NCBI GenBank assembly: GCA_002839415.1
Contig: PGXZ01000002.1
Coordinates: 29,199-93,198, forward strand
Direction: 5' to 3'
Length of the DNA stretch: 64,000 bases
Origin: Candidatus Saccharibacteria bacterium HGW-Saccharibacteria-1
GTDB lineage: Bacteria > Patescibacteriota > Saccharimonadia > Saccharimonadales > Saccharimonadaceae
Below are positions 1 through 64,000 of this stretch, piece after piece. Both the position numbers and the translations under genes were made by a program. The notes beneath the pieces were generated by a model that searched no databases, was not told the origin of the DNA, and saw nothing but the letters and a program-made list of their open reading frames with translations. Each line of letters starts with the position of its first letter. The stretch's first letter is position 1.

Positions 1-99
1 AACCTACGAGCTGATGCTTACATGTGGTCTTATGAGAGGGCTAAAAAATCTAGTGTTATTAAATCGGTTTATACGGTTGAGTTGGCTCCTAGGTTTTAG
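1..99 (+). CDS. 3' end of a CDS truncated by the window start (frame 1: NLRADAYMWSYERAKKSSVIKSVYTVELAPRF*)
   Basis: Frame 1 is open from base 1 to TAG at 97-99. The listed 14..229 ORF overlaps it in another frame. Confidence 0.5.
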   Translation, partial: NLRADAYMWSYERAKKSSVIKSVYTVELAPRF

Positions 100-254
100 T
101 ATCTGCATAATTTTTTGTTCGGATAATATTAGCTTTTTACTTTTGTTTAAATTCAAACGTAGTGCTTGTTTGACCCCAGTTGTCTATGAGCTTTGCCCGT
201 GGTTACTGTATAATAGTTATATAAATTAAACGTGGTGGTGCATTTTGGGGATTT

Positions 255-2396
255 GTGAGGTTTGTTTTGAGGCACTTTACGTTGTTATCTAGCATAAGGC
301 CAATTATTATTCATCTTTTAGGTGTAGTTTTAATGTTCGGTAGCGCAAATTTTATTATGCCGAGCGTGTTTAATCAGATCGCTAGAGCTGTTGAACAAGA
401 GCCGACTTGCGCCAATGGAGAGATATACTACGACGGTTTTTCTAGCTTTTTCACGATAAAATTAAACTGTAATGACCTACCGGTTTCTGCTAGCGCTACT
501 TCGAATGACAAAGCGCTAGTTAATCCTTCACTTATGAAACTTTGGGATGGAGCTAGCAACTATTCTCCGGGAAATATATCTATTGATAATAATATTCTAT
601 CTTTAGTTTTTAGTACTAACAACAAATATCCAAAGGTGGGTACTGTCATTATAGATGCGGGTGCTATTATGAATGAATCATTGCTAGCAAATGATACTAT
701 TGTTGTTCCGGCTAGTGAAATATCAGATTTTGCGAATCCAATCGCGCAAGATGACGACTATGTAACTATTCAGGGGGGAGAATTAAATATTCCTGTCGAA
801 TTGGGAGTTTTATCTAATGATAGCGACGATAGGGATGGCGTATTGACGGCTGCTGTTTCAACTGAACCCGCTAAAGGTGTCCTAACCTTGAATTATGACG
901 GTTCATTCACCTATGCGCCGACCGTTGATTATGACGGAATTGACTCTTTCACATATACTGTTTCGGACGAGTCGGGCAGATATAGTACTGCGAACGTTCT
1001 TATATCTGATGACTTGCCGATAATAAGTTTGGTTGGTGCCTATAGGGACAACCCCGAGGAGGATCCTAATTTTGCAAAAGTAGGGGACACGATAAGGGTT
1101 GATTTTGAAACCAGTGAGCCGGTTGAGGTTGTCAGCGCTATGATAGCTGGTCGTGTTGCGAATGTTGATATATTAGATACTACCCACTTTTCAATTTATT
1201 ATGTTATGCAAGAAAGTGACGAAGAGGGTATGGTCAGATATTCGTTGATTGTGCGTGATTCGGTCGGTAACTTAGAGCCAAGTTCAGATGAGACTGATAT
1301 TTGTTTTGACAAGACCAAACCAGTGATTGATTTGGGTGGTAGCGATTATATGGATCTTGAAATAAATGACATTTATGATGAGAGCACTGTAAGCGCGATC
1401 GATGCTCAGGATGGCCAAGTTGACTTTTATGCTGATATTGACGTCGATACAAGTATAGAGGGTATTTATCTTGTGACTTATAGCGCTGTTGATAGCGCGG
1501 GTAATCAGGCCGATGTAGTTACTCGGACGGTAGTTGTTGTGGACTCTACTAAAAAAGAATTTAAGGAATTATCGGATAGCTTAATATCCTTGGGTTTAGA
1601 AAATAATTTAAATAAGGTTAATGCCAATAACTATGGTGACTTTTCTGGATTATATATCGAAAAATCATTGAACGGGCTTAAGCTAGGTCGGATAATCTTT
1701 AATAATCCGATTGATTTATCTGACGCGGACATACTGCTTTTTTTAAATGAGCTGTCAACTAGAATGGAAACTGATGACGTGGGTGTGATTGGTTTTAATA
1801 TTGAAGGTATGACGGATTTATTAGATTATTTTGGTACGAATATTACAATTAAATTTTATAATCTTGATAAATTAGGCTTTAATAATGCATCAACCTTGAG
1901 TGATGTCTTGTCGAAACTGGACGTTTATGATGATAGCGGCAAAAAAATGAATAATTCGGGCCTTGATAAAAAAAGTGGTGTTTATACCGGTTGTTTAATC
2001 GGTAGTCTTGAATGTTATACATTTACGATAAACATAGCTCATTTTTCAAAATATGTAATAAGTAAAATAGAATATCCAAAAGTTAGTGACGCGATCATTC
2101 CCGGTAATTCAGTTAATTTGGCTAACTCGGCTGTTCTATCGACAGCGGCTATCTCAAGGTTAGATAGTGCAGTTTCGCAAGAAAATACAGATAATCAAGT
2201 TACGCTTGGGGTGCACGCTAATTCGAGCAGTGACGAGCTCGTTAGCTCAAAAAAGCAGACAAATCAGACAACTAAAAAAACTTCAAGTCAGGTTGTTGCG
2301 GCGTTAGCTTGGCAATGGTTTTTTATGATTGGCCTGGCTGTGGTTTTATCTGTTTGGGCCTTGTATGTTTTGTTCTTTTATCGCCATAAAATATAA
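255..2396 (+). CDS. Secreted/anchored surface protein with cadherin-like/Ig-like repeats and C-terminal TM
   Basis: GTG start, N-terminal hydrophobic segment, 'GVLTLNYDGSFTYAPTVDYDGIDSFTYTVSD' (cadherin-like/Big_9 type), DUF5011/HYR-like 'GIYLVTYSAVDSAGNQADVVTRTVVV', C-terminal TM helix. Confidence 0.75.
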   Translation: MRFVLRHFTLLSSIRPIIIHLLGVVLMFGSANFIMPSVFNQIARAVEQEPTCANGEIYYDGFSSFFTIKLNCNDLPVSASATSNDKALVNPSLMKLWDGASNYSPGNISIDNNILSLVFSTNNKYPKVGTVIIDAGAIMNESLLANDTIVVPASEISDFANPIAQDDDYVTIQGGELNIPVELGVLSNDSDDRDGVLTAAVSTEPAKGVLTLNYDGSFTYAPTVDYDGIDSFTYTVSDESGRYSTANVLISDDLPIISLVGAYRDNPEEDPNFAKVGDTIRVDFETSEPVEVVSAMIAGRVANVDILDTTHFSIYYVMQESDEEGMVRYSLIVRDSVGNLEPSSDETDICFDKTKPVIDLGGSDYMDLEINDIYDESTVSAIDAQDGQVDFYADIDVDTSIEGIYLVTYSAVDSAGNQADVVTRTVVVVDSTKKEFKELSDSLISLGLENNLNKVNANNYGDFSGLYIEKSLNGLKLGRIIFNNPIDLSDADILLFLNELSTRMETDDVGVIGFNIEGMTDLLDYFGTNITIKFYNLDKLGFNNASTLSDVLSKLDVYDDSGKKMNNSGLDKKSGVYTGCLIGSLECYTFTINIAHFSKYVISKIEYPKVSDAIIPGNSVNLANSAVLSTAAISRLDSAVSQENTDNQVTLGVHANSSSDELVSSKKQTNQTTKKTSSQVVAALAWQWFFMIGLAVVLSVWALYVLFFYRHKI

Positions 2397-2452
2397 TTTA
2401 TTTTTATAAAGTCTCGTTTTTTAAGTTTGAGTACATTATTATTGATAGTATA

Positions 2453-3355
2453 GTGATGAAAATATCTAAGAAAAAAAATAAACAATCCGAATCTATCATT
2501 GATAGGTTAAAAAATACATACAAGCTATTAGCCGTTCCACATGCTAAAAATGAATATCGACCGCATTTAATTCGAGGTTATGGCTTGGTTGCGATTGTTT
2601 TTTTGGCGGTTGGGTTACAATTTGGGTATAACGGCGTAGCGAGCGGTAGTGTTTTGGGCGATAAAACTGACATTACTATCAATTCGCTACTTGAAGCGAC
2701 TAATAAAATACGGTCTGACAATAGTAAGAGTGAGTTGACTTTAAGCGCCAAGTTAAATAAAGCGGCTAATTTGAAAGCACAGGACATGTTTGCTGACCAA
2801 TATTGGTCGCATAATGCTCCAGATGGGACCTTGCCATGGAAGTGGTTGGGTGATGTCGGCTATGATTATAGTGAGGCTGGCGAGAATTTAGCCATGAATT
2901 ATAGCCTGACGGCTAATGTCATGAAAGCTTGGATGAACTCGCCTGAACATCGCGAGAATGTGTTAAAGGACAGTTATCAAGAGGTTGGCTTCTCGATTGT
3001 TAGCGGCACCTTAAATAACAAACCAACCACGATTATAGTAGCGCTATATGCAGTCCCAGCCCAAGTTGCAGGGGCTAACACTCAAAAGGTCTTTACAGAG
3101 GCTACGCCGTCATCACGCAACGGTATCGTTGCCAGTATGATTTCGGTTTTCCAATTTGTTACACCGGCGGCCATGGCTAGCTTGGCGTTGTTGGCGTTTG
3201 CTGTTATCGTTTCGGCTTCGGCGCATACTTATCGTGATAAATTACCTAAGAAACTTCGAAAATCTTGGCGTAAGCATCATGGGCTATTTAAAATAATAGG
3301 GTTAGTGATCTTTGGCTTGGCGATTTTGCTACTTTATAATAGTGGACAGATTTAG
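2453..3355 (+). CDS. CAP-domain (SCP/PR1-like) membrane protein
   Basis: 'LNKAANLKAQDMFADQYWSHNAPDGTLPWKWL...AGENLAMNY...AWMNSPEHRENVL' matches the CAP/YkwD family; TM segments at both ends. Confidence 0.85.
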   Translation: MMKISKKKNKQSESIIDRLKNTYKLLAVPHAKNEYRPHLIRGYGLVAIVFLAVGLQFGYNGVASGSVLGDKTDITINSLLEATNKIRSDNSKSELTLSAKLNKAANLKAQDMFADQYWSHNAPDGTLPWKWLGDVGYDYSEAGENLAMNYSLTANVMKAWMNSPEHRENVLKDSYQEVGFSIVSGTLNNKPTTIIVALYAVPAQVAGANTQKVFTEATPSSRNGIVASMISVFQFVTPAAMASLALLAFAVIVSASAHTYRDKLPKKLRKSWRKHHGLFKIIGLVIFGLAILLLYNSGQI

Positions 3356-3442
3356 TATATTTCTTAGCTAATCATTGTTTTTAATGCCCATATCTGTTAT
3401 AATTTACAACTGATTAGTTAAAAGTAATAAGGAATTATTTAA

Positions 3443-3751
3443 ATGGTAAAAGCAGTCATTAAAGTCGGCGGAAAACAATTTATTGTTGCCGAAAAAGAGA
3501 CCCTCCTGGTGGACCTCCTCCCTGAAGGCACAAAAGAGCTCACGCTTGATGCACTGTTGGTTATTGATGGCGAAAAAACGCAAGTCGGTACTCCAACTGT
3601 TAAAGGTGTGACTGTATTGGCTAAGGTTGTTGAAGACCTAGTCAAGGGTGACAAAATTCGTGTTATACGCTACAAATCAAAAAAGCGTGTTCACAAAGAG
3701 AATGGTCATCGCCAAAAATATAGCAAGATTGAAATTGCTTCAATCAAATAA
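3443..3751 (+). CDS. rplU: 50S ribosomal protein L21
   Basis: 'MVKAVIKVGGKQFIVAEKETLLVDLL...VIRYKSKKRVHKENGHRQKYSKIEI' is a typical L21. Confidence 0.95.
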   Translation: MVKAVIKVGGKQFIVAEKETLLVDLLPEGTKELTLDALLVIDGEKTQVGTPTVKGVTVLAKVVEDLVKGDKIRVIRYKSKKRVHKENGHRQKYSKIEIASIK

Positions 3752-3763
3752 ATCTATAAAACT

Positions 3764-3793
3764 AAAATACTCGCTCTAAGCGAGTATTTTTTT
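3764..3793 (+). terminator. Rho-independent terminator after rplU
   Basis: aaaatactcgct-cta-agcgagtatttt hairpin followed by a T tract. Confidence 0.9.
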
Positions 3794-3839
3794 ATGCGCT
3801 CATGGTATAATAGGGCAAAAGAGAGAGGGAAATCAAAAC

Positions 3840-4607
3840 GTGCCAATTGTAATAACAGTTACTAATCAAAAGGGTGGGGTAGGTAAAACGACAACTGCCG
3901 TTAATTTAGCATATTACACCGCAAAGGCCGGTAAAAAAACTTTGTTAATTGATTTTGATCCACAGGGCAATGCTACTAGTGGACTTGGTATAGACAAGCA
4001 ATCTTTAGAGCAAGCAATGGTAGACGTGATAATGGAATCGACTACGCTTGATCAGGTAACGCTACAGACTGCTTATAAAGATTTTTTTTTGGCACCAACC
4101 GTACCTAATCTTGCCAATGCCGAGGTGGAGCTAGCTCAGGCTGATAGGCGATTTTCTCGTCTTAAAAATGCGATTGATTCTAGCCAAGCGAATTACGATA
4201 TAATTATCATCGACAGTCCGCCGAGCCTTAGTTTATTAACTGTTAACGGCCTTGTAGCCTCTAATTATGTATTGTTACCAGTCCAGGCCGAATTTTATGC
4301 ACTAGAGGGTCTAGGTCAGCTATTGGACGCAATGAAATTAGTTCGAAAGGGTATGAATCCAACGCTTGAATTATTAGGGGTTTTGCCAACCATGATGGAT
4401 AGTCGAACAACATTAAGTGGCCAAGTTCATGAAGAAATAAAAAAGCATTTTCCTGGAAAAGTATTTAGCGAAGTTATTCCGCGTAATATTCGTTTAGCCG
4501 AGGCTCCAAGTCACGGCTTGCCGATAGGCGCTTATGATAGGTTCTCAAAAGGTGCAAGGGCATATAAGGCATTTACCAAGGAGGTGTTAAATCGTGTCAG
4601 TATCTAA
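3840..4607 (+). CDS. parA: Chromosome partitioning ATPase ParA/Soj
   Basis: 'TVTNQKGGVGKTTTAVNLAY', 'LIDFDPQGNATSGLG', 'IIIDSPPSLSLLTVNGL'. Confidence 0.95.
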   Translation: MPIVITVTNQKGGVGKTTTAVNLAYYTAKAGKKTLLIDFDPQGNATSGLGIDKQSLEQAMVDVIMESTTLDQVTLQTAYKDFFLAPTVPNLANAEVELAQADRRFSRLKNAIDSSQANYDIIIIDSPPSLSLLTVNGLVASNYVLLPVQAEFYALEGLGQLLDAMKLVRKGMNPTLELLGVLPTMMDSRTTLSGQVHEEIKKHFPGKVFSEVIPRNIRLAEAPSHGLPIGAYDRFSKGARAYKAFTKEVLNRVSI

Positions 4608-5496
4608 TAATAAAACTCAAAAAAGAGGTTTAGGTAGGGGTTTTGAATCCTTGATTCCAACAGAATTGCTTGATGAATCGTTTGATCCTACAGCCTCTCA
4701 AGACCAGCAGGTTAGTGAACTTCGACAGATTAAACTAAATCAAATTGTTGTTGATGCTGATCAGCCACGTAAACAATTTGATCAAGAGGGCCTTGAGGAT
4801 TTAGCAGCTTCAATTTCTGAGCATGGCGTAGTCCAGCCGATTATTGTTATTCCATATCAAGATGGTTATCAGATTGTCGCCGGCGAGCGACGTTACCGGG
4901 CTTCTAAGATTGCAGGGCTCGATAAGATTCCGGCGCTTGTTCGTACGCTAACTGACCAGCATAAACTAGAAATTTCGTTAATCGAGAATTTGCAGCGTAG
5001 AGATTTAAATGCGATGGAAACAGCAACGGCATATTTGAAATTGCGTGATCAGTTTAATCTAACACTCGAAGAGATCGGTAAAAGGGTTGGAAATCGCTCC
5101 GTAAGTGCCGTAAGCAACAAATTGCGACTACTTAAGCTTTCGAATGCTATCAAAGAGCAATTAGTTGCGGGTAACATAACTGAAGGCCAGGCAAGGCCTT
5201 TGATTGGACTTGACGATGAAACCGTGAAAAATGTTTTACCGCAGATTATTGGCGAAAATTGGAACTCGCGCAAAATTGAACAATTTGTAGTGAACTTGAA
5301 AAAAAATCGATCAGATTCTAGTTTGACGGCGATGCAAAAAATTAAGCAGCAGCCTTATGACAAGCAACTTAAACACATTCAAGATCGGCTTAAGACCGAG
5401 GTTAAGATCCAAACTAATTCAAAAGGCGCTGGCCGCATTACGATTAAATTTAAAAATGAAAAAGAATTTGAACGGCTTCAGGAACTAATAGGTTAA
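4594..5496 (+). CDS. parB: Chromosome partitioning protein ParB
   Basis: 'RGLGRGFESLIP', 'DQPRKQFDQEGLEDLAASISEHGVVQPIIV', 'IVAGERRYRASKIAG'; overlaps parA by 14 nt. Confidence 0.95.
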   Translation: MSVSNNKTQKRGLGRGFESLIPTELLDESFDPTASQDQQVSELRQIKLNQIVVDADQPRKQFDQEGLEDLAASISEHGVVQPIIVIPYQDGYQIVAGERRYRASKIAGLDKIPALVRTLTDQHKLEISLIENLQRRDLNAMETATAYLKLRDQFNLTLEEIGKRVGNRSVSAVSNKLRLLKLSNAIKEQLVAGNITEGQARPLIGLDDETVKNVLPQIIGENWNSRKIEQFVVNLKKNRSDSSLTAMQKIKQQPYDKQLKHIQDRLKTEVKIQTNSKGAGRITIKFKNEKEFERLQELIG

Positions 5497-5497
5497 A

Positions 5498-6097
5498 TTA
5501 AAAGTTACGAAACTTATCAAAGGGATAGATTCGTAGGCCAACTGGCCCAACAACGTCATAAAATGGTATTGTCCCAAGGCCATTGCGTGAGTCATAAGAA
5601 TAAGAGCCTTGACGATGGTCGCCAGAAACAAATAGCTCTCCATCGGGTACGATAGTATCTAAAGTTCCGCTAGTTGTGCTGCCGGGTTCGCCGTTGTTGT
5701 TATCGTCAGGGTTAAAGCCGTTTGGATTTTCTGTATTATATACTGTGTAATGACCATCGCTTAGAACGACTCTTTCGCCAGGGAAGGCTATAACTCGCTT
5801 TACAATGTATTCGTCGCCGTTTTCGACACTATAACGAGGGTTTCTAAACACAATTACTTGACCACGTTGTGGTATATAATCTTTGTTCTGTATTTGAGAT
5901 AATGTTACGGGTAGGCGATTAACGATCAATCTGTCATTCGTATACAGTGTTGTTTCCATACTAGGGCCGATAACGCTAAAGCTGCGAAAGACGAATGTAT
6001 TTATAACTAATGTACCTATTAAGACGCATACTATAAATACTGCAATGCTAATTGCGTCTTTTATGAACGGGTGGCGTTTAAAGAAGTTCATTTCCAT
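5498..6097 (-). CDS. lepB: Signal peptidase I
   Basis: TM near N-terminus, 'VIGPSMETTLYTNDRLIVNRL', 'YIVKRVIAFPGE', 'LFVSGDHRQGSYSYDSRNGLGTIP'. Confidence 0.92.
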   Translation of the reverse strand: MEMNFFKRHPFIKDAISIAVFIVCVLIGTLVINTFVFRSFSVIGPSMETTLYTNDRLIVNRLPVTLSQIQNKDYIPQRGQVIVFRNPRYSVENGDEYIVKRVIAFPGERVVLSDGHYTVYNTENPNGFNPDDNNNGEPGSTTSGTLDTIVPDGELFVSGDHRQGSYSYDSRNGLGTIPFYDVVGPVGLRIYPFDKFRNF

Positions 6098-6192
6098 GTC
6101 TTACCACTATACACTTTTTATTTATTTATGAATAGCGATAAGCTTATTGTTTTGAATATAGCTACAAGTTAGTTATAATAGTACGAGCATTT

Positions 6193-7839
6193 ATGAGAAA
6201 TAGACAATCATCAATTGACGGTTTTGTAAAACGGAGATCTGGAAACCGTATTAGTTCATCACATGATTTTAAACGTAATCATGAAGGTGAAACGGGTGAA
6301 GTAAAATTACTACACAACACTGGTAGCGATAAGGTAAAGAATCTTGATCAACATAAGGTTCAGACCGGTCGCGCCCTTGGTCGATCTGATATTGAAGATT
6401 CGTTAAAGGGTATCAACGTTAGCGGTGGCCCAGAAAAGAAACTCAGCCGCAGACAAATACGAAAATTGGCAAAAAATAATAAAAAACCACGAAGTTTAAA
6501 ACGTCGAATAACTAAATGGTTCATAATTATATTGGTAGTCGCCTTGTTGAGTGCTGGTAGTTTTGTGGTTTATAAAATTGTGCGCGCTAGTAAAAACTCT
6601 TTTAAGGGTGATTTCTTGGGACTACTTGTTAGTAATAAGCCTCTAAAGCAAGATAGCAATGGGCGAAGTAATTTTTTGCTTTTGGGAACTTCAGAAGACG
6701 ATCAAGGTCATGACGGGGCTGATTTAACTGATTCTATGATGATCATTAGTGTTGATCAAAAAAACAAAAATATTTATATGTTTAGTATACCGCGTGATTT
6801 ATATGTAAAATATGGCGAAGCTTGTCCAGCTGGTTATGCTGGTAAGATAAATGCATACTTTAGTTGTTCGAACGATGGTACGACAGCCGAGGCCGAGCAG
6901 GATAGGTTAGCTAAAACACAAAGCTTTGTTGGTGATATATTTGGTATGGATATTCAATACGGTGTTCATGTTAATCATACAGTAATCAAGCAGGCAGTTG
7001 ATGCCGTTGGCGGTGTTGATGTTGATGTTCAAGGAAGTAATGGCGACTCAGGAGTTTTGGATAGAAACTTTGACTGGCGCTGTAATTATAAGTGTTATTT
7101 AGTTAAATACGACAACGGCGTACACCACTTGGACGGTGAACATGCTTTGTTCTTGTCAATGGCAAGAGGTGATATTGCGCCAACATATGGTTTGGGTAAC
7201 TCGAACTTTGATCGCGAGAAAAATCAGCAAAAAATTATCATGGCCCTAAAGACCAAGGCGACGTCAACGGGTATATTGACAAACTTGGGCGCGATTACTA
7301 AGTTAATCGACGCGCTAGGAGATAACCTTAGGACGAATATTGGTACCGACGAGATTAAGACATTAGTTCAAGTTGCAAGTGACACAAAACAAACTGATAT
7401 TCACACATTAAGTATGTTTGGAGATGAGAATGCGGTTGTTACTACGGGTAATTATGGCGGGGCAAGTGTGGTTATGCCTGCGGCTGGTATATTTGATTAT
7501 AGTGATATTAAATTATTTGTAGCCAAAAATCTAACAAGCAATCCCGTAACTAGGGAGGCGGCTTCAATCGTAGTTCTAAATGGCACTGGCGAGACCGGTT
7601 ATGGCCAAACCAAGGCCGATGGATTAACTAGTGAGGGTTATAATGTAACGTTGGTTGATAATGCGCCCGATGGTACATACGGCAAAGTTGAAATTTATCA
7701 GATTGGTACAGAAAACAATACTGCTACGGCCGCTAAATTAGCTGAAAAATACAAGATAAAGGTAAAAACAACTGCGCCACCTATTGAAGTAACTAGTGAT
7801 GTTAAATTTGTTATTATTTATGGAGCCACCGATAACTAG
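6193..7839 (+). CDS. LytR-CpsA-Psr (LCP) family protein with LytR_C domain
   Basis: N-terminal cytoplasmic region and TM, 'LLLGTSEDDQGHDGADLTDSMMIISVDQKNKNIYMFSIPRDLYV', C-terminal 'ASIVVLNGTGETGYGQTKADGL'. Confidence 0.92.
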   Translation: MRNRQSSIDGFVKRRSGNRISSSHDFKRNHEGETGEVKLLHNTGSDKVKNLDQHKVQTGRALGRSDIEDSLKGINVSGGPEKKLSRRQIRKLAKNNKKPRSLKRRITKWFIIILVVALLSAGSFVVYKIVRASKNSFKGDFLGLLVSNKPLKQDSNGRSNFLLLGTSEDDQGHDGADLTDSMMIISVDQKNKNIYMFSIPRDLYVKYGEACPAGYAGKINAYFSCSNDGTTAEAEQDRLAKTQSFVGDIFGMDIQYGVHVNHTVIKQAVDAVGGVDVDVQGSNGDSGVLDRNFDWRCNYKCYLVKYDNGVHHLDGEHALFLSMARGDIAPTYGLGNSNFDREKNQQKIIMALKTKATSTGILTNLGAITKLIDALGDNLRTNIGTDEIKTLVQVASDTKQTDIHTLSMFGDENAVVTTGNYGGASVVMPAAGIFDYSDIKLFVAKNLTSNPVTREAASIVVLNGTGETGYGQTKADGLTSEGYNVTLVDNAPDGTYGKVEIYQIGTENNTATAAKLAEKYKIKVKTTAPPIEVTSDVKFVIIYGATDN

Positions 7840-7872
7840 GTTGGTTGACCCGTGTTATAATAGTTTATAGTT

Positions 7873-8670
7873 ATGGAGTTTTTGAAATTAGTTAAGCGAC
7901 GTTCATTTCTAAATGAGTTATTATATGTGCTGTTGAATGTCGGAATGGCAATTGCCATACTTGTTATTATCAAAGTTACCGGATCTGTTTTTCCGGCCTT
8001 TATTCTTGTCTTACTAAGCAAGTGGAGGGTTTTGGCGGTTCGTTCAAGGTTTTGGGCTGCAAATATTCAAGCTAACTTAGTCAGCGTCATTGTTGATTTT
8101 AGCTATATAATAATTCTATACAAATCAAGCTTATCTAGTATAAATAGTACACAAAACTTTATCTTCCAGGCTATTCTTGTGACTATTTATGTATTTTGGC
8201 TTTTGTATTTAAGGCCAAAGTCAAAGCGCGTATATGTTGTCGCCCAGGCTGGATTGGCTGTCTTTGCGGGTATTACGGCTATTTATGCGATTACTTATGG
8301 CTGGATTGCATCACCGGTTGTATTGCTTGTTTGGCTGGTTGGATACGCCACTGCAAGACACGTACTTAGCAGCTACGAAGAAGATCATCTGTTATTTTTG
8401 AGCCTTGTTTGGGGGTTGGTTATAGCTGAGATCGGTTGGTTGGCTTATCACTGGACTGTGGCGTATCGATTGCCATTTATCACCAATCTGATGCTACCTC
8501 AGGTTTCGATAATTATTCTATGCGTTAGCTTTTTGGCATATAAATCATACGACTCTTTTATTCAAAATGGTAAAATCAAATTGAATGATATAATACTGCC
8601 GCTGATATTTACAATCAGTACCGTAAGCGTTTTATTACTGGCGTTTAATGGCGTTAGCTCAAATATCTAA
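7873..8670 (+). CDS. Polytopic integral membrane protein of unknown function
   Basis: Long ORF with multiple hydrophobic helices; TATAAT just upstream. Confidence 0.75.
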   Translation: MEFLKLVKRRSFLNELLYVLLNVGMAIAILVIIKVTGSVFPAFILVLLSKWRVLAVRSRFWAANIQANLVSVIVDFSYIIILYKSSLSSINSTQNFIFQAILVTIYVFWLLYLRPKSKRVYVVAQAGLAVFAGITAIYAITYGWIASPVVLLVWLVGYATARHVLSSYEEDHLLFLSLVWGLVIAEIGWLAYHWTVAYRLPFITNLMLPQVSIIILCVSFLAYKSYDSFIQNGKIKLNDIILPLIFTISTVSVLLLAFNGVSSNI

Positions 8671-9490
8671 AAGCAATTATATAATCTTGTTGAATAAATA
8701 ATTTGAACGACTTTTCCGTGGCAAATTGAATTAAGCTTGGGTGTTGTTCTGGGTCGGCTTCGATTATTAAATACCCACCATTATTTAAGGTGTTAATAGA
8801 TTGAATAACTAGTTTTTCGATAAGTTGTTTGCCGGAGTTATCTGCAAACAGAGCTAATGATGGTTCGTAATTCGTTTCGGGTGATCGTGCCCAATCTTTA
8901 TCGACATAGGGTAGGTTGGCGATTATAATATCAAATTTATTGTTAATGCTTGCTAGTAAGTCACTTTCTATAAGGTCTACAGTCGCCTTTAATCTGTCTG
9001 CGTTTATTTTGGCGATCTCGAGAGCCTCGGGGCTGACATCGGAAAGTGTTACGTCTAAATCTGGCTCTTCGAGTTTAGCGCTAATGCCAAGACAACCGCT
9101 ACCGGTGCCGATATCAATTAGGTTTGAAATTTTATCTGTATTGATTTGTTTTAGGATATCTATGATTGTTTCTGATTCTGGCCGGGGTATCAGCGTGTCT
9201 TTTGTAATCTGGAATTCGCGTCCATAAAATTCTTTATAGCCGAATAAATAGGCAAGTGGTATGCGTTTTAGTCGTTGTTCGATTATTTCGTCAACTTTTG
9301 ATAGGGTTTCTGTGTCAATTTTAGCCTCGGGATATGCATGCAGGTAGGTTCTGTTTTTTAACATACAGTTTGATAAAATAATTTCGGCATCAAGGTCGGG
9401 GCTGGGTATGCCAGCTTTGGAAAGTTTTAGTGAAGCGTCTGCAAGCCAATCTTTAATTACTGGCATTTGCGGCAGCCAATTCGCGTTCAT
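8654..9490 (-). CDS. prmC: Peptide chain release factor N5-glutamine methyltransferase
   Basis: '[14 protein letters not shown]', '[14 protein letters not shown]', '[11 protein letters not shown]' (NPPY-like motif is NLPY); follows and overlaps prfA. Confidence 0.92.
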
Positions 9491-10523
9491 AGCTTTGTAG
9501 TTTTTCTACTAAATCTTCGATATCGCCGTTCATAGCCCCGGGAATCCCACTGCGAGAATAGCTGATTCGATGATCAGTAATGCGGTCCTGGGGGAAATTA
9601 TAGGTGCGAATTTTTTCGCTACGATCACCCGAGCCGATTAGGCTGCGACGCTCTGCTGTTAATTTTGCTTGTTCGGCGTCGGTTTTTTGTTGTAGTAAAC
9701 GACTACGGAGTACGCCGAGGGCTTTTTCTTTGTTTTTTAACTGAGATTTCTCATCCTGGTTAATGACTACCATGCCGGTAGGGATGTGAGTTATGCGAAC
9801 AGCACTGTCGGTAGTATTGACGGACTGTCCGCCGTGTCCACCAGAACGATAAATATCAATTCGTAGATCATTTGCTTCGATTTTAATGTCAGTTTCTTCG
9901 GCTTCGGGAAGAACAGCTACTGTTACGGTGCTAGTATGGATTCGTCCTTGTGATTCAGTGGTTGGGACGCGTTGGACGCGATGAACGCCAGATTCGAATT
10001 TTAATTTTGAATACGGAGCGTCGCCTTTGATACTAAAAATAACTTCTTTGTAGCCACCGGTGTCGTTGGCGCTCTCGCTGATTAGCTCGGTTCGCAAGTT
10101 GTGGGTTTCACAGTAACGTAGATACATTCGATATAGTTCGGCGGCAAACAAACTGGCCTCATCGCCACCAGCGCCAGCCCGAATCTCGACAATGATATTT
10201 TTTTCGTCATTAGGGTCTTTGGGCGCAAGCATGGCAAATAACTCATCATCAATTTTCTGCAGCTGCTCGTTGATGTCGTCTATCTCTTGCCTGGCCATCT
10301 CGGCTAGTTCGTCATTACCGCTAGCTAATTCCTTGGCCTCATCTAATTGACCTCTGAGGGTTTCTTGCAAATTAGCTTTTTCAAGGATGTTGTTTAATTC
10401 GGTAGCACGCTTGTTTTTCTTGGTATAGTCAGGGTCTGTATAAGCAGTGGGTGATGATAAAAACGAATCAAGCTCGGCTTTTTCGAGTTGCAATTCTGCG
10501 GTGTTGAGTGATATTTTTGCCAT
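9453..10523 (-). CDS. prfA: Peptide chain release factor 1
   Basis: '[21 protein letters not shown]', '[21 protein letters not shown]', '[25 protein letters not shown]'. Confidence 0.96.
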
Positions 10524-10554
10524 AATTTTATAAACCTTTTATTATATTGTAACA

Positions 10555-10590
10555 AAAAAGAGGCTATCATCACGATAACCTCTTTTGATA
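10555..10590 (-). terminator. Terminator/intergenic hairpin between rpmE and prfA
   Basis: aaaagaggctatc...gataacctctttt hairpin with one mismatch and flanking A/T runs. Confidence 0.7.
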
Positions 10591-10596
10591 TTAAAG

Positions 10597-10920
10597 CTAA
10601 AGTTCTTCTGATTTTTTAGCTTTTTGAGCGTTAGCCTTTTTAGCTTTACTTGCAAGCGCAATTTTACGAGCTTCAGCAGCTGCAAATTTAGCCTTAAAGC
10701 GATCAACACGACCTTCGGTGTCGATAATTTTTTCTTCACCTGTAAAGAATGGGTGAGAAGCTGATGAGATGTGGATTTTAACGAGTGGATATTCGTTGCC
10801 ATCTTCCCATTTAGTTGTTTCGTTGGTCTGCGCAGTAGACTGTGTCAAAAACGCAAACCCAGCCACCTCGTCGCTAAATACGACAGGGCGATATTCGGTT
10901 GGGTGTAAATTGGTTTTCAT
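10597..10920 (-). CDS. rpmE: 50S ribosomal protein L31 (type B-like, extended K/A-rich C-terminus)
   Basis: '[79 protein letters not shown]'; start moved to the internal ATG. Confidence 0.92.
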
Positions 10921-11093
10921 AATCTGATATATTGTATCTGTTTTTGGTTGAAATGTCAAAGGGTTATTGTATTTGTTGAAATACTTTAGCCAGAGTGTTA
11001 TAATTAACCAGTAAATAATTTAATGACACAACCTGCGTAAAAGACAAACTCGGAACCTTCGAGATGCAGGTGAGGAAAAAGGAGCACAAATTT

Positions 11094-11819
11094 ATGGCAG
11101 TAGATGTCAATATGAAAGACCTGTTTGAAGCAGGCGTACACTTCGGTCACAAGACCAGCCGTTGGCACCCTAAAATGGCAAAATATATTCACAGTAAACG
11201 ACAAGATAGTCACATTATTGACCTTGCTAAAACTGTCGAAGGTCTAGATTTGGCATTGCCATTCTTGACCAAGGTTGCCGCTAGTGGCAAGCAAATTTTG
11301 TTCGTAGGTACTAAAAAGCACACCAAAGATATCATCCGCGAAGCTGCAGTTGCTATCAATCAACCATACGTAACCGAACGATGGTTGGGTGGCACGCTAA
11401 CGAACGTTACTACAATGACCAAGCAGATCAAGAAACTAAAAGATCTTGAAAAGCGAATGGACTCTGGTGATCTTGAAAAGCGATACTCAAAGCTTGAAGT
11501 CCAACGATACCAAGAAGAAATTGATGAACTAAACCTTAAATATGGTGGAGTCAAAGACTTAAACGGTAAACCGGGCGCAGTCTTGATTGTTGATGTTATT
11601 GGCGATATGAATGCTATTAAAGAGGCGAGAACATTAGGTATCCCAGTTATTGCTGTCGTTGACACGAATGCCGACCCATCTCTAATTGACTATGTAATCC
11701 CTGGTAATGATGACGCAATCAAGGGCGTTCAGTTATTACTTGACTACGTTAGTGCAGCTATATGTGAGGGCGCTGGCACTAAAAAAGTGGCCGACGAAGT
11801 TAAGACCGTAGAAAAATAA
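11094..11819 (+). CDS. rpsB: 30S ribosomal protein S2
   Basis: 'MKDLFEAGVHFGHKTSRWHPKMAKYIHSKRQDSHIIDLAKT'; internal ATG preceded by aaagga RBS. Confidence 0.96.
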   Translation: MAVDVNMKDLFEAGVHFGHKTSRWHPKMAKYIHSKRQDSHIIDLAKTVEGLDLALPFLTKVAASGKQILFVGTKKHTKDIIREAAVAINQPYVTERWLGGTLTNVTTMTKQIKKLKDLEKRMDSGDLEKRYSKLEVQRYQEEIDELNLKYGGVKDLNGKPGAVLIVDVIGDMNAIKEARTLGIPVIAVVDTNADPSLIDYVIPGNDDAIKGVQLLLDYVSAAICEGAGTKKVADEVKTVEK

Positions 11820-11844
11820 ATCAAATTCATAGGAGAAATAGGCG

Positions 11845-12441
11845 ATGGCAGTATCAATTGATGATATTAAAAAACTAAAAGAGTTATCAGGTATTGGTTT
11901 GACTGATGCAAAAAACGCTCTTGTTGAAGCTGACGGTAATTTTGACAAAGCACTTGAGGCACTACGCAAAAAAGGCATCACAAAAGCCGAGAAAAAAGGT
12001 GATCGTGAAGCTCGCGAAGGCTTGATTGATAGCTATGTTCATGGTGGACGAATTGGTGTTGTAGTTGAGGTCAACTGCGAGACTGATTTTGTGGCCAGGA
12101 CTGATGGCTTCAAAGCTTTTGTGCACAATATTGCATTGCAGATTGCATCAATGGCGCCAACTTATGTTAGCGAAGCTGATATTCCAGAAGCAGAGATCGA
12201 GCGAGTTAAGGCTGAATGCAAAGAGCGCACTCTTGCAGAAGGCAAACCTGCTAATATGGTTGATAAAATCGTTGAAGGCCAGGTAAAAAAGCACTTTGCT
12301 GAAAAGGTTCTGCTTAACCAAGTTTATATTATGAACGATAAGCAAACGGTTGAAGAGTTTGTCAAAGAAAATATTGCTAAAACTGGTGAGAATTTAATTA
12401 TTCGCCAATTCAAACGAATTGAACTTGGCGTAAGCGAATAG
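11845..12441 (+). CDS. tsf: Elongation factor Ts
   Basis: 'IKKLKELSGIGLTDAKNALVEADGNFDKALEALRKKG', 'GVVVEVNCETDFVART'. Confidence 0.96.
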   Translation: MAVSIDDIKKLKELSGIGLTDAKNALVEADGNFDKALEALRKKGITKAEKKGDREAREGLIDSYVHGGRIGVVVEVNCETDFVARTDGFKAFVHNIALQIASMAPTYVSEADIPEAEIERVKAECKERTLAEGKPANMVDKIVEGQVKKHFAEKVLLNQVYIMNDKQTVEEFVKENIAKTGENLIIRQFKRIELGVSE

Positions 12442-12460
12442 AATAAATCGCTAGCGAAAC

Positions 12461-12497
12461 AAAATACCACACAATATTGTATTGTGTGGTATTTTTA
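12461..12497 (+). terminator. Rho-independent terminator after tsf
   Basis: 16-bp hairpin aaaataccacacaata-ttg-tattgtgtggtatttt plus T tract. Confidence 0.92.
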
Positions 12498-12571
12498 TTG
12501 TTTTTATTAGTGTTAGATATTATACTATTGCCATAAGCTTTAAAAATAAAGCATAAGGTGGTATAAGAACT

Positions 12572-13798
12572 ATGTTTGTGGTTAGAAAAAACAAAGGATT
12601 TACGATCGTCGAACTAACGGCTGTAATCGTAGTAATTTCGATTTTAGTAGCTATTTCAATCGTATCTTATGTTGGTATTTCATCAAGGGCAATCCAGGCC
12701 TCGGTCCGCACTGATTTAGATAATGTAACAAAACAAATCAAGCAATATCAGGGCACGCTTGGAAATGGTAAGTATCCCGGCTCAGTAACGGATTGCCCTA
12801 ATCCTGCGAATGGCAATATGTGCTTAAAGCCTAGTGGATCAAATAAATTATCATACAAAGTTTATAATACGACCAAGCCAAAAGATTTTCGTATAACTGC
12901 GTATAACGAAGGTCAAGGAATTTATTATAGTAATAATGCTAGTGATATTAAATGTCCACTAAATTTCGTGATCGTACCGGGTAGTAGCTTATATAACACA
13001 AAAGATTTTTGTGTTATGAAGTATGAAGCAAAGCAGGCAAGTGCAACAGTGCCAGTGTCAAAAGCGGATAACTCACCTTGGGTCAATGTTGCTCAGGAGG
13101 CCGCAGGATTGAACAATGATGCAACTGAATATAGTAAAAACGTTGCAGATTGTAATAATTGCCATTTAATAAGCGAAGCGGAATGGCTAACTATTGCTCA
13201 TGATTTACTGTCTGTTTCGAGTAATTGGAGCAATGATGTTCCTGGTTACAACTATATATATCGAGGGAATAGCGCAATGGGAATGAGCTCTCCGATACCG
13301 GCTAGTAAAAAAGATAGCGAAGGATATTTTGGTTTAAATACTAGTCAAGGTGACGGAACATTGGTCGCTACGTATATAACGGGCGATTCGCAAAAACGAA
13401 CATTAACGTTGAGTAATGGCGAGGTTATTTGGGATATCGCTGGTAATATATCTGAATGGACGTCTAGTCAGGCTGATGAAGGTAGGCCAGGTAAGACCGG
13501 GATTGCTTGTAATGCAGCTGATGGCTCCACATTTGTGGAATGGATGACTGCTGATGTTATGGGTACTTTAAGCCCAAATCCTAGTATATTATTCATGACT
13601 GATATAACTAACTATAGTACACTAAATACGAGTCACGGCATAGGTAGCTTATGTAGTGATCCAATATCTGATTGGAGTCGTGCATTTGTACGTGGCGGAA
13701 GCTGGGTAAATGGTGGTATATCAGGAGTGTTGTCTTTATCGATTTATTTATCACCGGGCGTAGAAAATCAGTATGTTGGTTTTCGCGCCGCTCGTTAA
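12572..13798 (+). CDS. Type IV pilin-like protein fused to an FGE-sulfatase/C-type-lectin-like domain
   Basis: N-terminus 'KNKGFTIVELTAVIVVISILVAISIVSYVGI' (prepilin cleavage/methylation motif); C-terminus 'WDIAGNISEWTSS...AFVRGGSWVNGGISGVLSLSIYLSPGVENQYVGFRAAR' typical of the FGE/C-lectin fold. Confidence 0.88.
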   Translation: MFVVRKNKGFTIVELTAVIVVISILVAISIVSYVGISSRAIQASVRTDLDNVTKQIKQYQGTLGNGKYPGSVTDCPNPANGNMCLKPSGSNKLSYKVYNTTKPKDFRITAYNEGQGIYYSNNASDIKCPLNFVIVPGSSLYNTKDFCVMKYEAKQASATVPVSKADNSPWVNVAQEAAGLNNDATEYSKNVADCNNCHLISEAEWLTIAHDLLSVSSNWSNDVPGYNYIYRGNSAMGMSSPIPASKKDSEGYFGLNTSQGDGTLVATYITGDSQKRTLTLSNGEVIWDIAGNISEWTSSQADEGRPGKTGIACNAADGSTFVEWMTADVMGTLSPNPSILFMTDITNYSTLNTSHGIGSLCSDPISDWSRAFVRGGSWVNGGISGVLSLSIYLSPGVENQYVGFRAAR

Positions 13799-13844
13799 TC
13801 ATGGTACTAGCGATTATTGCAGGTATTCGTTACAATATAAGTAT

Positions 13845-14399
13845 ATGTTTGACACTAAACCATACGAAGAAAAATTCAATTTAACAGTAATTCATTTTGA
13901 AGATGAACTTAAAAAAGTCCGAACTGGTCGGGCGCATCCAAGCCAGCTGGATGCTATAAAAGTTGAAGTTTATGGTGCTATGTCGCCGCTTAATCAGGTT
14001 GCTAGTATTTCTGCGCCCGAACCTCAACTTTTGCAGGTAACGCCATTCGATCCAAGCAATATCCAAGCAATTTGTGCTTCAATTCGCGCTGATCAAGCTA
14101 TGGGATTCAATCCGAGTGACGACGGACGGACGATTCGCATTCCAGTTCCTCCACTTACTGAGGAGCGCCGCAAGCTACTTGTAAAACAGGCTAGCGAAAA
14201 GGTAGAAGAAGCCCGAATTGGCTTGCGAAACATCCGCCAGGATGCCCTAAAGGACGCTAAGCGCAAAAAAGACGCCAAAGAAATGTCCGAAGATGACGCG
14301 AAACGGATTGAAAAAACTATCGATGCAGCTTTGGCAAGTATGAATAGTAAACTTGATGAGATTTTCCGAGAAAAAGAAAAAGAAATCCTGAAGGTATAA
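13845..14399 (+). CDS. frr: Ribosome recycling factor
   Basis: 'VRTGRAHPSQLDAIKVEVYGAMSPLNQVASISAPEPQLLQVTPFDPSNI', 'IRIPVPPLTEERRKLLVKQA'; internal ATG gives the expected ~184-aa size. Confidence 0.95.
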   Translation: MFDTKPYEEKFNLTVIHFEDELKKVRTGRAHPSQLDAIKVEVYGAMSPLNQVASISAPEPQLLQVTPFDPSNIQAICASIRADQAMGFNPSDDGRTIRIPVPPLTEERRKLLVKQASEKVEEARIGLRNIRQDALKDAKRKKDAKEMSEDDAKRIEKTIDAALASMNSKLDEIFREKEKEILKV

Positions 14400-15092
14400 A
14401 TGTCTAACAATATAGCTCCTAAACATATTGGTTATATCGTCGACGGCAATCGTCGATGGGCCAAGGAGCGTGGACTATCGACCTATGAAGGTCATTTAGC
14501 TGGTTATAAAACTATTTCAAAAATAGCATTAGCCAGTTTTGATGCAGGCGTAAAATACGTATCGGCTTATATTTTCAGCACTGAAAATTGGAAGCGTAGC
14601 GAGGAAGAAGTAGGTAAGTTAATGGGGCTTGTTATGCGGCTAGTAACTACTGATCTATCTGAACTCGAAAAGAATAATATCAAATTAGTTATCTTGGGTT
14701 CAAGGGATAATTTAAGCGATAGTGTCAAAAAAGCGGTTGACAAGGCGGTATTAAAAACCGCAAATAACACCGCTGGGACTTTGGCGCTATGCTTTAATTA
14801 TGGTGGTCACCAAGAAATTATTGATGCAGTTAAAAAAATTGTTCAATCAGGTGCGTCTGCCGACGAGGTGAGTACTGATTTAATTGAGCAAAATTTATAC
14901 GGTCCAGAAATACCGCCAGTTGATTTAGTTGTTCGTACAAGTGGTGAACAGCGAATTTCTAATTTTATGCTTTGGCGAATTGCGTACAGTGAGATGATGT
15001 TTTTAGATAAATATTGGCCTGACATGACAGAATCGGATGTTGCGGATATAATAAATGAATATAACAGTCGTTCAAGGCGCTTTGGGGGTTAA
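14400..15092 (+). CDS. uppS: Undecaprenyl diphosphate synthase (isoprenyl transferase)
   Basis: 'HIGYIVDGNRRWAKERGLSTYEGHLAGYKTI', 'VSAYIFSTENWKRSEEEVGKLM', 'DLVVRTSGEQRISNFMLWRIAYSEMMFLDKYWPD'. Confidence 0.96.
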   Translation: MSNNIAPKHIGYIVDGNRRWAKERGLSTYEGHLAGYKTISKIALASFDAGVKYVSAYIFSTENWKRSEEEVGKLMGLVMRLVTTDLSELEKNNIKLVILGSRDNLSDSVKKAVDKAVLKTANNTAGTLALCFNYGGHQEIIDAVKKIVQSGASADEVSTDLIEQNLYGPEIPPVDLVVRTSGEQRISNFMLWRIAYSEMMFLDKYWPDMTESDVADIINEYNSRSRRFGG

Positions 15093-15095
15093 ATT

Positions 15096-16235
15096 ATGGA
15101 TTTGATTATTGGGATAATTACAGGTTTGATTATATTAGCGCTTTTAGTAGTGGCTCATGAATTAGGTCATGCAATCGTCGCTCTTCGTAACGGTGTAATT
15201 GTAGAAGAATTTGGCGTTGGCTTTCCGCCGCGCGCTTGGAAGAAAAAACTTAAAAATGGAGTACTTCTATCTCTTAATTGGCTGCCACTTGGTGGTTTTG
15301 TAAAATTACAGGGTGAACATGATTCGGCCGATAAAAAAGGCGACTATGGCGCTGCTACTTTCTGGCAAAAAACAAAAATTTTGTTGGCTGGTGTAACGAT
15401 TAACTGGTTACTCGCGGCAGTAATTTTGACTGTCCTTGCGATAACGGGATTGCCAAAGGTCTTGCCAAATCAAATCACGATACCAGGCGACACTACAGTT
15501 GTTCATCAGTCAGTTGAACTTGTATCGATAACTTCAAATCATCCCGCTGAAGATGCCGGCTTAAAGGTTGGCGACAAGATTATCAAGTTTAACGGTCAAA
15601 ATGTTGCTACGGCAAGTAGTTTAATGGAGCTTACTAAACGAAACAAGGGTCAGCAAGTTGAAATTATTTACAGTCGAAATAATGTTGAAAAAACCGTAAA
15701 ATTGACACTAGGTGATAGCGCAAAGGGCGGATATTTAGGTGCTGGTCTTGGTCAACGTGAATTTATTAAATCAACCTGGTCGGCGCCGATAGTTGGCATC
15801 GCAACTACCGGTCAGTTTACGTGGGCGACACTTGAAGGTATGGGAACGCTTTTCGGTAATCTGGCAAACGGTGTTGTTTCTCAATTCAGCCCTAACCCTG
15901 ATGTTCGCAAGCATGCTTCGGCCGACCTGGGCATGGCTAGCGAGAGCGTAGCTGGTCCGATTGGCATTTTGGGTACAATCTTTCCGTCAGCTCAAAAGGC
16001 CGGACTAACTCAACTGCTCTTTTTGACGGCCATAATATCGTTGTCGCTTGCTGTTATGAATATATTGCCGATTCCGGCCCTTGATGGTGGTAGGTGGTTT
16101 ACAATGGCGATTTTTAGAATAACTAAAAAAGAACTTACCAAGGAACGTGAAGAAAAAATTCAATCAGTTGGATTTATGATATTGATGGGCTTGATAATTT
16201 TGGTAACCTTCGTAGATGTCTCAAAGCTATTCTAA
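15096..16235 (+). CDS. rseP: RseP-like site-2 metalloprotease with PDZ domain
   Basis: 'VVAHELGHAIVALRNGV' (HExxH), PDZ segment, 'MNILPIPALDGGRW'. Confidence 0.94.
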   Translation: MDLIIGIITGLIILALLVVAHELGHAIVALRNGVIVEEFGVGFPPRAWKKKLKNGVLLSLNWLPLGGFVKLQGEHDSADKKGDYGAATFWQKTKILLAGVTINWLLAAVILTVLAITGLPKVLPNQITIPGDTTVVHQSVELVSITSNHPAEDAGLKVGDKIIKFNGQNVATASSLMELTKRNKGQQVEIIYSRNNVEKTVKLTLGDSAKGGYLGAGLGQREFIKSTWSAPIVGIATTGQFTWATLEGMGTLFGNLANGVVSQFSPNPDVRKHASADLGMASESVAGPIGILGTIFPSAQKAGLTQLLFLTAIISLSLAVMNILPIPALDGGRWFTMAIFRITKKELTKEREEKIQSVGFMILMGLIILVTFVDVSKLF

Positions 16236-16956
16236 GTGGCTGAGGGTTCTAGCTCTAACTGGATGGATATTTGCAGGCTTTTTTAGTGCTAGCTTTTTAA
16301 CGTCTGGATTATTCTTCTTTTTAACGACTGTCGGTATCGATTTTAATACGCTTAATTCTAACGTCTTGAGTACAGCTACTGCCGCAGTTTTATACTTATG
16401 TACTCTTCTGATTGTGATTGGCTTGCCATGGCTAGTTAGGGAAAAGAAAACTACACTAAAAGATGTTGGTCTGGATAGGCTAATGTCCTGGTTGGATATC
16501 TTTATTACACCTTTGGGTCTGATTGTCTATCTGTTGTTGTCGGCTTTTCTGGTCTATTTTGCATCCAAATATATACCGTGGTTTGATACAAATCAGGCTC
16601 AAGATACTGGCTTTGAGCGACTTAATCAGCAATATGAATTTTATCTTGCTTTTATTACGCTTGTGATTATCGCTCCCGTGGCTGAAGAAGCTTTGTTTAG
16701 AGGTTATATGTTTGGAAATTTAAAAAAGATGGTTCCAACTTGGGCGGCAATATTAGTCACGAGCTTATTATTTGGTATTTTTCATGGCGCATGGAATGTT
16801 GGCGTTGATACTTTTGCTCTTAGTATAGTTTTATGTTTGCTACGTGAAATCACTGGCGGTATTTGGTCTTCGATATTGCTTCATATGACAAAAAATGGCA
16901 TTGCCTTTTATATACTCTTTTTAAATCCGACATTATTAACTACGCTAGGCGGATAG
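16216..16956 (+). CDS. CPBP-family intramembrane metalloprotease
   Basis: 'APVAEEALFRGYMFGNLKKMV' (EExxxR) and 'LLFGIFHGAWN'; overlaps rseP by 20 nt. Confidence 0.88.
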   Translation: MSQSYSKWLRVLALTGWIFAGFFSASFLTSGLFFFLTTVGIDFNTLNSNVLSTATAAVLYLCTLLIVIGLPWLVREKKTTLKDVGLDRLMSWLDIFITPLGLIVYLLLSAFLVYFASKYIPWFDTNQAQDTGFERLNQQYEFYLAFITLVIIAPVAEEALFRGYMFGNLKKMVPTWAAILVTSLLFGIFHGAWNVGVDTFALSIVLCLLREITGGIWSSILLHMTKNGIAFYILFLNPTLLTTLGG

Positions 16957-17089
16957 CGTTGGATTGCTCGTATAGTTTTGTGGCAATTACATTGGTTAGT
17001 AATTGTTATTGACACACAAGCAACCGCTTGCTAGACTTAGTTGACCATAAAAATATATGGTTTTTAAAATTTAAGATACATAGTGTCGT

Positions 17090-17117
17090 GGTGCTATAAA
17101 TTTGGCACCATTTTATA
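17090..17117 (+). terminator. Hairpin tggtgc..gcacca plus T tract in the greA leader (terminator/attenuator-like)
   Basis: tggtgc-tataaatttg-gcacca-tttt immediately before the greA start region. Confidence 0.5.
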
Positions 17118-17141
17118 ATGATAAAAGGAAAAGAATTTTTT

Positions 17142-17597
17142 ATGAAAAAAGTATATAAACTAACGATCGAAGGGAAGCGTGAGCTCGAGCAAGAACTTGA
17201 GTTGTTAAAATCACAACGTGGTGAAGCGACTGAAAAAATTGCTGAAGCTCGTGAGTTTGGTGATTTGAGAGAGAACTCTGAATATGATGTTGCTCGCGAA
17301 GAGCAAGGTCTTTTAGAGACTCGTATAAGTGAAATCGAGAATATCCTTCAAAATATCGAGATTATTAAATCTGGTGATAAATCAAAAGTTGGAATTGGTA
17401 GCAAGGTTGAATTAAAGTTTGGCAAAAAGACCGTCGTTTATTCAATTGTTGGTCCAATCGAAGCAAATCCACTTGAAGGCAAAATTAGTAATGAATCTCC
17501 AATCGGACAGGCTTTATCTGGTAAAAAAGTTGGCGACAAAGTGACTATTTCGACGCCTAAGGCTAATATCGAGTACGAAATTATCAATCTTTGTTAA
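17142..17597 (+). CDS. greA: Transcription elongation factor GreA
   Basis: 'KVYKLTIEGKRELEQELELLKSQRGEATEKIAEAREFGDLRENSEYDVAREEQ'. Confidence 0.95.
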   Translation: MKKVYKLTIEGKRELEQELELLKSQRGEATEKIAEAREFGDLRENSEYDVAREEQGLLETRISEIENILQNIEIIKSGDKSKVGIGSKVELKFGKKTVVYSIVGPIEANPLEGKISNESPIGQALSGKKVGDKVTISTPKANIEYEIINLC

Positions 17598-17665
17598 TTC
17601 TGTACGTCCCAAGCATAATCAAATCCACTCCATAATAGGGGTGGATTATGTTATAATGTTAAGAT

Positions 17666-19177
17666 ATGGCTACACTAAAAGACTTCCGCGAAGAAAGATT
17701 ACGAAAACTAAAGCAATTGAAGGATTTGGGCTTAAATCCTTATCCAGCTGATGCTAAACGAACGCATAATACTATCGACATAATCGATAATTTTGAGGGC
17801 TTAATTGATCAAAAAGTTACAGTCTCTGGCCGCATTGTTAGCATTCGAAAGTTTGGCAAGCTCGCCTTTATCGTTCTCAAGGATTTTACTGGCCAAATAC
17901 AATTATTCTTGCGCTCAGATGTAGTTGAGGGTCTTGACGCAGGTAAGAACCAAATTGGAATTGCACAGTTGCCGTTGCTTGATACTGGTGATTTTATCGA
18001 GGCGACCGGTAGTGTTATTAAAACCAAAACAGGCGAAATTTCGATTGAAACGGTTAATTTAAAACTATTAACTAAATCACTTCGGCCAATGCCAAGTACT
18101 GTTGAGGGCTTTACTAATAAAGAAGAGCGCATGCGACGTCGTTATGTTGACATGAACGTTAATCAGGATGTTCGCGACCGTTTTATTCGTCGGAGCAAAT
18201 TTTGGCAGGCGACCCGTGATTTTCTTAATGAAAATGGCTTTGCTGAGATTAACACTCCAGTACTTGAACACACAACCGGCGGGGCAGACGCAAACCCATT
18301 TATGACCCACATGGATGCGCTTGACCAAGATTTTTACCTCCGCATCAGCCACGAGCTACCATTAAAACGCCTAATTGGCGCAGGTTTCGAAAAGATTTAT
18401 GATATTGGTCCACGTTTCAGGAACGAAAATTACAGTGACGAGCATTTACCTGAGCATGTCGCGATGGAGTGGTATTGGGCTTACGCCAACTGGCAGGACG
18501 GCATGAAGTTTATGGAGGAAATGTACAAGACGGTTCTTCAAAAGACTTTCGGCACTTTGCAGTTTAGTCTAAACGGCAAAGAGATTGATATGAACCGTAC
18601 CTGGGAGATTTGGGATTATGCGACGGTTATCAAGGAACGTTACAATATTGATGTTTACGAAAGTTCACTTGATGAGGTTAAAAAAGCCTTATCTGACAAT
18701 AAACTAGAAGTTGAACAGACCGAAAATCGTGCCCGTGGTATTGATAAGCTATGGAAAAATATTCGTAAAGACGTAGCTGGTCCTGTATGGTTGATCAATA
18801 CACCAAAATTCATCAGCCCTTTGGCTAAAAGTAATCCTGACGATGAGCGAACAGTACAGCGTTTCCAGTCGGTTATTGCAGGTTCCGAACTGGGAAATGG
18901 TTTTTCCGAGCTTAATGATCCGATTGATCAATTAAGCCGATTTGTTGAACAACAGGGTATGCGCGAAGCGGGTGATGATGAAGCTATGATGCTAGACATT
19001 GATTTTATTGAGATGTTGGAATACGGTATGCCGCCAGCCTGTGGTTGGGGTCATAGTGAACGAGTCTTCTGGATATTTGAAGGCGTAACGGCTCGTGAAG
19101 GTGTACCATTTCCTCAGCTTCGTAGTGATATTGACAACACTACACGCGAAATTTATTCTGATATAAAACTTATATAA
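17666..19177 (+). CDS. lysS: Lysyl-tRNA synthetase (class II)
   Basis: 'KVTVSGRIVSIRKFGKLAFIVLKD', 'RYVDMNVNQDVRDRFIRRSKF', 'FEKIYDIGPRFRNE'. Confidence 0.96.
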   Translation: MATLKDFREERLRKLKQLKDLGLNPYPADAKRTHNTIDIIDNFEGLIDQKVTVSGRIVSIRKFGKLAFIVLKDFTGQIQLFLRSDVVEGLDAGKNQIGIAQLPLLDTGDFIEATGSVIKTKTGEISIETVNLKLLTKSLRPMPSTVEGFTNKEERMRRRYVDMNVNQDVRDRFIRRSKFWQATRDFLNENGFAEINTPVLEHTTGGADANPFMTHMDALDQDFYLRISHELPLKRLIGAGFEKIYDIGPRFRNENYSDEHLPEHVAMEWYWAYANWQDGMKFMEEMYKTVLQKTFGTLQFSLNGKEIDMNRTWEIWDYATVIKERYNIDVYESSLDEVKKALSDNKLEVEQTENRARGIDKLWKNIRKDVAGPVWLINTPKFISPLAKSNPDDERTVQRFQSVIAGSELGNGFSELNDPIDQLSRFVEQQGMREAGDDEAMMLDIDFIEMLEYGMPPACGWGHSERVFWIFEGVTAREGVPFPQLRSDIDNTTREIYSDIKLI

Positions 19178-19216
19178 TCAATAGCTCAAAACGTTTAAGT
19201 TTGCTATAATCACGGC

Positions 19217-20983
<1,767 letters not shown>

Positions 20984-20992
20984 AACCCCAAA

Positions 20993-22834
20993 ATGAAAAA
21001 AGTTATATTTGGGCTGCTATTGTTATCGTCGCTCTTCATTCGAGTAAGTTCAGTTGTTGCATCGGATAGTTTTGCATTTAAGTCTGTAAATAATTTCACG
21101 ATTAGTGACTTTACGGCAGATCATTATCTTGATAAAGACAGCTCTGGTCGTTCGACGCTAAAAACCGTCGAGAATATTACTGCCGAATTTCCACAGTATG
21201 ATCAAAATCATGGAATCGAGCGTTATATTCCAATGAAGTATGATAATCATTCGGTGAGCTTAAGGATTGAATCGATTAAGAATGAAAAAGGCGGTAACAT
21301 TAATTACTCGCTTAAAAAATCTAACGACAATTTAGTTATTCGTATTGGCGATAGTGATAAATATGTTCATAATACGATGAAATATGTTATTACTTATACT
21401 CAGCGTGATGTAACGCGGCATTTTAGCGATACAGATAGCGATGAGTTTTATTGGGATATAAATGGTACTGGTTGGCCCCAGCGTTTTAGTAGTATAGCTG
21501 CAAGATTGCATCTGGGCGCTGGAATTGCCAAATCTTTAAGCGGAAAGCAATCTTGTTATTATGGCAAATATGGAGATACTAGCCAATGTGCACTTGTCCG
21601 CGATGATGATGTTTTTACAACAACCGTCACAAAACTTAAACCTTATGAAAATGTTACGATTGCCGTAGGTTTCAAGAGTAATACATTTAGTGACTACAAG
21701 GTTTCATCAGCCGAATTGATTGAAAAATATATTGTAAAGATCGAGATCTTTATTGCGATTTTGGTATTTTTGATATTAACGTTAATTAGGTTTACGCTCG
21801 GCGGGGATGCGCCCGGTAAGGGAATAGTTGTTCCCGAGTATTTACCACCCGAAAACGAAGATATTGCGACGGCGGCAGTTTTGAGAAAATGTAAAAAAAC
21901 TTGGTCAACGGCAATTATAATTGGCCTTGCAGTTGGTCGTAAAATACAAATATCTGATAATGGTGAAAAGAAGACTAGAAAAAAGATTTACACCCTAAAA
22001 CTACTGTCCATCGATAAATTAAGTCGCGGTGAATTTCTGGTCGTGCAGGCACTATTTGGCTACAAGCTGGTGATTGGTAGTGAGTATGTAATAAAACCCC
22101 ATAAAAATGACCCAGTATTAGCTAAATGGCTATTTGATTCGTTTAACGAGATTAAGATGCAGGTTGATTTAGATGGCTATTATTCTGAAAATGTCAAAGC
22201 TAATAAATTGATGTCAATTATACTGTACTCGACGATAGCACAAATGTCGTTGGCAGCTTTCATTTACCAGTTAAATGAAGATAGTATGAAATTTATAGTT
22301 ATGACTGCGATTATAAGTTTTATTTCGGGTATCATTATCAAGAATTCATACAAGCCGTTATCAGAGAAGGGTCGTAAACTGTCAGATTATCTCAAAGGCC
22401 TAGAAATGTACATTAAAACCGCCGAAACTGATCGAATTAACTTCTTGCAAAGCCCGCAGGGTGCTTTAAAAGGTTCTGTTGACGTGAATGATGGCGAGGC
22501 TATATTGCAATTATATGAACGAGTTTTACCTTATGCGGTTTTGTTTGGTATTGAAAAGAAATGGACTGAAACATTAAGCCAGTATTATCAGGGGCAAAAT
22601 TCTAATCCGTATTGGTATAACACCTATGATTCGTTTGATTCGTCATCGTTTAGGTCTGCAATGTCGAATTTTACTTCATCGGTAGGCAATAGCAGTAGTT
22701 ACGTCTCGTCATCTTTGCTCAGCGAATTGTCTTCAAGTGGCAGTTCGTCAAGTAGTTGGTCTTCAAGTGGCGGCTCATCTGGCGGTGGATCGTCTGGTGG
22801 CGGTGGTGGAGGTGGCGGAGGCGGCGGCTGGTAG
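20993..22834 (+). CDS. DUF2207 membrane protein, Gly-rich C-terminus (copy 2)
   Basis: Paralogue of the preceding gene with the same motifs and Gly tail. Confidence 0.9.
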   Translation: MKKVIFGLLLLSSLFIRVSSVVASDSFAFKSVNNFTISDFTADHYLDKDSSGRSTLKTVENITAEFPQYDQNHGIERYIPMKYDNHSVSLRIESIKNEKGGNINYSLKKSNDNLVIRIGDSDKYVHNTMKYVITYTQRDVTRHFSDTDSDEFYWDINGTGWPQRFSSIAARLHLGAGIAKSLSGKQSCYYGKYGDTSQCALVRDDDVFTTTVTKLKPYENVTIAVGFKSNTFSDYKVSSAELIEKYIVKIEIFIAILVFLILTLIRFTLGGDAPGKGIVVPEYLPPENEDIATAAVLRKCKKTWSTAIIIGLAVGRKIQISDNGEKKTRKKIYTLKLLSIDKLSRGEFLVVQALFGYKLVIGSEYVIKPHKNDPVLAKWLFDSFNEIKMQVDLDGYYSENVKANKLMSIILYSTIAQMSLAAFIYQLNEDSMKFIVMTAIISFISGIIIKNSYKPLSEKGRKLSDYLKGLEMYIKTAETDRINFLQSPQGALKGSVDVNDGEAILQLYERVLPYAVLFGIEKKWTETLSQYYQGQNSNPYWYNTYDSFDSSSFRSAMSNFTSSVGNSSSYVSSSLLSELSSSGSSSSSWSSSGGSSGGGSSGGGGGGGGGGGW

Positions 22835-22873
22835 GCCGCTACGGCTAAGGCTTGAATTTAAAATGTGTATTTA

Positions 22874-22907
22874 ATAGGTTCGCGTGCTATCGCGGGTCTA
22901 TTTTTAG
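22874..22907 (+). terminator. Terminator after the DUF2207 pair
   Basis: ataggttcgcg-tgctat-cgcgggtctat followed by ttttt (with G.U pairs). Confidence 0.7.
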
Positions 22908-22916
22908 TATTATAGC

Positions 22917-22945
22917 TTGACATTTAATAGTACCTTGTATAACAT
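22917..22945 (+). promoter_or_regulatory. Sigma70-type promoter TTGACA-N17-TAACAT upstream of the PadR gene
   Basis: TTGACA 22917-22922, TAACAT 22940-22945; +1 expected at or next to the ATG at 22952. Confidence 0.65.
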
Positions 22946-22951
22946 AGAACT

Positions 22952-23296
22952 ATGGCAGACAAAGACACCACTAGCGAATTGTACGCCGAACAGATGGCGA
23001 TACAGCTTAGAAAAGGTTTTTTAGCTTATTGCGTACTCAAGGTTTGTTCGCATAATGCAAAATACACGAGTGATATTATTATGGAGCTTCGGGAAGCTCA
23101 GTTAGTAGTAGTGGAGGGTACAATATATCCTTTGTTATCGCGACTACAAAAAGACGGATTGCTGGTTCACGAATGGCAAGAAAGTGAACAAGGTCCACCA
23201 CGAAAATATTATAAAACGACAGAATATGGTAACGAGGTAATACAATTTACAACCAAAAAAATATCCGCACTTAACGCAACCCTGGAAAGATTATAA
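22952..23296 (+). CDS. PadR-family transcriptional regulator
   Basis: 'EGTIYPLLSRLQKDGLLVHEWQESEQGPPRKYYKTTEYG'. Confidence 0.92.
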   Translation: MADKDTTSELYAEQMAIQLRKGFLAYCVLKVCSHNAKYTSDIIMELREAQLVVVEGTIYPLLSRLQKDGLLVHEWQESEQGPPRKYYKTTEYGNEVIQFTTKKISALNATLERL

Positions 23297-23305
23297 GGAG
23301 AGATT

Positions 23306-24889
23306 ATGAAAGAAATTACCAGAATACATATTGCCAAAGTTCCGTATGACATTGAATTTGCGGCAAAAAAAGATATCGAAAAATACATCAAAGCTTTGGA
23401 GCTTTATGCCGAAGACGATGAGCTTCTTCAGGATATTGAAATACGAATTACTGAATTATTATCTGATCGTGGAGTATCCGTTAACGGTGTAATTACGGTT
23501 GATGATGTTGTTGCTATTCGAAAGCAACTTGGTGAGCCAGAGGAATTTATGGGTGACGAAAAGCGAGCAAAGCCAAATGTTGAAGTTAGTCATATCAATG
23601 CTGAACGTAAATTATTTCGCGATAAAGACAACGCTGTACTTGGCGGCGTATTAAGCGGCTGCGCAAACTACTTTGGGGTTAATCCACTTTGGCTAAGATT
23701 GATATTTATCGCAACTTTATTCTTTTCGGCAGGCACGGTACTACTAGCTTATTTGCTACTTTGGGTTATTATTCCACCGGCAAAAACTGCAGCTGAAAAG
23801 CTACAAATGTGCGGCAAGCCTGTTAATCTCGACTCTATTAGAGAGCTAAATGAGAGCGGTCAAAATCTTGCTTCCGAACGCGAACGCGCAACCGCAGTCC
23901 GTCGTGTAATAATGCTAATTATTGGCGTTATATCAATTGGGATTTCGGTAACAACATTGATGTTTACTATTTTTGCGGCCTTTGGAATTTATCACTATAA
24001 TGTTTTTGGTGGTATTGTGCCGGGCGCTCAATGGGCGTTTGTTGTTGCTTATATTTTAGCGATCATTTCAGGAGTTTTATTGTCAACATTGTTTGCTGTG
24101 GTTGCTTATATTGCTTTTACGCTAAATATAAACAAAAGAATAATAATTAGTGTTATTGTTATTGTTGTCGCTGGACTTTTGTCATTTGGCACAGCTGTCG
24201 GCCTAGTGTCGTACCAATCAATGAGGGTGGATAGTCAAATTCAAAGGACTGTAAAAGATAGCAGTATCTCGGTTCCAGCTGGTTTCTCATCGATAAAAAA
24301 GATATCAGTAGATGCGAGGTCTGTTCAGATAAAATATGTAGTTGATAATAATAATCGAATTGTATATCACTCTTTGCCGGGTGACGAACAGCCAAATATA
24401 TCTTATGACGGTACAAACTTAAGTGTTAAGCTTCAGCCGAATTTAAGCGCTAGGTGGCCACACCTTCAGCCGACTTTGACTATTTACGGACCAAAGCTAG
24501 ATTTGATCGAGGTTAAATACGGCAACGTAATTTATTCAGCCATTAAACAGGATTTAGCTATTTTTACAACAGGTCAAAATTCATCGATTAACTTAAGTGG
24601 TGGAATATTTAATAATCTTGCGATTGATGCTAGGGATAATTCCTCGGTATCGGCCGATGAATCTACTGTTGAAAATGTCATAATTAATTCACAGACAGAT
24701 TCGGATATTGAACTGGGGACGGTTAAATCACTCGACGTTACTCAGCCAGAAGCTTGTCCAGCTAATGCTAGCGCTAAGGTTGATTTGCAGAGTGTGAGTG
24801 CGGGTACTATGCTCTATAACAGTAAAGAAATCAAGGCTGGTACGTATGACGCAATCTGTGGGTCAATAACTTTTGACGGTAAAAACTAA
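23306..24889 (+). CDS. PspC-domain envelope-stress-like membrane protein
   Basis: 'KLFRDKDNAVLGGVLSGCANYFGVNPLWLRLIFIATLFFSAGTVLLAYLLLWVIIP' (PspC), C-terminal adhesin-like/toast-rack-like beta region. Confidence 0.85.
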   Translation: MKEITRIHIAKVPYDIEFAAKKDIEKYIKALELYAEDDELLQDIEIRITELLSDRGVSVNGVITVDDVVAIRKQLGEPEEFMGDEKRAKPNVEVSHINAERKLFRDKDNAVLGGVLSGCANYFGVNPLWLRLIFIATLFFSAGTVLLAYLLLWVIIPPAKTAAEKLQMCGKPVNLDSIRELNESGQNLASERERATAVRRVIMLIIGVISIGISVTTLMFTIFAAFGIYHYNVFGGIVPGAQWAFVVAYILAIISGVLLSTLFAVVAYIAFTLNINKRIIISVIVIVVAGLLSFGTAVGLVSYQSMRVDSQIQRTVKDSSISVPAGFSSIKKISVDARSVQIKYVVDNNNRIVYHSLPGDEQPNISYDGTNLSVKLQPNLSARWPHLQPTLTIYGPKLDLIEVKYGNVIYSAIKQDLAIFTTGQNSSINLSGGIFNNLAIDARDNSSVSADESTVENVIINSQTDSDIELGTVKSLDVTQPEACPANASAKVDLQSVSAGTMLYNSKEIKAGTYDAICGSITFDGKN

Positions 24890-24907
24890 GGAAAATAAAG
24901 GATTGAA

Positions 24908-26182
24908 ATGACAACACGTGATATATTACGCCGAGCCAGACGAAGCTTGGCCCAGGCAAAGGTGCGAACAATATTAACTAGCCTTGCGATTGCTGTTGGG
25001 GCTTTCACTGTAACCCTTGCTTTAGCGGCTGGTGAGGGTGGTCGACAGTATACCGAAGAAATGGTCAAAACCAGTGGTGATGCCGGCAGTCTAAATGTTT
25101 ACCCAAAAAGGATTGAACCTAAAAACGACAAATTGACCGAATATGGTACAGCAGAAAATTCTCCTTCCCAGAGAAATACACTAAGTGAATCTGATGTGGC
25201 AAAAATTAAAAAAATTGATGGGGTCGCTAATGTTCAGCCGATATATGATATCCAGCCTCGTTATGTGACTCGCGGTGATGGATACAAAAAATATGTTGCG
25301 GCGGTTAATGTTAAAATTCATCGTACGGAAATGAAATTGTCGGCTGGGTCTTTGGATGACAACAGGATACCGATCGGCGGAATATCTGTGTCGGAAGAGT
25401 TACTGTCGTCATTCGGATTTTCTAATGCTACTAGTGCTATTGGCCAAAAAATTATAATTAATTTTCCAAAATTAACAGCCAGCGGTGAATCTACCGAAGA
25501 GTCGTTTAATAAAACGTTCAAGATTGCAGCAGTCGACCACGGTACCGATGCGACGTTGTATTATCAACCATCGCTAAATATTTCGGTTGATGATGGTAAA
25601 GAGGTGTATGACTACCAAATGTCGGGCAGCAGTAGTGATAAGTATGACGGAGTAGTGGTCGAGCTCAAAGATGGCGTGGATGTAAAAAATGCCAAAGAAA
25701 CGATTGCTGGGCAGAATTATGAGGTCTACTCACTTCAAGATATTCGTGAAACTTTATTGCAAATGGTTAATATTGCACAGTGGGGAATGGTTGCTTTTGG
25801 AGCGCTGGCTATTCTTGCTTCGATCTTTGGGATAATAAATACGCAGTATATTAGTGTACTAGAGCGCACTCAGCAGATTGGCTTGATGAAAGCGCTTGGT
25901 GCTAGAAAAAAAGACATCGCACGACTGTTCAGATACGAAGCTGCGTGGGTTGGGTTTTTGGGCGGAGTCGCTGGGACAGTATTAGCTTTGCTAGTTGGCT
26001 TTGCAAATCCATTGATTGCCAAGACTCTTGGTCTGGAAAAGGGCGTCGAGTTGTTAGTATTTCAACCTTTGACTAGCCTGATTTTGATAATAGTGATGAT
26101 GACAATTGCAATTAGCGCTGGCTATTTTCCATCCAGGAAAGCGGCCAAGCTTGATCCAATTGAAGCCTTAAGAACTGAATAA
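24908..26182 (+). CDS. MacB/FtsX-like ABC transporter permease (1)
   Basis: 'ARRSLAQAKVRTILTSLAIAVGAFTVTLAL', 'FGIINTQYISVLERTQQIGLMKALGARKKDI', 'PSRKAAKLDPIEALRTE'. Confidence 0.92.
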   Translation: MTTRDILRRARRSLAQAKVRTILTSLAIAVGAFTVTLALAAGEGGRQYTEEMVKTSGDAGSLNVYPKRIEPKNDKLTEYGTAENSPSQRNTLSESDVAKIKKIDGVANVQPIYDIQPRYVTRGDGYKKYVAAVNVKIHRTEMKLSAGSLDDNRIPIGGISVSEELLSSFGFSNATSAIGQKIIINFPKLTASGESTEESFNKTFKIAAVDHGTDATLYYQPSLNISVDDGKEVYDYQMSGSSSDKYDGVVVELKDGVDVKNAKETIAGQNYEVYSLQDIRETLLQMVNIAQWGMVAFGALAILASIFGIINTQYISVLERTQQIGLMKALGARKKDIARLFRYEAAWVGFLGGVAGTVLALLVGFANPLIAKTLGLEKGVELLVFQPLTSLILIIVMMTIAISAGYFPSRKAAKLDPIEALRTE

Positions 26183-26211
26183 ATGTTACAATAAATAGGA
26201 AAGAGGAAATT

Positions 26212-26892
26212 ATGATTGAAGTTAAAAATGTGACAAAAACGTATGGTAAAAAGAATAATGCTTTTGTTGCTCTTGATAATGTTAGTTTTACAATACCAGA
26301 CGGTGCCAGTGTAGCTATTTTAGGAAAGTCCGGAAGCGGAAAGTCGACGCTTATGCACGCCATCAGCGGTCTAGATAAACCAGAAAAAGGCGAGATTATA
26401 ATTGATGGTAAGAACATCTTAGCCCTAAATCAAAAAGCGATCGATAAATTTCGATCTAGGACAATTAGCTTTATTTTTCAAAGTTTTTTCGTTCAAGCCA
26501 ATGAAAGTTGCTATGATAACGTTAGTTTGCCGCTTGAAATTTCGGGCACGGCAGTAAATCGACGCAAGAAACGAATCGAAGATGCGTTGACGGCCGTTGA
26601 ATTGCTTGATAAAAAGAAATCGCGCGCTCGTGACCTATCGGGTGGCCAAAAGCAGCGACTTGCAGTGGCTAGGGCGATTGTCGGTAATCCGCGAATCTTG
26701 TTTGCCGATGAACCAACCGGAAACTTGGACAGCGCCACCGGTCAGGTTGTAGAAGATTTATTGTTTGGATATAATAAAGATAATGATGTTACGCTGATTG
26801 TCGTTACTCATGACCCAGACCTTGCCAAGAGATGCGATATTCAAATTCACATTAAAGATGGAAAAATCGAATCAATTGAAGGGAATGAATAA
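26212..26892 (+). CDS. ABC transporter ATP-binding protein (LolD/MacB type)
   Basis: Walker A 'GKSGSGKSTLM', signature 'LSGGQKQRLAVARA', Walker B 'ILFADEPTGNLD'. Confidence 0.95.
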   Translation: MIEVKNVTKTYGKKNNAFVALDNVSFTIPDGASVAILGKSGSGKSTLMHAISGLDKPEKGEIIIDGKNILALNQKAIDKFRSRTISFIFQSFFVQANESCYDNVSLPLEISGTAVNRRKKRIEDALTAVELLDKKKSRARDLSGGQKQRLAVARAIVGNPRILFADEPTGNLDSATGQVVEDLLFGYNKDNDVTLIVVTHDPDLAKRCDIQIHIKDGKIESIEGNE

Positions 26893-28170
26893 ATGAAACT
26901 TAGGGATATCACAATTCGCGCTGGACGAAGCCTGAAACACGCAAAGGCGCGGACATTACTAACTAGCCTTGCTATTGGCGTTGGTGCCTTTACGATTGTC
27001 TTGAGTTTGGCAGTTGGGGCGGGTGGCCGTCAATATGCTGCAAATATTATTAGTAGCAATACTAACGAAAAAGCGTTATATAACATTAGTCCAAAACAAG
27101 ACGGGGTTGATTCGTCCAAGCCTAAAAAATACACTAATGCGCAAATCGCCAATTATGGTGGTTACGAAATGGTGTTGTTGCGACAATCTGATCTTGATAA
27201 AATGGCTAAGGTTGATGGCGTTAAGTCTGTAATGCCGTATTTTACAGTTTCACCTAAATATGTAACACGTGAAGGTCAAGAAAAATATCAGGCCAGCATT
27301 GAACCTTTCCAAAGCGAGGTAAAGCTTGAATATGCGGCGGGTAATGCTAATGATATTGATAAAGATAGCATAATTATTCCTGATGATTATCGTGAAGCTC
27401 TGGGTTTTAAAAATGCATCAGATGCAATTGGCAAGAAGGTTCAAATCATTATTGAAAAGGGAGGTTCAAACCCGCTTGATCCAGAGATTAAGGCTTTTGA
27501 GTATAATATTGTTGGTGTAAATAAAAAGCCAGCCGTAGCTATAAATGGCGGCACGACATTACAAATGACAAGTGGCAATATGAAAATTATAAATGACTAT
27601 AATTTGCAAGGAACTCCAACTTACGGAACATACCTTAGCGCTTCGGTCATGGCAAAAGATGATGTCGACGTGGATACTGTGAAAACTAATCTGGACAAGG
27701 CTGGTTATGAATCTAAAACAGCCGAAGATTTGATGGGCTTCATATTCCAATTCATTAACGTTTTACAAGCAATCTTGATTGGCTTCGGCGCGCTTGCGGT
27801 TTTGACATCAGTCTTTGGAATTATCAATACTCAATATATTAGTGTGCTTGAGCGAACCCAGCAAATCGGTTTAATGAAAGCCCTTGGTATGCGACGTCGT
27901 GATGTTGGTCGCTTATTTAAACTTGAAGCCGCTTGGGTAGGTTTCCTTGGTGGATCGATCGGAAGTATTCTTGCAGTAGCAGGTGGTACGATTGCAAATC
28001 CAATAATTAGCAAAGCCCTAAAAATCGGTGATGTTAGCCTGATAGTATTTGAGCCTCTGAGTGTTGCGGTAGTTGTAGTTGGTTTAGTTGTAGTATCTGT
28101 TGTTTCAGGAATACTGCCAGCTCGCAAAGCCGCGAAGCTTAACCCGATCGAAGCTCTTCGCACTGAATAG
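26893..28170 (+). CDS. MacB/FtsX-like ABC transporter permease (2)
   Basis: Paralogue of permease 1: 'FGIINTQYISVLERTQQIGLMKALGMRRRDVGRLFKLEAAWVGFLGG', 'PARKAAKLNPIEALRTE'. Confidence 0.92.
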   Translation: MKLRDITIRAGRSLKHAKARTLLTSLAIGVGAFTIVLSLAVGAGGRQYAANIISSNTNEKALYNISPKQDGVDSSKPKKYTNAQIANYGGYEMVLLRQSDLDKMAKVDGVKSVMPYFTVSPKYVTREGQEKYQASIEPFQSEVKLEYAAGNANDIDKDSIIIPDDYREALGFKNASDAIGKKVQIIIEKGGSNPLDPEIKAFEYNIVGVNKKPAVAINGGTTLQMTSGNMKIINDYNLQGTPTYGTYLSASVMAKDDVDVDTVKTNLDKAGYESKTAEDLMGFIFQFINVLQAILIGFGALAVLTSVFGIINTQYISVLERTQQIGLMKALGMRRRDVGRLFKLEAAWVGFLGGSIGSILAVAGGTIANPIISKALKIGDVSLIVFEPLSVAVVVVGLVVVSVVSGILPARKAAKLNPIEALRTE

Positions 28171-28189
28171 TTAGTCGATGGATAGTATT

Positions 28190-28228
28190 TCAGCCGTACC
28201 CATTATGAGTGCGGCTGATTTTTTAATG
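28190..28228 (+). terminator. Terminator after the PadR-PspC-ABC operon
   Basis: tcagccg...cggctga hairpin followed by tttttt. Confidence 0.75.
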
Positions 28229-28298
28229 GTGCGCTTTGTGCTAAATTATAAATAATATGCTAGTATAATGTTAGACTAATATAAAACGAAAAATAAAC

Positions 28299-29951
28299 AT
28301 GCTTAAGTTAAAAAATACGACGACAAACGACAAAATAAATATCTTTTTTATATTGTTAGCTTCGTTGTTTTTTATACTTTCAGTAGCTTTTGGTAGTATT
28401 ACATTTTTAGATTACAAAAAAGCAGAAAAAATTTCCCAAATAGAAAATTCTAAATTAGATGCATTGAAATCAAAACTTGAAAAAACATCCTCACTTAAAC
28501 CAATTGAGGGAAATGACACTAATGTGGTCAAAATGTTGCTTAAAATCTTGGGCAAATCAGATGATGAGGTTAAAGTTGACATTACCGATACCTCAAGCCC
28601 GCAGATATCAAAAGACGGCTCGATTATTTATGGAAGCTCAAAAACCGACGTAACGATTAACGTCACTGTAGTTATTGCCAGCGGTAATTTATCTTTTGCA
28701 AAAGATTTGACAGTATTAATCCCGAAGAAGGCTATCAAGCCAACTCCAACCGAGAGATCTGTGAGCGTAAGGGACTATGATGCAAAAGGCGATGGTATCG
28801 CCGATGACACGCTTAAAATTCAACGAGCTATCGATTATATCAGTTCGGTTGGTGGCGGAACCGTAAATATCCCATCAGGTACCTATATTATCAACCCAGA
28901 CGTTTCAATTAACATGAAAAGCAGTATCCAATTAAGTTTGTCGAGTGATGCAATACTTAAATCATCGTCAAGCAGCAAGGTGAACTCGGAAGTTATAAAT
29001 ATTATCGACGTCAATAATGTAAATATTATTGGTGGCAAAATTATTGGCGACAGATATATACACACTGGAACTGGTGGTGAATGGGGCATGGGTGTTAATA
29101 TTGAAAAAAGTTCAAACGTTAAAATTAGTGATATAAATATAACAAACTGTTGGGGTGATGGTATCTATATTGGCGGCGAATCGTCAAACGGTGTAGTTAT
29201 CGACGGAGTTATCAGCGACAACAACAGACGCCAGGGCTTGTCGATTACAAACGCAAAGAACGTTACCATTACCAGTAGTGAATTTAAAAATACTAACGGC
29301 ACCTTGCCTCAGGCTGGCATAGATCTCGAGCCAAACCCAGGCCAAACCGTCGAAGATATTAAAATTGATAATATAAAATCAATTGGTAACAAGGGTTCGG
29401 GTGTTGATATTTTAGGTATGAACGGTCCGGTCCGTAGGGTGAAAATATCAAATAGTGTACTGCAGGATAATGCGGGCATTGGCGTAATGATGTCGAGCGC
29501 AAATGACATCGCTTTAACTAACGACGTCATCCGTAATAGCACTTTTGGTATTGAAGTTAAAAACGATGTTTACAATGTAGTCGCAAGCGGCCTTGATATT
29601 TCATATAATCAGTCGCGCGGCGTATCTTTGGTTAGCAACAATCAAAAGGTCGGTATTGAAAATATTCTATTCAAAGATACGACGGTCGCAAATAACAGCC
29701 AACGTAGTCCGGGTAAAGCTGATGGCGTTAGGATTGACGCCTATGATTCGACTGGTTACATTAAAAATGTAAAATTTATGAACACTAAATTCATTGATAA
29801 CCAGAAATCACATACTCAGAGTTTTGGTTTGACTGTCGGTAACTCAAAGTTAATTAGCGACATAACCTTGTATGCCGACTGTGTATTTTCAGGCAATATA
29901 TCAGGCGGTTTACACTCTGCGGTCCCAATTTCTCAGAACGTACCTAGATAA
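28299..29951 (+). CDS. Membrane-anchored right-handed beta-helix (pectate-lyase-3-like) surface protein
   Basis: N-terminal TM; 'SVRDYDAKGDGIADDTLKIQRAIDYISSVGGGTVNIPSGTYII' plus repeated N/I/D-rich rungs. Confidence 0.85.
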   Translation: MLKLKNTTTNDKINIFFILLASLFFILSVAFGSITFLDYKKAEKISQIENSKLDALKSKLEKTSSLKPIEGNDTNVVKMLLKILGKSDDEVKVDITDTSSPQISKDGSIIYGSSKTDVTINVTVVIASGNLSFAKDLTVLIPKKAIKPTPTERSVSVRDYDAKGDGIADDTLKIQRAIDYISSVGGGTVNIPSGTYIINPDVSINMKSSIQLSLSSDAILKSSSSSKVNSEVINIIDVNNVNIIGGKIIGDRYIHTGTGGEWGMGVNIEKSSNVKISDINITNCWGDGIYIGGESSNGVVIDGVISDNNRRQGLSITNAKNVTITSSEFKNTNGTLPQAGIDLEPNPGQTVEDIKIDNIKSIGNKGSGVDILGMNGPVRRVKISNSVLQDNAGIGVMMSSANDIALTNDVIRNSTFGIEVKNDVYNVVASGLDISYNQSRGVSLVSNNQKVGIENILFKDTTVANNSQRSPGKADGVRIDAYDSTGYIKNVKFMNTKFIDNQKSHTQSFGLTVGNSKLISDITLYADCVFSGNISGGLHSAVPISQNVPR

Positions 29952-29996
29952 GTGTAATACTGGCGTTTACTAGTTTAGGTCTGTTACAATATTTAT

Positions 29997-31295
29997 ATGT
30001 TAGATATACGATTTATTAGAGACAACGCCGCAGCCGTCGAAATTAATGCTCATAACAAAGGCTATGATATTGATATATCTTCACTTATAAAACTAGATGA
30101 TGAACGTCGTGATTTGCAAACTCAGGTTGATGATTTACGCGAAAAACGCAATGAAATCGCCGCCAGCTCAAAAGGAGTTCGACCTACGCCCGAGCAAATA
30201 GCAGAAGGTAAAGCTATCAAAGATCAGCTTTTGGTTATTGAACCCCAACTTAAAACTGTAAACGATAGTTATCTTGAGTTACTTAAAAAAGTTCCAAATA
30301 TGGCCGCTAGCGACGTACCGGTTGGTCTTACTGAGGATGAGAACGTCGTTACAAAAACCATAGGTGAGCCGACTAAATTTGATTTTAAACCCAAAAATCA
30401 CGCCGAAATCGCCGCTGGTCGTGGTTGGCTCGACAAAGAGCGTGCCGCCAAGGTGACCGGCAGTCGTTTTACCTATGTTAAGGGTGATTTAGTTAAATTA
30501 CAAATGGCGATTGTGCAATTCGTGATGAACGCATTAAGCGACGAAGAGGTTGTTGGTAAAATCGCAAAAGAGGCAGGGCTAACTGTATCAAGCTGCGCTT
30601 TTACGCCAATTTTGCCGCCACTGATGCTCCGCACTGAGATGTATGATGCTATGGACCGTCTCGAGCCCCGTGATGACCGTTACAAGATAGAGGGTGATGA
30701 TTTGTGGTTGCAGGGAAGTGCCGAGCATGTGCTAGGCAGTATGCACTCTGGCGAGATTTTTGAAGAGACCGAATTACCGCTTCGATACCTTGGTTATGCT
30801 ACTAGTTTCCGCCGCGAAGCTGGCACTTATGGCAAAGACATGGAAGGAATTCTTCGCATGCATCAATTTGACAAACTCGAAATGGAGAGTTTTACAACCG
30901 CTGATGACGGTCCAAATGAGCATCTGTTGTTCGTGGCGATTCAGGAATATCTATTAGCCCAGTTACAACTACCATACCGTGTAATTCAAAAGTGCACTTT
31001 TGATATCGGCAAGCCAAACTCTCGTGGTGTCGACATGGAAGCTTGGCTGCCTGGTCAAGACAAATACCGCGAAACTCACACCGCTGATTATATGACGGAT
31101 TACCAATCACGTCGTCTAAATACTCGTGTCCGTCGCACCTCTGGCGATCTTGAGCTGGTCCACACCAATGACGCCACGGCCTTTGCCATCGGCCGAATAA
31201 TGATTGCGATTATCGAAAACAATCAAACCGAGGATGGAAAAGTAAACATCCCAACGGTGTTGCAACCATATCTCGCCAATAAAGCAACCTTGTAG
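29997..31295 (+). CDS. serS: Seryl-tRNA synthetase
   Basis: 'MLDIRFIRDNAAAVE', 'LTPILPPLMLRTEMYDAM'-type motif 2 region, 'YREVTHTADYMTDYQSRRLNTRVR'-type motif, 'NDATAFAIGRIMIAIIENNQTEDGKVNIPTVLQPY'. Confidence 0.96.
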   Translation: MLDIRFIRDNAAAVEINAHNKGYDIDISSLIKLDDERRDLQTQVDDLREKRNEIAASSKGVRPTPEQIAEGKAIKDQLLVIEPQLKTVNDSYLELLKKVPNMAASDVPVGLTEDENVVTKTIGEPTKFDFKPKNHAEIAAGRGWLDKERAAKVTGSRFTYVKGDLVKLQMAIVQFVMNALSDEEVVGKIAKEAGLTVSSCAFTPILPPLMLRTEMYDAMDRLEPRDDRYKIEGDDLWLQGSAEHVLGSMHSGEIFEETELPLRYLGYATSFRREAGTYGKDMEGILRMHQFDKLEMESFTTADDGPNEHLLFVAIQEYLLAQLQLPYRVIQKCTFDIGKPNSRGVDMEAWLPGQDKYRETHTADYMTDYQSRRLNTRVRRTSGDLELVHTNDATAFAIGRIMIAIIENNQTEDGKVNIPTVLQPYLANKATL

Positions 31296-31317
31296 TAAAA
31301 CAATAAGTAATAATGTG

Positions 31318-31352
31318 CAAGCCTGTATGAAACAGGATTGCTTTTTTTGCAA
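31318..31352 (+). terminator. Terminator after serS
   Basis: gcaagcctgt-atgaa-acaggattgc plus ttttttt. Confidence 0.85.
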
Positions 31353-31399
31353 TATTATGCTAATGTTATAAGTAATTTAACAGATTAAAAAACAAAAAT

Positions 31400-33178
31400 A
31401 TGAAATCAGAAAAACTTTGTAGCAGTTATTCGCCAGAGAGTGATAAAAATAATATAACTTCACTTGAATCTTTTATTGAGCCCGAGAACTATATTGATTA
31501 TTTTGATAAAAAAATACCTCTAACCATTGATGCTAAATATAGTGATAACGATTCAGAAAAAGAAGTTAACAGATTAGTTCATGCTTTTAATGCCCTAAAA
31601 CATAAATCATCTGATAACAAAGATACTTTTAACAATCTGCTGAATTTATCTTACTGTCGGGCTACTCAGTATAATACATTTAATTATTACGATATTAATT
31701 CATATCCAGAATTAATATTAAAAGCGGTTGATGACATCAATAGTGATTCAGAATTTATAAACAGATTAATTAAAAAAATAACATTTAACGAGATTGAAAA
31801 TACACCGATAAAAGAGCATATGCCTTATATAGCCGACAATCCTAGGGCTGCTTTTATGAAAGACTATGTGAATTTTGGTCCTGATTACAGGCGTTTATAT
31901 CGGGAAGTGGTTGATTATTCTCAAGAAATAGACGATGTCGATCTATTGTATTCGCCAGGAGGCGAGACTCTGAATGAGCATTATGTTGAGTTAGAGGTAT
32001 TGTCACTTTTTGGTGTCAATATAACTGACGTTAGTGAGGCATCAAGAGGGGCTTTATTTGACTGGGGCGTAAATTTAACTAGAGATAAATATGATAGACT
32101 TAAAAAGATTGCAAAACCCAAAACATATACAAATAGAGTTGAGATGGCTAATGCGTTCCTAGCAACTGAATTTGGTGATGATTTTGGTGATTATATAGTT
32201 GATATAGCTGAATATTCTAAGGAAAATGAATCTGATGAAATTTTTGAAATAATTAATGAATATCGTGATGTCAGTAGGTCATTTAGTAGTCAGTTTAATG
32301 ATATCGATCCAGGCTTTTCATTAGGTGCTGAAAAAGCTATGAATGAAAGGTTGACTGACTTATTAGCTGTTGCCGCCGAGGTGTCTAAAAACGGTAGTTT
32401 GACTGCTGATGTAGCGCCACACAGAGGAAATGAAGATTATGTTCATGATGGGAAGTTTGATATAAAAATCGATTCACTAGATCAAATAATTGATACTATG
32501 AATTCATTTTTGAAATCCCAGAAAATGTTATCAGATATATTGTCAAGCAAAGACACTTGCATAATCAATAGGTATAAAAAAGACGTTGATAAAGTATATT
32601 CACAGACGTATTCGCTAATAAATGATAAGTTTGGTATTGCACAGTTTCATGTAAGGCGATTTGGTGCGGGTAGTTTTGATAAGACGGTTGAACATGGTAA
32701 TTATAATGGTACCGAGGCGACAATCAGTTGGTCTATCAGTCCAAACAATCCATTTGCGTATCCTGGATCAAAAGACCCTGATTGCATGAATGTCCGATTT
32801 GATAGGGAAGGGCGTTTGATTGATGAGGCTCCGGATTCGCCAGGCAGATCATCGATTCGCGATGATGGAGTAATTTCGTTAGATATCGGATCAGTTTTGG
32901 GCGAAAAAACTTCAGTGTCTACCGTTGTTGGACGAACAATTGCGGCCGGCAATATTATCAGGGCTGAAAGTGATAATGGGATTAACTCAATTTCATTAAA
33001 TCACAATACTAATTATTTATCGCAAGAATACGGCAATGCGAATGATTTTGCATGGTTAGCTACGATGATAGAGCAAAAAATCGTGAATAGTTACGAACAT
33101 GCTAATAAGAAAAACATTATAAAAATTGGCAAAACTTTGGTAAAGAAGAGTGTTGATGCTAGCTATTTAGTAAGTTAG
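31400..33178 (+). CDS. Hypothetical protein (592 aa), no family recognised
   Basis: Long uninterrupted ORF; 3' end overlaps the convergent TrmB-like gene by 20 nt. Confidence 0.7.
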   Translation: MKSEKLCSSYSPESDKNNITSLESFIEPENYIDYFDKKIPLTIDAKYSDNDSEKEVNRLVHAFNALKHKSSDNKDTFNNLLNLSYCRATQYNTFNYYDINSYPELILKAVDDINSDSEFINRLIKKITFNEIENTPIKEHMPYIADNPRAAFMKDYVNFGPDYRRLYREVVDYSQEIDDVDLLYSPGGETLNEHYVELEVLSLFGVNITDVSEASRGALFDWGVNLTRDKYDRLKKIAKPKTYTNRVEMANAFLATEFGDDFGDYIVDIAEYSKENESDEIFEIINEYRDVSRSFSSQFNDIDPGFSLGAEKAMNERLTDLLAVAAEVSKNGSLTADVAPHRGNEDYVHDGKFDIKIDSLDQIIDTMNSFLKSQKMLSDILSSKDTCIINRYKKDVDKVYSQTYSLINDKFGIAQFHVRRFGAGSFDKTVEHGNYNGTEATISWSISPNNPFAYPGSKDPDCMNVRFDREGRLIDEAPDSPGRSSIRDDGVISLDIGSVLGEKTSVSTVVGRTIAAGNIIRAESDNGINSISLNHNTNYLSQEYGNANDFAWLATMIEQKIVNSYEHANKKNIIKIGKTLVKKSVDASYLVS

Positions 33179-33950
33179 ATTTTTTGGTAGGATCGTTTTT
33201 TCCAATTAAATCACCGACTAACATAAGTACCTGTTTCATAGCTTCGGCTATTGCTGGGCTGTTTATGATAGTTGCCATCTGTGTTTCGCCAAAGGCTATC
33301 AATGCGACTTTGTCGCCGTAAACGTTAATCTCGACAGGTGCGGTATAAGTGTTGTTTGGGAGGGTGTGTCGATCAAAGAGCCATTCTTCGTCTTTATTGT
33401 CTCGTATGTGCTGCCTAGCTATTTCGGTGTCGTGCGTCAAGGCGTATGTATTGATACCGAGTTGAACGCGTTTTTTGATGAAATCCTGCATAAATTCATC
33501 GCCTAGGCTAGGCGTATCGGCGGTTGTCCTTAATAAATAATTGTCTTTGTTTTCGTTAAGGATGTCTTTGTAAGCTTTTTTTATGCCATCTACACCTTGG
33601 AGGGTTCGAATTCCGGGTGATTCATTATGTTCATAATATATATCTATTAAGGTTGAAAGGTTTCGTACGATTTCTTGTTCGTTTCTTGTGACGATCTTTC
33701 GACGTTTTTCGGCCAATGTTTCAATAGCTGATGGGTGAGCGGCGATGTATATCGCCTTATTGGTGTTGTCTTTTTTCTTGGCTAGTCCGAGTTTTTCTAA
33801 TTTATCGACGATTGCATAGGTGTTTGTGCGAGTTTCGCTTATTAGTCCAGACAGTTCGGCGGGTGATTTTTCGCCGTTTTCGATTAGTGCCATATAACCC
33901 TTGGCTTGGCTTTCGGTGAGGCCGGCTTTTTTGAGAATATCGATTTCCAT
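33159..33950 (-). CDS. TrmB-family-like transcriptional regulator
   Basis: 'LKKAGLTESQAKGYMALIENGEKSPAELSGLISETRTNTYAIVDKLEKLGLAKK' wHTH with 'Y.IVDKLE..GL' and C-terminal effector-like domain. Confidence 0.85.
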   Translation of the reverse strand: MEIDILKKAGLTESQAKGYMALIENGEKSPAELSGLISETRTNTYAIVDKLEKLGLAKKKDNTNKAIYIAAHPSAIETLAEKRRKIVTRNEQEIVRNLSTLIDIYYEHNESPGIRTLQGVDGIKKAYKDILNENKDNYLLRTTADTPSLGDEFMQDFIKKRVQLGINTYALTHDTEIARQHIRDNKDEEWLFDRHTLPNNTYTAPVEINVYGDKVALIAFGETQMATIINSPAIAEAMKQVLMLVGDLIGKNDPTKKSNLLNS

Positions 33951-33956
33951 ACCTTG

Positions 33957-33998
33957 ATATTAGCACACTTTCGATGGTTTGTCAAAGTTATTTTGACA
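33957..33998 (-). promoter_or_regulatory. Promoter of the TrmB-like gene (TTGACA-N17-TAATAT on minus) overlapped by perfect palindrome TGTCAAA-N5-TTTGACA
   Basis: Palindrome arms 33980-33986 and 33992-33998; minus-strand -35 at 33985-33980, -10 at 33962-33957, ATG begins at 33950. Confidence 0.7.
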
Positions 33999-34049
33999 GA
34001 TTTACAGACCGCACCACCCCTGTTAGTTTAAGTAGTTATCATAGCATTA

Positions 34050-34078
34050 TTGACATATAATCAAATATGTGCGATAAT
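34050..34078 (+). promoter_or_regulatory. Strong promoter TTGACA-N17-GATAAT driving a non-coding region
   Basis: TTGACA 34050-34055, GATAAT 34073-34078, 17-nt spacer; no ORF begins for >500 nt. Confidence 0.75.
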
Positions 34079-34084
34079 GATTCC

Positions 34085-34446
34085 ATCGTTGAGAGAAAAG
34101 AGAGACTTCGACAACGAGTGAGAAATTTAAAAATATACCAAGCTAACCAACATCGTTAAACGGTCTTAGGTTGGTGCTAGAGTTGAGCTAAGGCTCCTCG
34201 CACCTTCACGAGAATAGATTCGTTAAATACAAACGATAGCGGGTGGGCCGGATATCGTCTCTGACGTATTAAATAAAATAAAAATACGCCAAAACACAAA
34301 TCACCAAAACAAACGCTGGTAGATTTTCAAAGCTATGAGAGGCTTCGAACGCAAAATCTACCAGCCCATTGGACTGTTATGAATACTGACCGCATGACAT
34401 TCCGATGGGCTGAAAAACAGCCTAAAAATGCGAAAGCATTGTACTT
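34085..34446 (+). ncRNA. Candidate large structured non-coding RNA (class not recognised)
   Basis: Preceded by a consensus promoter. Helices seen by eye: cgttg/caacg, agc..accaac/gttggt..gct, cgata/tatcg, cgtatt/aatacg, 13-bp perfect gctggtagatttt/aaaatctaccagc, ccattgga/tccgatgg, and aatgc-GAAA-gcatt at the 3' end. Confidence 0.6.
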
Positions 34447-34521
34447 TTAAATATAAACTACTTAAACTTCGAATTCGTTAATATTTTAGAATTTTGTTGT
34501 TTATTGTTTCCTTTGCTTGTG

Positions 34522-34560
34522 TTGCCCATTTTGATGATTGATCGTTGTCGAAATGGGCAA
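34522..34560 (+). promoter_or_regulatory. Hairpin ttgcccattt...aaatgggcaa in the leader of the 34.6 kb gene
   Basis: 10-bp perfect inverted repeat just upstream of the CDS. Confidence 0.5.
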
Positions 34561-34611
34561 TATAAGTCCTATTTTTAAAAGAAAGGGAAGCATACTTTTA
34601 GATTTTTATCA

Positions 34612-35526
34612 GTGTGTTTTTTGGTGAAAAAAGTGGAAACAAAATTATTTAAGATTGAAAGAGAGTTAAGAAAAAGTGGTACCGATGAATATATTTTTGC
34701 GGAATATCAGCTTAATGCTGAGAATAGTTTTCCGTGGAACGATAACGGAAAATACAGAGAATATATATCGTGTCCTCATTCCGTTGTTGCGGTAAGCCAT
34801 AACGATAACGCTATAGAAATAGCGGTGTTAAAAGGGCCTGATATTACTCCTGAAGAACTGTATTGCTTAGTCGACGTAAAAATAGTCAAGCTTGATGAGG
34901 TCCCAATTAAAAAAATTGATCCTTATAGAGTTGATCTCTATTATGGGATGTCCGGATGTGTGGAATATTCGATCATTACCCTAAAAAGAGCAAGGAGTAG
35001 CAACGTTTTTGCTTTTGCCCAGTCAAGGAAAATGGTCTTGCATATCGGCCACTGGGGGACTCTTTCTCACGGTTTCGGGTCGACCGTAGAAGATTTCAAG
35101 GTGGTCTCGGATCATCTTAAAATGAAATACAAGACCCTTGACGCTGTTGAATCTAAACGTCTCGATCCTACGAAGGAAGATTGGTTCCAAGTTGATGATC
35201 CTGGCGTGGATTTTAGTCGTTATGATCATTACGCTACGGATGGCCATTACCGTGAAGATATGAGTTTCGTTAGGTATGATACACCTGACAAGGAAGAGAT
35301 TTTTGCCGAAAAATTTATTTCCTTTACGGAGGTCCAACCGGTCGTAAAGGATGAGCAGGATCTTGTAGCTCAAGGGTTTATCATCCCTGAAGATTATTGG
35401 GCAACTGATCTACCGCATGACCACGAAGCCGAACGGCTCGCGAAAAAAAAGCCTAAAGTTGAAGAGGTATGCGAGTACGATGACGATATCAACGTTGATG
35501 TCGCTGAGGTTGTTGAAGCTGAGTAG
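34612..35526 (+). CDS. Hypothetical acidic soluble protein (start uncertain; GTG at 34624 possible)
   Basis: 304-aa ORF with coding-like composition; no family recognised. Confidence 0.65.
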   Translation: MCFLVKKVETKLFKIERELRKSGTDEYIFAEYQLNAENSFPWNDNGKYREYISCPHSVVAVSHNDNAIEIAVLKGPDITPEELYCLVDVKIVKLDEVPIKKIDPYRVDLYYGMSGCVEYSIITLKRARSSNVFAFAQSRKMVLHIGHWGTLSHGFGSTVEDFKVVSDHLKMKYKTLDAVESKRLDPTKEDWFQVDDPGVDFSRYDHYATDGHYREDMSFVRYDTPDKEEIFAEKFISFTEVQPVVKDEQDLVAQGFIIPEDYWATDLPHDHEAERLAKKKPKVEEVCEYDDDINVDVAEVVEAE

Positions 35527-35786
35527 TAGTCGTATTCTACGACTATAAAAATAGAAAATTTGTCAAGCTCTCGATAAAAAATTGAGCGGCAGTTGGTTTC
35601 TGCCACAATAAAAACCCTTGAGTTCGCAAGCGTAACGAACCGCGAGTGCATTAACGCACCCACCGAGATGATGCGACAAATCATCTCAATAAACCTTGAA
35701 CTTATCAATTGAATTATGCGGATAAACCTTGTCAATATAATTCAGTCTGAGAGGCTGACGAGTAATAATAAAAGAGAAGGAAAAAT
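35527..35786 (+). ncRNA. Structured non-coding intergenic region (3' UTR hairpins plus 5' leader of the next gene)
   Basis: Hairpins tagtcgta-ttc-tacgacta, ggcag/ctgcc, gagatgat-gcgacaa-atcatctc, tgaattat/ataattca. Confidence 0.4.
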
Positions 35787-36302
35787 ATGGAAAATTTGAA
35801 AAATTCAAATGAATTTGAGCGAACTGAATTAAAGTTTAATAAAGAAATGGCGAATGACCTTATGGATAAACTGGACAAAGGCTTTGCGCTGCCGTTTTAT
35901 GATGATTCAGACCCTGATTATGCACATGGGCATATCGACATGGGCGGCGTTCATTGTAAAGTCGGTGTTGACATCGAAAATCAAAAGCGAGCACGAATAT
36001 TAGATGTATGTGGATGGGTTGGATCTGAATATGATTCAAGGACTTATTCTCCAAAAGGATCGGGTACTTATATAAATATTCCACTTCCTAGGGAAATTGG
36101 TGATTTAGTATTAGAAGTCGAAGAAGTGTGCAATAGTGACGGTGATTCTGATTATTGGTATAGTGTCGTTCGCCCAACGGGTGAGTTTTATTCTGACCTC
36201 GAGCTGGCTGAGCGAATCGATGATTATGTCGATATCCAGGATGAAAGTGATAAACAGATCACTGCCGAAGAGATAAAACGTCGCAGTACATTCGTTAAAT
36301 AA
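35787..36302 (+). CDS. Hypothetical acidic protein (171 aa)
   Basis: ORF with upstream agaagga RBS-like sequence; no family recognised. Confidence 0.65.
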   Translation: MENLKNSNEFERTELKFNKEMANDLMDKLDKGFALPFYDDSDPDYAHGHIDMGGVHCKVGVDIENQKRARILDVCGWVGSEYDSRTYSPKGSGTYINIPLPREIGDLVLEVEEVCNSDGDSDYWYSVVRPTGEFYSDLELAERIDDYVDIQDESDKQITAEEIKRRSTFVK

Positions 36303-36446
36303 TTAGTTTGTTCAAAGTACGGCTAGCCTCTGTGGTAGGGGCTGGTCGACCAAGAAATTACAAAATTCATGTAATTTTATCAAATCATTGATAACTTCAC
36401 AGGGGTTTTGTGCCATAAATGGTCACATAATTCCAATTTAAAAATT

Positions 36447-36595
36447 AAAATTTGTAGAGTTGCTTCGAAAGAACGTCTATCTTAGTGGGGTGCGGTAAGT
36501 GTCGCACTCCAAAGTTGAAGCCTCTCATTTCGCGTACTATCGGAGTACCCACAAATTTTCGCGGTAATATGTCAGTTATTCTGACATATGCGCGA
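36447..36595. ncRNA. Structured element upstream of raiA (about 113-nt closed domain plus a second hairpin)
   Basis: aaaatttgt/acaaatttt closing stem (36447-36455/36551-36559), agag-tt-gcttc/gaagcctct, ggggtgcg/cgcactcc, gtact/agtac, then cgcg..atatgtcag-ttatt-ctgacatat..cgcg. Confidence 0.5.
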
Positions 36596-36614
36596 GAATT
36601 GGTTATGAATTTCT

Positions 36615-36622
36615 GCTATAAT
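36615..36622 (+). promoter_or_regulatory. Extended -10 promoter (TGCTATAAT) of raiA
   Basis: TGcTATAAT upstream of an aggaggg RBS and ATG at 36655. Confidence 0.65.
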
Positions 36623-36654
36623 ATAAGTACAACCAACCAAAACAGGAGGGTCGC

Positions 36655-37026
36655 ATGATTACATCAATCAAAGTTACTGGAATTGCATACGAGGTCGATG
36701 AAACGACACGAAAGTACGTAGTTAAAAAGGTAGGGCGCCTAAGTCGTTATCTGCCAAAGCACGCCAGAAAAAGCGTTACGGCCGACGTTAAATTAACTCA
36801 AGTTGACCATGATTTTGGTAACAAATATCAGGCAGAAATTATATTGAATGTGCCCGGTAAAGTGATAACCGCCAAAGACTCTACCAGTAATATGTTAGCG
36901 GCTGTTGATATAGTCGACGCTAAAATTCAATCACAATTACGTGAATACAAGGAAATGACAGTTTCCCATATTGGCAAACGTGGAGTTATGGGCCGCTTTA
37001 AACGAAGCTTCGCCCGCGAATTATAG
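36655..37026 (+). CDS. raiA: Ribosome hibernation/HPF/RaiA-family protein (short form)
   Basis: 'VTGIAYEVDETTRKYVVKKVGRLSRYLPKHARKSVTADVKLTQVDHDFGNKYQAEIILNVPGKVITAKDSTSNMLAAVDIVDAKIQSQLREYKE'. Confidence 0.9.
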   Translation: MITSIKVTGIAYEVDETTRKYVVKKVGRLSRYLPKHARKSVTADVKLTQVDHDFGNKYQAEIILNVPGKVITAKDSTSNMLAAVDIVDAKIQSQLREYKEMTVSHIGKRGVMGRFKRSFAREL

Positions 37027-37119
37027 ATAGTTGTTATCTTGTCTAATTAGTGTTTTCGCCGTATAATAAAACCCAGTATTTTATTTTAGAACTTTCGAAT
37101 AGGAGCGTGGTTTTTAGTT

Positions 37120-39741
37120 ATGGTGAACAAGAATAAGGTTCTAACCAAGGTATTTGGCGACCCACAGGTACGTCTATTAAAGGGATTACAGAAAAAAGTT
37201 ATTGCAATCAATGCTTTAACTGATAAATATAAAAGGTTTTCAAAGCCAGAGCTCAAGGCTCAAACTGAGGTTTTGAAAAAGAAACTACAGAAAAAAGGCG
37301 TTACTTTGGACGCGATTATGCCCGATGCTTTTGCATTAGTGCGCGAGGCTAGCGAGCGTGTGCTGGGCATGCGGCATTTTGACGTGCAATTGATTGGCGG
37401 CATTGCGCTACATGAAGGCAACGTGGCCGAAATGAAAACTGGTGAAGGTAAAACCTTGGTTGCTACTTTGCCGGTGTATTTGAATGCGCTAGAAGCTAAA
37501 GGTGTTCACGTTGTTACAGTAAATGACTACTTGGCGCAACGCGACGCTTGTTGGATGGGCGAATTGTATGATTTCTTAGGTTTAACAACTGGTATTATTA
37601 TTAACGACGCATCATTTTTGTTTGATCCAAAATATGAAAACGAAGATCACACTGACCCTCGCTTAAGGCATTTGCGTCCAGCGACTCGCAAAGAAGCTTA
37701 CGCGGCTGATATTACTTATGGTACGAATAACGAGTTTGGTTTCGATTATTTGCGCGACAATATGGTTAACGAAGTTGATTTGTTGCGTCAGCGTGATTTG
37801 AATTATGCGATCGTTGATGAAGTCGATAGCATCTTGATTGACGAGGCTAGGACTCCGCTGATTATTAGCGCGCCGGCTGCAGAAAATCCTGATAGCTATT
37901 ATCAGTTTGCCAAGATCGCGGCTAAATTAGTTCCCGAAGATTACATTATGGACGAAAAACATCGCACGGTGGCGTTAAGCGATGAAGGTACTGAAAAAGT
38001 ACAAAAATTACTAGGAATAAAGAATCTGTACAGCCCAGATTATGTTCGTTCGGTTTACCACATGGATCAAGCCTTGCGTGCACAAGCTCTATTTAGGCGC
38101 GACAAAGATTACGTCGTAACGAACGAAGGTGAAGTGATTATTGTTGATGAATTTACGGGTCGTTTAATGCAAGGCCGTCGTTATAACGAGGGTTTGCACC
38201 AAGCGATTGAAGCCAAAGAGGGCGTTCCGGTTCTTCAGGAAAGTATGACCTTAGCTACTGTTTCGTTTCAGAATTATTTCCGTTTATACAAGAAACTATC
38301 AGGAATGACGGGTACGGCGTTTACCGAGGCCGAAGAGTTTCAACAAATTTATAGCCTTGATGTTATTCAAATTCCATCGAATCGCCCAATTGCGCGTATC
38401 GACAAGCAAGATTTAATCTTTAAATCTGAAAAAGCTAAATTAAAGTCAGTCGCAAACGCGGTGGCCGAATATCATAAGCAGGGTCGACCAGTGTTGGTTG
38501 GTTCGGCTTCGATTGCTAAAAATGAGTTGATAGCGTCTTGGTTGGACGAGGCAAAAATACCTTATGAACTATTGAACGCCAAAAACAACGAACGTGAGGC
38601 CGCAATTATCGAAAAAGCCGGCGAAAAAGGTGCAATTACGCTTGCAACTAATATTGCTGGTCGTGGTACTGACATTAAATTAGGTGAAGGTGTTAAAGAG
38701 CTTGGTGGGCTAGTGGTCATTGGTTCTGAGCGACATGAATCACGTCGAATTGATAATCAGCTACGTGGACGCGGTGGACGACAGGGTGATCCAGGTGAAA
38801 CTCAATTCTACGTTTCAACCGAAGATGATTTGATGCGTATTTTCCAAGGTGAGCGAATTGCTGGTTTAATGGACAAACTAGGTCTCGATGAAGATACTCC
38901 GATTCAAAATAAAGCAGTGTCCAAAACACTTGAATCAGCTCAAAAACGCGTAGAGGGATTTAATTTTGATACTCGTAAAAACGTTGTTCAATATGACAAT
39001 GTCATAAACCGTCACCGTCGGGTTGTTTATACGATACGTCGCAAAATTCTAGAGGGCAGCGATATCAAGCCCGAGATCGAAATCTTGATCAAAGACAAAG
39101 TTCGAGAATTAACATTGTTACCTGCAAAAAACAACAAGAATTTTGCGGATTCGTTTGAAACGATCTTTCCACTCCCCGAGGATAAAATTAAACTAATCGG
39201 TGACGAGAAGAGAGACAAAGCGCGCTTGGAGCTTGCACAAAAGGAAGTTGCAAAGCTATATAAAGAAAAAGAGGCCGAGCTTGAAACTGATATAATCCGC
39301 AAAATTGAACGAGAAGTTTATTTGCAGGTGCTTGATACGCTTTGGATGCAACACCTAGAGAATATGCAACATCTTCGTGAGGGTATTCACTGGCGAAGTG
39401 TTGGTCAACGCGACCCATTAGTGGAATATCGAAGTGAATCACAAAACTTGTTTAGCAGTTTACAGGCGACTTTACGCGATGAAGTATTGCGCGCAATTAT
39501 GCACGTACATCGTACTGACATTATTGCCAAAAGCAATGAAGAATACGAAACGGAGCTAACACGCCTAGCTGAAAATGCAGTTGAAAAAGGTGTAAACGAA
39601 ATTACTGGTGGTGAGGAAAATCGAGACCATGATTTCAAGGTAGCTAAAAAGACTTTAGTTCAAACTGCAAACCAAAAAAAGAATCAATCACGCAAGAAAA
39701 AGAAGTCTCAGCGTCAAAATCGCAAAAATAATCGCAAATAA
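37120..39741 (+). CDS. secA: Preprotein translocase ATPase SecA
   Basis: 'MRHFDVQLIGGIALHEGNVAEMKTGEGKTLVATLPVYLNAL', 'YAIVDEVDSILIDEARTPLIIS', 'NIAGRGTDIKL', 'HLENMQHLREGIHWRSVGQRDPLVEY'. Confidence 0.97.
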   Translation: MVNKNKVLTKVFGDPQVRLLKGLQKKVIAINALTDKYKRFSKPELKAQTEVLKKKLQKKGVTLDAIMPDAFALVREASERVLGMRHFDVQLIGGIALHEGNVAEMKTGEGKTLVATLPVYLNALEAKGVHVVTVNDYLAQRDACWMGELYDFLGLTTGIIINDASFLFDPKYENEDHTDPRLRHLRPATRKEAYAADITYGTNNEFGFDYLRDNMVNEVDLLRQRDLNYAIVDEVDSILIDEARTPLIISAPAAENPDSYYQFAKIAAKLVPEDYIMDEKHRTVALSDEGTEKVQKLLGIKNLYSPDYVRSVYHMDQALRAQALFRRDKDYVVTNEGEVIIVDEFTGRLMQGRRYNEGLHQAIEAKEGVPVLQESMTLATVSFQNYFRLYKKLSGMTGTAFTEAEEFQQIYSLDVIQIPSNRPIARIDKQDLIFKSEKAKLKSVANAVAEYHKQGRPVLVGSASIAKNELIASWLDEAKIPYELLNAKNNEREAAIIEKAGEKGAITLATNIAGRGTDIKLGEGVKELGGLVVIGSERHESRRIDNQLRGRGGRQGDPGETQFYVSTEDDLMRIFQGERIAGLMDKLGLDEDTPIQNKAVSKTLESAQKRVEGFNFDTRKNVVQYDNVINRHRRVVYTIRRKILEGSDIKPEIEILIKDKVRELTLLPAKNNKNFADSFETIFPLPEDKIKLIGDEKRDKARLELAQKEVAKLYKEKEAELETDIIRKIEREVYLQVLDTLWMQHLENMQHLREGIHWRSVGQRDPLVEYRSESQNLFSSLQATLRDEVLRAIMHVHRTDIIAKSNEEYETELTRLAENAVEKGVNEITGGEENRDHDFKVAKKTLVQTANQKKNQSRKKKKSQRQNRKNNRK

Positions 39742-39765
39742 CGGGTTGGCAGAAGGAAGATAACA

Positions 39766-41046
39766 ATGAATCATACCATCGAAGAGATGCGATTAAAAAA
39801 TGGCGCCCGTGGCTTACTGATAGATGTGCCGGATGCTACAACGATGAGTATGCAATTTCATTTTCGTGCAGGCAATCGCTATGCTAAATCAAAGGATATC
39901 GAGCAGGTCGCACATATAATGGAGCACATGGCGTTTGGCGCGAATGCTCGTTTTAAAAACGAGTCAGATTTTGAATTCGAATTTACTAAAAACGGCGCAT
40001 ATCGCAATGCATATACTAGTGATTTATCAATGGTCTACGAAGCGGACTGTGCTGATTTTGAATGGGATAGGATTCTTGACTTACAAAAATTAGCAATTTG
40101 TCAGCCAAGATTTAATGAAGCCGAGTTAAATGCCGAAAAAGGCAATGTTCGCAGTGAATTGACCAATTACCTAAATGATCATCATCGTATATTGTGGCCA
40201 AGGGTTCAGCAGTTACTTGGAGAGGATGTGCTAACCTACAAGCAATCATTGCCTACGATTAGCGCCGTAACGTTAGCCGATGTCCGCGAGCACCACAGAC
40301 GCACTCATACGACGCGTAACATGCGTTTTGTTGTAGCGGGTAAGCTTCATGGGCGGAAAGCCGAGATTAAGCGACAACTTGAAGATTTTCAGCTGGCCGA
40401 AGGCGAGCGCTTTGAGATCCCCAAGGATGAGCTTAAAAAAGCCGGCCCATGTATTATTCGCCGTAAAAGTGCAACTAATTTAACTTTTGGGCTTTTTATG
40501 GCCGTTCCCTGGGAGCTGAACGACGAAGACTTAGATGCGATGCATTACCTGAATCATATTTTGACAGGTACTATGCACTCACGTATTTTTGGTGCAGCTC
40601 GAAGCAAGGGTTTGGCGTACAATGTTAGCGCCTATACGGCGACTGGTTTTTACGACAGCGGTTGGGATATTACTGGCCAAGTAAATCACGAGGCGGCGGG
40701 TGACTTATTTGATATCATTACGCGTGAAGTCGATTGTGTATTGAATGGCAAAATCAAAGAGTCCGAATTAAACGCTGCAAAATCATTTGCACTTGGTCGT
40801 TACCAGATGGGTGCTCAGACTGTTTCGCAAATTAGCGGATTTTATACGGGGCGATATTTCGCTGACGGCTTTATAAAAGATTATTACAAAGTTCCCGAGA
40901 TGATTAAGAACGTTACTATGGAACGTATGGTAACGACCGCACGAAGCTTTATAAACGAAGATAAGTGGGTTCTTGCCGCAGTCAGCAATGGCGAAAAGCA
41001 TGATCTGGTAAAACTAAACGAAAAAGTAGAAACATTATTTAAATAG
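39766..41046 (+). CDS. M16-family (pitrilysin-like) zinc peptidase
   Basis: 'HIMEHMAFG' (HxxEH) with the downstream 'NAEKGNVRSELTNYLN' Glu region. Confidence 0.88.
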   Translation: MNHTIEEMRLKNGARGLLIDVPDATTMSMQFHFRAGNRYAKSKDIEQVAHIMEHMAFGANARFKNESDFEFEFTKNGAYRNAYTSDLSMVYEADCADFEWDRILDLQKLAICQPRFNEAELNAEKGNVRSELTNYLNDHHRILWPRVQQLLGEDVLTYKQSLPTISAVTLADVREHHRRTHTTRNMRFVVAGKLHGRKAEIKRQLEDFQLAEGERFEIPKDELKKAGPCIIRRKSATNLTFGLFMAVPWELNDEDLDAMHYLNHILTGTMHSRIFGAARSKGLAYNVSAYTATGFYDSGWDITGQVNHEAAGDLFDIITREVDCVLNGKIKESELNAAKSFALGRYQMGAQTVSQISGFYTGRYFADGFIKDYYKVPEMIKNVTMERMVTTARSFINEDKWVLAAVSNGEKHDLVKLNEKVETLFK

Positions 41047-41061
41047 AGGTAATATTGTAGT

Positions 41062-42360
41062 ATGAATATCGCAATTGCTGGATACGGAATAGAGGGCGAA
41101 TCAAACTATAAATATTGGTCAAGTGATAAAAACAATCACATAACGATTTTTAATGAAGTTCAGCCAGAGCGTGAATTGCCGGTTGATAGCAATGCCGTAA
41201 TTGGCGAGAATGCTTTTGAAAAGATGAACGGCTTTGATTTGGTTGTTCGTACAGCCGGATTGGCGCCGCGTAAAATTATAACTGACGGTAAAATTTGGTC
41301 GGCGACTAATGAGTTTTTTGCAAAATGCCCCGCAAAAATAATTGGCGTAACTGGTACAAAGGGTAAGGGGACGACTGCCAGTTTGATTGCTAGTATTTTT
41401 GAGGCAGCCGGCAAAAAAGTCTGGCTACTCGGAAATATTGGCGTGCCATCGCTCGATTCGTTACCGATTATTCAGCCTGATGATATTGTGGTGTACGAGA
41501 TGTCTAGCTTTCAGCTTTGGGATTTAGAACGTTCACCTCATGTTGCTGTTGTGTTGTTGATCGAGCCTGACCATTTAAATGTCCACGATGATTTTGATGA
41601 CTATGTTAAGGCTAAGTCTAATATTAGGAAATATCAAAAAGCAGGTGATCTGTGTATTTTTAATCCGACAAATAAATATTCAGCCCAAATTGCGAAGACT
41701 TCTAACTTAGGTGAGGCCGTTCGTTACGGAATTAAGGCCGACGGCGGTGTTTACGAAAAGGATAATAGTTTTTATCAATCTGAATACAAAATTTGTTCAA
41801 CATTAGCACTTCAGCTAATTGGTCAGCACAATATTGAAAATGCTTGTGCAGCCATAACTGTCGCAAAATTCTTTGAATTAACAGATGATGAAATTGAATC
41901 TGGGTTGCAAAGATTCAAAGGCTTACCGCACAGAATCGAGTTTGTCCGTGATTTGAACGGTGTTTTATATTATAATGACAGTTTTTCGTCGGCCCCATCA
42001 GCTACGATTGCCGCTATGAAATCTTTCGATAAACCTGAAATCGTCGTTCTGGGCGGTGTAGACAAGGGGGCTGATTTTTCGGTTCTAGCGACGGAAATTA
42101 AAAACCGCGATAATATTAAAAAGGTAATTGTGATTGGCGAAATTGGGCAAAAATTAGCCAAAATATTAAAAGATGTAAATTCAGGTTTAGATATTGAAGT
42201 GTCGAATGCTAAGTCGTTACGGCTAATTATTGAGCAAATTCAATTAAGCGTATTACCAGGTGATGTTGTGCTATTCAGCCCAGCCTGTGCAAGTTTTGAT
42301 ATGTTTAAAAACTTTTATGATCGAGGTGATCAATTTAGAGAGATCGTTAATAACTTGTGA
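41062..42360 (+). CDS. murD: UDP-N-acetylmuramoyl-L-alanine--glutamate ligase family (MurD or MurD2-like)
   Basis: 'IIGVTGTKGKGTTASLIASIFEAAGKKVWLLGNIGVPSLD', 'VYEMSSFQLWDLERSPHVAVVLLIEPDHLNVHDDFDDYVKAKSNI', 'VVLGGVDKGADFS', 'LFSPACASFDMFKNFYDRGDQF'. Confidence 0.92.
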   Translation: MNIAIAGYGIEGESNYKYWSSDKNNHITIFNEVQPERELPVDSNAVIGENAFEKMNGFDLVVRTAGLAPRKIITDGKIWSATNEFFAKCPAKIIGVTGTKGKGTTASLIASIFEAAGKKVWLLGNIGVPSLDSLPIIQPDDIVVYEMSSFQLWDLERSPHVAVVLLIEPDHLNVHDDFDDYVKAKSNIRKYQKAGDLCIFNPTNKYSAQIAKTSNLGEAVRYGIKADGGVYEKDNSFYQSEYKICSTLALQLIGQHNIENACAAITVAKFFELTDDEIESGLQRFKGLPHRIEFVRDLNGVLYYNDSFSSAPSATIAAMKSFDKPEIVVLGGVDKGADFSVLATEIKNRDNIKKVIVIGEIGQKLAKILKDVNSGLDIEVSNAKSLRLIIEQIQLSVLPGDVVLFSPACASFDMFKNFYDRGDQFREIVNNL

Positions 42361-43634
42361 ATCGATTCATTTTCAAATCATATTTTTTCGATCAGGCTAG
42401 TAAAACGGCCAGTTTTAATTACGCATTTGAAGACGGCAGGGCCTTTACTGAGAAAGTTGCATTTAAATTAACAGATAATCATAATTACAACCGTGAAACT
42501 CTTGATAGAGCGTTATTTTTATCGTTTATGCTAGTCGGTGTGTCATACTACAAGACTTTTCCTTCAGAAGATGTGTTAATTGATTTTCCGATTGATAAAT
42601 GGCAGGTTAATTTTTTTAATAAAGTTTATCAAGAGGGCTTGGGTCAATTTGCTTATGAGAATGGCTTGAAAAAGGATGATTTGGCGCATTTTGAGGCAAA
42701 CGCAGAATATTCAACAGTCATGGCGCCTAATTACACTGGTTCGGGTACTTTAGCTCTTCAAAGTGGCGGCAAAGACTCTTTATTGACAGCGTCACTTTTG
42801 AAAAGCAAAAGTATTGATTTTGCGGCTTGGTACCTATCGAGCGGTGAAGATTATCCGTCATTATTAGAATTTGTTAGCCCTGAACTGATTATTAGCAATC
42901 GTTTGATTGACCGCAACAATTTAAACCAGGCGCTAGGTGACGGGGCATTAAATGGCCACGTGCCAATAACTTATATTGTTCAAAGTTTCGCTGTTATTCA
43001 AGCGATTCTAATGGGCAAATCGGATATCTTAGTCTCGATAGCTCACGAGGGCGAAGAGCCGCATCACTTTATAGGTGACTTATTAGTTTCGCATCAATGG
43101 TCAAAAACTTGGTTTGCCGAAGAAATGTTTGCTAGCTATGTTGCGCGCTACATTTCGCCAAATATCCGAATCGGATCACCGCTGAGATGCTATAGTGAGC
43201 TACGCGTGGCCGAGTTGTTTGTTGAAAACTCATGGAAACTATATGGCTATAAATTTAGTTCTTGTAACGTTTATAATTATCGTCAAGGGGCTAATAACAA
43301 GACGCTTGGTTGGTGTGGTGATTGTCCAAAATGTGTAAACTCTTATTTGCTATTTGCACCTTTTTTGCCAAAAAATAAACTTTGTAAATTATTTGGTGGC
43401 GTAGATTTGTTCGCGCGGAACGATTTAATTGACACATTCAAGGGTTTACTTGGGGTTGATGGATTTACAAAGCCTTTTGAGTGTATTGGAGAGGTCGACG
43501 AGCTAAGAGTAGCTTATCATATGGCGATCAAAAAATATGATTATCAAAAACTGCCGTTTAAAGTGCCTGAGTCAAATTTTGATTACAAACTGCTGTACCA
43601 AGCTCAAAATTGGGCCCCTAAAGTGTTACAATAG
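42357..43634 (+). CDS. murL: Likely UDP-MurNAc-L-Ala-L-Glu epimerase (MurL-like), PP-loop/Zn-motif protein
   Basis: 4-nt overlap with murD; 'LALQSGGKDSLLTASLL', 'SIAHEGEEPHHF', 'TLGWCGDCPKCVNSYLLFAPFL' resemble the MurL family recalled from the MurD2-MurL pathway. Confidence 0.7.
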   Translation: MNRFIFKSYFFDQASKTASFNYAFEDGRAFTEKVAFKLTDNHNYNRETLDRALFLSFMLVGVSYYKTFPSEDVLIDFPIDKWQVNFFNKVYQEGLGQFAYENGLKKDDLAHFEANAEYSTVMAPNYTGSGTLALQSGGKDSLLTASLLKSKSIDFAAWYLSSGEDYPSLLEFVSPELIISNRLIDRNNLNQALGDGALNGHVPITYIVQSFAVIQAILMGKSDILVSIAHEGEEPHHFIGDLLVSHQWSKTWFAEEMFASYVARYISPNIRIGSPLRCYSELRVAELFVENSWKLYGYKFSSCNVYNYRQGANNKTLGWCGDCPKCVNSYLLFAPFLPKNKLCKLFGGVDLFARNDLIDTFKGLLGVDGFTKPFECIGEVDELRVAYHMAIKKYDYQKLPFKVPESNFDYKLLYQAQNWAPKVLQ

Positions 43635-43639
43635 ATTTA

Positions 43640-44719
43640 ATGCAGCCACTTACAAAAAGATTAACTAATTTATTATCCGAAATTGATGCGGCGTTTTTAC
43701 GTTTGCAGATTACAAAAAAACAAGATGAGCTTGCAGAATTGAACGTGCAACTGTCATCGTCCGAAATTTGGAATAACCCCGTAAACGCTCAAGAGGTGAA
43801 TAAAAAGTTTTCAGCACTTTCAGCTATGGTAGAGCCATGGATAACATTAAAATTCCAAGTAACTGATATGGTCGAGCTAATGCAGCTTGGTGACGACAGC
43901 TTAATGGCTGAATTTGAGCAGCAAGTGAACGCTTTTGAGGCGGAGTTTAGTAAACTTCGCAAAGACCTTTTATTCAACGGTGAATACGACAATCACAATG
44001 CAATCATCAGGCTAAGTGCTGGTGTTGGTGGTACGGATGCTCAGGATTGGACCGAGATGCTAGAGCGAATGTATTTACGTTGGGCGACTAAATCTGATAT
44101 GAAATCCGAAATTATTGAACGCTCGGTCGCTGAAGAGGCGGGGATTAAATCAAGTGTAATAGAAATCACTGGACTAAACGCCTATGGGCGGCTTAGGGGT
44201 GAACATGGTGTTCATCGTTTAGTGCGCCTAAGCCCGTTTAATAGCGATAACCTGCGTCAGACGAGTTTTGCGCTAGTCGAGGTCTTGCCGCAAATCGATA
44301 CCCCAGATGAAGTCCAAATTGACGACAAAGATATCAAGGTTGACGTATATCGTTCGGGCGGCAAGGGTGGCCAATCTGTTAATACGACCGACAGCGCTGT
44401 TCGTGTAACTCATATTCCAACTGGAATTGTTGTGGCGATTCAAAATGAGCGTTCGCAGCTTCAGAATCGTGAAATGGCAATGAAAATTTTACGGTCCAAG
44501 CTAATTCAGCTGCAGCTTGAACAACACGCTTCAAACGTTTCTGAATTGCATGCTGGCGAATCAGCTAATTGGGGCTCGCAGATTAGAAATTATGTCTTGC
44601 ATCCGTATACCATAGTCAAAGATACGCGCACTAAGCACGAGAATCAAAATGCTCAAGGAGTACTTGATGGCGACATTGATGAGTTTTCCGAAGCGTACTT
44701 GGAATCACTTCAGCAATAA
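43640..44719 (+). CDS. prfB: Peptide chain release factor 2
   Basis: 'RLVRLSPFNSDNLRQTSF' (SPF motif of RF2), '[25 protein letters not shown]' (GGQ). Confidence 0.95.
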   Translation: MQPLTKRLTNLLSEIDAAFLRLQITKKQDELAELNVQLSSSEIWNNPVNAQEVNKKFSALSAMVEPWITLKFQVTDMVELMQLGDDSLMAEFEQQVNAFEAEFSKLRKDLLFNGEYDNHNAIIRLSAGVGGTDAQDWTEMLERMYLRWATKSDMKSEIIERSVAEEAGIKSSVIEITGLNAYGRLRGEHGVHRLVRLSPFNSDNLRQTSFALVEVLPQIDTPDEVQIDDKDIKVDVYRSGGKGGQSVNTTDSAVRVTHIPTGIVVAIQNERSQLQNREMAMKILRSKLIQLQLEQHASNVSELHAGESANWGSQIRNYVLHPYTIVKDTRTKHENQNAQGVLDGDIDEFSEAYLESLQQ

Positions 44720-44725
44720 CAAAGT

Positions 44726-45457
44726 TTATTTAACTTCCGTTCCGCCCCATTCAACAACCGTAAAGCCTTTTCGCTCAAATGAACTGATTGTTTGTGGTTT
44801 GATTTGCTGATATTTGTCAACTGCTTTATAAACCATAAATACGCGCAATATCGAATCAGGAGCAGGCGAGATTGATAATTTTGCGCCGTCGGTATAGTCT
44901 TTGCCGGCAAAATGGATTAAATTATATTTATTGTTTTCCATTTTAGGCAACCAAAATACTATCATTTCGTTATATTCTTTGGCGGTTAACCCTAAGTCTT
45001 TTAATGTTTTTTGTAAAAAAGATTTTGTGTCATAACCTGTTACGACAAAACCTGTGTCGAACTTTGAATAGTCAGTTTTCGATTTACCCTCCCAGAATAA
45101 ATAACTATATGCAAGTCCATCAGCGTGATTAATTAAACTACCATCGGTTTTGGCGGTAACATCCCAGCCATTTAATGTTTTATTGTAGTCTGGATATGTT
45201 GACGTTAGCTTTCCGTCATAAAATAGTTTAACGCTAACATCTTCTGTCTTAGTTGGGTATAGATAAATCACTGGCTTCATTATCGTTATCGAACCATCAT
45301 CAGGTCTAGACTCAGTATATTCTTCGGAAGTATTCTCGATATAAACTTGGTATGCAAACACACTTCCAGACACCAAAAACAATATCGCCAAGATAAAAGT
45401 AAAGATTAAAGCCGTTCTTTTAATATTTTTCTTTGTCTTTTTGTTAGATTTAGGCAT
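44726..45457 (-). CDS. Membrane-anchored protein with a KPVIYLYP motif, function unknown
   Basis: 'MPKSNKKTKKNIKRTALIFTFILAILFLVSG' TM anchor, 'ITIMKPVIYLYPTKTEDVSVKL', 'TVVEWGGTEVK'; internal ATG used rather than the 45583 start that overlaps ftsE. Confidence 0.75.
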   Translation of the reverse strand: MPKSNKKTKKNIKRTALIFTFILAILFLVSGSVFAYQVYIENTSEEYTESRPDDGSITIMKPVIYLYPTKTEDVSVKLFYDGKLTSTYPDYNKTLNGWDVTAKTDGSLINHADGLAYSYLFWEGKSKTDYSKFDTGFVVTGYDTKSFLQKTLKDLGLTAKEYNEMIVFWLPKMENNKYNLIHFAGKDYTDGAKLSISPAPDSILRVFMVYKAVDKYQQIKPQTISSFERKGFTVVEWGGTEVK

Positions 45458-45558
45458 TATTTCCTCTAAACTTTTATATTTATTTTTAAAGTATAGCACT
45501 TTTATTATCTTTTTTTCATTTTTATTGATAATGCTTGTTATGTTATAATTATCATTGA

Positions 45559-46242
45559 ATGATATTGCTTGATAGGGTAACAAAATCGTACGGTAAGGAT
45601 CTAAATCCGGCTATAAATCGGATTAGTTTGTTTATCGAGCCGCGTGAGTTTGTTATTTTAGTTGGGACTAGCGGTGCTGGCAAGTCGACACTATTAAAGC
45701 TTTTAACTCGTGAAGAAAAACCAACTAGCGGTAAAATCGTGGTTGGTGGAATTGATTATGACACCCTAAAAGACAGAGATATTCCAATGTTACGCCGTAA
45801 AATTGGCGTAGTTTTTCAGGATTTTAAATTATTACCACAGCGAACTGTTTTTGAAAACGTCGCCTTTGCACTAGAGATTGCCGGTATGACGCGCCACGAG
45901 ATTAAAAACACCGTGCCAAAAGTAATTGAACTGGTTGGTTTAACTGGCAAGGAAAAACAGTTTCCGCATCAATTATCTGGGGGCGAACGGCAGCGCGTAG
46001 CAATCGCTAGGGCAGTAGTACGACAGCCAAAAATTCTAATTGCCGACGAGCCAACCGGTAACCTTGATCCGCGCCACAGCTGGGATATTATTCGCTTACT
46101 TGAAAAAATCAATAAATACGGCACGACGGTGTTGCTGACAACCCACAATGCTGAGATTGTAAACAAGCTAAAGCGACGCGTTATTACACTTGAACACGGT
46201 AAAATTACCGGCGATCAAGCGCAGGGGAGCTACAGACAATGA
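45559..46242 (+). CDS. ftsE: Cell division ATP-binding protein FtsE
   Basis: 'MILLDRVTKSYGKDLNPAINRISLFIEPREFVILVGTSGAGKSTLLKLL', 'LSGGERQRVAIARAVVRQPKILIADEPTGNLD'; directly followed by ftsX. Confidence 0.95.
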   Translation: MILLDRVTKSYGKDLNPAINRISLFIEPREFVILVGTSGAGKSTLLKLLTREEKPTSGKIVVGGIDYDTLKDRDIPMLRRKIGVVFQDFKLLPQRTVFENVAFALEIAGMTRHEIKNTVPKVIELVGLTGKEKQFPHQLSGGERQRVAIARAVVRQPKILIADEPTGNLDPRHSWDIIRLLEKINKYGTTVLLTTHNAEIVNKLKRRVITLEHGKITGDQAQGSYRQ

Positions 46243-47222
46243 TATCCAAGAAAAAAGCCGATTCAAAATCAATTGCAAAGCAAAAACGAAACAAACGCAA
46301 ATTGCTTTCGTTTGCCAGGGTTTGTCGCTATGGCTTGGATAGCTTTGTTCGCAACTCTTGGCTATCCGTTGCGGCCACGGCTGTTATGACGATTACATTA
46401 TTGATCATTTTTGTTGCATTTATTGCCCAAAATATCTTAACCGATACGGTCGGCGAGCTTCGCAACAAGGTTGACATGTCGATTTATCTTAAAACTGAAA
46501 CAACCGACGAACAGGCAGCTGCAATATCAAAATTGCTTAAAAAACTACCATCAGTCAGAACTGTAACGTACGTCAGTGCAGCTAAAGCTAGGGAACAAAT
46601 TGTAGAGACGAATAAAAATAACAGTGACGTCCTCGAGGCGCTAAAGGTTGCGACTAATAAAAACCCAGCGACGCTTCGAATTGTAGTTAATGATATAAAT
46701 AACACCGCAGAGCTTGAAAAATTTGCTGAAAATAATGCCATATTGCAACGCTCAATCAACCAAGATTACAAGCCGTCCTTTGCGGGTGAGCGGCGCGAGA
46801 CTATCAAATCAATTGGTCGGGCGGTTAATTTTGCACAGGAGGTTGGTATTATAGCCGGTTCTATATTTGTAGCCATTTCATCTTTAATTATCTTTAATAC
46901 TATCCGCATGGCAATATTTAACCGCAAGGAAGAAATCCAGATGATGAAGCTGATTGGGGCTGACCAGTCGTTTATAAGGGGTCCATTCTTGATTGAGTCT
47001 ATAATATATGGCTTTATTGCGGCCTTGATTGCAACAGGTTTAGGCGTTACGGGCTTTTTCCGATCATCCGAGCTGCTGGCTAGCTATCAGATTTCAGTAC
47101 AACCAACGCTTAGTTTGATTACTGTCTATTGGCCAGTCGTTTTGTTGAGTATGATTGTATTAGGTGCTTTTATAGGCATTGTTTCATCGTTATTTGCGAC
47201 ACATCGCTATCTTAAATTATAA
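46239..47222 (+). CDS. ftsX: Cell division permease FtsX
   Basis: 4 TM topology, 'GLDSFVRNSWLSVAATAVMTITLLIIF', 'IFNTIRMAIFNRKEEIQMMKLIGADQSFIRGPFLIESIIYG'. Confidence 0.94.
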   Translation: MISKKKADSKSIAKQKRNKRKLLSFARVCRYGLDSFVRNSWLSVAATAVMTITLLIIFVAFIAQNILTDTVGELRNKVDMSIYLKTETTDEQAAAISKLLKKLPSVRTVTYVSAAKAREQIVETNKNNSDVLEALKVATNKNPATLRIVVNDINNTAELEKFAENNAILQRSINQDYKPSFAGERRETIKSIGRAVNFAQEVGIIAGSIFVAISSLIIFNTIRMAIFNRKEEIQMMKLIGADQSFIRGPFLIESIIYGFIAALIATGLGVTGFFRSSELLASYQISVQPTLSLITVYWPVVLLSMIVLGAFIGIVSSLFATHRYLKL

Positions 47223-47278
47223 GCACAAGCTTTTTAGGGTTGATTTGTTATCATTCTTATGTTAAAATTTAATGTAAT

Positions 47279-48460
47279 ATGAAACTGCGTTCCACCACAC
47301 CAGCTTCGATCAATTTACCGGGTAAAATGTTGCTCGTTCTGTCAATTTTGGTAATTGCCGCTGCCGTACCAATTCAGATGATGAGTCGTCCGGCTTTGGC
47401 GGATGAATATGACGACAAAATTAGCGCGCTTCAATCAGAAATTGCACAGTTCAAGGCCGAGAGTGATCGCTTAAATAGCCAGGCGGCGTCTTTGCAAAAC
47501 GCGCTTGCACAATTAGGCAGTGAAAAAGCAGCTATCCAGACTCAAATTGACCTTAGTCAAGCAAAACACGATAAATTGGTTGCTGATATTACAGCGACGG
47601 AAAAAAAGATTGTTGATAACCAAGACGCACTTGGGACTACGATCGCCAACCTTTATGTTGATGATAAAATTTCACCAATTGAAATGATTGCAAGTAGCAG
47701 CAATATTAGCGAATTTATGGACAAGCAAGAATATCGTAATTCTGTCCGTGACCAGCTAACATCTACAATCTCAAAGATAAAAGAATTAAAAGCTATGCTG
47801 AGCACTCAAAAAGCGGATGTAGAAAAAGTCTTGGCCGATCAAAAAGAACAGCGCAGTTCGCTAGCTGCAAAACAAAACGAACAGCAGTCGTTGCTTGACA
47901 AGACAAAGGGCGACGAAGCTAGTTATCAGCAGATGATTGGCAATAATCAGGCTGCTATTGCCGAAGCAAAGGCTACGCAAGCTTTGATGAATGCGAGGTT
48001 TGCTAGTGCTGGCGGCGGTACATTGATAGATACTGGTTCTTTAGGGGATTATCCATGGAATCAATCAAACTGTTGGATGTCAGGTTATTGGTCAATGGGC
48101 GGTGCTGATGGTAACGGTGGCGACGGTCGTGGTTATGGCTGTCGGCAATGTGCAAGCTATGTCGCTTGGAAAATAGCAAAAGTTACTGGTAAATATTATT
48201 CATGGGGCAATGCAGTCAATTTTACTCAAAGCGCGATTAACGCTGGATACAAAGAAGGTGCGCCACAAGCTGGTTCGATTGCTGTAATGGATCCCGCGAC
48301 CTCAGGTGCATCAGAGGGGCACGTTGCTTGGGTAGAGGCGGTTAATGGGAATACTATTACGATTAGTCAGTATAATTACAATTACGGCGCCGGTTATGGT
48401 ATGTATAGCATGATGAACATGTCGGCTAGTGCGTTTGACCATTACGTCCATATAAAATAG
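47279..48460 (+). CDS. Coiled-coil secreted protein with C-terminal CHAP amidase domain (PcsB-like)
   Basis: Signal peptide, long coiled coil, 'YGCRQCASYVAWKIAKVTGKYYSWGNAVNFTQSAINAGYKEGAPQAGSIAVMDP...GHVAWVEAV' (CHAP Cys/His). Confidence 0.9.
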   Translation: MKLRSTTPASINLPGKMLLVLSILVIAAAVPIQMMSRPALADEYDDKISALQSEIAQFKAESDRLNSQAASLQNALAQLGSEKAAIQTQIDLSQAKHDKLVADITATEKKIVDNQDALGTTIANLYVDDKISPIEMIASSSNISEFMDKQEYRNSVRDQLTSTISKIKELKAMLSTQKADVEKVLADQKEQRSSLAAKQNEQQSLLDKTKGDEASYQQMIGNNQAAIAEAKATQALMNARFASAGGGTLIDTGSLGDYPWNQSNCWMSGYWSMGGADGNGGDGRGYGCRQCASYVAWKIAKVTGKYYSWGNAVNFTQSAINAGYKEGAPQAGSIAVMDPATSGASEGHVAWVEAVNGNTITISQYNYNYGAGYGMYSMMNMSASAFDHYVHIK

Positions 48461-48556
48461 CAATTCTTAGAAAGCATAACTTTTATAACGTAACTTTTAA
48501 TTAGTGCGCTATAATTATATATAGTAAAAAATCGATGTCAGATTAGGGGATAGTTA

Positions 48557-49828
48557 ATGACCGAAGACCAGCCAAAAGTAGCTCAAGCAAATCATCATGT
48601 ATCAAAAAAAGCGCACAAGCGGAAGATGAAAAAGCCTGAATATAAAAAAGATCAAAATCAGCTGATGGTATTTATCTTTGTCGTATCAATGGCGCTGTCG
48701 GTCGCGCTTGGATATACGGCCGGTACTTATAACCGTCAAATAATTGCGATTATCAATCCTTTGTTCGGTGGACGATCTTATTCGGCAAATATCGATTTTA
48801 GCTCTCTACAGGCCACGTATGATCAACTTGCTAGTAAATTTGATGGTAGCCTGGATAAGACTAAATTGATTGAAGGCGCGAATCGTGGGCTAGTCGAGGC
48901 GGCGGGTGATGATTATACGGCTTATATGAGCGCAACTGAATCGACTGATTTCAATAATAGTCTATCTGGTAATATTGGCGGCGGCATTGGTGCCGAGGTT
49001 GGTATAAAAAATAATAAGGTAACCATTATTAGAACTTTAAAGGGTAATCCAGCTGAAAAAGTTGGTTTAATGGCTAATGATGTTATATTGAAGGTTAATG
49101 ATCAGGCGACGGGTGGTTGGACGGTAGAAAAGGCGGTAGGCTTGATTAGAGGTGAAAAAGGTACGACTGTTAAAATAAGCATCTTGAGGGGTACTGAAGT
49201 AAAAGAATTTACGATTACCAGGGATACTATCAACAATCCAAGCGTCGAGAGTGAAGTAGTTGATGGTATTGGCATAATGACTATCTCGAGGTTTGACGAG
49301 CAAACTGGAGTGCTGGCAAGGTCTGCAGCGCAAGACTTTAAAAAGCAGGGTGTAAAGGGCGTCGTGCTTGACCTTAGGGGTAATGGCGGTGGCTACGTTG
49401 AGGCTGGAAAAGACGTTGCGAGTTTGTGGTTGAATGATAAGATTATTGTTACCGAAAGAGTTGACGGCGTCATTAAGGTAACCGTAAAATCTGGTAAAAA
49501 TGCAATATTAGAGGGTTTGCCTACGACCGTTGTAGTTAACGGAAGTAGCGCTAGTGCTAGCGAAATTGTGGCTGGCGCTCTAAAAGATTATGGTGTAGCC
49601 AAGCTTGTTGGTGAAAAAACTTTTGGCAAAGGTAGTGTTCAGCAATTGGTTGATCTTAGCGGCGGTTCTCAGTTAAAAGTCACAGTTGCTAGGTGGTATA
49701 CTCCAAAAGGCAAAAATATTAACAAAGAGGGGATAACGCCGGATACGGTTGTGTCTATTAGTCAACAGGACATTGACAGTAATATTGACCCTCAACTTGA
49801 TGCAGCAAAAAAGGCATTAGGCTTATAA
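48557..49828 (+). CDS. ctpA: Carboxyl-terminal processing protease (S41, PDZ)
   Basis: 'DDYTAYMSATESTDFNNSLSGNIGGGIGAEVG', PDZ, 'GVVLDLRGNGGGYVEAG', 'NGSSASASEIVAGALKDYGVAKLVGEKTFGKGSVQ'. Confidence 0.95.
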   Translation: MTEDQPKVAQANHHVSKKAHKRKMKKPEYKKDQNQLMVFIFVVSMALSVALGYTAGTYNRQIIAIINPLFGGRSYSANIDFSSLQATYDQLASKFDGSLDKTKLIEGANRGLVEAAGDDYTAYMSATESTDFNNSLSGNIGGGIGAEVGIKNNKVTIIRTLKGNPAEKVGLMANDVILKVNDQATGGWTVEKAVGLIRGEKGTTVKISILRGTEVKEFTITRDTINNPSVESEVVDGIGIMTISRFDEQTGVLARSAAQDFKKQGVKGVVLDLRGNGGGYVEAGKDVASLWLNDKIIVTERVDGVIKVTVKSGKNAILEGLPTTVVVNGSSASASEIVAGALKDYGVAKLVGEKTFGKGSVQQLVDLSGGSQLKVTVARWYTPKGKNINKEGITPDTVVSISQQDIDSNIDPQLDAAKKALGL

Positions 49829-49870
49829 CGCTTGTGTTTTTTAGCACTAGTGTAGTAACATAGAGGTAAT

Positions 49871-50263
49871 ATGGAAACAAAGAAAAAAATTTTACTAGTA
49901 GAAGATGATACAGCCTTATCAAATGTTTACAAGTCACGTCTGGATATGGAGGGCTTTGAAACTCACGCTGTCAGCAATGGCGAAGATGCCTTATCTGCCG
50001 CAGTGCAGCTTAAACCTGATTTGATACTGCTTGATGCAATGATGCCAAAAATTAGCGGTTTTGATGTATTGGATATTCTTCGCAATACTCCCGAGACCAA
50101 AGATATTCGAATTATCATGCTGACCGCACTTAGCCAGCCAAAAGACAAAGAACGGGCGGAGTCCCTAGGCGTAGATGATTACCTAGTCAAATCGCAGGTT
50201 GTAATTGGCGATGTCGTCGAGCGCGTTAAGTTCCACTTAGGCCTCTTAAAACACGAACAATAA
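49871..50263 (+). CDS. Single-domain response regulator (REC only)
   Basis: 'KILLVEDDTALSNVYKSRLDMEGFE', 'PDLILLDAMMPKISGFDVL', 'IIMLTALSQPKDKERAESLGVDDYLVK'. Confidence 0.92.
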   Translation: METKKKILLVEDDTALSNVYKSRLDMEGFETHAVSNGEDALSAAVQLKPDLILLDAMMPKISGFDVLDILRNTPETKDIRIIMLTALSQPKDKERAESLGVDDYLVKSQVVIGDVVERVKFHLGLLKHEQ

Positions 50264-50286
50264 ATTGATTGTTTAAATCTAAAATT

Positions 50287-50317
50287 AAAATAACTTCTCT
50301 GAGCGAGAAGTTATTTT
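50287..50317. terminator. Bidirectional terminator between the response regulator and rpmA
   Basis: aaaataacttctc-tgagc-gagaagttatttt, A- and T-flanked. Confidence 0.9.
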
Positions 50318-50336
50318 AATTTGTATTATCAGTAGG

Positions 50337-50612
50337 TTAATTACTGACAATAACTTGAGTACGAGGTACTGTTTTGCCGGTAAAACGACTCTTGCGAACC
50401 TTTTTGAAGCTTACGACTCCATCAACGGCTGCGTGAATAGTAAAATCACGGCTAATGAATGTACCAGGACCAGCAATCTTCGATGAACCTGTTTGACGTA
50501 CTAGAACTTCGCCAGTACTGACTTTTTGGCCACCAAAACGCTTGACGCCTAATCGACGACCGGCGTTATTATGAATATTTTTTGCTGAGCCGCCTGCTTT
50601 AACGTGTGACAT
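50337..50612 (-). CDS. rpmA: 50S ribosomal protein L27
   Basis: 'HVKAGGSAKNIHNNAGRRLGVKRFGGQKVSTGEVLVRQTGSSKIAGPG'. Confidence 0.93.
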   Translation of the reverse strand: MSHVKAGGSAKNIHNNAGRRLGVKRFGGQKVSTGEVLVRQTGSSKIAGPGTFISRDFTIHAAVDGVVSFKKVRKSRFTGKTVPRTQVIVSN

Positions 50613-50700
50613 GGAATAACTCCTTGAACTTTTATATCAAAATCTAATTAACTATATCAAAAATTAGAGGCAGCGTCAAGGTGTTTAATGGGGTAGCTGG

Positions 50701-51870
50701 TTATATTCTGGTTAAAACAAGAATCTCACGGGCAACAACTTGGCCTTCACGGTAATATAATAGGTCATTTTGCGAAACGTTCATAAATTCATGTGGCTTA
50801 TAGCCAAATCTAGCGATAGTGGCTACGAGCGGCAAGTGAGTAAATTTACCGTCTTTGCCGCACCAAGATGGTATAGCAATGCAAACAGGTGTGCCTGGCT
50901 GAATCTGTGAACCAAGGTTTTTGAGAAATTCGGTGATAATGTGATTACAGTTCTTCATTACCTCTTCAAGTTTAGCAGGGGACGGTGGGGCGCTAAACGG
51001 TTGCCCAAGGTAGGTCTCGCCAGCAACGGCATCGATTTGTAATTGCCACTGATATTTAGTGGCATCACCTTCTTTTACTTTGTAATCAAACTTGTCGCGA
51101 CGAACCTCTGATAGCCATTTAAGGTTTTCAAGACTGTATTCGATCATCTTTGCGGATAAATCCGTCCCATAGGCGCAGTAGCCCATCAGTAGGGCTTCTT
51201 GGAGGACGACACCAGTGCCGCAGAATGGGTCAAGTATCCGCATTGGTGGCTGAGCCCCACAAGTGGCTAAGTTGACCATTATTTGGGCTAATTTAGGTGG
51301 CAACATACCGACAAAGGCATCGCGCTTAGGTCTTTCTTGATCGCGCTTGGCATAGGCGGTGATATTTTGAGCACCGGTGCTTTCAGCAATAATCACTTTG
51401 TTGTTGTCGGTTTTGACGACTAATAATTCAACTTTGTTTTTGGATAGGCCAAGTTTATTGTGATGGCTAGTCGCAGAATTTAAGCTTGGTTCGGGGTTGG
51501 GGACTAGTCGGAGACTGGTGTTGTATTTTTTTAATTTTTGCTTTAGAATAATGCCGGTTTTTTGAACTTCTCGAGCATCGATATTAAAATTATAAGCACT
51601 AATTCCAACCGTTATTTTGCCGTCAAAACTTGACCATTCGTTGGCATAGTATTGAACGATTTTCTGGCTAACTTGATGCCAGCTACTTATCTGCAACTCG
51701 GCGATTACTTTTCCGGCCTTTGGCACTCCGCCAAAACGCTGAATGTCAAATTCTTCGCAGTCAATACTGACGGCCTGATTATAAAGGGGTTTAACTGATT
51801 TACCGCCAAAAACTCGTTCGAGCTCGGCGATGCCAAGTGCTGGCTGTCGTCCAAGGATTGCAATATACAT
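50701..51870 (-). CDS. TRM11/TrmG10-like THUMP-type tRNA (guanine-N2) methyltransferase-like protein
   Basis: 'MRILDPFCGTGVVLQEALLMGYCAYGTDLSAKMIEYSLENLKWL' plus N-terminal region typical of Trm11-like proteins. Confidence 0.75.
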   Translation of the reverse strand: MYIAILGRQPALGIAELERVFGGKSVKPLYNQAVSIDCEEFDIQRFGGVPKAGKVIAELQISSWHQVSQKIVQYYANEWSSFDGKITVGISAYNFNIDAREVQKTGIILKQKLKKYNTSLRLVPNPEPSLNSATSHHNKLGLSKNKVELLVVKTDNNKVIIAESTGAQNITAYAKRDQERPKRDAFVGMLPPKLAQIMVNLATCGAQPPMRILDPFCGTGVVLQEALLMGYCAYGTDLSAKMIEYSLENLKWLSEVRRDKFDYKVKEGDATKYQWQLQIDAVAGETYLGQPFSAPPSPAKLEEVMKNCNHIITEFLKNLGSQIQPGTPVCIAIPSWCGKDGKFTHLPLVATIARFGYKPHEFMNVSQNDLLYYREGQVVAREILVLTRI

Positions 51871-51923
51871 ACATCTATTATACTTGGTGTGAAGCGTTTT
51901 TGGGTGTTATAATTATATGAGTT

Positions 51924-52952
51924 ATGTCATTTCGATCTATTGTAACCTTGATAACGCTTGTATTGTTGGCCTTCGTGGTTTTTTTTGGCTGGCCTCATAT
52001 TGAAAAGGCTTGGGTGTTAATGAGTGAAGTGAACCCTTGGATATTTGTGTTGATTCTGCCAGTTCAAATCATTAGTTATTATACGATTGGTGAAGTTGTA
52101 TTTTCGTACTTGCGACAAAAGGGTGATTTAAAAAATATTAGTCATTTTAAAATGACTCGAATTGCTCTTGAGTCAAATTTTGTTGATCACATAGTACCAG
52201 TACCGGCTGCGGCAGGTTTTTCGTTTCTAAGTTGGAGATTGCATCATTTAGGCGTCCGCACAAGCAGGTCTACAATGGCTCAAATGATAAGGTATATGTT
52301 GATATTTGTAACATTTGTAACTCTGATTTTTGTTTCTGTAGTTATTCTATTTTTTGATCACAAAGTTAACAAAAACATGGTTTTTTTAAGCCTGTCTTCT
52401 ATATTACTTGCATTGCTAGTTGTTGGTTTTCTAGTGTACGTTATCAAAAGTAAAAAAAGGCTAGCTGTTTTAGCGGGTTGGTTCACGAAATTTGTAAATC
52501 GATTAATTAAATTCATAACTTTCAATCGCAAGCAAAACATTATAAAGTTGGGTCCTGTTAGCGATTTTTTGAATGAGATGCACCAAGATTATATTGAAAT
52601 TAAACATGAAAAAAAATTATTACTTCGACCTGCTTCTTGGGCATTTATGACTAATATATTGGACGTTTCGTTGTTTTTTATTGCTTTTTTGTCGTTAGGC
52701 TATTTTATAAATCCAGCAGCTTTATTTATATCTTTTGGTATTGCTTCCGTTGTGACTATATTTGCAGCTACTCCCGGAGGAGCGGGTGTTTATGAGGCTA
52801 TTATGGTTGCAACTTTGATATCATTTGGGACGCCGGCAGAAATCGCGATTGCTGGTACATTGCTGGCAAGGGCTATATTATTGATTTTTACGATTTTATT
52901 CGGTTATGTATTTTATCAATTAACGATCAACAAATATGGAAAAATCACTTAA
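51924..52952 (+). CDS. Lysylphosphatidylglycerol-synthase TM/UPF0104 flippase-like membrane protein
   Basis: Polytopic; 'DHIVPVPAAAGFSFLSWRLHHLGV' and 'TPGGAGVYEAIMVATLISFGTPAEIAIAGTLLARAI'. Confidence 0.85.
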   Translation: MSFRSIVTLITLVLLAFVVFFGWPHIEKAWVLMSEVNPWIFVLILPVQIISYYTIGEVVFSYLRQKGDLKNISHFKMTRIALESNFVDHIVPVPAAAGFSFLSWRLHHLGVRTSRSTMAQMIRYMLIFVTFVTLIFVSVVILFFDHKVNKNMVFLSLSSILLALLVVGFLVYVIKSKKRLAVLAGWFTKFVNRLIKFITFNRKQNIIKLGPVSDFLNEMHQDYIEIKHEKKLLLRPASWAFMTNILDVSLFFIAFLSLGYFINPAALFISFGIASVVTIFAATPGGAGVYEAIMVATLISFGTPAEIAIAGTLLARAILLIFTILFGYVFYQLTINKYGKIT

Positions 52953-54036
52953 CCCGGTTTTTAGTGTCAGTGATTTTATTGCTGTTGCTAATCAAACACT
53001 TGAATATGCCTTTCCAACGGTTGAAATCGAAGGTGAGGTTGCCTCGTTTAAGGTTAATCAATCAAAATTCGTATTTTTCGACATCAAAGATACCGGTGGC
53101 AGCATAGGTTGTTTTATGACGGTTTGGCAAATGCGCGTGCCAATCGAAGATGGTATGAAAGTTATAATTTCGGCCGTCCCAAAACTTACTCAGTGGGGCA
53201 AATTTAGCTTAACTATAAAGTCGATTAGACCAAGCGGTGAAGGAGCGTTAAAAAAGAGCTTTGAGTTATTAAAGGCAAAATTGGATAAAGAAGGCTTGTT
53301 TGCGCCAGAACGCAAGCGTTTATTACCTAGGCTACCTCGCCACGTGGCTGTAATTAGCAGTACCCAAGCGGCAGGCTATGTTGATTTTATTAAAATTTTA
53401 AATGACAGGTGGGGTGGTATAAAAGTTGACGTTGCCCATGTCCAGGTTCAGGGATCTGGCGCCCCCGATCAGATTATCAAAGCAATTGACTATTTTAATC
53501 AGCAAGAGCAATTGCCCGAAGTTATTGTGATAGTCAGGGGTGGTGGAAGCGCCGATGATTTGTCGACTTTTAACGATGAGCTGCTAGTCAGGGCGATTGC
53601 AGGCAGTAGAGTGCCAACACTACTGGGGGTTGGACATGAAATCGATGAGAGCTTATCGGATATGGTTGCTGACGTTCGGGCGGCAACGCCAAGTAATGCG
53701 GCTCAAATATTAGTGCCCGATAAACAGGAAATTATTAGATCTGTAAATAATCAGATCAAAGCGCTTTTACCCAGAATATTGCAAATAATATCCCAGCAAA
53801 AGCAAATTATTAGAGATAATTTGATGAGTGCGGTCAATTCAGTTGAAAGATCTTTAAACGATCAAATTTGGAAAATTAATTCACTTAAAAACACTTTAAA
53901 CCAGCTTAATCCAGAGGTTATTTTAGCCAGGGGGTATGCACTGATTCGCGGTAAGACAAGTGTGGGGCGTGTTATAGAGATCGAAACGAGTAAATATATA
54001 ATAGGAGCAGAGGTTAAAAATGTCACAGAAAAATAA
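52936..54036 (+). CDS. xseA: Exodeoxyribonuclease VII large subunit
   Basis: 'FSVSDFIAVANQTLEYAFPTVEIEGEVASFK', 'VIVRGGGSADDLSTFNDELLVRAIAGSRVPTLLGVGHEIDESLSDMVADVRAATPSNAAQ'. Confidence 0.94.
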   Translation: MEKSLNPVFSVSDFIAVANQTLEYAFPTVEIEGEVASFKVNQSKFVFFDIKDTGGSIGCFMTVWQMRVPIEDGMKVIISAVPKLTQWGKFSLTIKSIRPSGEGALKKSFELLKAKLDKEGLFAPERKRLLPRLPRHVAVISSTQAAGYVDFIKILNDRWGGIKVDVAHVQVQGSGAPDQIIKAIDYFNQQEQLPEVIVIVRGGGSADDLSTFNDELLVRAIAGSRVPTLLGVGHEIDESLSDMVADVRAATPSNAAQILVPDKQEIIRSVNNQIKALLPRILQIISQQKQIIRDNLMSAVNSVERSLNDQIWKINSLKNTLNQLNPEVILARGYALIRGKTSVGRVIEIETSKYIIGAEVKNVTEK

Positions 54037-54226
54037 ATCAATTCAAGAAAAAACAGACGAACTGTCTAAATTAGTTTCATGGTTTGATAGTGAAGACTTT
54101 TCACTTGAACTAGCGCTTGATAAATTTAAACAAGCCGAAGACCTTGCGACGGAGATTGAAAAAGATTTGTCGACATTAAAAAATGAAATCAACATCGTTA
54201 AACAAAGATTTGATAGCGAAAATTAA
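54020..54226 (+). CDS. xseB: Exodeoxyribonuclease VII small subunit
   Basis: 68 aa, 'IQEKTDELSKLVSWFDSEDFSLELALDKFKQAEDLATEIEKDLS'; overlaps xseA. Confidence 0.9.
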   Translation: MSQKNKSIQEKTDELSKLVSWFDSEDFSLELALDKFKQAEDLATEIEKDLSTLKNEINIVKQRFDSEN

Positions 54227-54754
54227 ATGATCTGGTTTTGGTTGGCTGTAATTGTACTTTTGCCAACTTTTGGATTGGTAGTTTTTAGGGGTGCACCGTA
54301 CGTCCCAACTCGGAAAATGTATGTCAAACAGGCTTTAGCTGAGCTGTATCCTATATCAGGCAGGGATGTTTTGGTCGATATTGGTAGCGGTGATGGGGTG
54401 GTATTGCGCGAGGCGTCTAAACGTGGCGCTAGGGCAATAGGCTACGAGATTAATCCAATTTTAGTTTTGATTTCAAGATTACTATCTCGAAAAGACAAGA
54501 ATGTTGAAGTGAGGCTAGCTGATTTTTGGCTATCTAGTTTGCCTGATGATGTCAGTGTAGTATATGTGTTTGCAGTTTCCAGGGATATAAATAAAATTCG
54601 AAAAATGATGCAAAACGAAGCTAATCGATTGAATCGAGAGTTTCATTTGATTACGTATGGCAGCGCCTTTAACGACCTTAAATCAATCAAAAATGTCGGA
54701 GCATACAATTTGTATTCTTTTAAATCTTTACATGCTGACAAAGCACAAGTATAA
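54227..54754 (+). CDS. Membrane-tethered SAM-dependent methyltransferase-like protein
   Basis: N-terminal TM, 'DVLVDIGSGDGVVLREASKRGARAIGYEINPILV'. Confidence 0.8.
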   Translation: MIWFWLAVIVLLPTFGLVVFRGAPYVPTRKMYVKQALAELYPISGRDVLVDIGSGDGVVLREASKRGARAIGYEINPILVLISRLLSRKDKNVEVRLADFWLSSLPDDVSVVYVFAVSRDINKIRKMMQNEANRLNREFHLITYGSAFNDLKSIKNVGAYNLYSFKSLHADKAQV

Positions 54755-54761
54755 TGGCGCT

Positions 54762-55421
54762 ATGATACAAATTAGAAATACGCGTGAAAGTGGGTCTGAA
54801 AAGGCTTTAATGATTATTACTATATGCTTGATTGTTCTGCTGGTCGGGGCTTCGGTACTATCAGTTTGGTTATATATAAATTATTCTGATCAAAAGAACA
54901 ATGTCGATACCAAGGTTAGTGCGGCGGTTGCGACGGCTAAAAATGAACAAGCTACGGTTGATGAAGAAAAATTTGCTCAACGCGAGAAAGAACCCTTAAG
55001 GCAATTTGTTGGCCCTGATGATTATGGTCGCGTTTCTTTTAGTTATCCAAAAACTTGGAGTGCTTATGTCAACAAAGATGTTTCGAGTGGTGGAACCTAC
55101 GAAGCATATTTAAACCCAATTACAGTACCTCCTATTTCAGCTACTCAGCAGTTTGCGCTTCGCGTAACGATTGAGGAGAAAGATTATGATAAGGTTATCG
55201 CAACCTATGATCCGCTAGTCAAAAAGGGTAGTCTAAAGACGAGCAGCGTTGCTGCGGACGGTAATAACGGCACTCGCCTTGACGGAAGCTTTTCAAAAGA
55301 TATCCGTGGTTCGGCTGTTATCTTTAAAATTCGAGACAAGACGTTAACCGTCCGTACTGACGCCGAGACTTTTACGCCTGACTTTAACGCATTAATTTCG
55401 ACTATCAAAATAAATCAATAA
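54762..55421 (+). CDS. Single-pass membrane protein with PsbP/lipoprotein-like extracytoplasmic domain
   Basis: TM, then 'GRVSFSYPKTWSAYVN'; start at internal ATG just after TATAAT. Confidence 0.65.
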   Translation: MIQIRNTRESGSEKALMIITICLIVLLVGASVLSVWLYINYSDQKNNVDTKVSAAVATAKNEQATVDEEKFAQREKEPLRQFVGPDDYGRVSFSYPKTWSAYVNKDVSSGGTYEAYLNPITVPPISATQQFALRVTIEEKDYDKVIATYDPLVKKGSLKTSSVAADGNNGTRLDGSFSKDIRGSAVIFKIRDKTLTVRTDAETFTPDFNALISTIKINQ

Positions 55422-55431
55422 CATAGCATAG

Positions 55432-55470
55432 TTTCAAAAACCATCACAGTTTGCGATGGTTTTTGAAATT
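55432..55470 (+). terminator. Terminator
   Basis: tttcaaaaaccatc-acagtttgc-gatggtttttgaaa. Confidence 0.85.
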
Positions 55471-55516
55471 TATATATAGAATTTGTTCCGGTTTAACGTG
55501 CTACAATTAGTAGTAT

Positions 55517-56257
55517 ATGAGTGCGGCAAAAGGGGATCACAAAGAGCTTTTAAATGGGTCGTTTACTGATGACCTACCTTCGCTAGTTGCTGCTGCGCAC
55601 GAGCTAAAATCGCCACTTGCCTTAATTCGTCAACTTTCATTGATGCTTGAAGAAGGTGAAATCTCTATTGACGATCATAAAAAGATACTAAGGCAAATTA
55701 GCTTAACAAGCGAACGCGCCCTTAGGCTGACTAGTGATTTAACAAAATCGGTTCGATTAACTGATGCTATGTTTAATCTTGAACCAATCAATCCAAAGCA
55801 GCTATGTGAGGACGTTGTTAGCGAGTTATCGCCGCTATTTCTAGCACATGAACGTAAATTAAGGTTAGTCTCTAGAAAACACTCAACCTTGATAATTGCA
55901 AATCGCGACTTACTTAAACGGATTATTATAAATTTTAGTGACAACGCACTTCATTATGCCAAGGATAGCAGTGCAGTTGAAATAAAAGTTTCATCCCACA
56001 GTTCAGGCAGGATAATTAGGCTCGGTGTGCGTGATTATGGGCCAGCGCTGCCGATTGATACATTTAAAAAACTACAATCTAAATTATCTAATTCGCCTAT
56101 GCCAGTTTACGCCAGGCCGCAAAGTAGTGGTTTGGGGCTTTATATATCAAGTCAATTTGCAGATATTATGAACGGTAATATAGGAATGATGAGGCACCGA
56201 GATGGCGCGACTTTTTACGTTGATTTACAGGCTTCTCGTCAAATGAATTTACTATGA
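55517..56257 (+). CDS. Soluble sensor-less histidine kinase
   Basis: 'AAHELKSPLALIRQLSLMLEEG' H-box, 'NFSDNALHYAKDSSAVEIKVSS' N-box, 'SSGLGLYISSQFADIMNGNIGMMRHRDGATFYVDL' G-box; no TM segment. Confidence 0.9.
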   Translation: MSAAKGDHKELLNGSFTDDLPSLVAAAHELKSPLALIRQLSLMLEEGEISIDDHKKILRQISLTSERALRLTSDLTKSVRLTDAMFNLEPINPKQLCEDVVSELSPLFLAHERKLRLVSRKHSTLIIANRDLLKRIIINFSDNALHYAKDSSAVEIKVSSHSSGRIIRLGVRDYGPALPIDTFKKLQSKLSNSPMPVYARPQSSGLGLYISSQFADIMNGNIGMMRHRDGATFYVDLQASRQMNLL

Positions 56258-56625
56258 ACCCAATATCGGTTTTAGTGATCGAGGACGATAAATGGTTGGC
56301 CGAACAGTACAAAAGATTGCTTGATAAGGCTGAATATGGTGTAGTAATCTGTTCAAGCGCCGACAATGCTATTCAACTAATTGATGATAGCCTGCCTGAT
56401 GTTATCGTTTTAGACATATTATTAACCGGAAGTACGGCTTTTGCCTTGCTTCACGAGCTTCAATCATACGGCGATACCTGCAATATTCCTATCATTATTT
56501 GTTCATCGCTGGTAAATGATTTAAATTTAGACACACTCAAAGATTATGGGGTTAAAAAAATTCTGGATAAAACCACTATGATTCCAGGTGATTTAATCGC
56601 TGCTATAAAAGGAGTTTTGCAGTGA
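56254..56625 (+). CDS. Single-domain response regulator
   Basis: 'VLVIEDDKWLAEQYKRLLDKA', 'LPDVIVLDILLTGSTAFALLHEL'; 4-nt overlap with the HK. Confidence 0.88.
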   Translation: MNPISVLVIEDDKWLAEQYKRLLDKAEYGVVICSSADNAIQLIDDSLPDVIVLDILLTGSTAFALLHELQSYGDTCNIPIIICSSLVNDLNLDTLKDYGVKKILDKTTMIPGDLIAAIKGVLQ

Positions 56626-57296
56626 AAACCGTAAAAACTCAGGCTATAGTGTTGCGCCGGACAAATTACGGCGAAGCTGATAGGATATTGCAACTATTAA
56701 CGCCAAATGGCAAAAGATGCGTCATGGTCAAAGGCGCGCGCCGTGAAAAAAGCCGTCTAGCTGGTGGAATCGAATTATTTGCGATTTGTGAAGTCGTCTT
56801 AGGTGATGGTAAGGGCGAAATTGGCGTCTTGACCTCAGCTAGGCTGATCCATTTCTATCGTCATATTATGGAAGATTACGACCGTATGCAATTTGCATAT
56901 CTCGCCATTAAACTTGTTTCAAAGTCGTGTGATATGGTTGACGGGCCCGAGTGGTATGATGTACTAGCCGAGACTTTGGCTGGCCTTGACGCCCATTCTG
57001 TGAATTTAGGGTTGATTCAGACCTGGTTTTATCTTAAGTACTCGTCATTGATGGGTTATGAGCTGAGTTTATGGCATGATGTTTGTGGCGATAAGTTACT
57101 AGCGGATAATTCATATAGCTATGATATCGCTGAGCGTGGTTTAAGATTGTCGGATAATGGCGATATCGGCTCGAATCATATAAAATTATTGAGGTTGATT
57201 TCGACTAGGTCGTTAAAGGTTTTAGCCCAAGTTGGCGGAATCGAAGAGGTGATAGGTACTTGCATGGCAACCGTCAACACCCACGCCTCGATATGA
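56622..57296 (+). CDS. recO: DNA repair protein RecO
   Basis: 'KTQAIVLRRTNYGEADRILQLLTPNGKRCVMVKGARREKSRLAGGIELF'. Confidence 0.93.
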   Translation: MKTVKTQAIVLRRTNYGEADRILQLLTPNGKRCVMVKGARREKSRLAGGIELFAICEVVLGDGKGEIGVLTSARLIHFYRHIMEDYDRMQFAYLAIKLVSKSCDMVDGPEWYDVLAETLAGLDAHSVNLGLIQTWFYLKYSSLMGYELSLWHDVCGDKLLADNSYSYDIAERGLRLSDNGDIGSNHIKLLRLISTRSLKVLAQVGGIEEVIGTCMATVNTHASI

Positions 57297-57299
57297 AAA

Positions 57300-57340
57300 G
57301 AGCACCTGAATTCAGGTGCTCGGGGGTATCCTTTTTTAAA
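57300..57340 (+). terminator. Palindromic terminator after recO
   Basis: Perfect 22-bp palindrome gagcacctgaattcaggtgctc, then a T tract. Confidence 0.7.
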
Positions 57341-57343
57341 GGC

Positions 57344-58123
57344 TTAAAAATTTTGACGGATGTATAACCTCATCCGTCTTGGATAGTAGACAAATTTGTA
57401 TAAACTTGATGCTTGGCTTAAACGTGATAAGTTATCAAACTCATATTTATCGTCTAAGTCTTTCAATATTTTATGGGCTGACTTGAGAAGCACTTTTGCT
57501 TCATTTTTGTTATCAAGCAGTAATAATACTTCACCCATAAAGCTTTCGCAAATTGCCATACGTTTAACATCGTTTTTCTTCGAGCTACATATTAAACTGT
57601 GGCATCTTTCAAAAACGACATTTGCTTCATCCAAGTAACGACTATCGTTACTTGATTTAAAGCGGTCAAGGTGGTTTATGCCAAGTTCCAATAGAGCCGA
57701 AATAATTAGCTCTCTGTCTTGTCCGCACAAACCTAAAGCATTCAAAAAAGCTTCTTCAGCCTTTATTAGCCATTTTTTGACTAATAATTTTTTGTACCAC
57801 TTTTTTGAATATAACCTGGCCGACAACCCCATCATCATTGCTGTATGATATCTTTCGATATCATTTTTGCAATATTTAAGGTTTACCTCAAACTGACCGT
57901 ATGCCTGTATGTAGTTTTTTGACGTAAAATCATTATACGCAAGTTGATCAATTTTTTGATATTCCTTTTGATAGCATTCTTTCAAAAAATCCAGATAATC
58001 TTCTTCTGGGTCGTCTAAAAAATCGGCCATGTAATCAATTTTATCGTTATCGTCCTCATCTAACTCGTCTTGATAATTTTGATTGCTTTCCCTGGGTTTA
58101 AACTCAAATATTTTCCCTGACAA
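57344..58123 (-). CDS. Hypothetical helical-repeat (TPR-like) protein
   Basis: Alpha-helical composition with 'AYGQFEVNLKYCKNDIERYHTAMMMGLSARLYSKKWYKKLLVKKWLIKAEEAFLNALGLC'. Confidence 0.65.
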   Translation of the reverse strand: MSGKIFEFKPRESNQNYQDELDEDDNDKIDYMADFLDDPEEDYLDFLKECYQKEYQKIDQLAYNDFTSKNYIQAYGQFEVNLKYCKNDIERYHTAMMMGLSARLYSKKWYKKLLVKKWLIKAEEAFLNALGLCGQDRELIISALLELGINHLDRFKSSNDSRYLDEANVVFERCHSLICSSKKNDVKRMAICESFMGEVLLLLDNKNEAKVLLKSAHKILKDLDDKYEFDNLSRLSQASSLYKFVYYPRRMRLYIRQNF

Positions 58124-58231
58124 AAACTCACCACCTCTTGTTTTTTAAGGAACCCTTGCTTATATTTTATAACTTTTGACCACTAATGTCAAATGTAAAG
58201 TATTAAATATTGTGATATAATAACAGATATT

Positions 58232-59578
58232 ATGGCAAGTAAAAATGAAAAGATGGAAGCGATTGTATCGCTGGCAAAACGGCGCGGATTTATTTATCAA
58301 GGTAGCGAGATTTATGGTGGCCTAAGTGGTACTTGGGATTTTGGTCCACTAGGTACGGCATTAAAACGCAATATCATGGATTTGTGGTGGAAGATGTTTG
58401 TCGAAGATCGCGAAGACATGTATGGTGTTGATGCGGCGATTTTAATGAACCAAAAAGTATGGCAGGCGAGTGGTCATGTTGATACATTTGCTGATCCATT
58501 GGTTGAGGACTTGGTGACTAATCAACGATATCGAGTAGATCACTTATTGAAAGACGCAGGTTTTAAAGTCGATGGTTTAAGTTTTGACGATTTGAATAAA
58601 ATGATAATCGAAAATAAGGTTAAAAGTCCAAATGGAAATTCACTATCCGAAGTCCGCACCTTTAACATGATGTTTAAAACTAATGTTGGTCCGGTATCGG
58701 ACGAATCAAGTATTAGTTACCTTCGTCCAGAAACCGCCCAAGGCATCTTCACTAACTTTAAAAATGTTGTCGATTGCTTTTATCCAGATTTACCATTCGG
58801 TATCGGTCAACAGGGCAAGGCATTTCGTAACGAAATTAGCCCACGTGATTTCATTTTCCGTTCACGCGAATTTGAACAAATGGAAGTCGAATATTTTGTT
58901 CATCCTGAAAAATGGGAAGAGTCATTTGAAATGTGGCGCAAGCTTGTTTGGGATTGGTGCGAGGCGATTGGCCTTCCAAAAGAGTCTGTTCATGAACTAG
59001 AAGTTCCAGCCGAGGACAGGGCACATTACAGCAAGCGCACAATCGATTTCGAATTTGATTTTCCAATTGGTCGCGAAGAACTGTTGGGTCTAGCATATCG
59101 AACCGACTTTGATCTTGGTAATATTCAACGTGTAGCTGGCAAAAACATGGATTACAGCGTCAAAGGCACAAATGAAAAATTCATTCCTCACGTAATCGAA
59201 CCTAGTTTTGGTGTTGAACGTGCTTTGATGGCAGTTATGTCATCTGCATATCGCGAGGATGAAGTAAACGGCGAAAAGCGCATATATCTCAAATTCCCAG
59301 AACACTTGGCACCAATCAAATTTGCCGTTTCGCCGCTACTAAAAAACAAACCAGAACTCGTCGCCAAAGCTCGTGAAGTTTTTACGATTCTCAAGAAAAA
59401 ACATGGCGCAGTTATGTGGGATGACAACGGCAATATCGGTAAACGTTACCGTCGCCAGGACGAAATCGGTACGCCATACTGTGTAGTAATCGATTTTGAT
59501 ACTCTTGAAGATAACACTGTAACTATCCGTGACCGTGATACGACCGAGCAAAAACGAGTCCCAATCGCCGAGCTTTAA
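58232..59578 (+). CDS. glyS: Glycyl-tRNA synthetase (single-chain, alpha2 type)
   Basis: 'RRGFIYQGSEIYGGLSGTWDFGPLGTALKRNI', 'YLRPETAQGIFTNFKNV', 'GIGQQGKAFRNEISPRDFIFRSREFEQMEVEYF'. Confidence 0.96.
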   Translation: MASKNEKMEAIVSLAKRRGFIYQGSEIYGGLSGTWDFGPLGTALKRNIMDLWWKMFVEDREDMYGVDAAILMNQKVWQASGHVDTFADPLVEDLVTNQRYRVDHLLKDAGFKVDGLSFDDLNKMIIENKVKSPNGNSLSEVRTFNMMFKTNVGPVSDESSISYLRPETAQGIFTNFKNVVDCFYPDLPFGIGQQGKAFRNEISPRDFIFRSREFEQMEVEYFVHPEKWEESFEMWRKLVWDWCEAIGLPKESVHELEVPAEDRAHYSKRTIDFEFDFPIGREELLGLAYRTDFDLGNIQRVAGKNMDYSVKGTNEKFIPHVIEPSFGVERALMAVMSSAYREDEVNGEKRIYLKFPEHLAPIKFAVSPLLKNKPELVAKAREVFTILKKKHGAVMWDDNGNIGKRYRRQDEIGTPYCVVIDFDTLEDNTVTIRDRDTTEQKRVPIAEL

Positions 59579-59607
59579 ATAGTTACTCCTGTAAACTTAT
59601 AAAATAT

Positions 59608-59637
59608 AAAAGAAACGCTAAATCTAGCGTTTCTTTT
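59608..59637. terminator. Bidirectional terminator between glyS and the micro-ORF
   Basis: aaaagaaacgcta-aatc-tagcgtttctttt. Confidence 0.92.
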
Positions 59638-59659
59638 ATATAAATTCCCCAAAAATTAA

Positions 59660-59746
59660 CTAATAAACTTTTTTCTCTTTTGCAGCCTTGTCTTTTGATG
59701 GGGCTTTCTTTGTGCCTTTGCCTGGCTTTGATGCACCTTTTGCCAT
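59660..59746 (-). CDS. 28-aa lysine-rich small protein MAKGASKPGKGTKKAPSKDKAAKEKKVY (absent from the ORF track)
   Basis: ATG at 59746 (minus), stop TAG, strong SD 'aggaggt' 6 nt upstream, terminator directly downstream. Confidence 0.75.
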   Translation of the reverse strand: MAKGASKPGKGTKKAPSKDKAAKEKKVY

Positions 59747-59841
59747 TTTAAAACCTCCTGTTTAATCTTCATTATCTATTATGCGCTAACAAGCATAATA
59801 ATTTCAAGCAAACAGAGTATTTTATAGTAGAATAGATAGGT

Positions 59842-60279
59842 ATGATAACGTATTTTACTGATGGTAGCTGCAGTCCGAACCCTGGTCCAGGCGGATTTGC
59901 TGTGATAAAAAATGACGCCCCGGCTATTGTTGGACACGAACTAAATTCGACTAATATTCGCATGGAAGGCCTGGCGATGATCGCCGCCCTAACAGATGCA
60001 AATGGCGATGAATGCCAAATTTTTAGCGATAGTGAATTTTGGATTAACGTTGTTACAAAATGGTCACCGTCATGGGAGGCTAATGGCTGGAAAAAGAAAA
60101 ACGGAGAGATTAAAAACCTTGATATAGTAGTGGAGTTGTGTGGACTATACAAGGAATCAAACGCCAAACTCACCTGGGTTCGCGGACACAACGGCAATAA
60201 TAACAACGAATTAGCTGACGTCTGGGCTAATAAAGCGCGAGAAGAAAAACTAACTGGTTACATAGAAGAGGGAATCTAA
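59842..60279 (+). CDS. rnhA: Ribonuclease HI
   Basis: 'YFTDGSCSPNPGPGGFAVI', 'MEGLAMIAAL', 'IFSDSEFWINVVTKW', 'WVRGHNGNNNNELADVWANKA'. Confidence 0.94.
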   Translation: MITYFTDGSCSPNPGPGGFAVIKNDAPAIVGHELNSTNIRMEGLAMIAALTDANGDECQIFSDSEFWINVVTKWSPSWEANGWKKKNGEIKNLDIVVELCGLYKESNAKLTWVRGHNGNNNNELADVWANKAREEKLTGYIEEGI

Positions 60280-60280
60280 C

Positions 60281-61258
60281 ATGGAAGAAAAAAACGAACC
60301 AACTGATATTTTTTTGTGGGCAAATAATGTTGATGGAATTAAAAAAGAGTTAGACGTTCAGTTCTTTTTGTTCAACAAACATTACACGCCATACACAACA
60401 AGCTTTAGTAGCGAGCTAAACACTCAGATCAAGCCGCTATTTTTATTTGATTTAATCAATTTTGTAAATCTGGGAGCAGGTACTGGTTTGTCGGTTCGCG
60501 ATTTTGAACTATCTGAAAACGAAGAAAACGTTTTGTTGCGGACTGACCTCGAGAAGGTAGGTCGTGCTGAGACATTGCTGAATCTTATCGAGCATCAACG
60601 TGGCGATATTGTTGAGTTTAGTGAGCAAGAGCACGAATTCAAGCGTATAAAGGGCATTTTAGCTCGTTTTACACACAAAGATTCACCAAACAAGCCTTTT
60701 TACGTCATTAAACAGATTTCTCAGGGCAACGTTCTAAACGGCTCGACCGCTTGGGAATTTCGCGATGGACGGTTTGGCGCTTTTCAGGCCGAAGTTGGCA
60801 TGAAGGTTCCGGCTGATAACCAGGTTATGATTGTCGACAAAGATATTTTTGTCTTTAATCAGCCAAAGTTTGAGCGGTTGTTTAATTACGATTACAAAAA
60901 ACAAGCCCTAGCTGATCAAAAAGTTGCCGAGATTGAAAAGCAATTTAAGCTAAGTTTCCCAGAGGGAATGGATTTGCAATCATTGGTCCGTGAGCGTAAA
61001 AAGACGGTCAATAAACTTCAAAAAATTGAAGTTGGCGAAGTAACTCAAGAGCAGGTGATTGAATATGCTGATAGCATGCAGCTAGAGCTAATGACCGATG
61101 ACGCTGGCGCAATAATTATCATGGACGGCAACGACCTAGATGTATTTGTGAATTTGATTAACGAAGATTACATAACTAGTGAAATTACAGGCCGTCGTTA
61201 CGAGGTCAAAAGCAAGAAGTTGCTTGACGACCCAGAGGGTGAGCCACCGCGAGGTTAA
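60281..61258 (+). CDS. Probable DUF4868/KwaB-like protein
   Basis: 'NQVMIVDKDIFVFNQPKFERLFNYDYKKQALADQKVAEI' and C-terminal 'INEDYITSEITGRRYEVKSKKLL' recall the DUF4868/Kiwa KwaB family. Confidence 0.6.
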   Translation: MEEKNEPTDIFLWANNVDGIKKELDVQFFLFNKHYTPYTTSFSSELNTQIKPLFLFDLINFVNLGAGTGLSVRDFELSENEENVLLRTDLEKVGRAETLLNLIEHQRGDIVEFSEQEHEFKRIKGILARFTHKDSPNKPFYVIKQISQGNVLNGSTAWEFRDGRFGAFQAEVGMKVPADNQVMIVDKDIFVFNQPKFERLFNYDYKKQALADQKVAEIEKQFKLSFPEGMDLQSLVRERKKTVNKLQKIEVGEVTQEQVIEYADSMQLELMTDDAGAIIIMDGNDLDVFVNLINEDYITSEITGRRYEVKSKKLLDDPEGEPPRG

Positions 61259-61277
61259 ATCTCCTAATCTTTCATTT

Positions 61278-61306
61278 AAACCCCGCTAATTTGGCGGGGT
61301 TTATTT
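61278..61306 (+). terminator. Terminator
   Basis: aaaccccgc-taatttg-gcggggttt then a T-rich tract. Confidence 0.92.
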
Positions 61307-61348
61307 TATATTATTTTTATTATATAAAGATATAGCTAATCAATACTA

Positions 61349-61377
61349 TTGACAATTATCATAATATATGCTAACAT
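61349..61377 (+). promoter_or_regulatory. Promoter TTGACA-N17-TAACAT
   Basis: TTGACA 61349-61354, TAACAT 61372-61377, upstream of the 61421 CDS. Confidence 0.65.
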
Positions 61378-61420
61378 TCATGTATAAATAAAACCAAATA
61401 AAAAGGAATTAAAAAATAAT

Positions 61421-62389
61421 ATGTCTGCTGAAAAGTGTACAACAAGTAAAGAGGAATTCAGGGCCGTTGATACAAGCGACCTAGATTTTGATGATGCGGT
61501 TGAAGGATCGGGACGTAATAGTCGAGTTGCAAGGGCTGCTGACAATGTTAGGGATTTTGCTGATAATTTTGGTGATTTCGCTGAGAGCATGCACGAAAAG
61601 CGCATCGACTTCCAGAATGATCTAGTCGAGTCGATAAAGGACCGAGCTAATTTTATAAAAGAGAACGCTCAGGAAACTGGTGGTAAAGCACTTAGTTTTT
61701 TCCAGAAAGTCGGTGAAGTTAGTAAGAAGGTTGGTAAGACTATCGGGCTCGTTACGCTTGGTGCTGCTGTTATGGGCGTCGAAGCTGGTGCTAAGGTTGC
61801 AAATCATGTAAAAGAATCTGCCTCAGAGGCTTATTCGGACGGAAAGCAATTTGCTTCTGACAAGGTAGAATCTGGCAAGCAAACGATTAACAATACAGTT
61901 GAAAGTGTTAAGGGTTTTGCTGGTGATCGCAAGGCAGAGATCGTAGAAGTTATTAACGCTTGTAAAGATAAAAAAGCAGAGGCTGTTGCCCGTATTGATG
62001 CTCGTCGCCAAGCTCGAGAAGACCGAAGGACTGCAAGGGCGGAAATAAAGGCAGAGAACGCAGCTGAAAAGGCTAACCAAAAAGCAATTGAAGCTAGGGA
62101 GAAGGCTTTGGACGTCGCCCTACAGGCTAAATTCCGTATGGCTGACAGAGAAGCTCGAAGATTAAAAATAGAAGAGATTAAGGGTTCTGTCGTGGATAGT
62201 ATTAACGAAAAGAAAGATGCTATTTCTGAAAGGAAAGAAAAAATCGGCAATGGCGTTAGCAGTTTTGCCGAGTCAGCCTTAAATTTCTTTAAAAAGGCAA
62301 GGCAAACTGGTCAGGCGGCATACGAAGCAGCGACCGAAACCTGGAACTCTTACGACCAAAATAAAATAGACGATAATCCAGATTTATAA
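61421..62389 (+). CDS. Long amphipathic-helix/coiled-coil (YtxH/apolipoprotein-like) protein
   Basis: A/K/E-rich heptad-like sequence over most of its length; one Gly/Ala/Val hydrophobic segment 'GKTIGLVTLGAAVMGVEAGAKVA'. Confidence 0.7.
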   Translation: MSAEKCTTSKEEFRAVDTSDLDFDDAVEGSGRNSRVARAADNVRDFADNFGDFAESMHEKRIDFQNDLVESIKDRANFIKENAQETGGKALSFFQKVGEVSKKVGKTIGLVTLGAAVMGVEAGAKVANHVKESASEAYSDGKQFASDKVESGKQTINNTVESVKGFAGDRKAEIVEVINACKDKKAEAVARIDARRQAREDRRTARAEIKAENAAEKANQKAIEAREKALDVALQAKFRMADREARRLKIEEIKGSVVDSINEKKDAISERKEKIGNGVSSFAESALNFFKKARQTGQAAYEAATETWNSYDQNKIDDNPDL

Positions 62390-62435
62390 TTAGATAAATA
62401 GTTTATAATTAAAACAAATAAAAGGAAAAAATGAA

Positions 62436-62750
62436 ATGAACAAAAATTACACAATTACAGCAGCAGATTTAACAACAATGGGTATTAACTTAACAGATGA
62501 CAAGATGACGTCTTTGTTGGACCATCTAAACCAAGAATTGAATGAGCGAGTCGGCACGGCTTTGCTACAGGAATTGGACGACGAGCAGATTGACGAATAT
62601 AATGAATTTATTAAAACCGCCAGCGAAGATCAAGTAGGTGAATGGTTAAGTTCAAAAATACCCGAGTTTACTCAAATTATCCAAGATGAAATCGATGTTA
62701 TGCTGGGTGATGTTGCCGAAAAGGCTGAGAAGCTTGGCGAAGAAGCCTGA
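62436..62750 (+). CDS. DUF5663-like small acidic protein
   Basis: 'LTDDKMTSLLDHLNQELNERVGTALLQELDDEQIDEYNEFIKT'. Confidence 0.65.
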   Translation: MNKNYTITAADLTTMGINLTDDKMTSLLDHLNQELNERVGTALLQELDDEQIDEYNEFIKTASEDQVGEWLSSKIPEFTQIIQDEIDVMLGDVAEKAEKLGEEA

Positions 62751-62771
62751 AAATATAATTTCTAAGATAAT

Positions 62772-62803
62772 AAACAACCCCTTTATAGTAAGGGGTTGTT
62801 TTA
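62772..62803 (+). terminator. Terminator
   Basis: aaacaacccctt-tatagt-aaggggttgttt. Confidence 0.92.
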
Positions 62804-62887
62804 ATGAGGGAATCGCGTTAATTGGGTTATAATTAGTTATGCTAATGGCGCTGTTTAGTGGTGCCGATAATTACAGATAGAGATGAT

Positions 62888-63337
62888 ATGAAAGACGTAA
62901 TAATTGACGAATACATAGATTGTATCAGTGACTTGCTGAGTGAAGAAATTGTCTGGTCGATGGATGATTTGCCTCATCATGCTGATGTTAGCTGTTTAGA
63001 CCACTGTTTTAATGTGTCATTTTTAAGTTTTTCGATTTGTAAGCGGTTGGGATTTGACTATCGAGCGGCTGCTAGGGGCGGATTGTTGCACGATTTCTTT
63101 TTATATGATTGGCATGGTACGAAGTGGAGGAATGTTCATGGGATAAAACATCCTAAATTGGCATTAGCGAATGCTAGGCGATATTTTGAAATCAGCAATA
63201 AGGAAGCTTCAATAATTAAAAAACATATGTGGCCGCTAACGATCTTTCCGGCGCTTCACAAGGAAGCTTATGTGGTGATGTTGGTTGATAAATATTGTAC
63301 GATTATGGAAATATTACGGCTAAAAACTAAAAAGTAG
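62888..63337 (+). CDS. HD-domain phosphohydrolase
   Basis: 'HCFNVSFLSFSICKRLGFDYRAAARGGLLHDFFLYDW' (H...HD), later 'VDKYCTI'; ATG at 62888 preferred to the 62858 GTG. Confidence 0.85.
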   Translation: MKDVIIDEYIDCISDLLSEEIVWSMDDLPHHADVSCLDHCFNVSFLSFSICKRLGFDYRAAARGGLLHDFFLYDWHGTKWRNVHGIKHPKLALANARRYFEISNKEASIIKKHMWPLTIFPALHKEAYVVMLVDKYCTIMEILRLKTKK

Positions 63338-63387
63338 CTCTGGTTAAAAGTATCTATAAAAGCCAACATAGTTTATAATTAGTCTTA

Positions 63388-64000
63388 ATGAAACAGGGGA
63401 TGGCACTTGAGGTTATGCTTTCGGGAGAAAGTGTTTTGCTAACTGGCCCAGCGGGGGCTGGCAAGACTTTTGTGTTGAATCAATTTATTCGTCAAGCTAA
63501 GGGCGATGGAAAACATATATCTGTAACTGCGACGACGGGATTGGCGGCGACGCACCTGGGTGGGGCAACGATTCACTCGTGGAGTGGAATTGGTATAAAT
63601 GACGAGCTGTCCAGTAATTTCTTAGATTCGATGGCTAAGGGGCGACGAGAAATTATTGAAAAGACTGATGTGCTGATAATTGATGAGATTAGTATGTTGC
63701 ATGACTTTCGCCTGGATATGATTGATGAGGTTTGTCGGGCTGTCAGAATGAAAGATGTACCATTCGGTGGGATTCAACTGATTATGAGCGGCGACTTCTT
63801 TCAATTGCCACCAATTAACCGTGGTGATTCGCGGGCGGGTGGTTTTGTAGTTAATAGCGAAGTTTGGCGTGAACTTGAGCCGGTTATTTGCTATTTGGAA
63901 GAGCAGCATCGCCAAGATGACGAACAATTGCTGGATATTTTGAATGCACTTCGGGCGGGCGATTTGAGGCGACATCATGCGCAGTGTTTATTGGATCGAG
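63388..64000 (+). CDS. PIF1-like helicase/AAA ATPase, truncated by the window end
   Basis: Open frame from ATG 63388: 'SGESVLLTGPAGAGKTFVLNQFIRQAKGDGKHISVTATTGLAATHLGGATIHSWSGIG...DVLIIDEISMLHDFRLDMID...GDFFQLPPI'; absent from the ORF track because it has no stop. Confidence 0.92.
   Translation, partial: MKQGMALEVMLSGESVLLTGPAGAGKTFVLNQFIRQAKGDGKHISVTATTGLAATHLGGATIHSWSGIGINDELSSNFLDSMAKGRREIIEKTDVLIIDEISMLHDFRLDMIDEVCRAVRMKDVPFGGIQLIMSGDFFQLPPINRGDSRAGGFVVNSEVWRELEPVICYLEEQHRQDDEQLLDILNALRAGDLRRHHAQCLLDR

Follow-up and report, generated by a model that had tools for sequence, protein, structure and literature searches.

The window analysed here is a 64,000-nt stretch of contig PGXZ01000002.1 from Candidatus Saccharibacteria bacterium HGW-Saccharibacteria-1, in which an accessory island lies between serS and hpf and contains orf592, a TrmB-type regulator gene, a structured RNA region preceding the cargo genes, two cargo genes, a structured intercistronic region, and a structured trailer (Table 1). 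In the relatives inspected, the end of serS directly precedes the hpf promoter and ribosome-binding site, and 24 hpf loci have a serS homologue. The two genes are 5.3 kb apart in the window, which keeps the hpf promoter (TGCTATAAT, about 36613). The site of the island is occupied in another genome (G207, L021 1977–3369) by a reverse transcriptase upstream of hpf, accompanied by a likely variable-protein remnant, a C-terminal fragment typical of the targets of diversity-generating retroelements. No recombinase or integrase was noticed on reading through the islands.

Homologues of orf592, of 546–846 aa, adjoin TrmB or the RNA in the 8 aligned loci, and a class-wide sample of 396 genomes contained members of this protein family in 10, which all belong to one taxonomic family and nine of which carry a TrmB homologue on the same contig. 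Profile searches of orf592 against Pfam, NCBIfam, and PADLOC gave no match, and an AlphaFold2 model from an 8-row alignment (mean pLDDT 62, with residues 1–197 unreliable) gave no PDB match at E 0.001.

Table 1. Features of the island and its RNA region, in window coordinates
Feature	Position	Strand	Basis or remark
Accessory island between serS and hpf	31296..36612	.	Boundaries approximate; empty site of relatives
orf592, founding member, in this analysis, of a protein family	31400..33178	+	Homologues in 8 aligned loci
TrmB-type transcriptional regulator gene	33159..33950	-	PF01978, E 2.8e-9
Predicted operator TGTCAA-N7-TTGACA	33980..33998	.	Perfect inverted half-sites in 35 loci
Conserved box ACCCCTGTTA between divergent promoters	34016..34025	.	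Position across related loci
Promoter TTGACA-N17-GATAAT	34050..34078	+	Sequence inspection; equivalent position in related loci
Structured RNA, putative 5' leader	34085..34632	+	z -7.7; start site inferred from -10
5' hairpin (CGTTG/CAACG)	34087..34116	+	Sequence; related loci also have a 5' hairpin after the promoter
A/C-rich linker	34290..34313	+	Contains 34301-34309 (TCACCAAAA), complement of 34619-34627 (TTTTGGTGA)
3' hairpin Pa, 13-bp perfect stem, loop containing ATGAGAGGCTTC	34315..34365	+	Inverted-repeat search and fold
3' hairpin Pb, apical loop AAUACUGACCG	34366..34408	+	Fold; UGACC loop type
Small 3' hairpins (CTG/CAG; ATGC-GAAA-GCAT)	34409..34440	+	Fold
Terminator-like or attenuator-like hairpin preceding cargo ORF 1	34518..34564	+	T-run weak, separated from stem
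Cargo ORF 1, GTG start after GGTGA, 297 aa	34633..35526	+	ORF list (listed from 34612 as 304 aa); no Pfam/NCBIfam match
Structured intercistronic region	35527..35786	+	z -5.55, 0/200 shuffles
Cargo ORF 2, 171 aa	35787..36302	+	ORF list
Structured trailer	36303..36600	+	z -6.6 for 36303-36640; 36506-36524 holds CTCCAAAGTTGAAGCCTC-type element

Control region and fold of the RNA

The regulator belongs to the TrmB family, with a PF01978 score of 37.2 bits against a gathering score of 25.6. A palindrome adjoins the TrmB start in 35 loci, with perfectly inverted half-sites that co-vary between loci (TGTCAA in 17, TGTCGA in 12, TGTAAA in 3, and TGTGAA in 3) and a spacer of 7 bp in 32 of the 35. Paired half-site changes across a largely constant spacer are the trace expected of a dimeric DNA-binding protein. 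The left half-site of the window operator doubles as the -35 hexamer of the TrmB promoter predicted on the - strand (33985–33957). The conserved box, in most loci where it is recognised, lies 35–37 bp past the operator start and 32–33 bp ahead of the -35, with operator, box, and promoter of the window all at this standard spacing. Judged from sequence, TrmB most likely controls its own gene and the divergent promoter. The PF01978 DNA-binding domain and palindromic operator are shared with TrmB-family sugar-responsive regulons, although the regulator here is tied to an accessory island.

The divergent promoter is present as described in an earlier note made from the sequence alone, matching 11 of 12 consensus positions, with TG preceding the -10. 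The same note saw some 660 nt without a plausible coding sequence and considered the size of this kept region unusual; both statements hold. The interval separating the TrmB gene from the ORF listed next (33951–34611) measures 661 nt, contains no listed ORF reaching 50 aa, and is the longest of the ten window gaps of at least 120 nt (the runner-up measures 352 nt). The helices that had been named, namely a 13-bp stem, an adjacent stem, and a GAAA hairpin, were all found along with the A/C linker, and their stability exceeds that of shuffled sequences. Folding of 34084–34450 gives z = -4.9, with 0 of 100 dinucleotide shuffles equally stable, whilst the compact 3' domain (34313–34450) reaches z = -7.7 (0/200 shuffles), a value also obtained from the start site to the start codon. 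The arms of the Pa stem lie at 34315–34327/34353–34365, and the adjacent 8-bp stem, that of Pb (34366–34373/34401–34408), is present with seven Watson-Crick pairs and one G.U. Both strands fold well, with the better z on the + strand. A perfect 13-bp inverted repeat (AGTTTAAGTAGTT, 34025–34037/34456–34468) flanks the promoter and the RNA, coinciding with the ends of the region delimited in the earlier note. Fold stability alone is not decisive, because several other window gaps also fold strongly, for example 12442–12571 (z -5.7). Further gaps with strongly negative fold z-scores lie at 59579–59771 and 16957–17117.

The RNA had been described as of unrecognised class, and comparison of the window with the Rfam 15 families agreed, giving 0 matches at gathering score and only chance-level matches, none credible, at a relaxed E-value; in 20 related loci Rfam returned two tRNAs and nothing else. 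ARAGORN called no tRNA or tmRNA in the window. At the locus itself, neither the tmRNA family RF00023 nor the RNase P RNA family RF00010 matched, with the tmRNA and the RNase P RNA of this genome located on another contig. A search limited to a collection of open-access papers found none linking Saccharibacteria to TrmB, to a ring nuclease, or to structured and noncoding RNA. The evidence supports a structured non-coding RNA locus outside Rfam, most likely transcribed from the promoter at 34050 and with relatives in other genomes.

Related loci and leader types

The nucleotide search for homologues proposed in the earlier note was unproductive, with blastn of the window RNA against 200 family genomes returning weak hits only; two of these were pilB coding DNA, the others checked also lay in ORFs, and all were rejected as homologues. 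A segment of 19–30 nt within 34250–34280 is similar, in the same sense, to pilB coding DNA from two relatives, probably by chance. Relatives were instead found via the TrmB gene, using an alignment of the window protein with that of G205, a genome of the same genus (54–58% identity), which recovered TrmB homologues from 62 of the 397 family genomes searched. In G205, an orf592 homologue precedes TrmB, beyond which a divergent strong promoter leads into a leader that is structured and non-coding. Upstream regions were read at ~60 TrmB-homologue places, and an arrangement of divergent TrmB, symmetric operator, conserved box, strong promoter, structured leader, and variable ORFs was present in more than 30 family loci and absent from some. 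Many TrmB-linked loci sit at contig ends, and some in the sample are closely related.

Twenty-two leaders of 168–574 nt gave z below -2 in all but one, with a mean of -5.5, and seven of them, including the window's with its hairpin Pb, have UGACC apical loops, against 0.60 expected. The window locus shares the features of the TrmB-linked leader group, with TrmB, operator, box, promoter spacing, a leader z below -2, and a following ORF all present. Two types were distinguished among the relatives. Type B comprises six loci sharing a nearly identical 5' hairpin, the exact pattern of which occurs in the 397 genomes solely beside TrmB homologues (6/6), and pairing in its 3' domain is kept though the stem bases differ. 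Sequence alignment of the window RNA to the type-B leaders was uninformative past the 5' end.

Type A, a sister leader group that aligns well, yielded the covariation that had been proposed as a check, with both sides changed in 8 pairs and in 12 cells (0/500 shuffles for the cells); this signal collapses once the partners are slid. Frequent G.U pairs in type A are consistent with an RNA of the leader strand. A short hairpin, CUCAG/CUGAG, alternative to a long stem, is found in 6/6 type-A sequences and is too invariant for the covariation test. The type-A covariance model R1 recovered held-out loci at 34–71 bits and gave matches in 15 of the 397 genomes, in several of which one contig carries two or three copies. 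The window was not matched by R1 (best 8 bits, on the wrong strand), and the window RNA is for this reason a separate sequence type. The covariation is accordingly evidence for the sister type A and does not extend to the window RNA itself; the apparent kinship of the latter with these relatives is argued from its position, module order, and loop motif.

These observations also bear on the reading that the folds are chance structure, or decayed sequence, and serve no RNA function. Whilst the other well-folded window gaps and the lack of a sequence homologue in 200 family genomes speak for it, the many loci with the same place, the same architecture, and equally stable leaders, the covariation of sister type A, and the excess of UGACC loops all argue against it, and we regard it as very improbable.

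Cargo genes and possible leader function

Nearly all complete leaders precede an ORF with a ribosome-binding site, and the position of the leader is conserved across loci, whilst the cargo is not. The Shine-Dalgarno sequences of the cargo genes have a median predicted accessibility of 0.24, compared with 0.54–0.56 in a small control set of 12 ordinary window genes (p 0.001–0.002, with some of the tested loci close kin), so that occlusion is predicted as a trend of the group. In the window, cargo ORF 1 has a weak start codon (GTG) and a predicted Shine-Dalgarno accessibility of 0.02, corresponding to an almost wholly paired site. The A/C linker had been described as single-stranded; the linker exists, but its segment 34301–34309 and the ribosome-binding region of cargo ORF 1 (34619–34627) are complementary (inverted repeat I1).

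On balance, we slightly prefer to read the region as a cis-acting leader, the long and structured 5' part of a polycistronic mRNA that TrmB would control and that belongs to a variable accessory island. This reading is favoured because more than 30 related loci place the RNA before an ORF whose ribosome-binding site tends to be occluded, because several cargo ORFs within one unit of the array L150 have a repeated structured element of their own, and because cargo ORF 2 of the window also follows very structured RNA. In L150, three tandem units each open with operator, promoter, and leader, and the repeated element stands immediately 5' of the start codon of successive cargo ORFs. The L150 segment 4500–13450 holds at least 7 cargo ORFs, many starting MANS, with a GC content of 0.5–0.63 compared with nearer 0.43 for the genome.

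Under the leader reading, a TrmB-type dimer would bind the palindrome, overlapping its own -35, and would probably also set the strong divergent promoter across the conserved box, with whichever sign. Transcription would start near 34085, the RNA folding modularly into a 5' hairpin, a multibranch domain, the A/C linker, and the 3' hairpins, and would continue into the cargo ORFs with structured RNA before each. The folded leader would mask the first cargo gene's ribosome-binding site, which in the window would involve the A/C linker. Cargo synthesis would then require both an active promoter and remodelling of the leader, for which a protein bound to the RNA might be responsible; the orf592 product is one candidate for such a partner. 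From the predicted pairing, restraint of cargo translation until such remodelling is the most likely role of the leader.

The earlier note's description of a self-contained ~360-nt RNA locus holds as far as a structured, non-coding RNA outside Rfam is concerned, but not as to a free-standing gene, since more than 30 related loci run into ORFs; a polycistronic 5' leader is the more likely of the two. The terminator-like hairpin that separates cargo ORF 1 from the 3' hairpins counts against a leader, as does the weak GTG start of this ORF; the hairpin would suit a free-standing, large trans-acting RNA that is itself the product and ends near 34450–34570, with the downstream ORFs as passengers. 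The conserved leader position beside unconserved cargo and the compact, very stable 3' domain are also consistent with such an RNA. A strong intrinsic terminator is absent, however, the cargo ribosome-binding sites are predicted to be occluded, structured elements also lie between cargo ORFs, and the RNA sequence evolves very fast; sequence change of this speed is not known from trans-acting large RNAs. A trans-acting product is hence unlikely, though worth serious consideration. Two further points weigh against the leader reading: the number of modules differs from locus to locus, unexpectedly so for a simple translational switch, and neither the type-A model nor, past the 5' end, the type-B alignment reaches the window RNA.

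The tandem units with different cargo, the many loci at contig ends, and the 13-bp inverted repeat surrounding the window RNA could also be explained at the level of DNA, with the palindromes acting as folded single-stranded recombination sites that swap cassettes in an integron-like manner and with transcription incidental. An operator and a promoter accompany every unit, however, the G.U pairs and covariation of type A fit an RNA of one strand, and the islands as read revealed no recombinase, making this explanation improbable. Integron cassette arrays comprise a tyrosine integrase and attC sites. They resemble the present loci in their tandem exchangeable cargo and repeated structured elements, and differ from them in that here several promoters occur per array, the structure is supported as RNA, and no integrase was noticed.

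Amongst cargo proteins, one group matches Csx3 profiles, with TIGR02579 at E 3e-8, below its cut-off, and clearly so in PADLOC for L081 (Csx3, E 1e-15), and Pfam searches of ten cargo proteins gave a single sub-threshold match, again Csx3 (L049). The L090 cargo matched no profile. A further family, of ~114 aa and recurring as cargo in L084, L099, and L104, may resemble DUF1874/AcrIII-1; because Pfam gave no match for it, the likeness is only a lead.

Comparison with known RNAs and wider setting

Riboswitches, RNA thermometers, and ribosomal-protein leaders are cis-acting structured 5' leaders, with which the window group shares structured RNA before the start codon and a predicted occluded ribosome-binding site, and type A perhaps two mutually exclusive helices. 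Unlike these, the TrmB-linked group has cargo unrelated between loci, a variable number of modules, structure that continues in the intercistronic regions and the trailer, and a dedicated divergent regulator. OLE, ROOL, GOLLD, and raiA are large structured bacterial ncRNAs, likewise of hundreds of nucleotides with many helices and little or no coding capacity; in contrast to them, the window group has no Rfam match, is poorly conserved in sequence, runs into ORFs, and is TrmB-linked.

The RNA group is outside Rfam and its partner protein family outside Pfam, NCBIfam, and PADLOC, and related islands bearing equally structured, fast-changing leaders are spread across a single family of tiny epibiotic bacteria. 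Should the leader model hold, acquired genes of these small bacteria would be under a double lock of TrmB switch and structured leader, and some of the locked genes resemble ring nucleases, enzymes acting on cyclic-oligoadenylate signals. With so many parallel loci, the model can be tested directly. A broader proposal, which we consider possible but rather doubtful, is that the TrmB-type switch, the orf592-family protein, and the modular structured RNA together make up a single expression platform of accessory islands restricted to this Saccharibacteria lineage, with polycistronic transcripts built of leader, intercistronic, and trailer modules, exchangeable cargo that is in part Csx3-ring-nuclease-like, and possible closure by leader-trailer pairing.

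Long-range pairing between leader and trailer is possible on the basis of complementarity, which extends over 14 nt in the window (1/100 shuffles) and is nothing beyond shuffles in the G205 island, and it stays a lead because of the latter. The apical loop of Pa (34335–34348) is the segment concerned, complementary over 14 nt, with one G.U, to trailer positions 36515–36528, 2.2 kb downstream; the Pa-loop 12-mer and its complement each occur once in the window. A CTCCAAA...TTGAAGCCTC element is common to the trailers of the window (36506–36524) and of G205 (L157 4750–4770), the chromosomal contexts of which differ.
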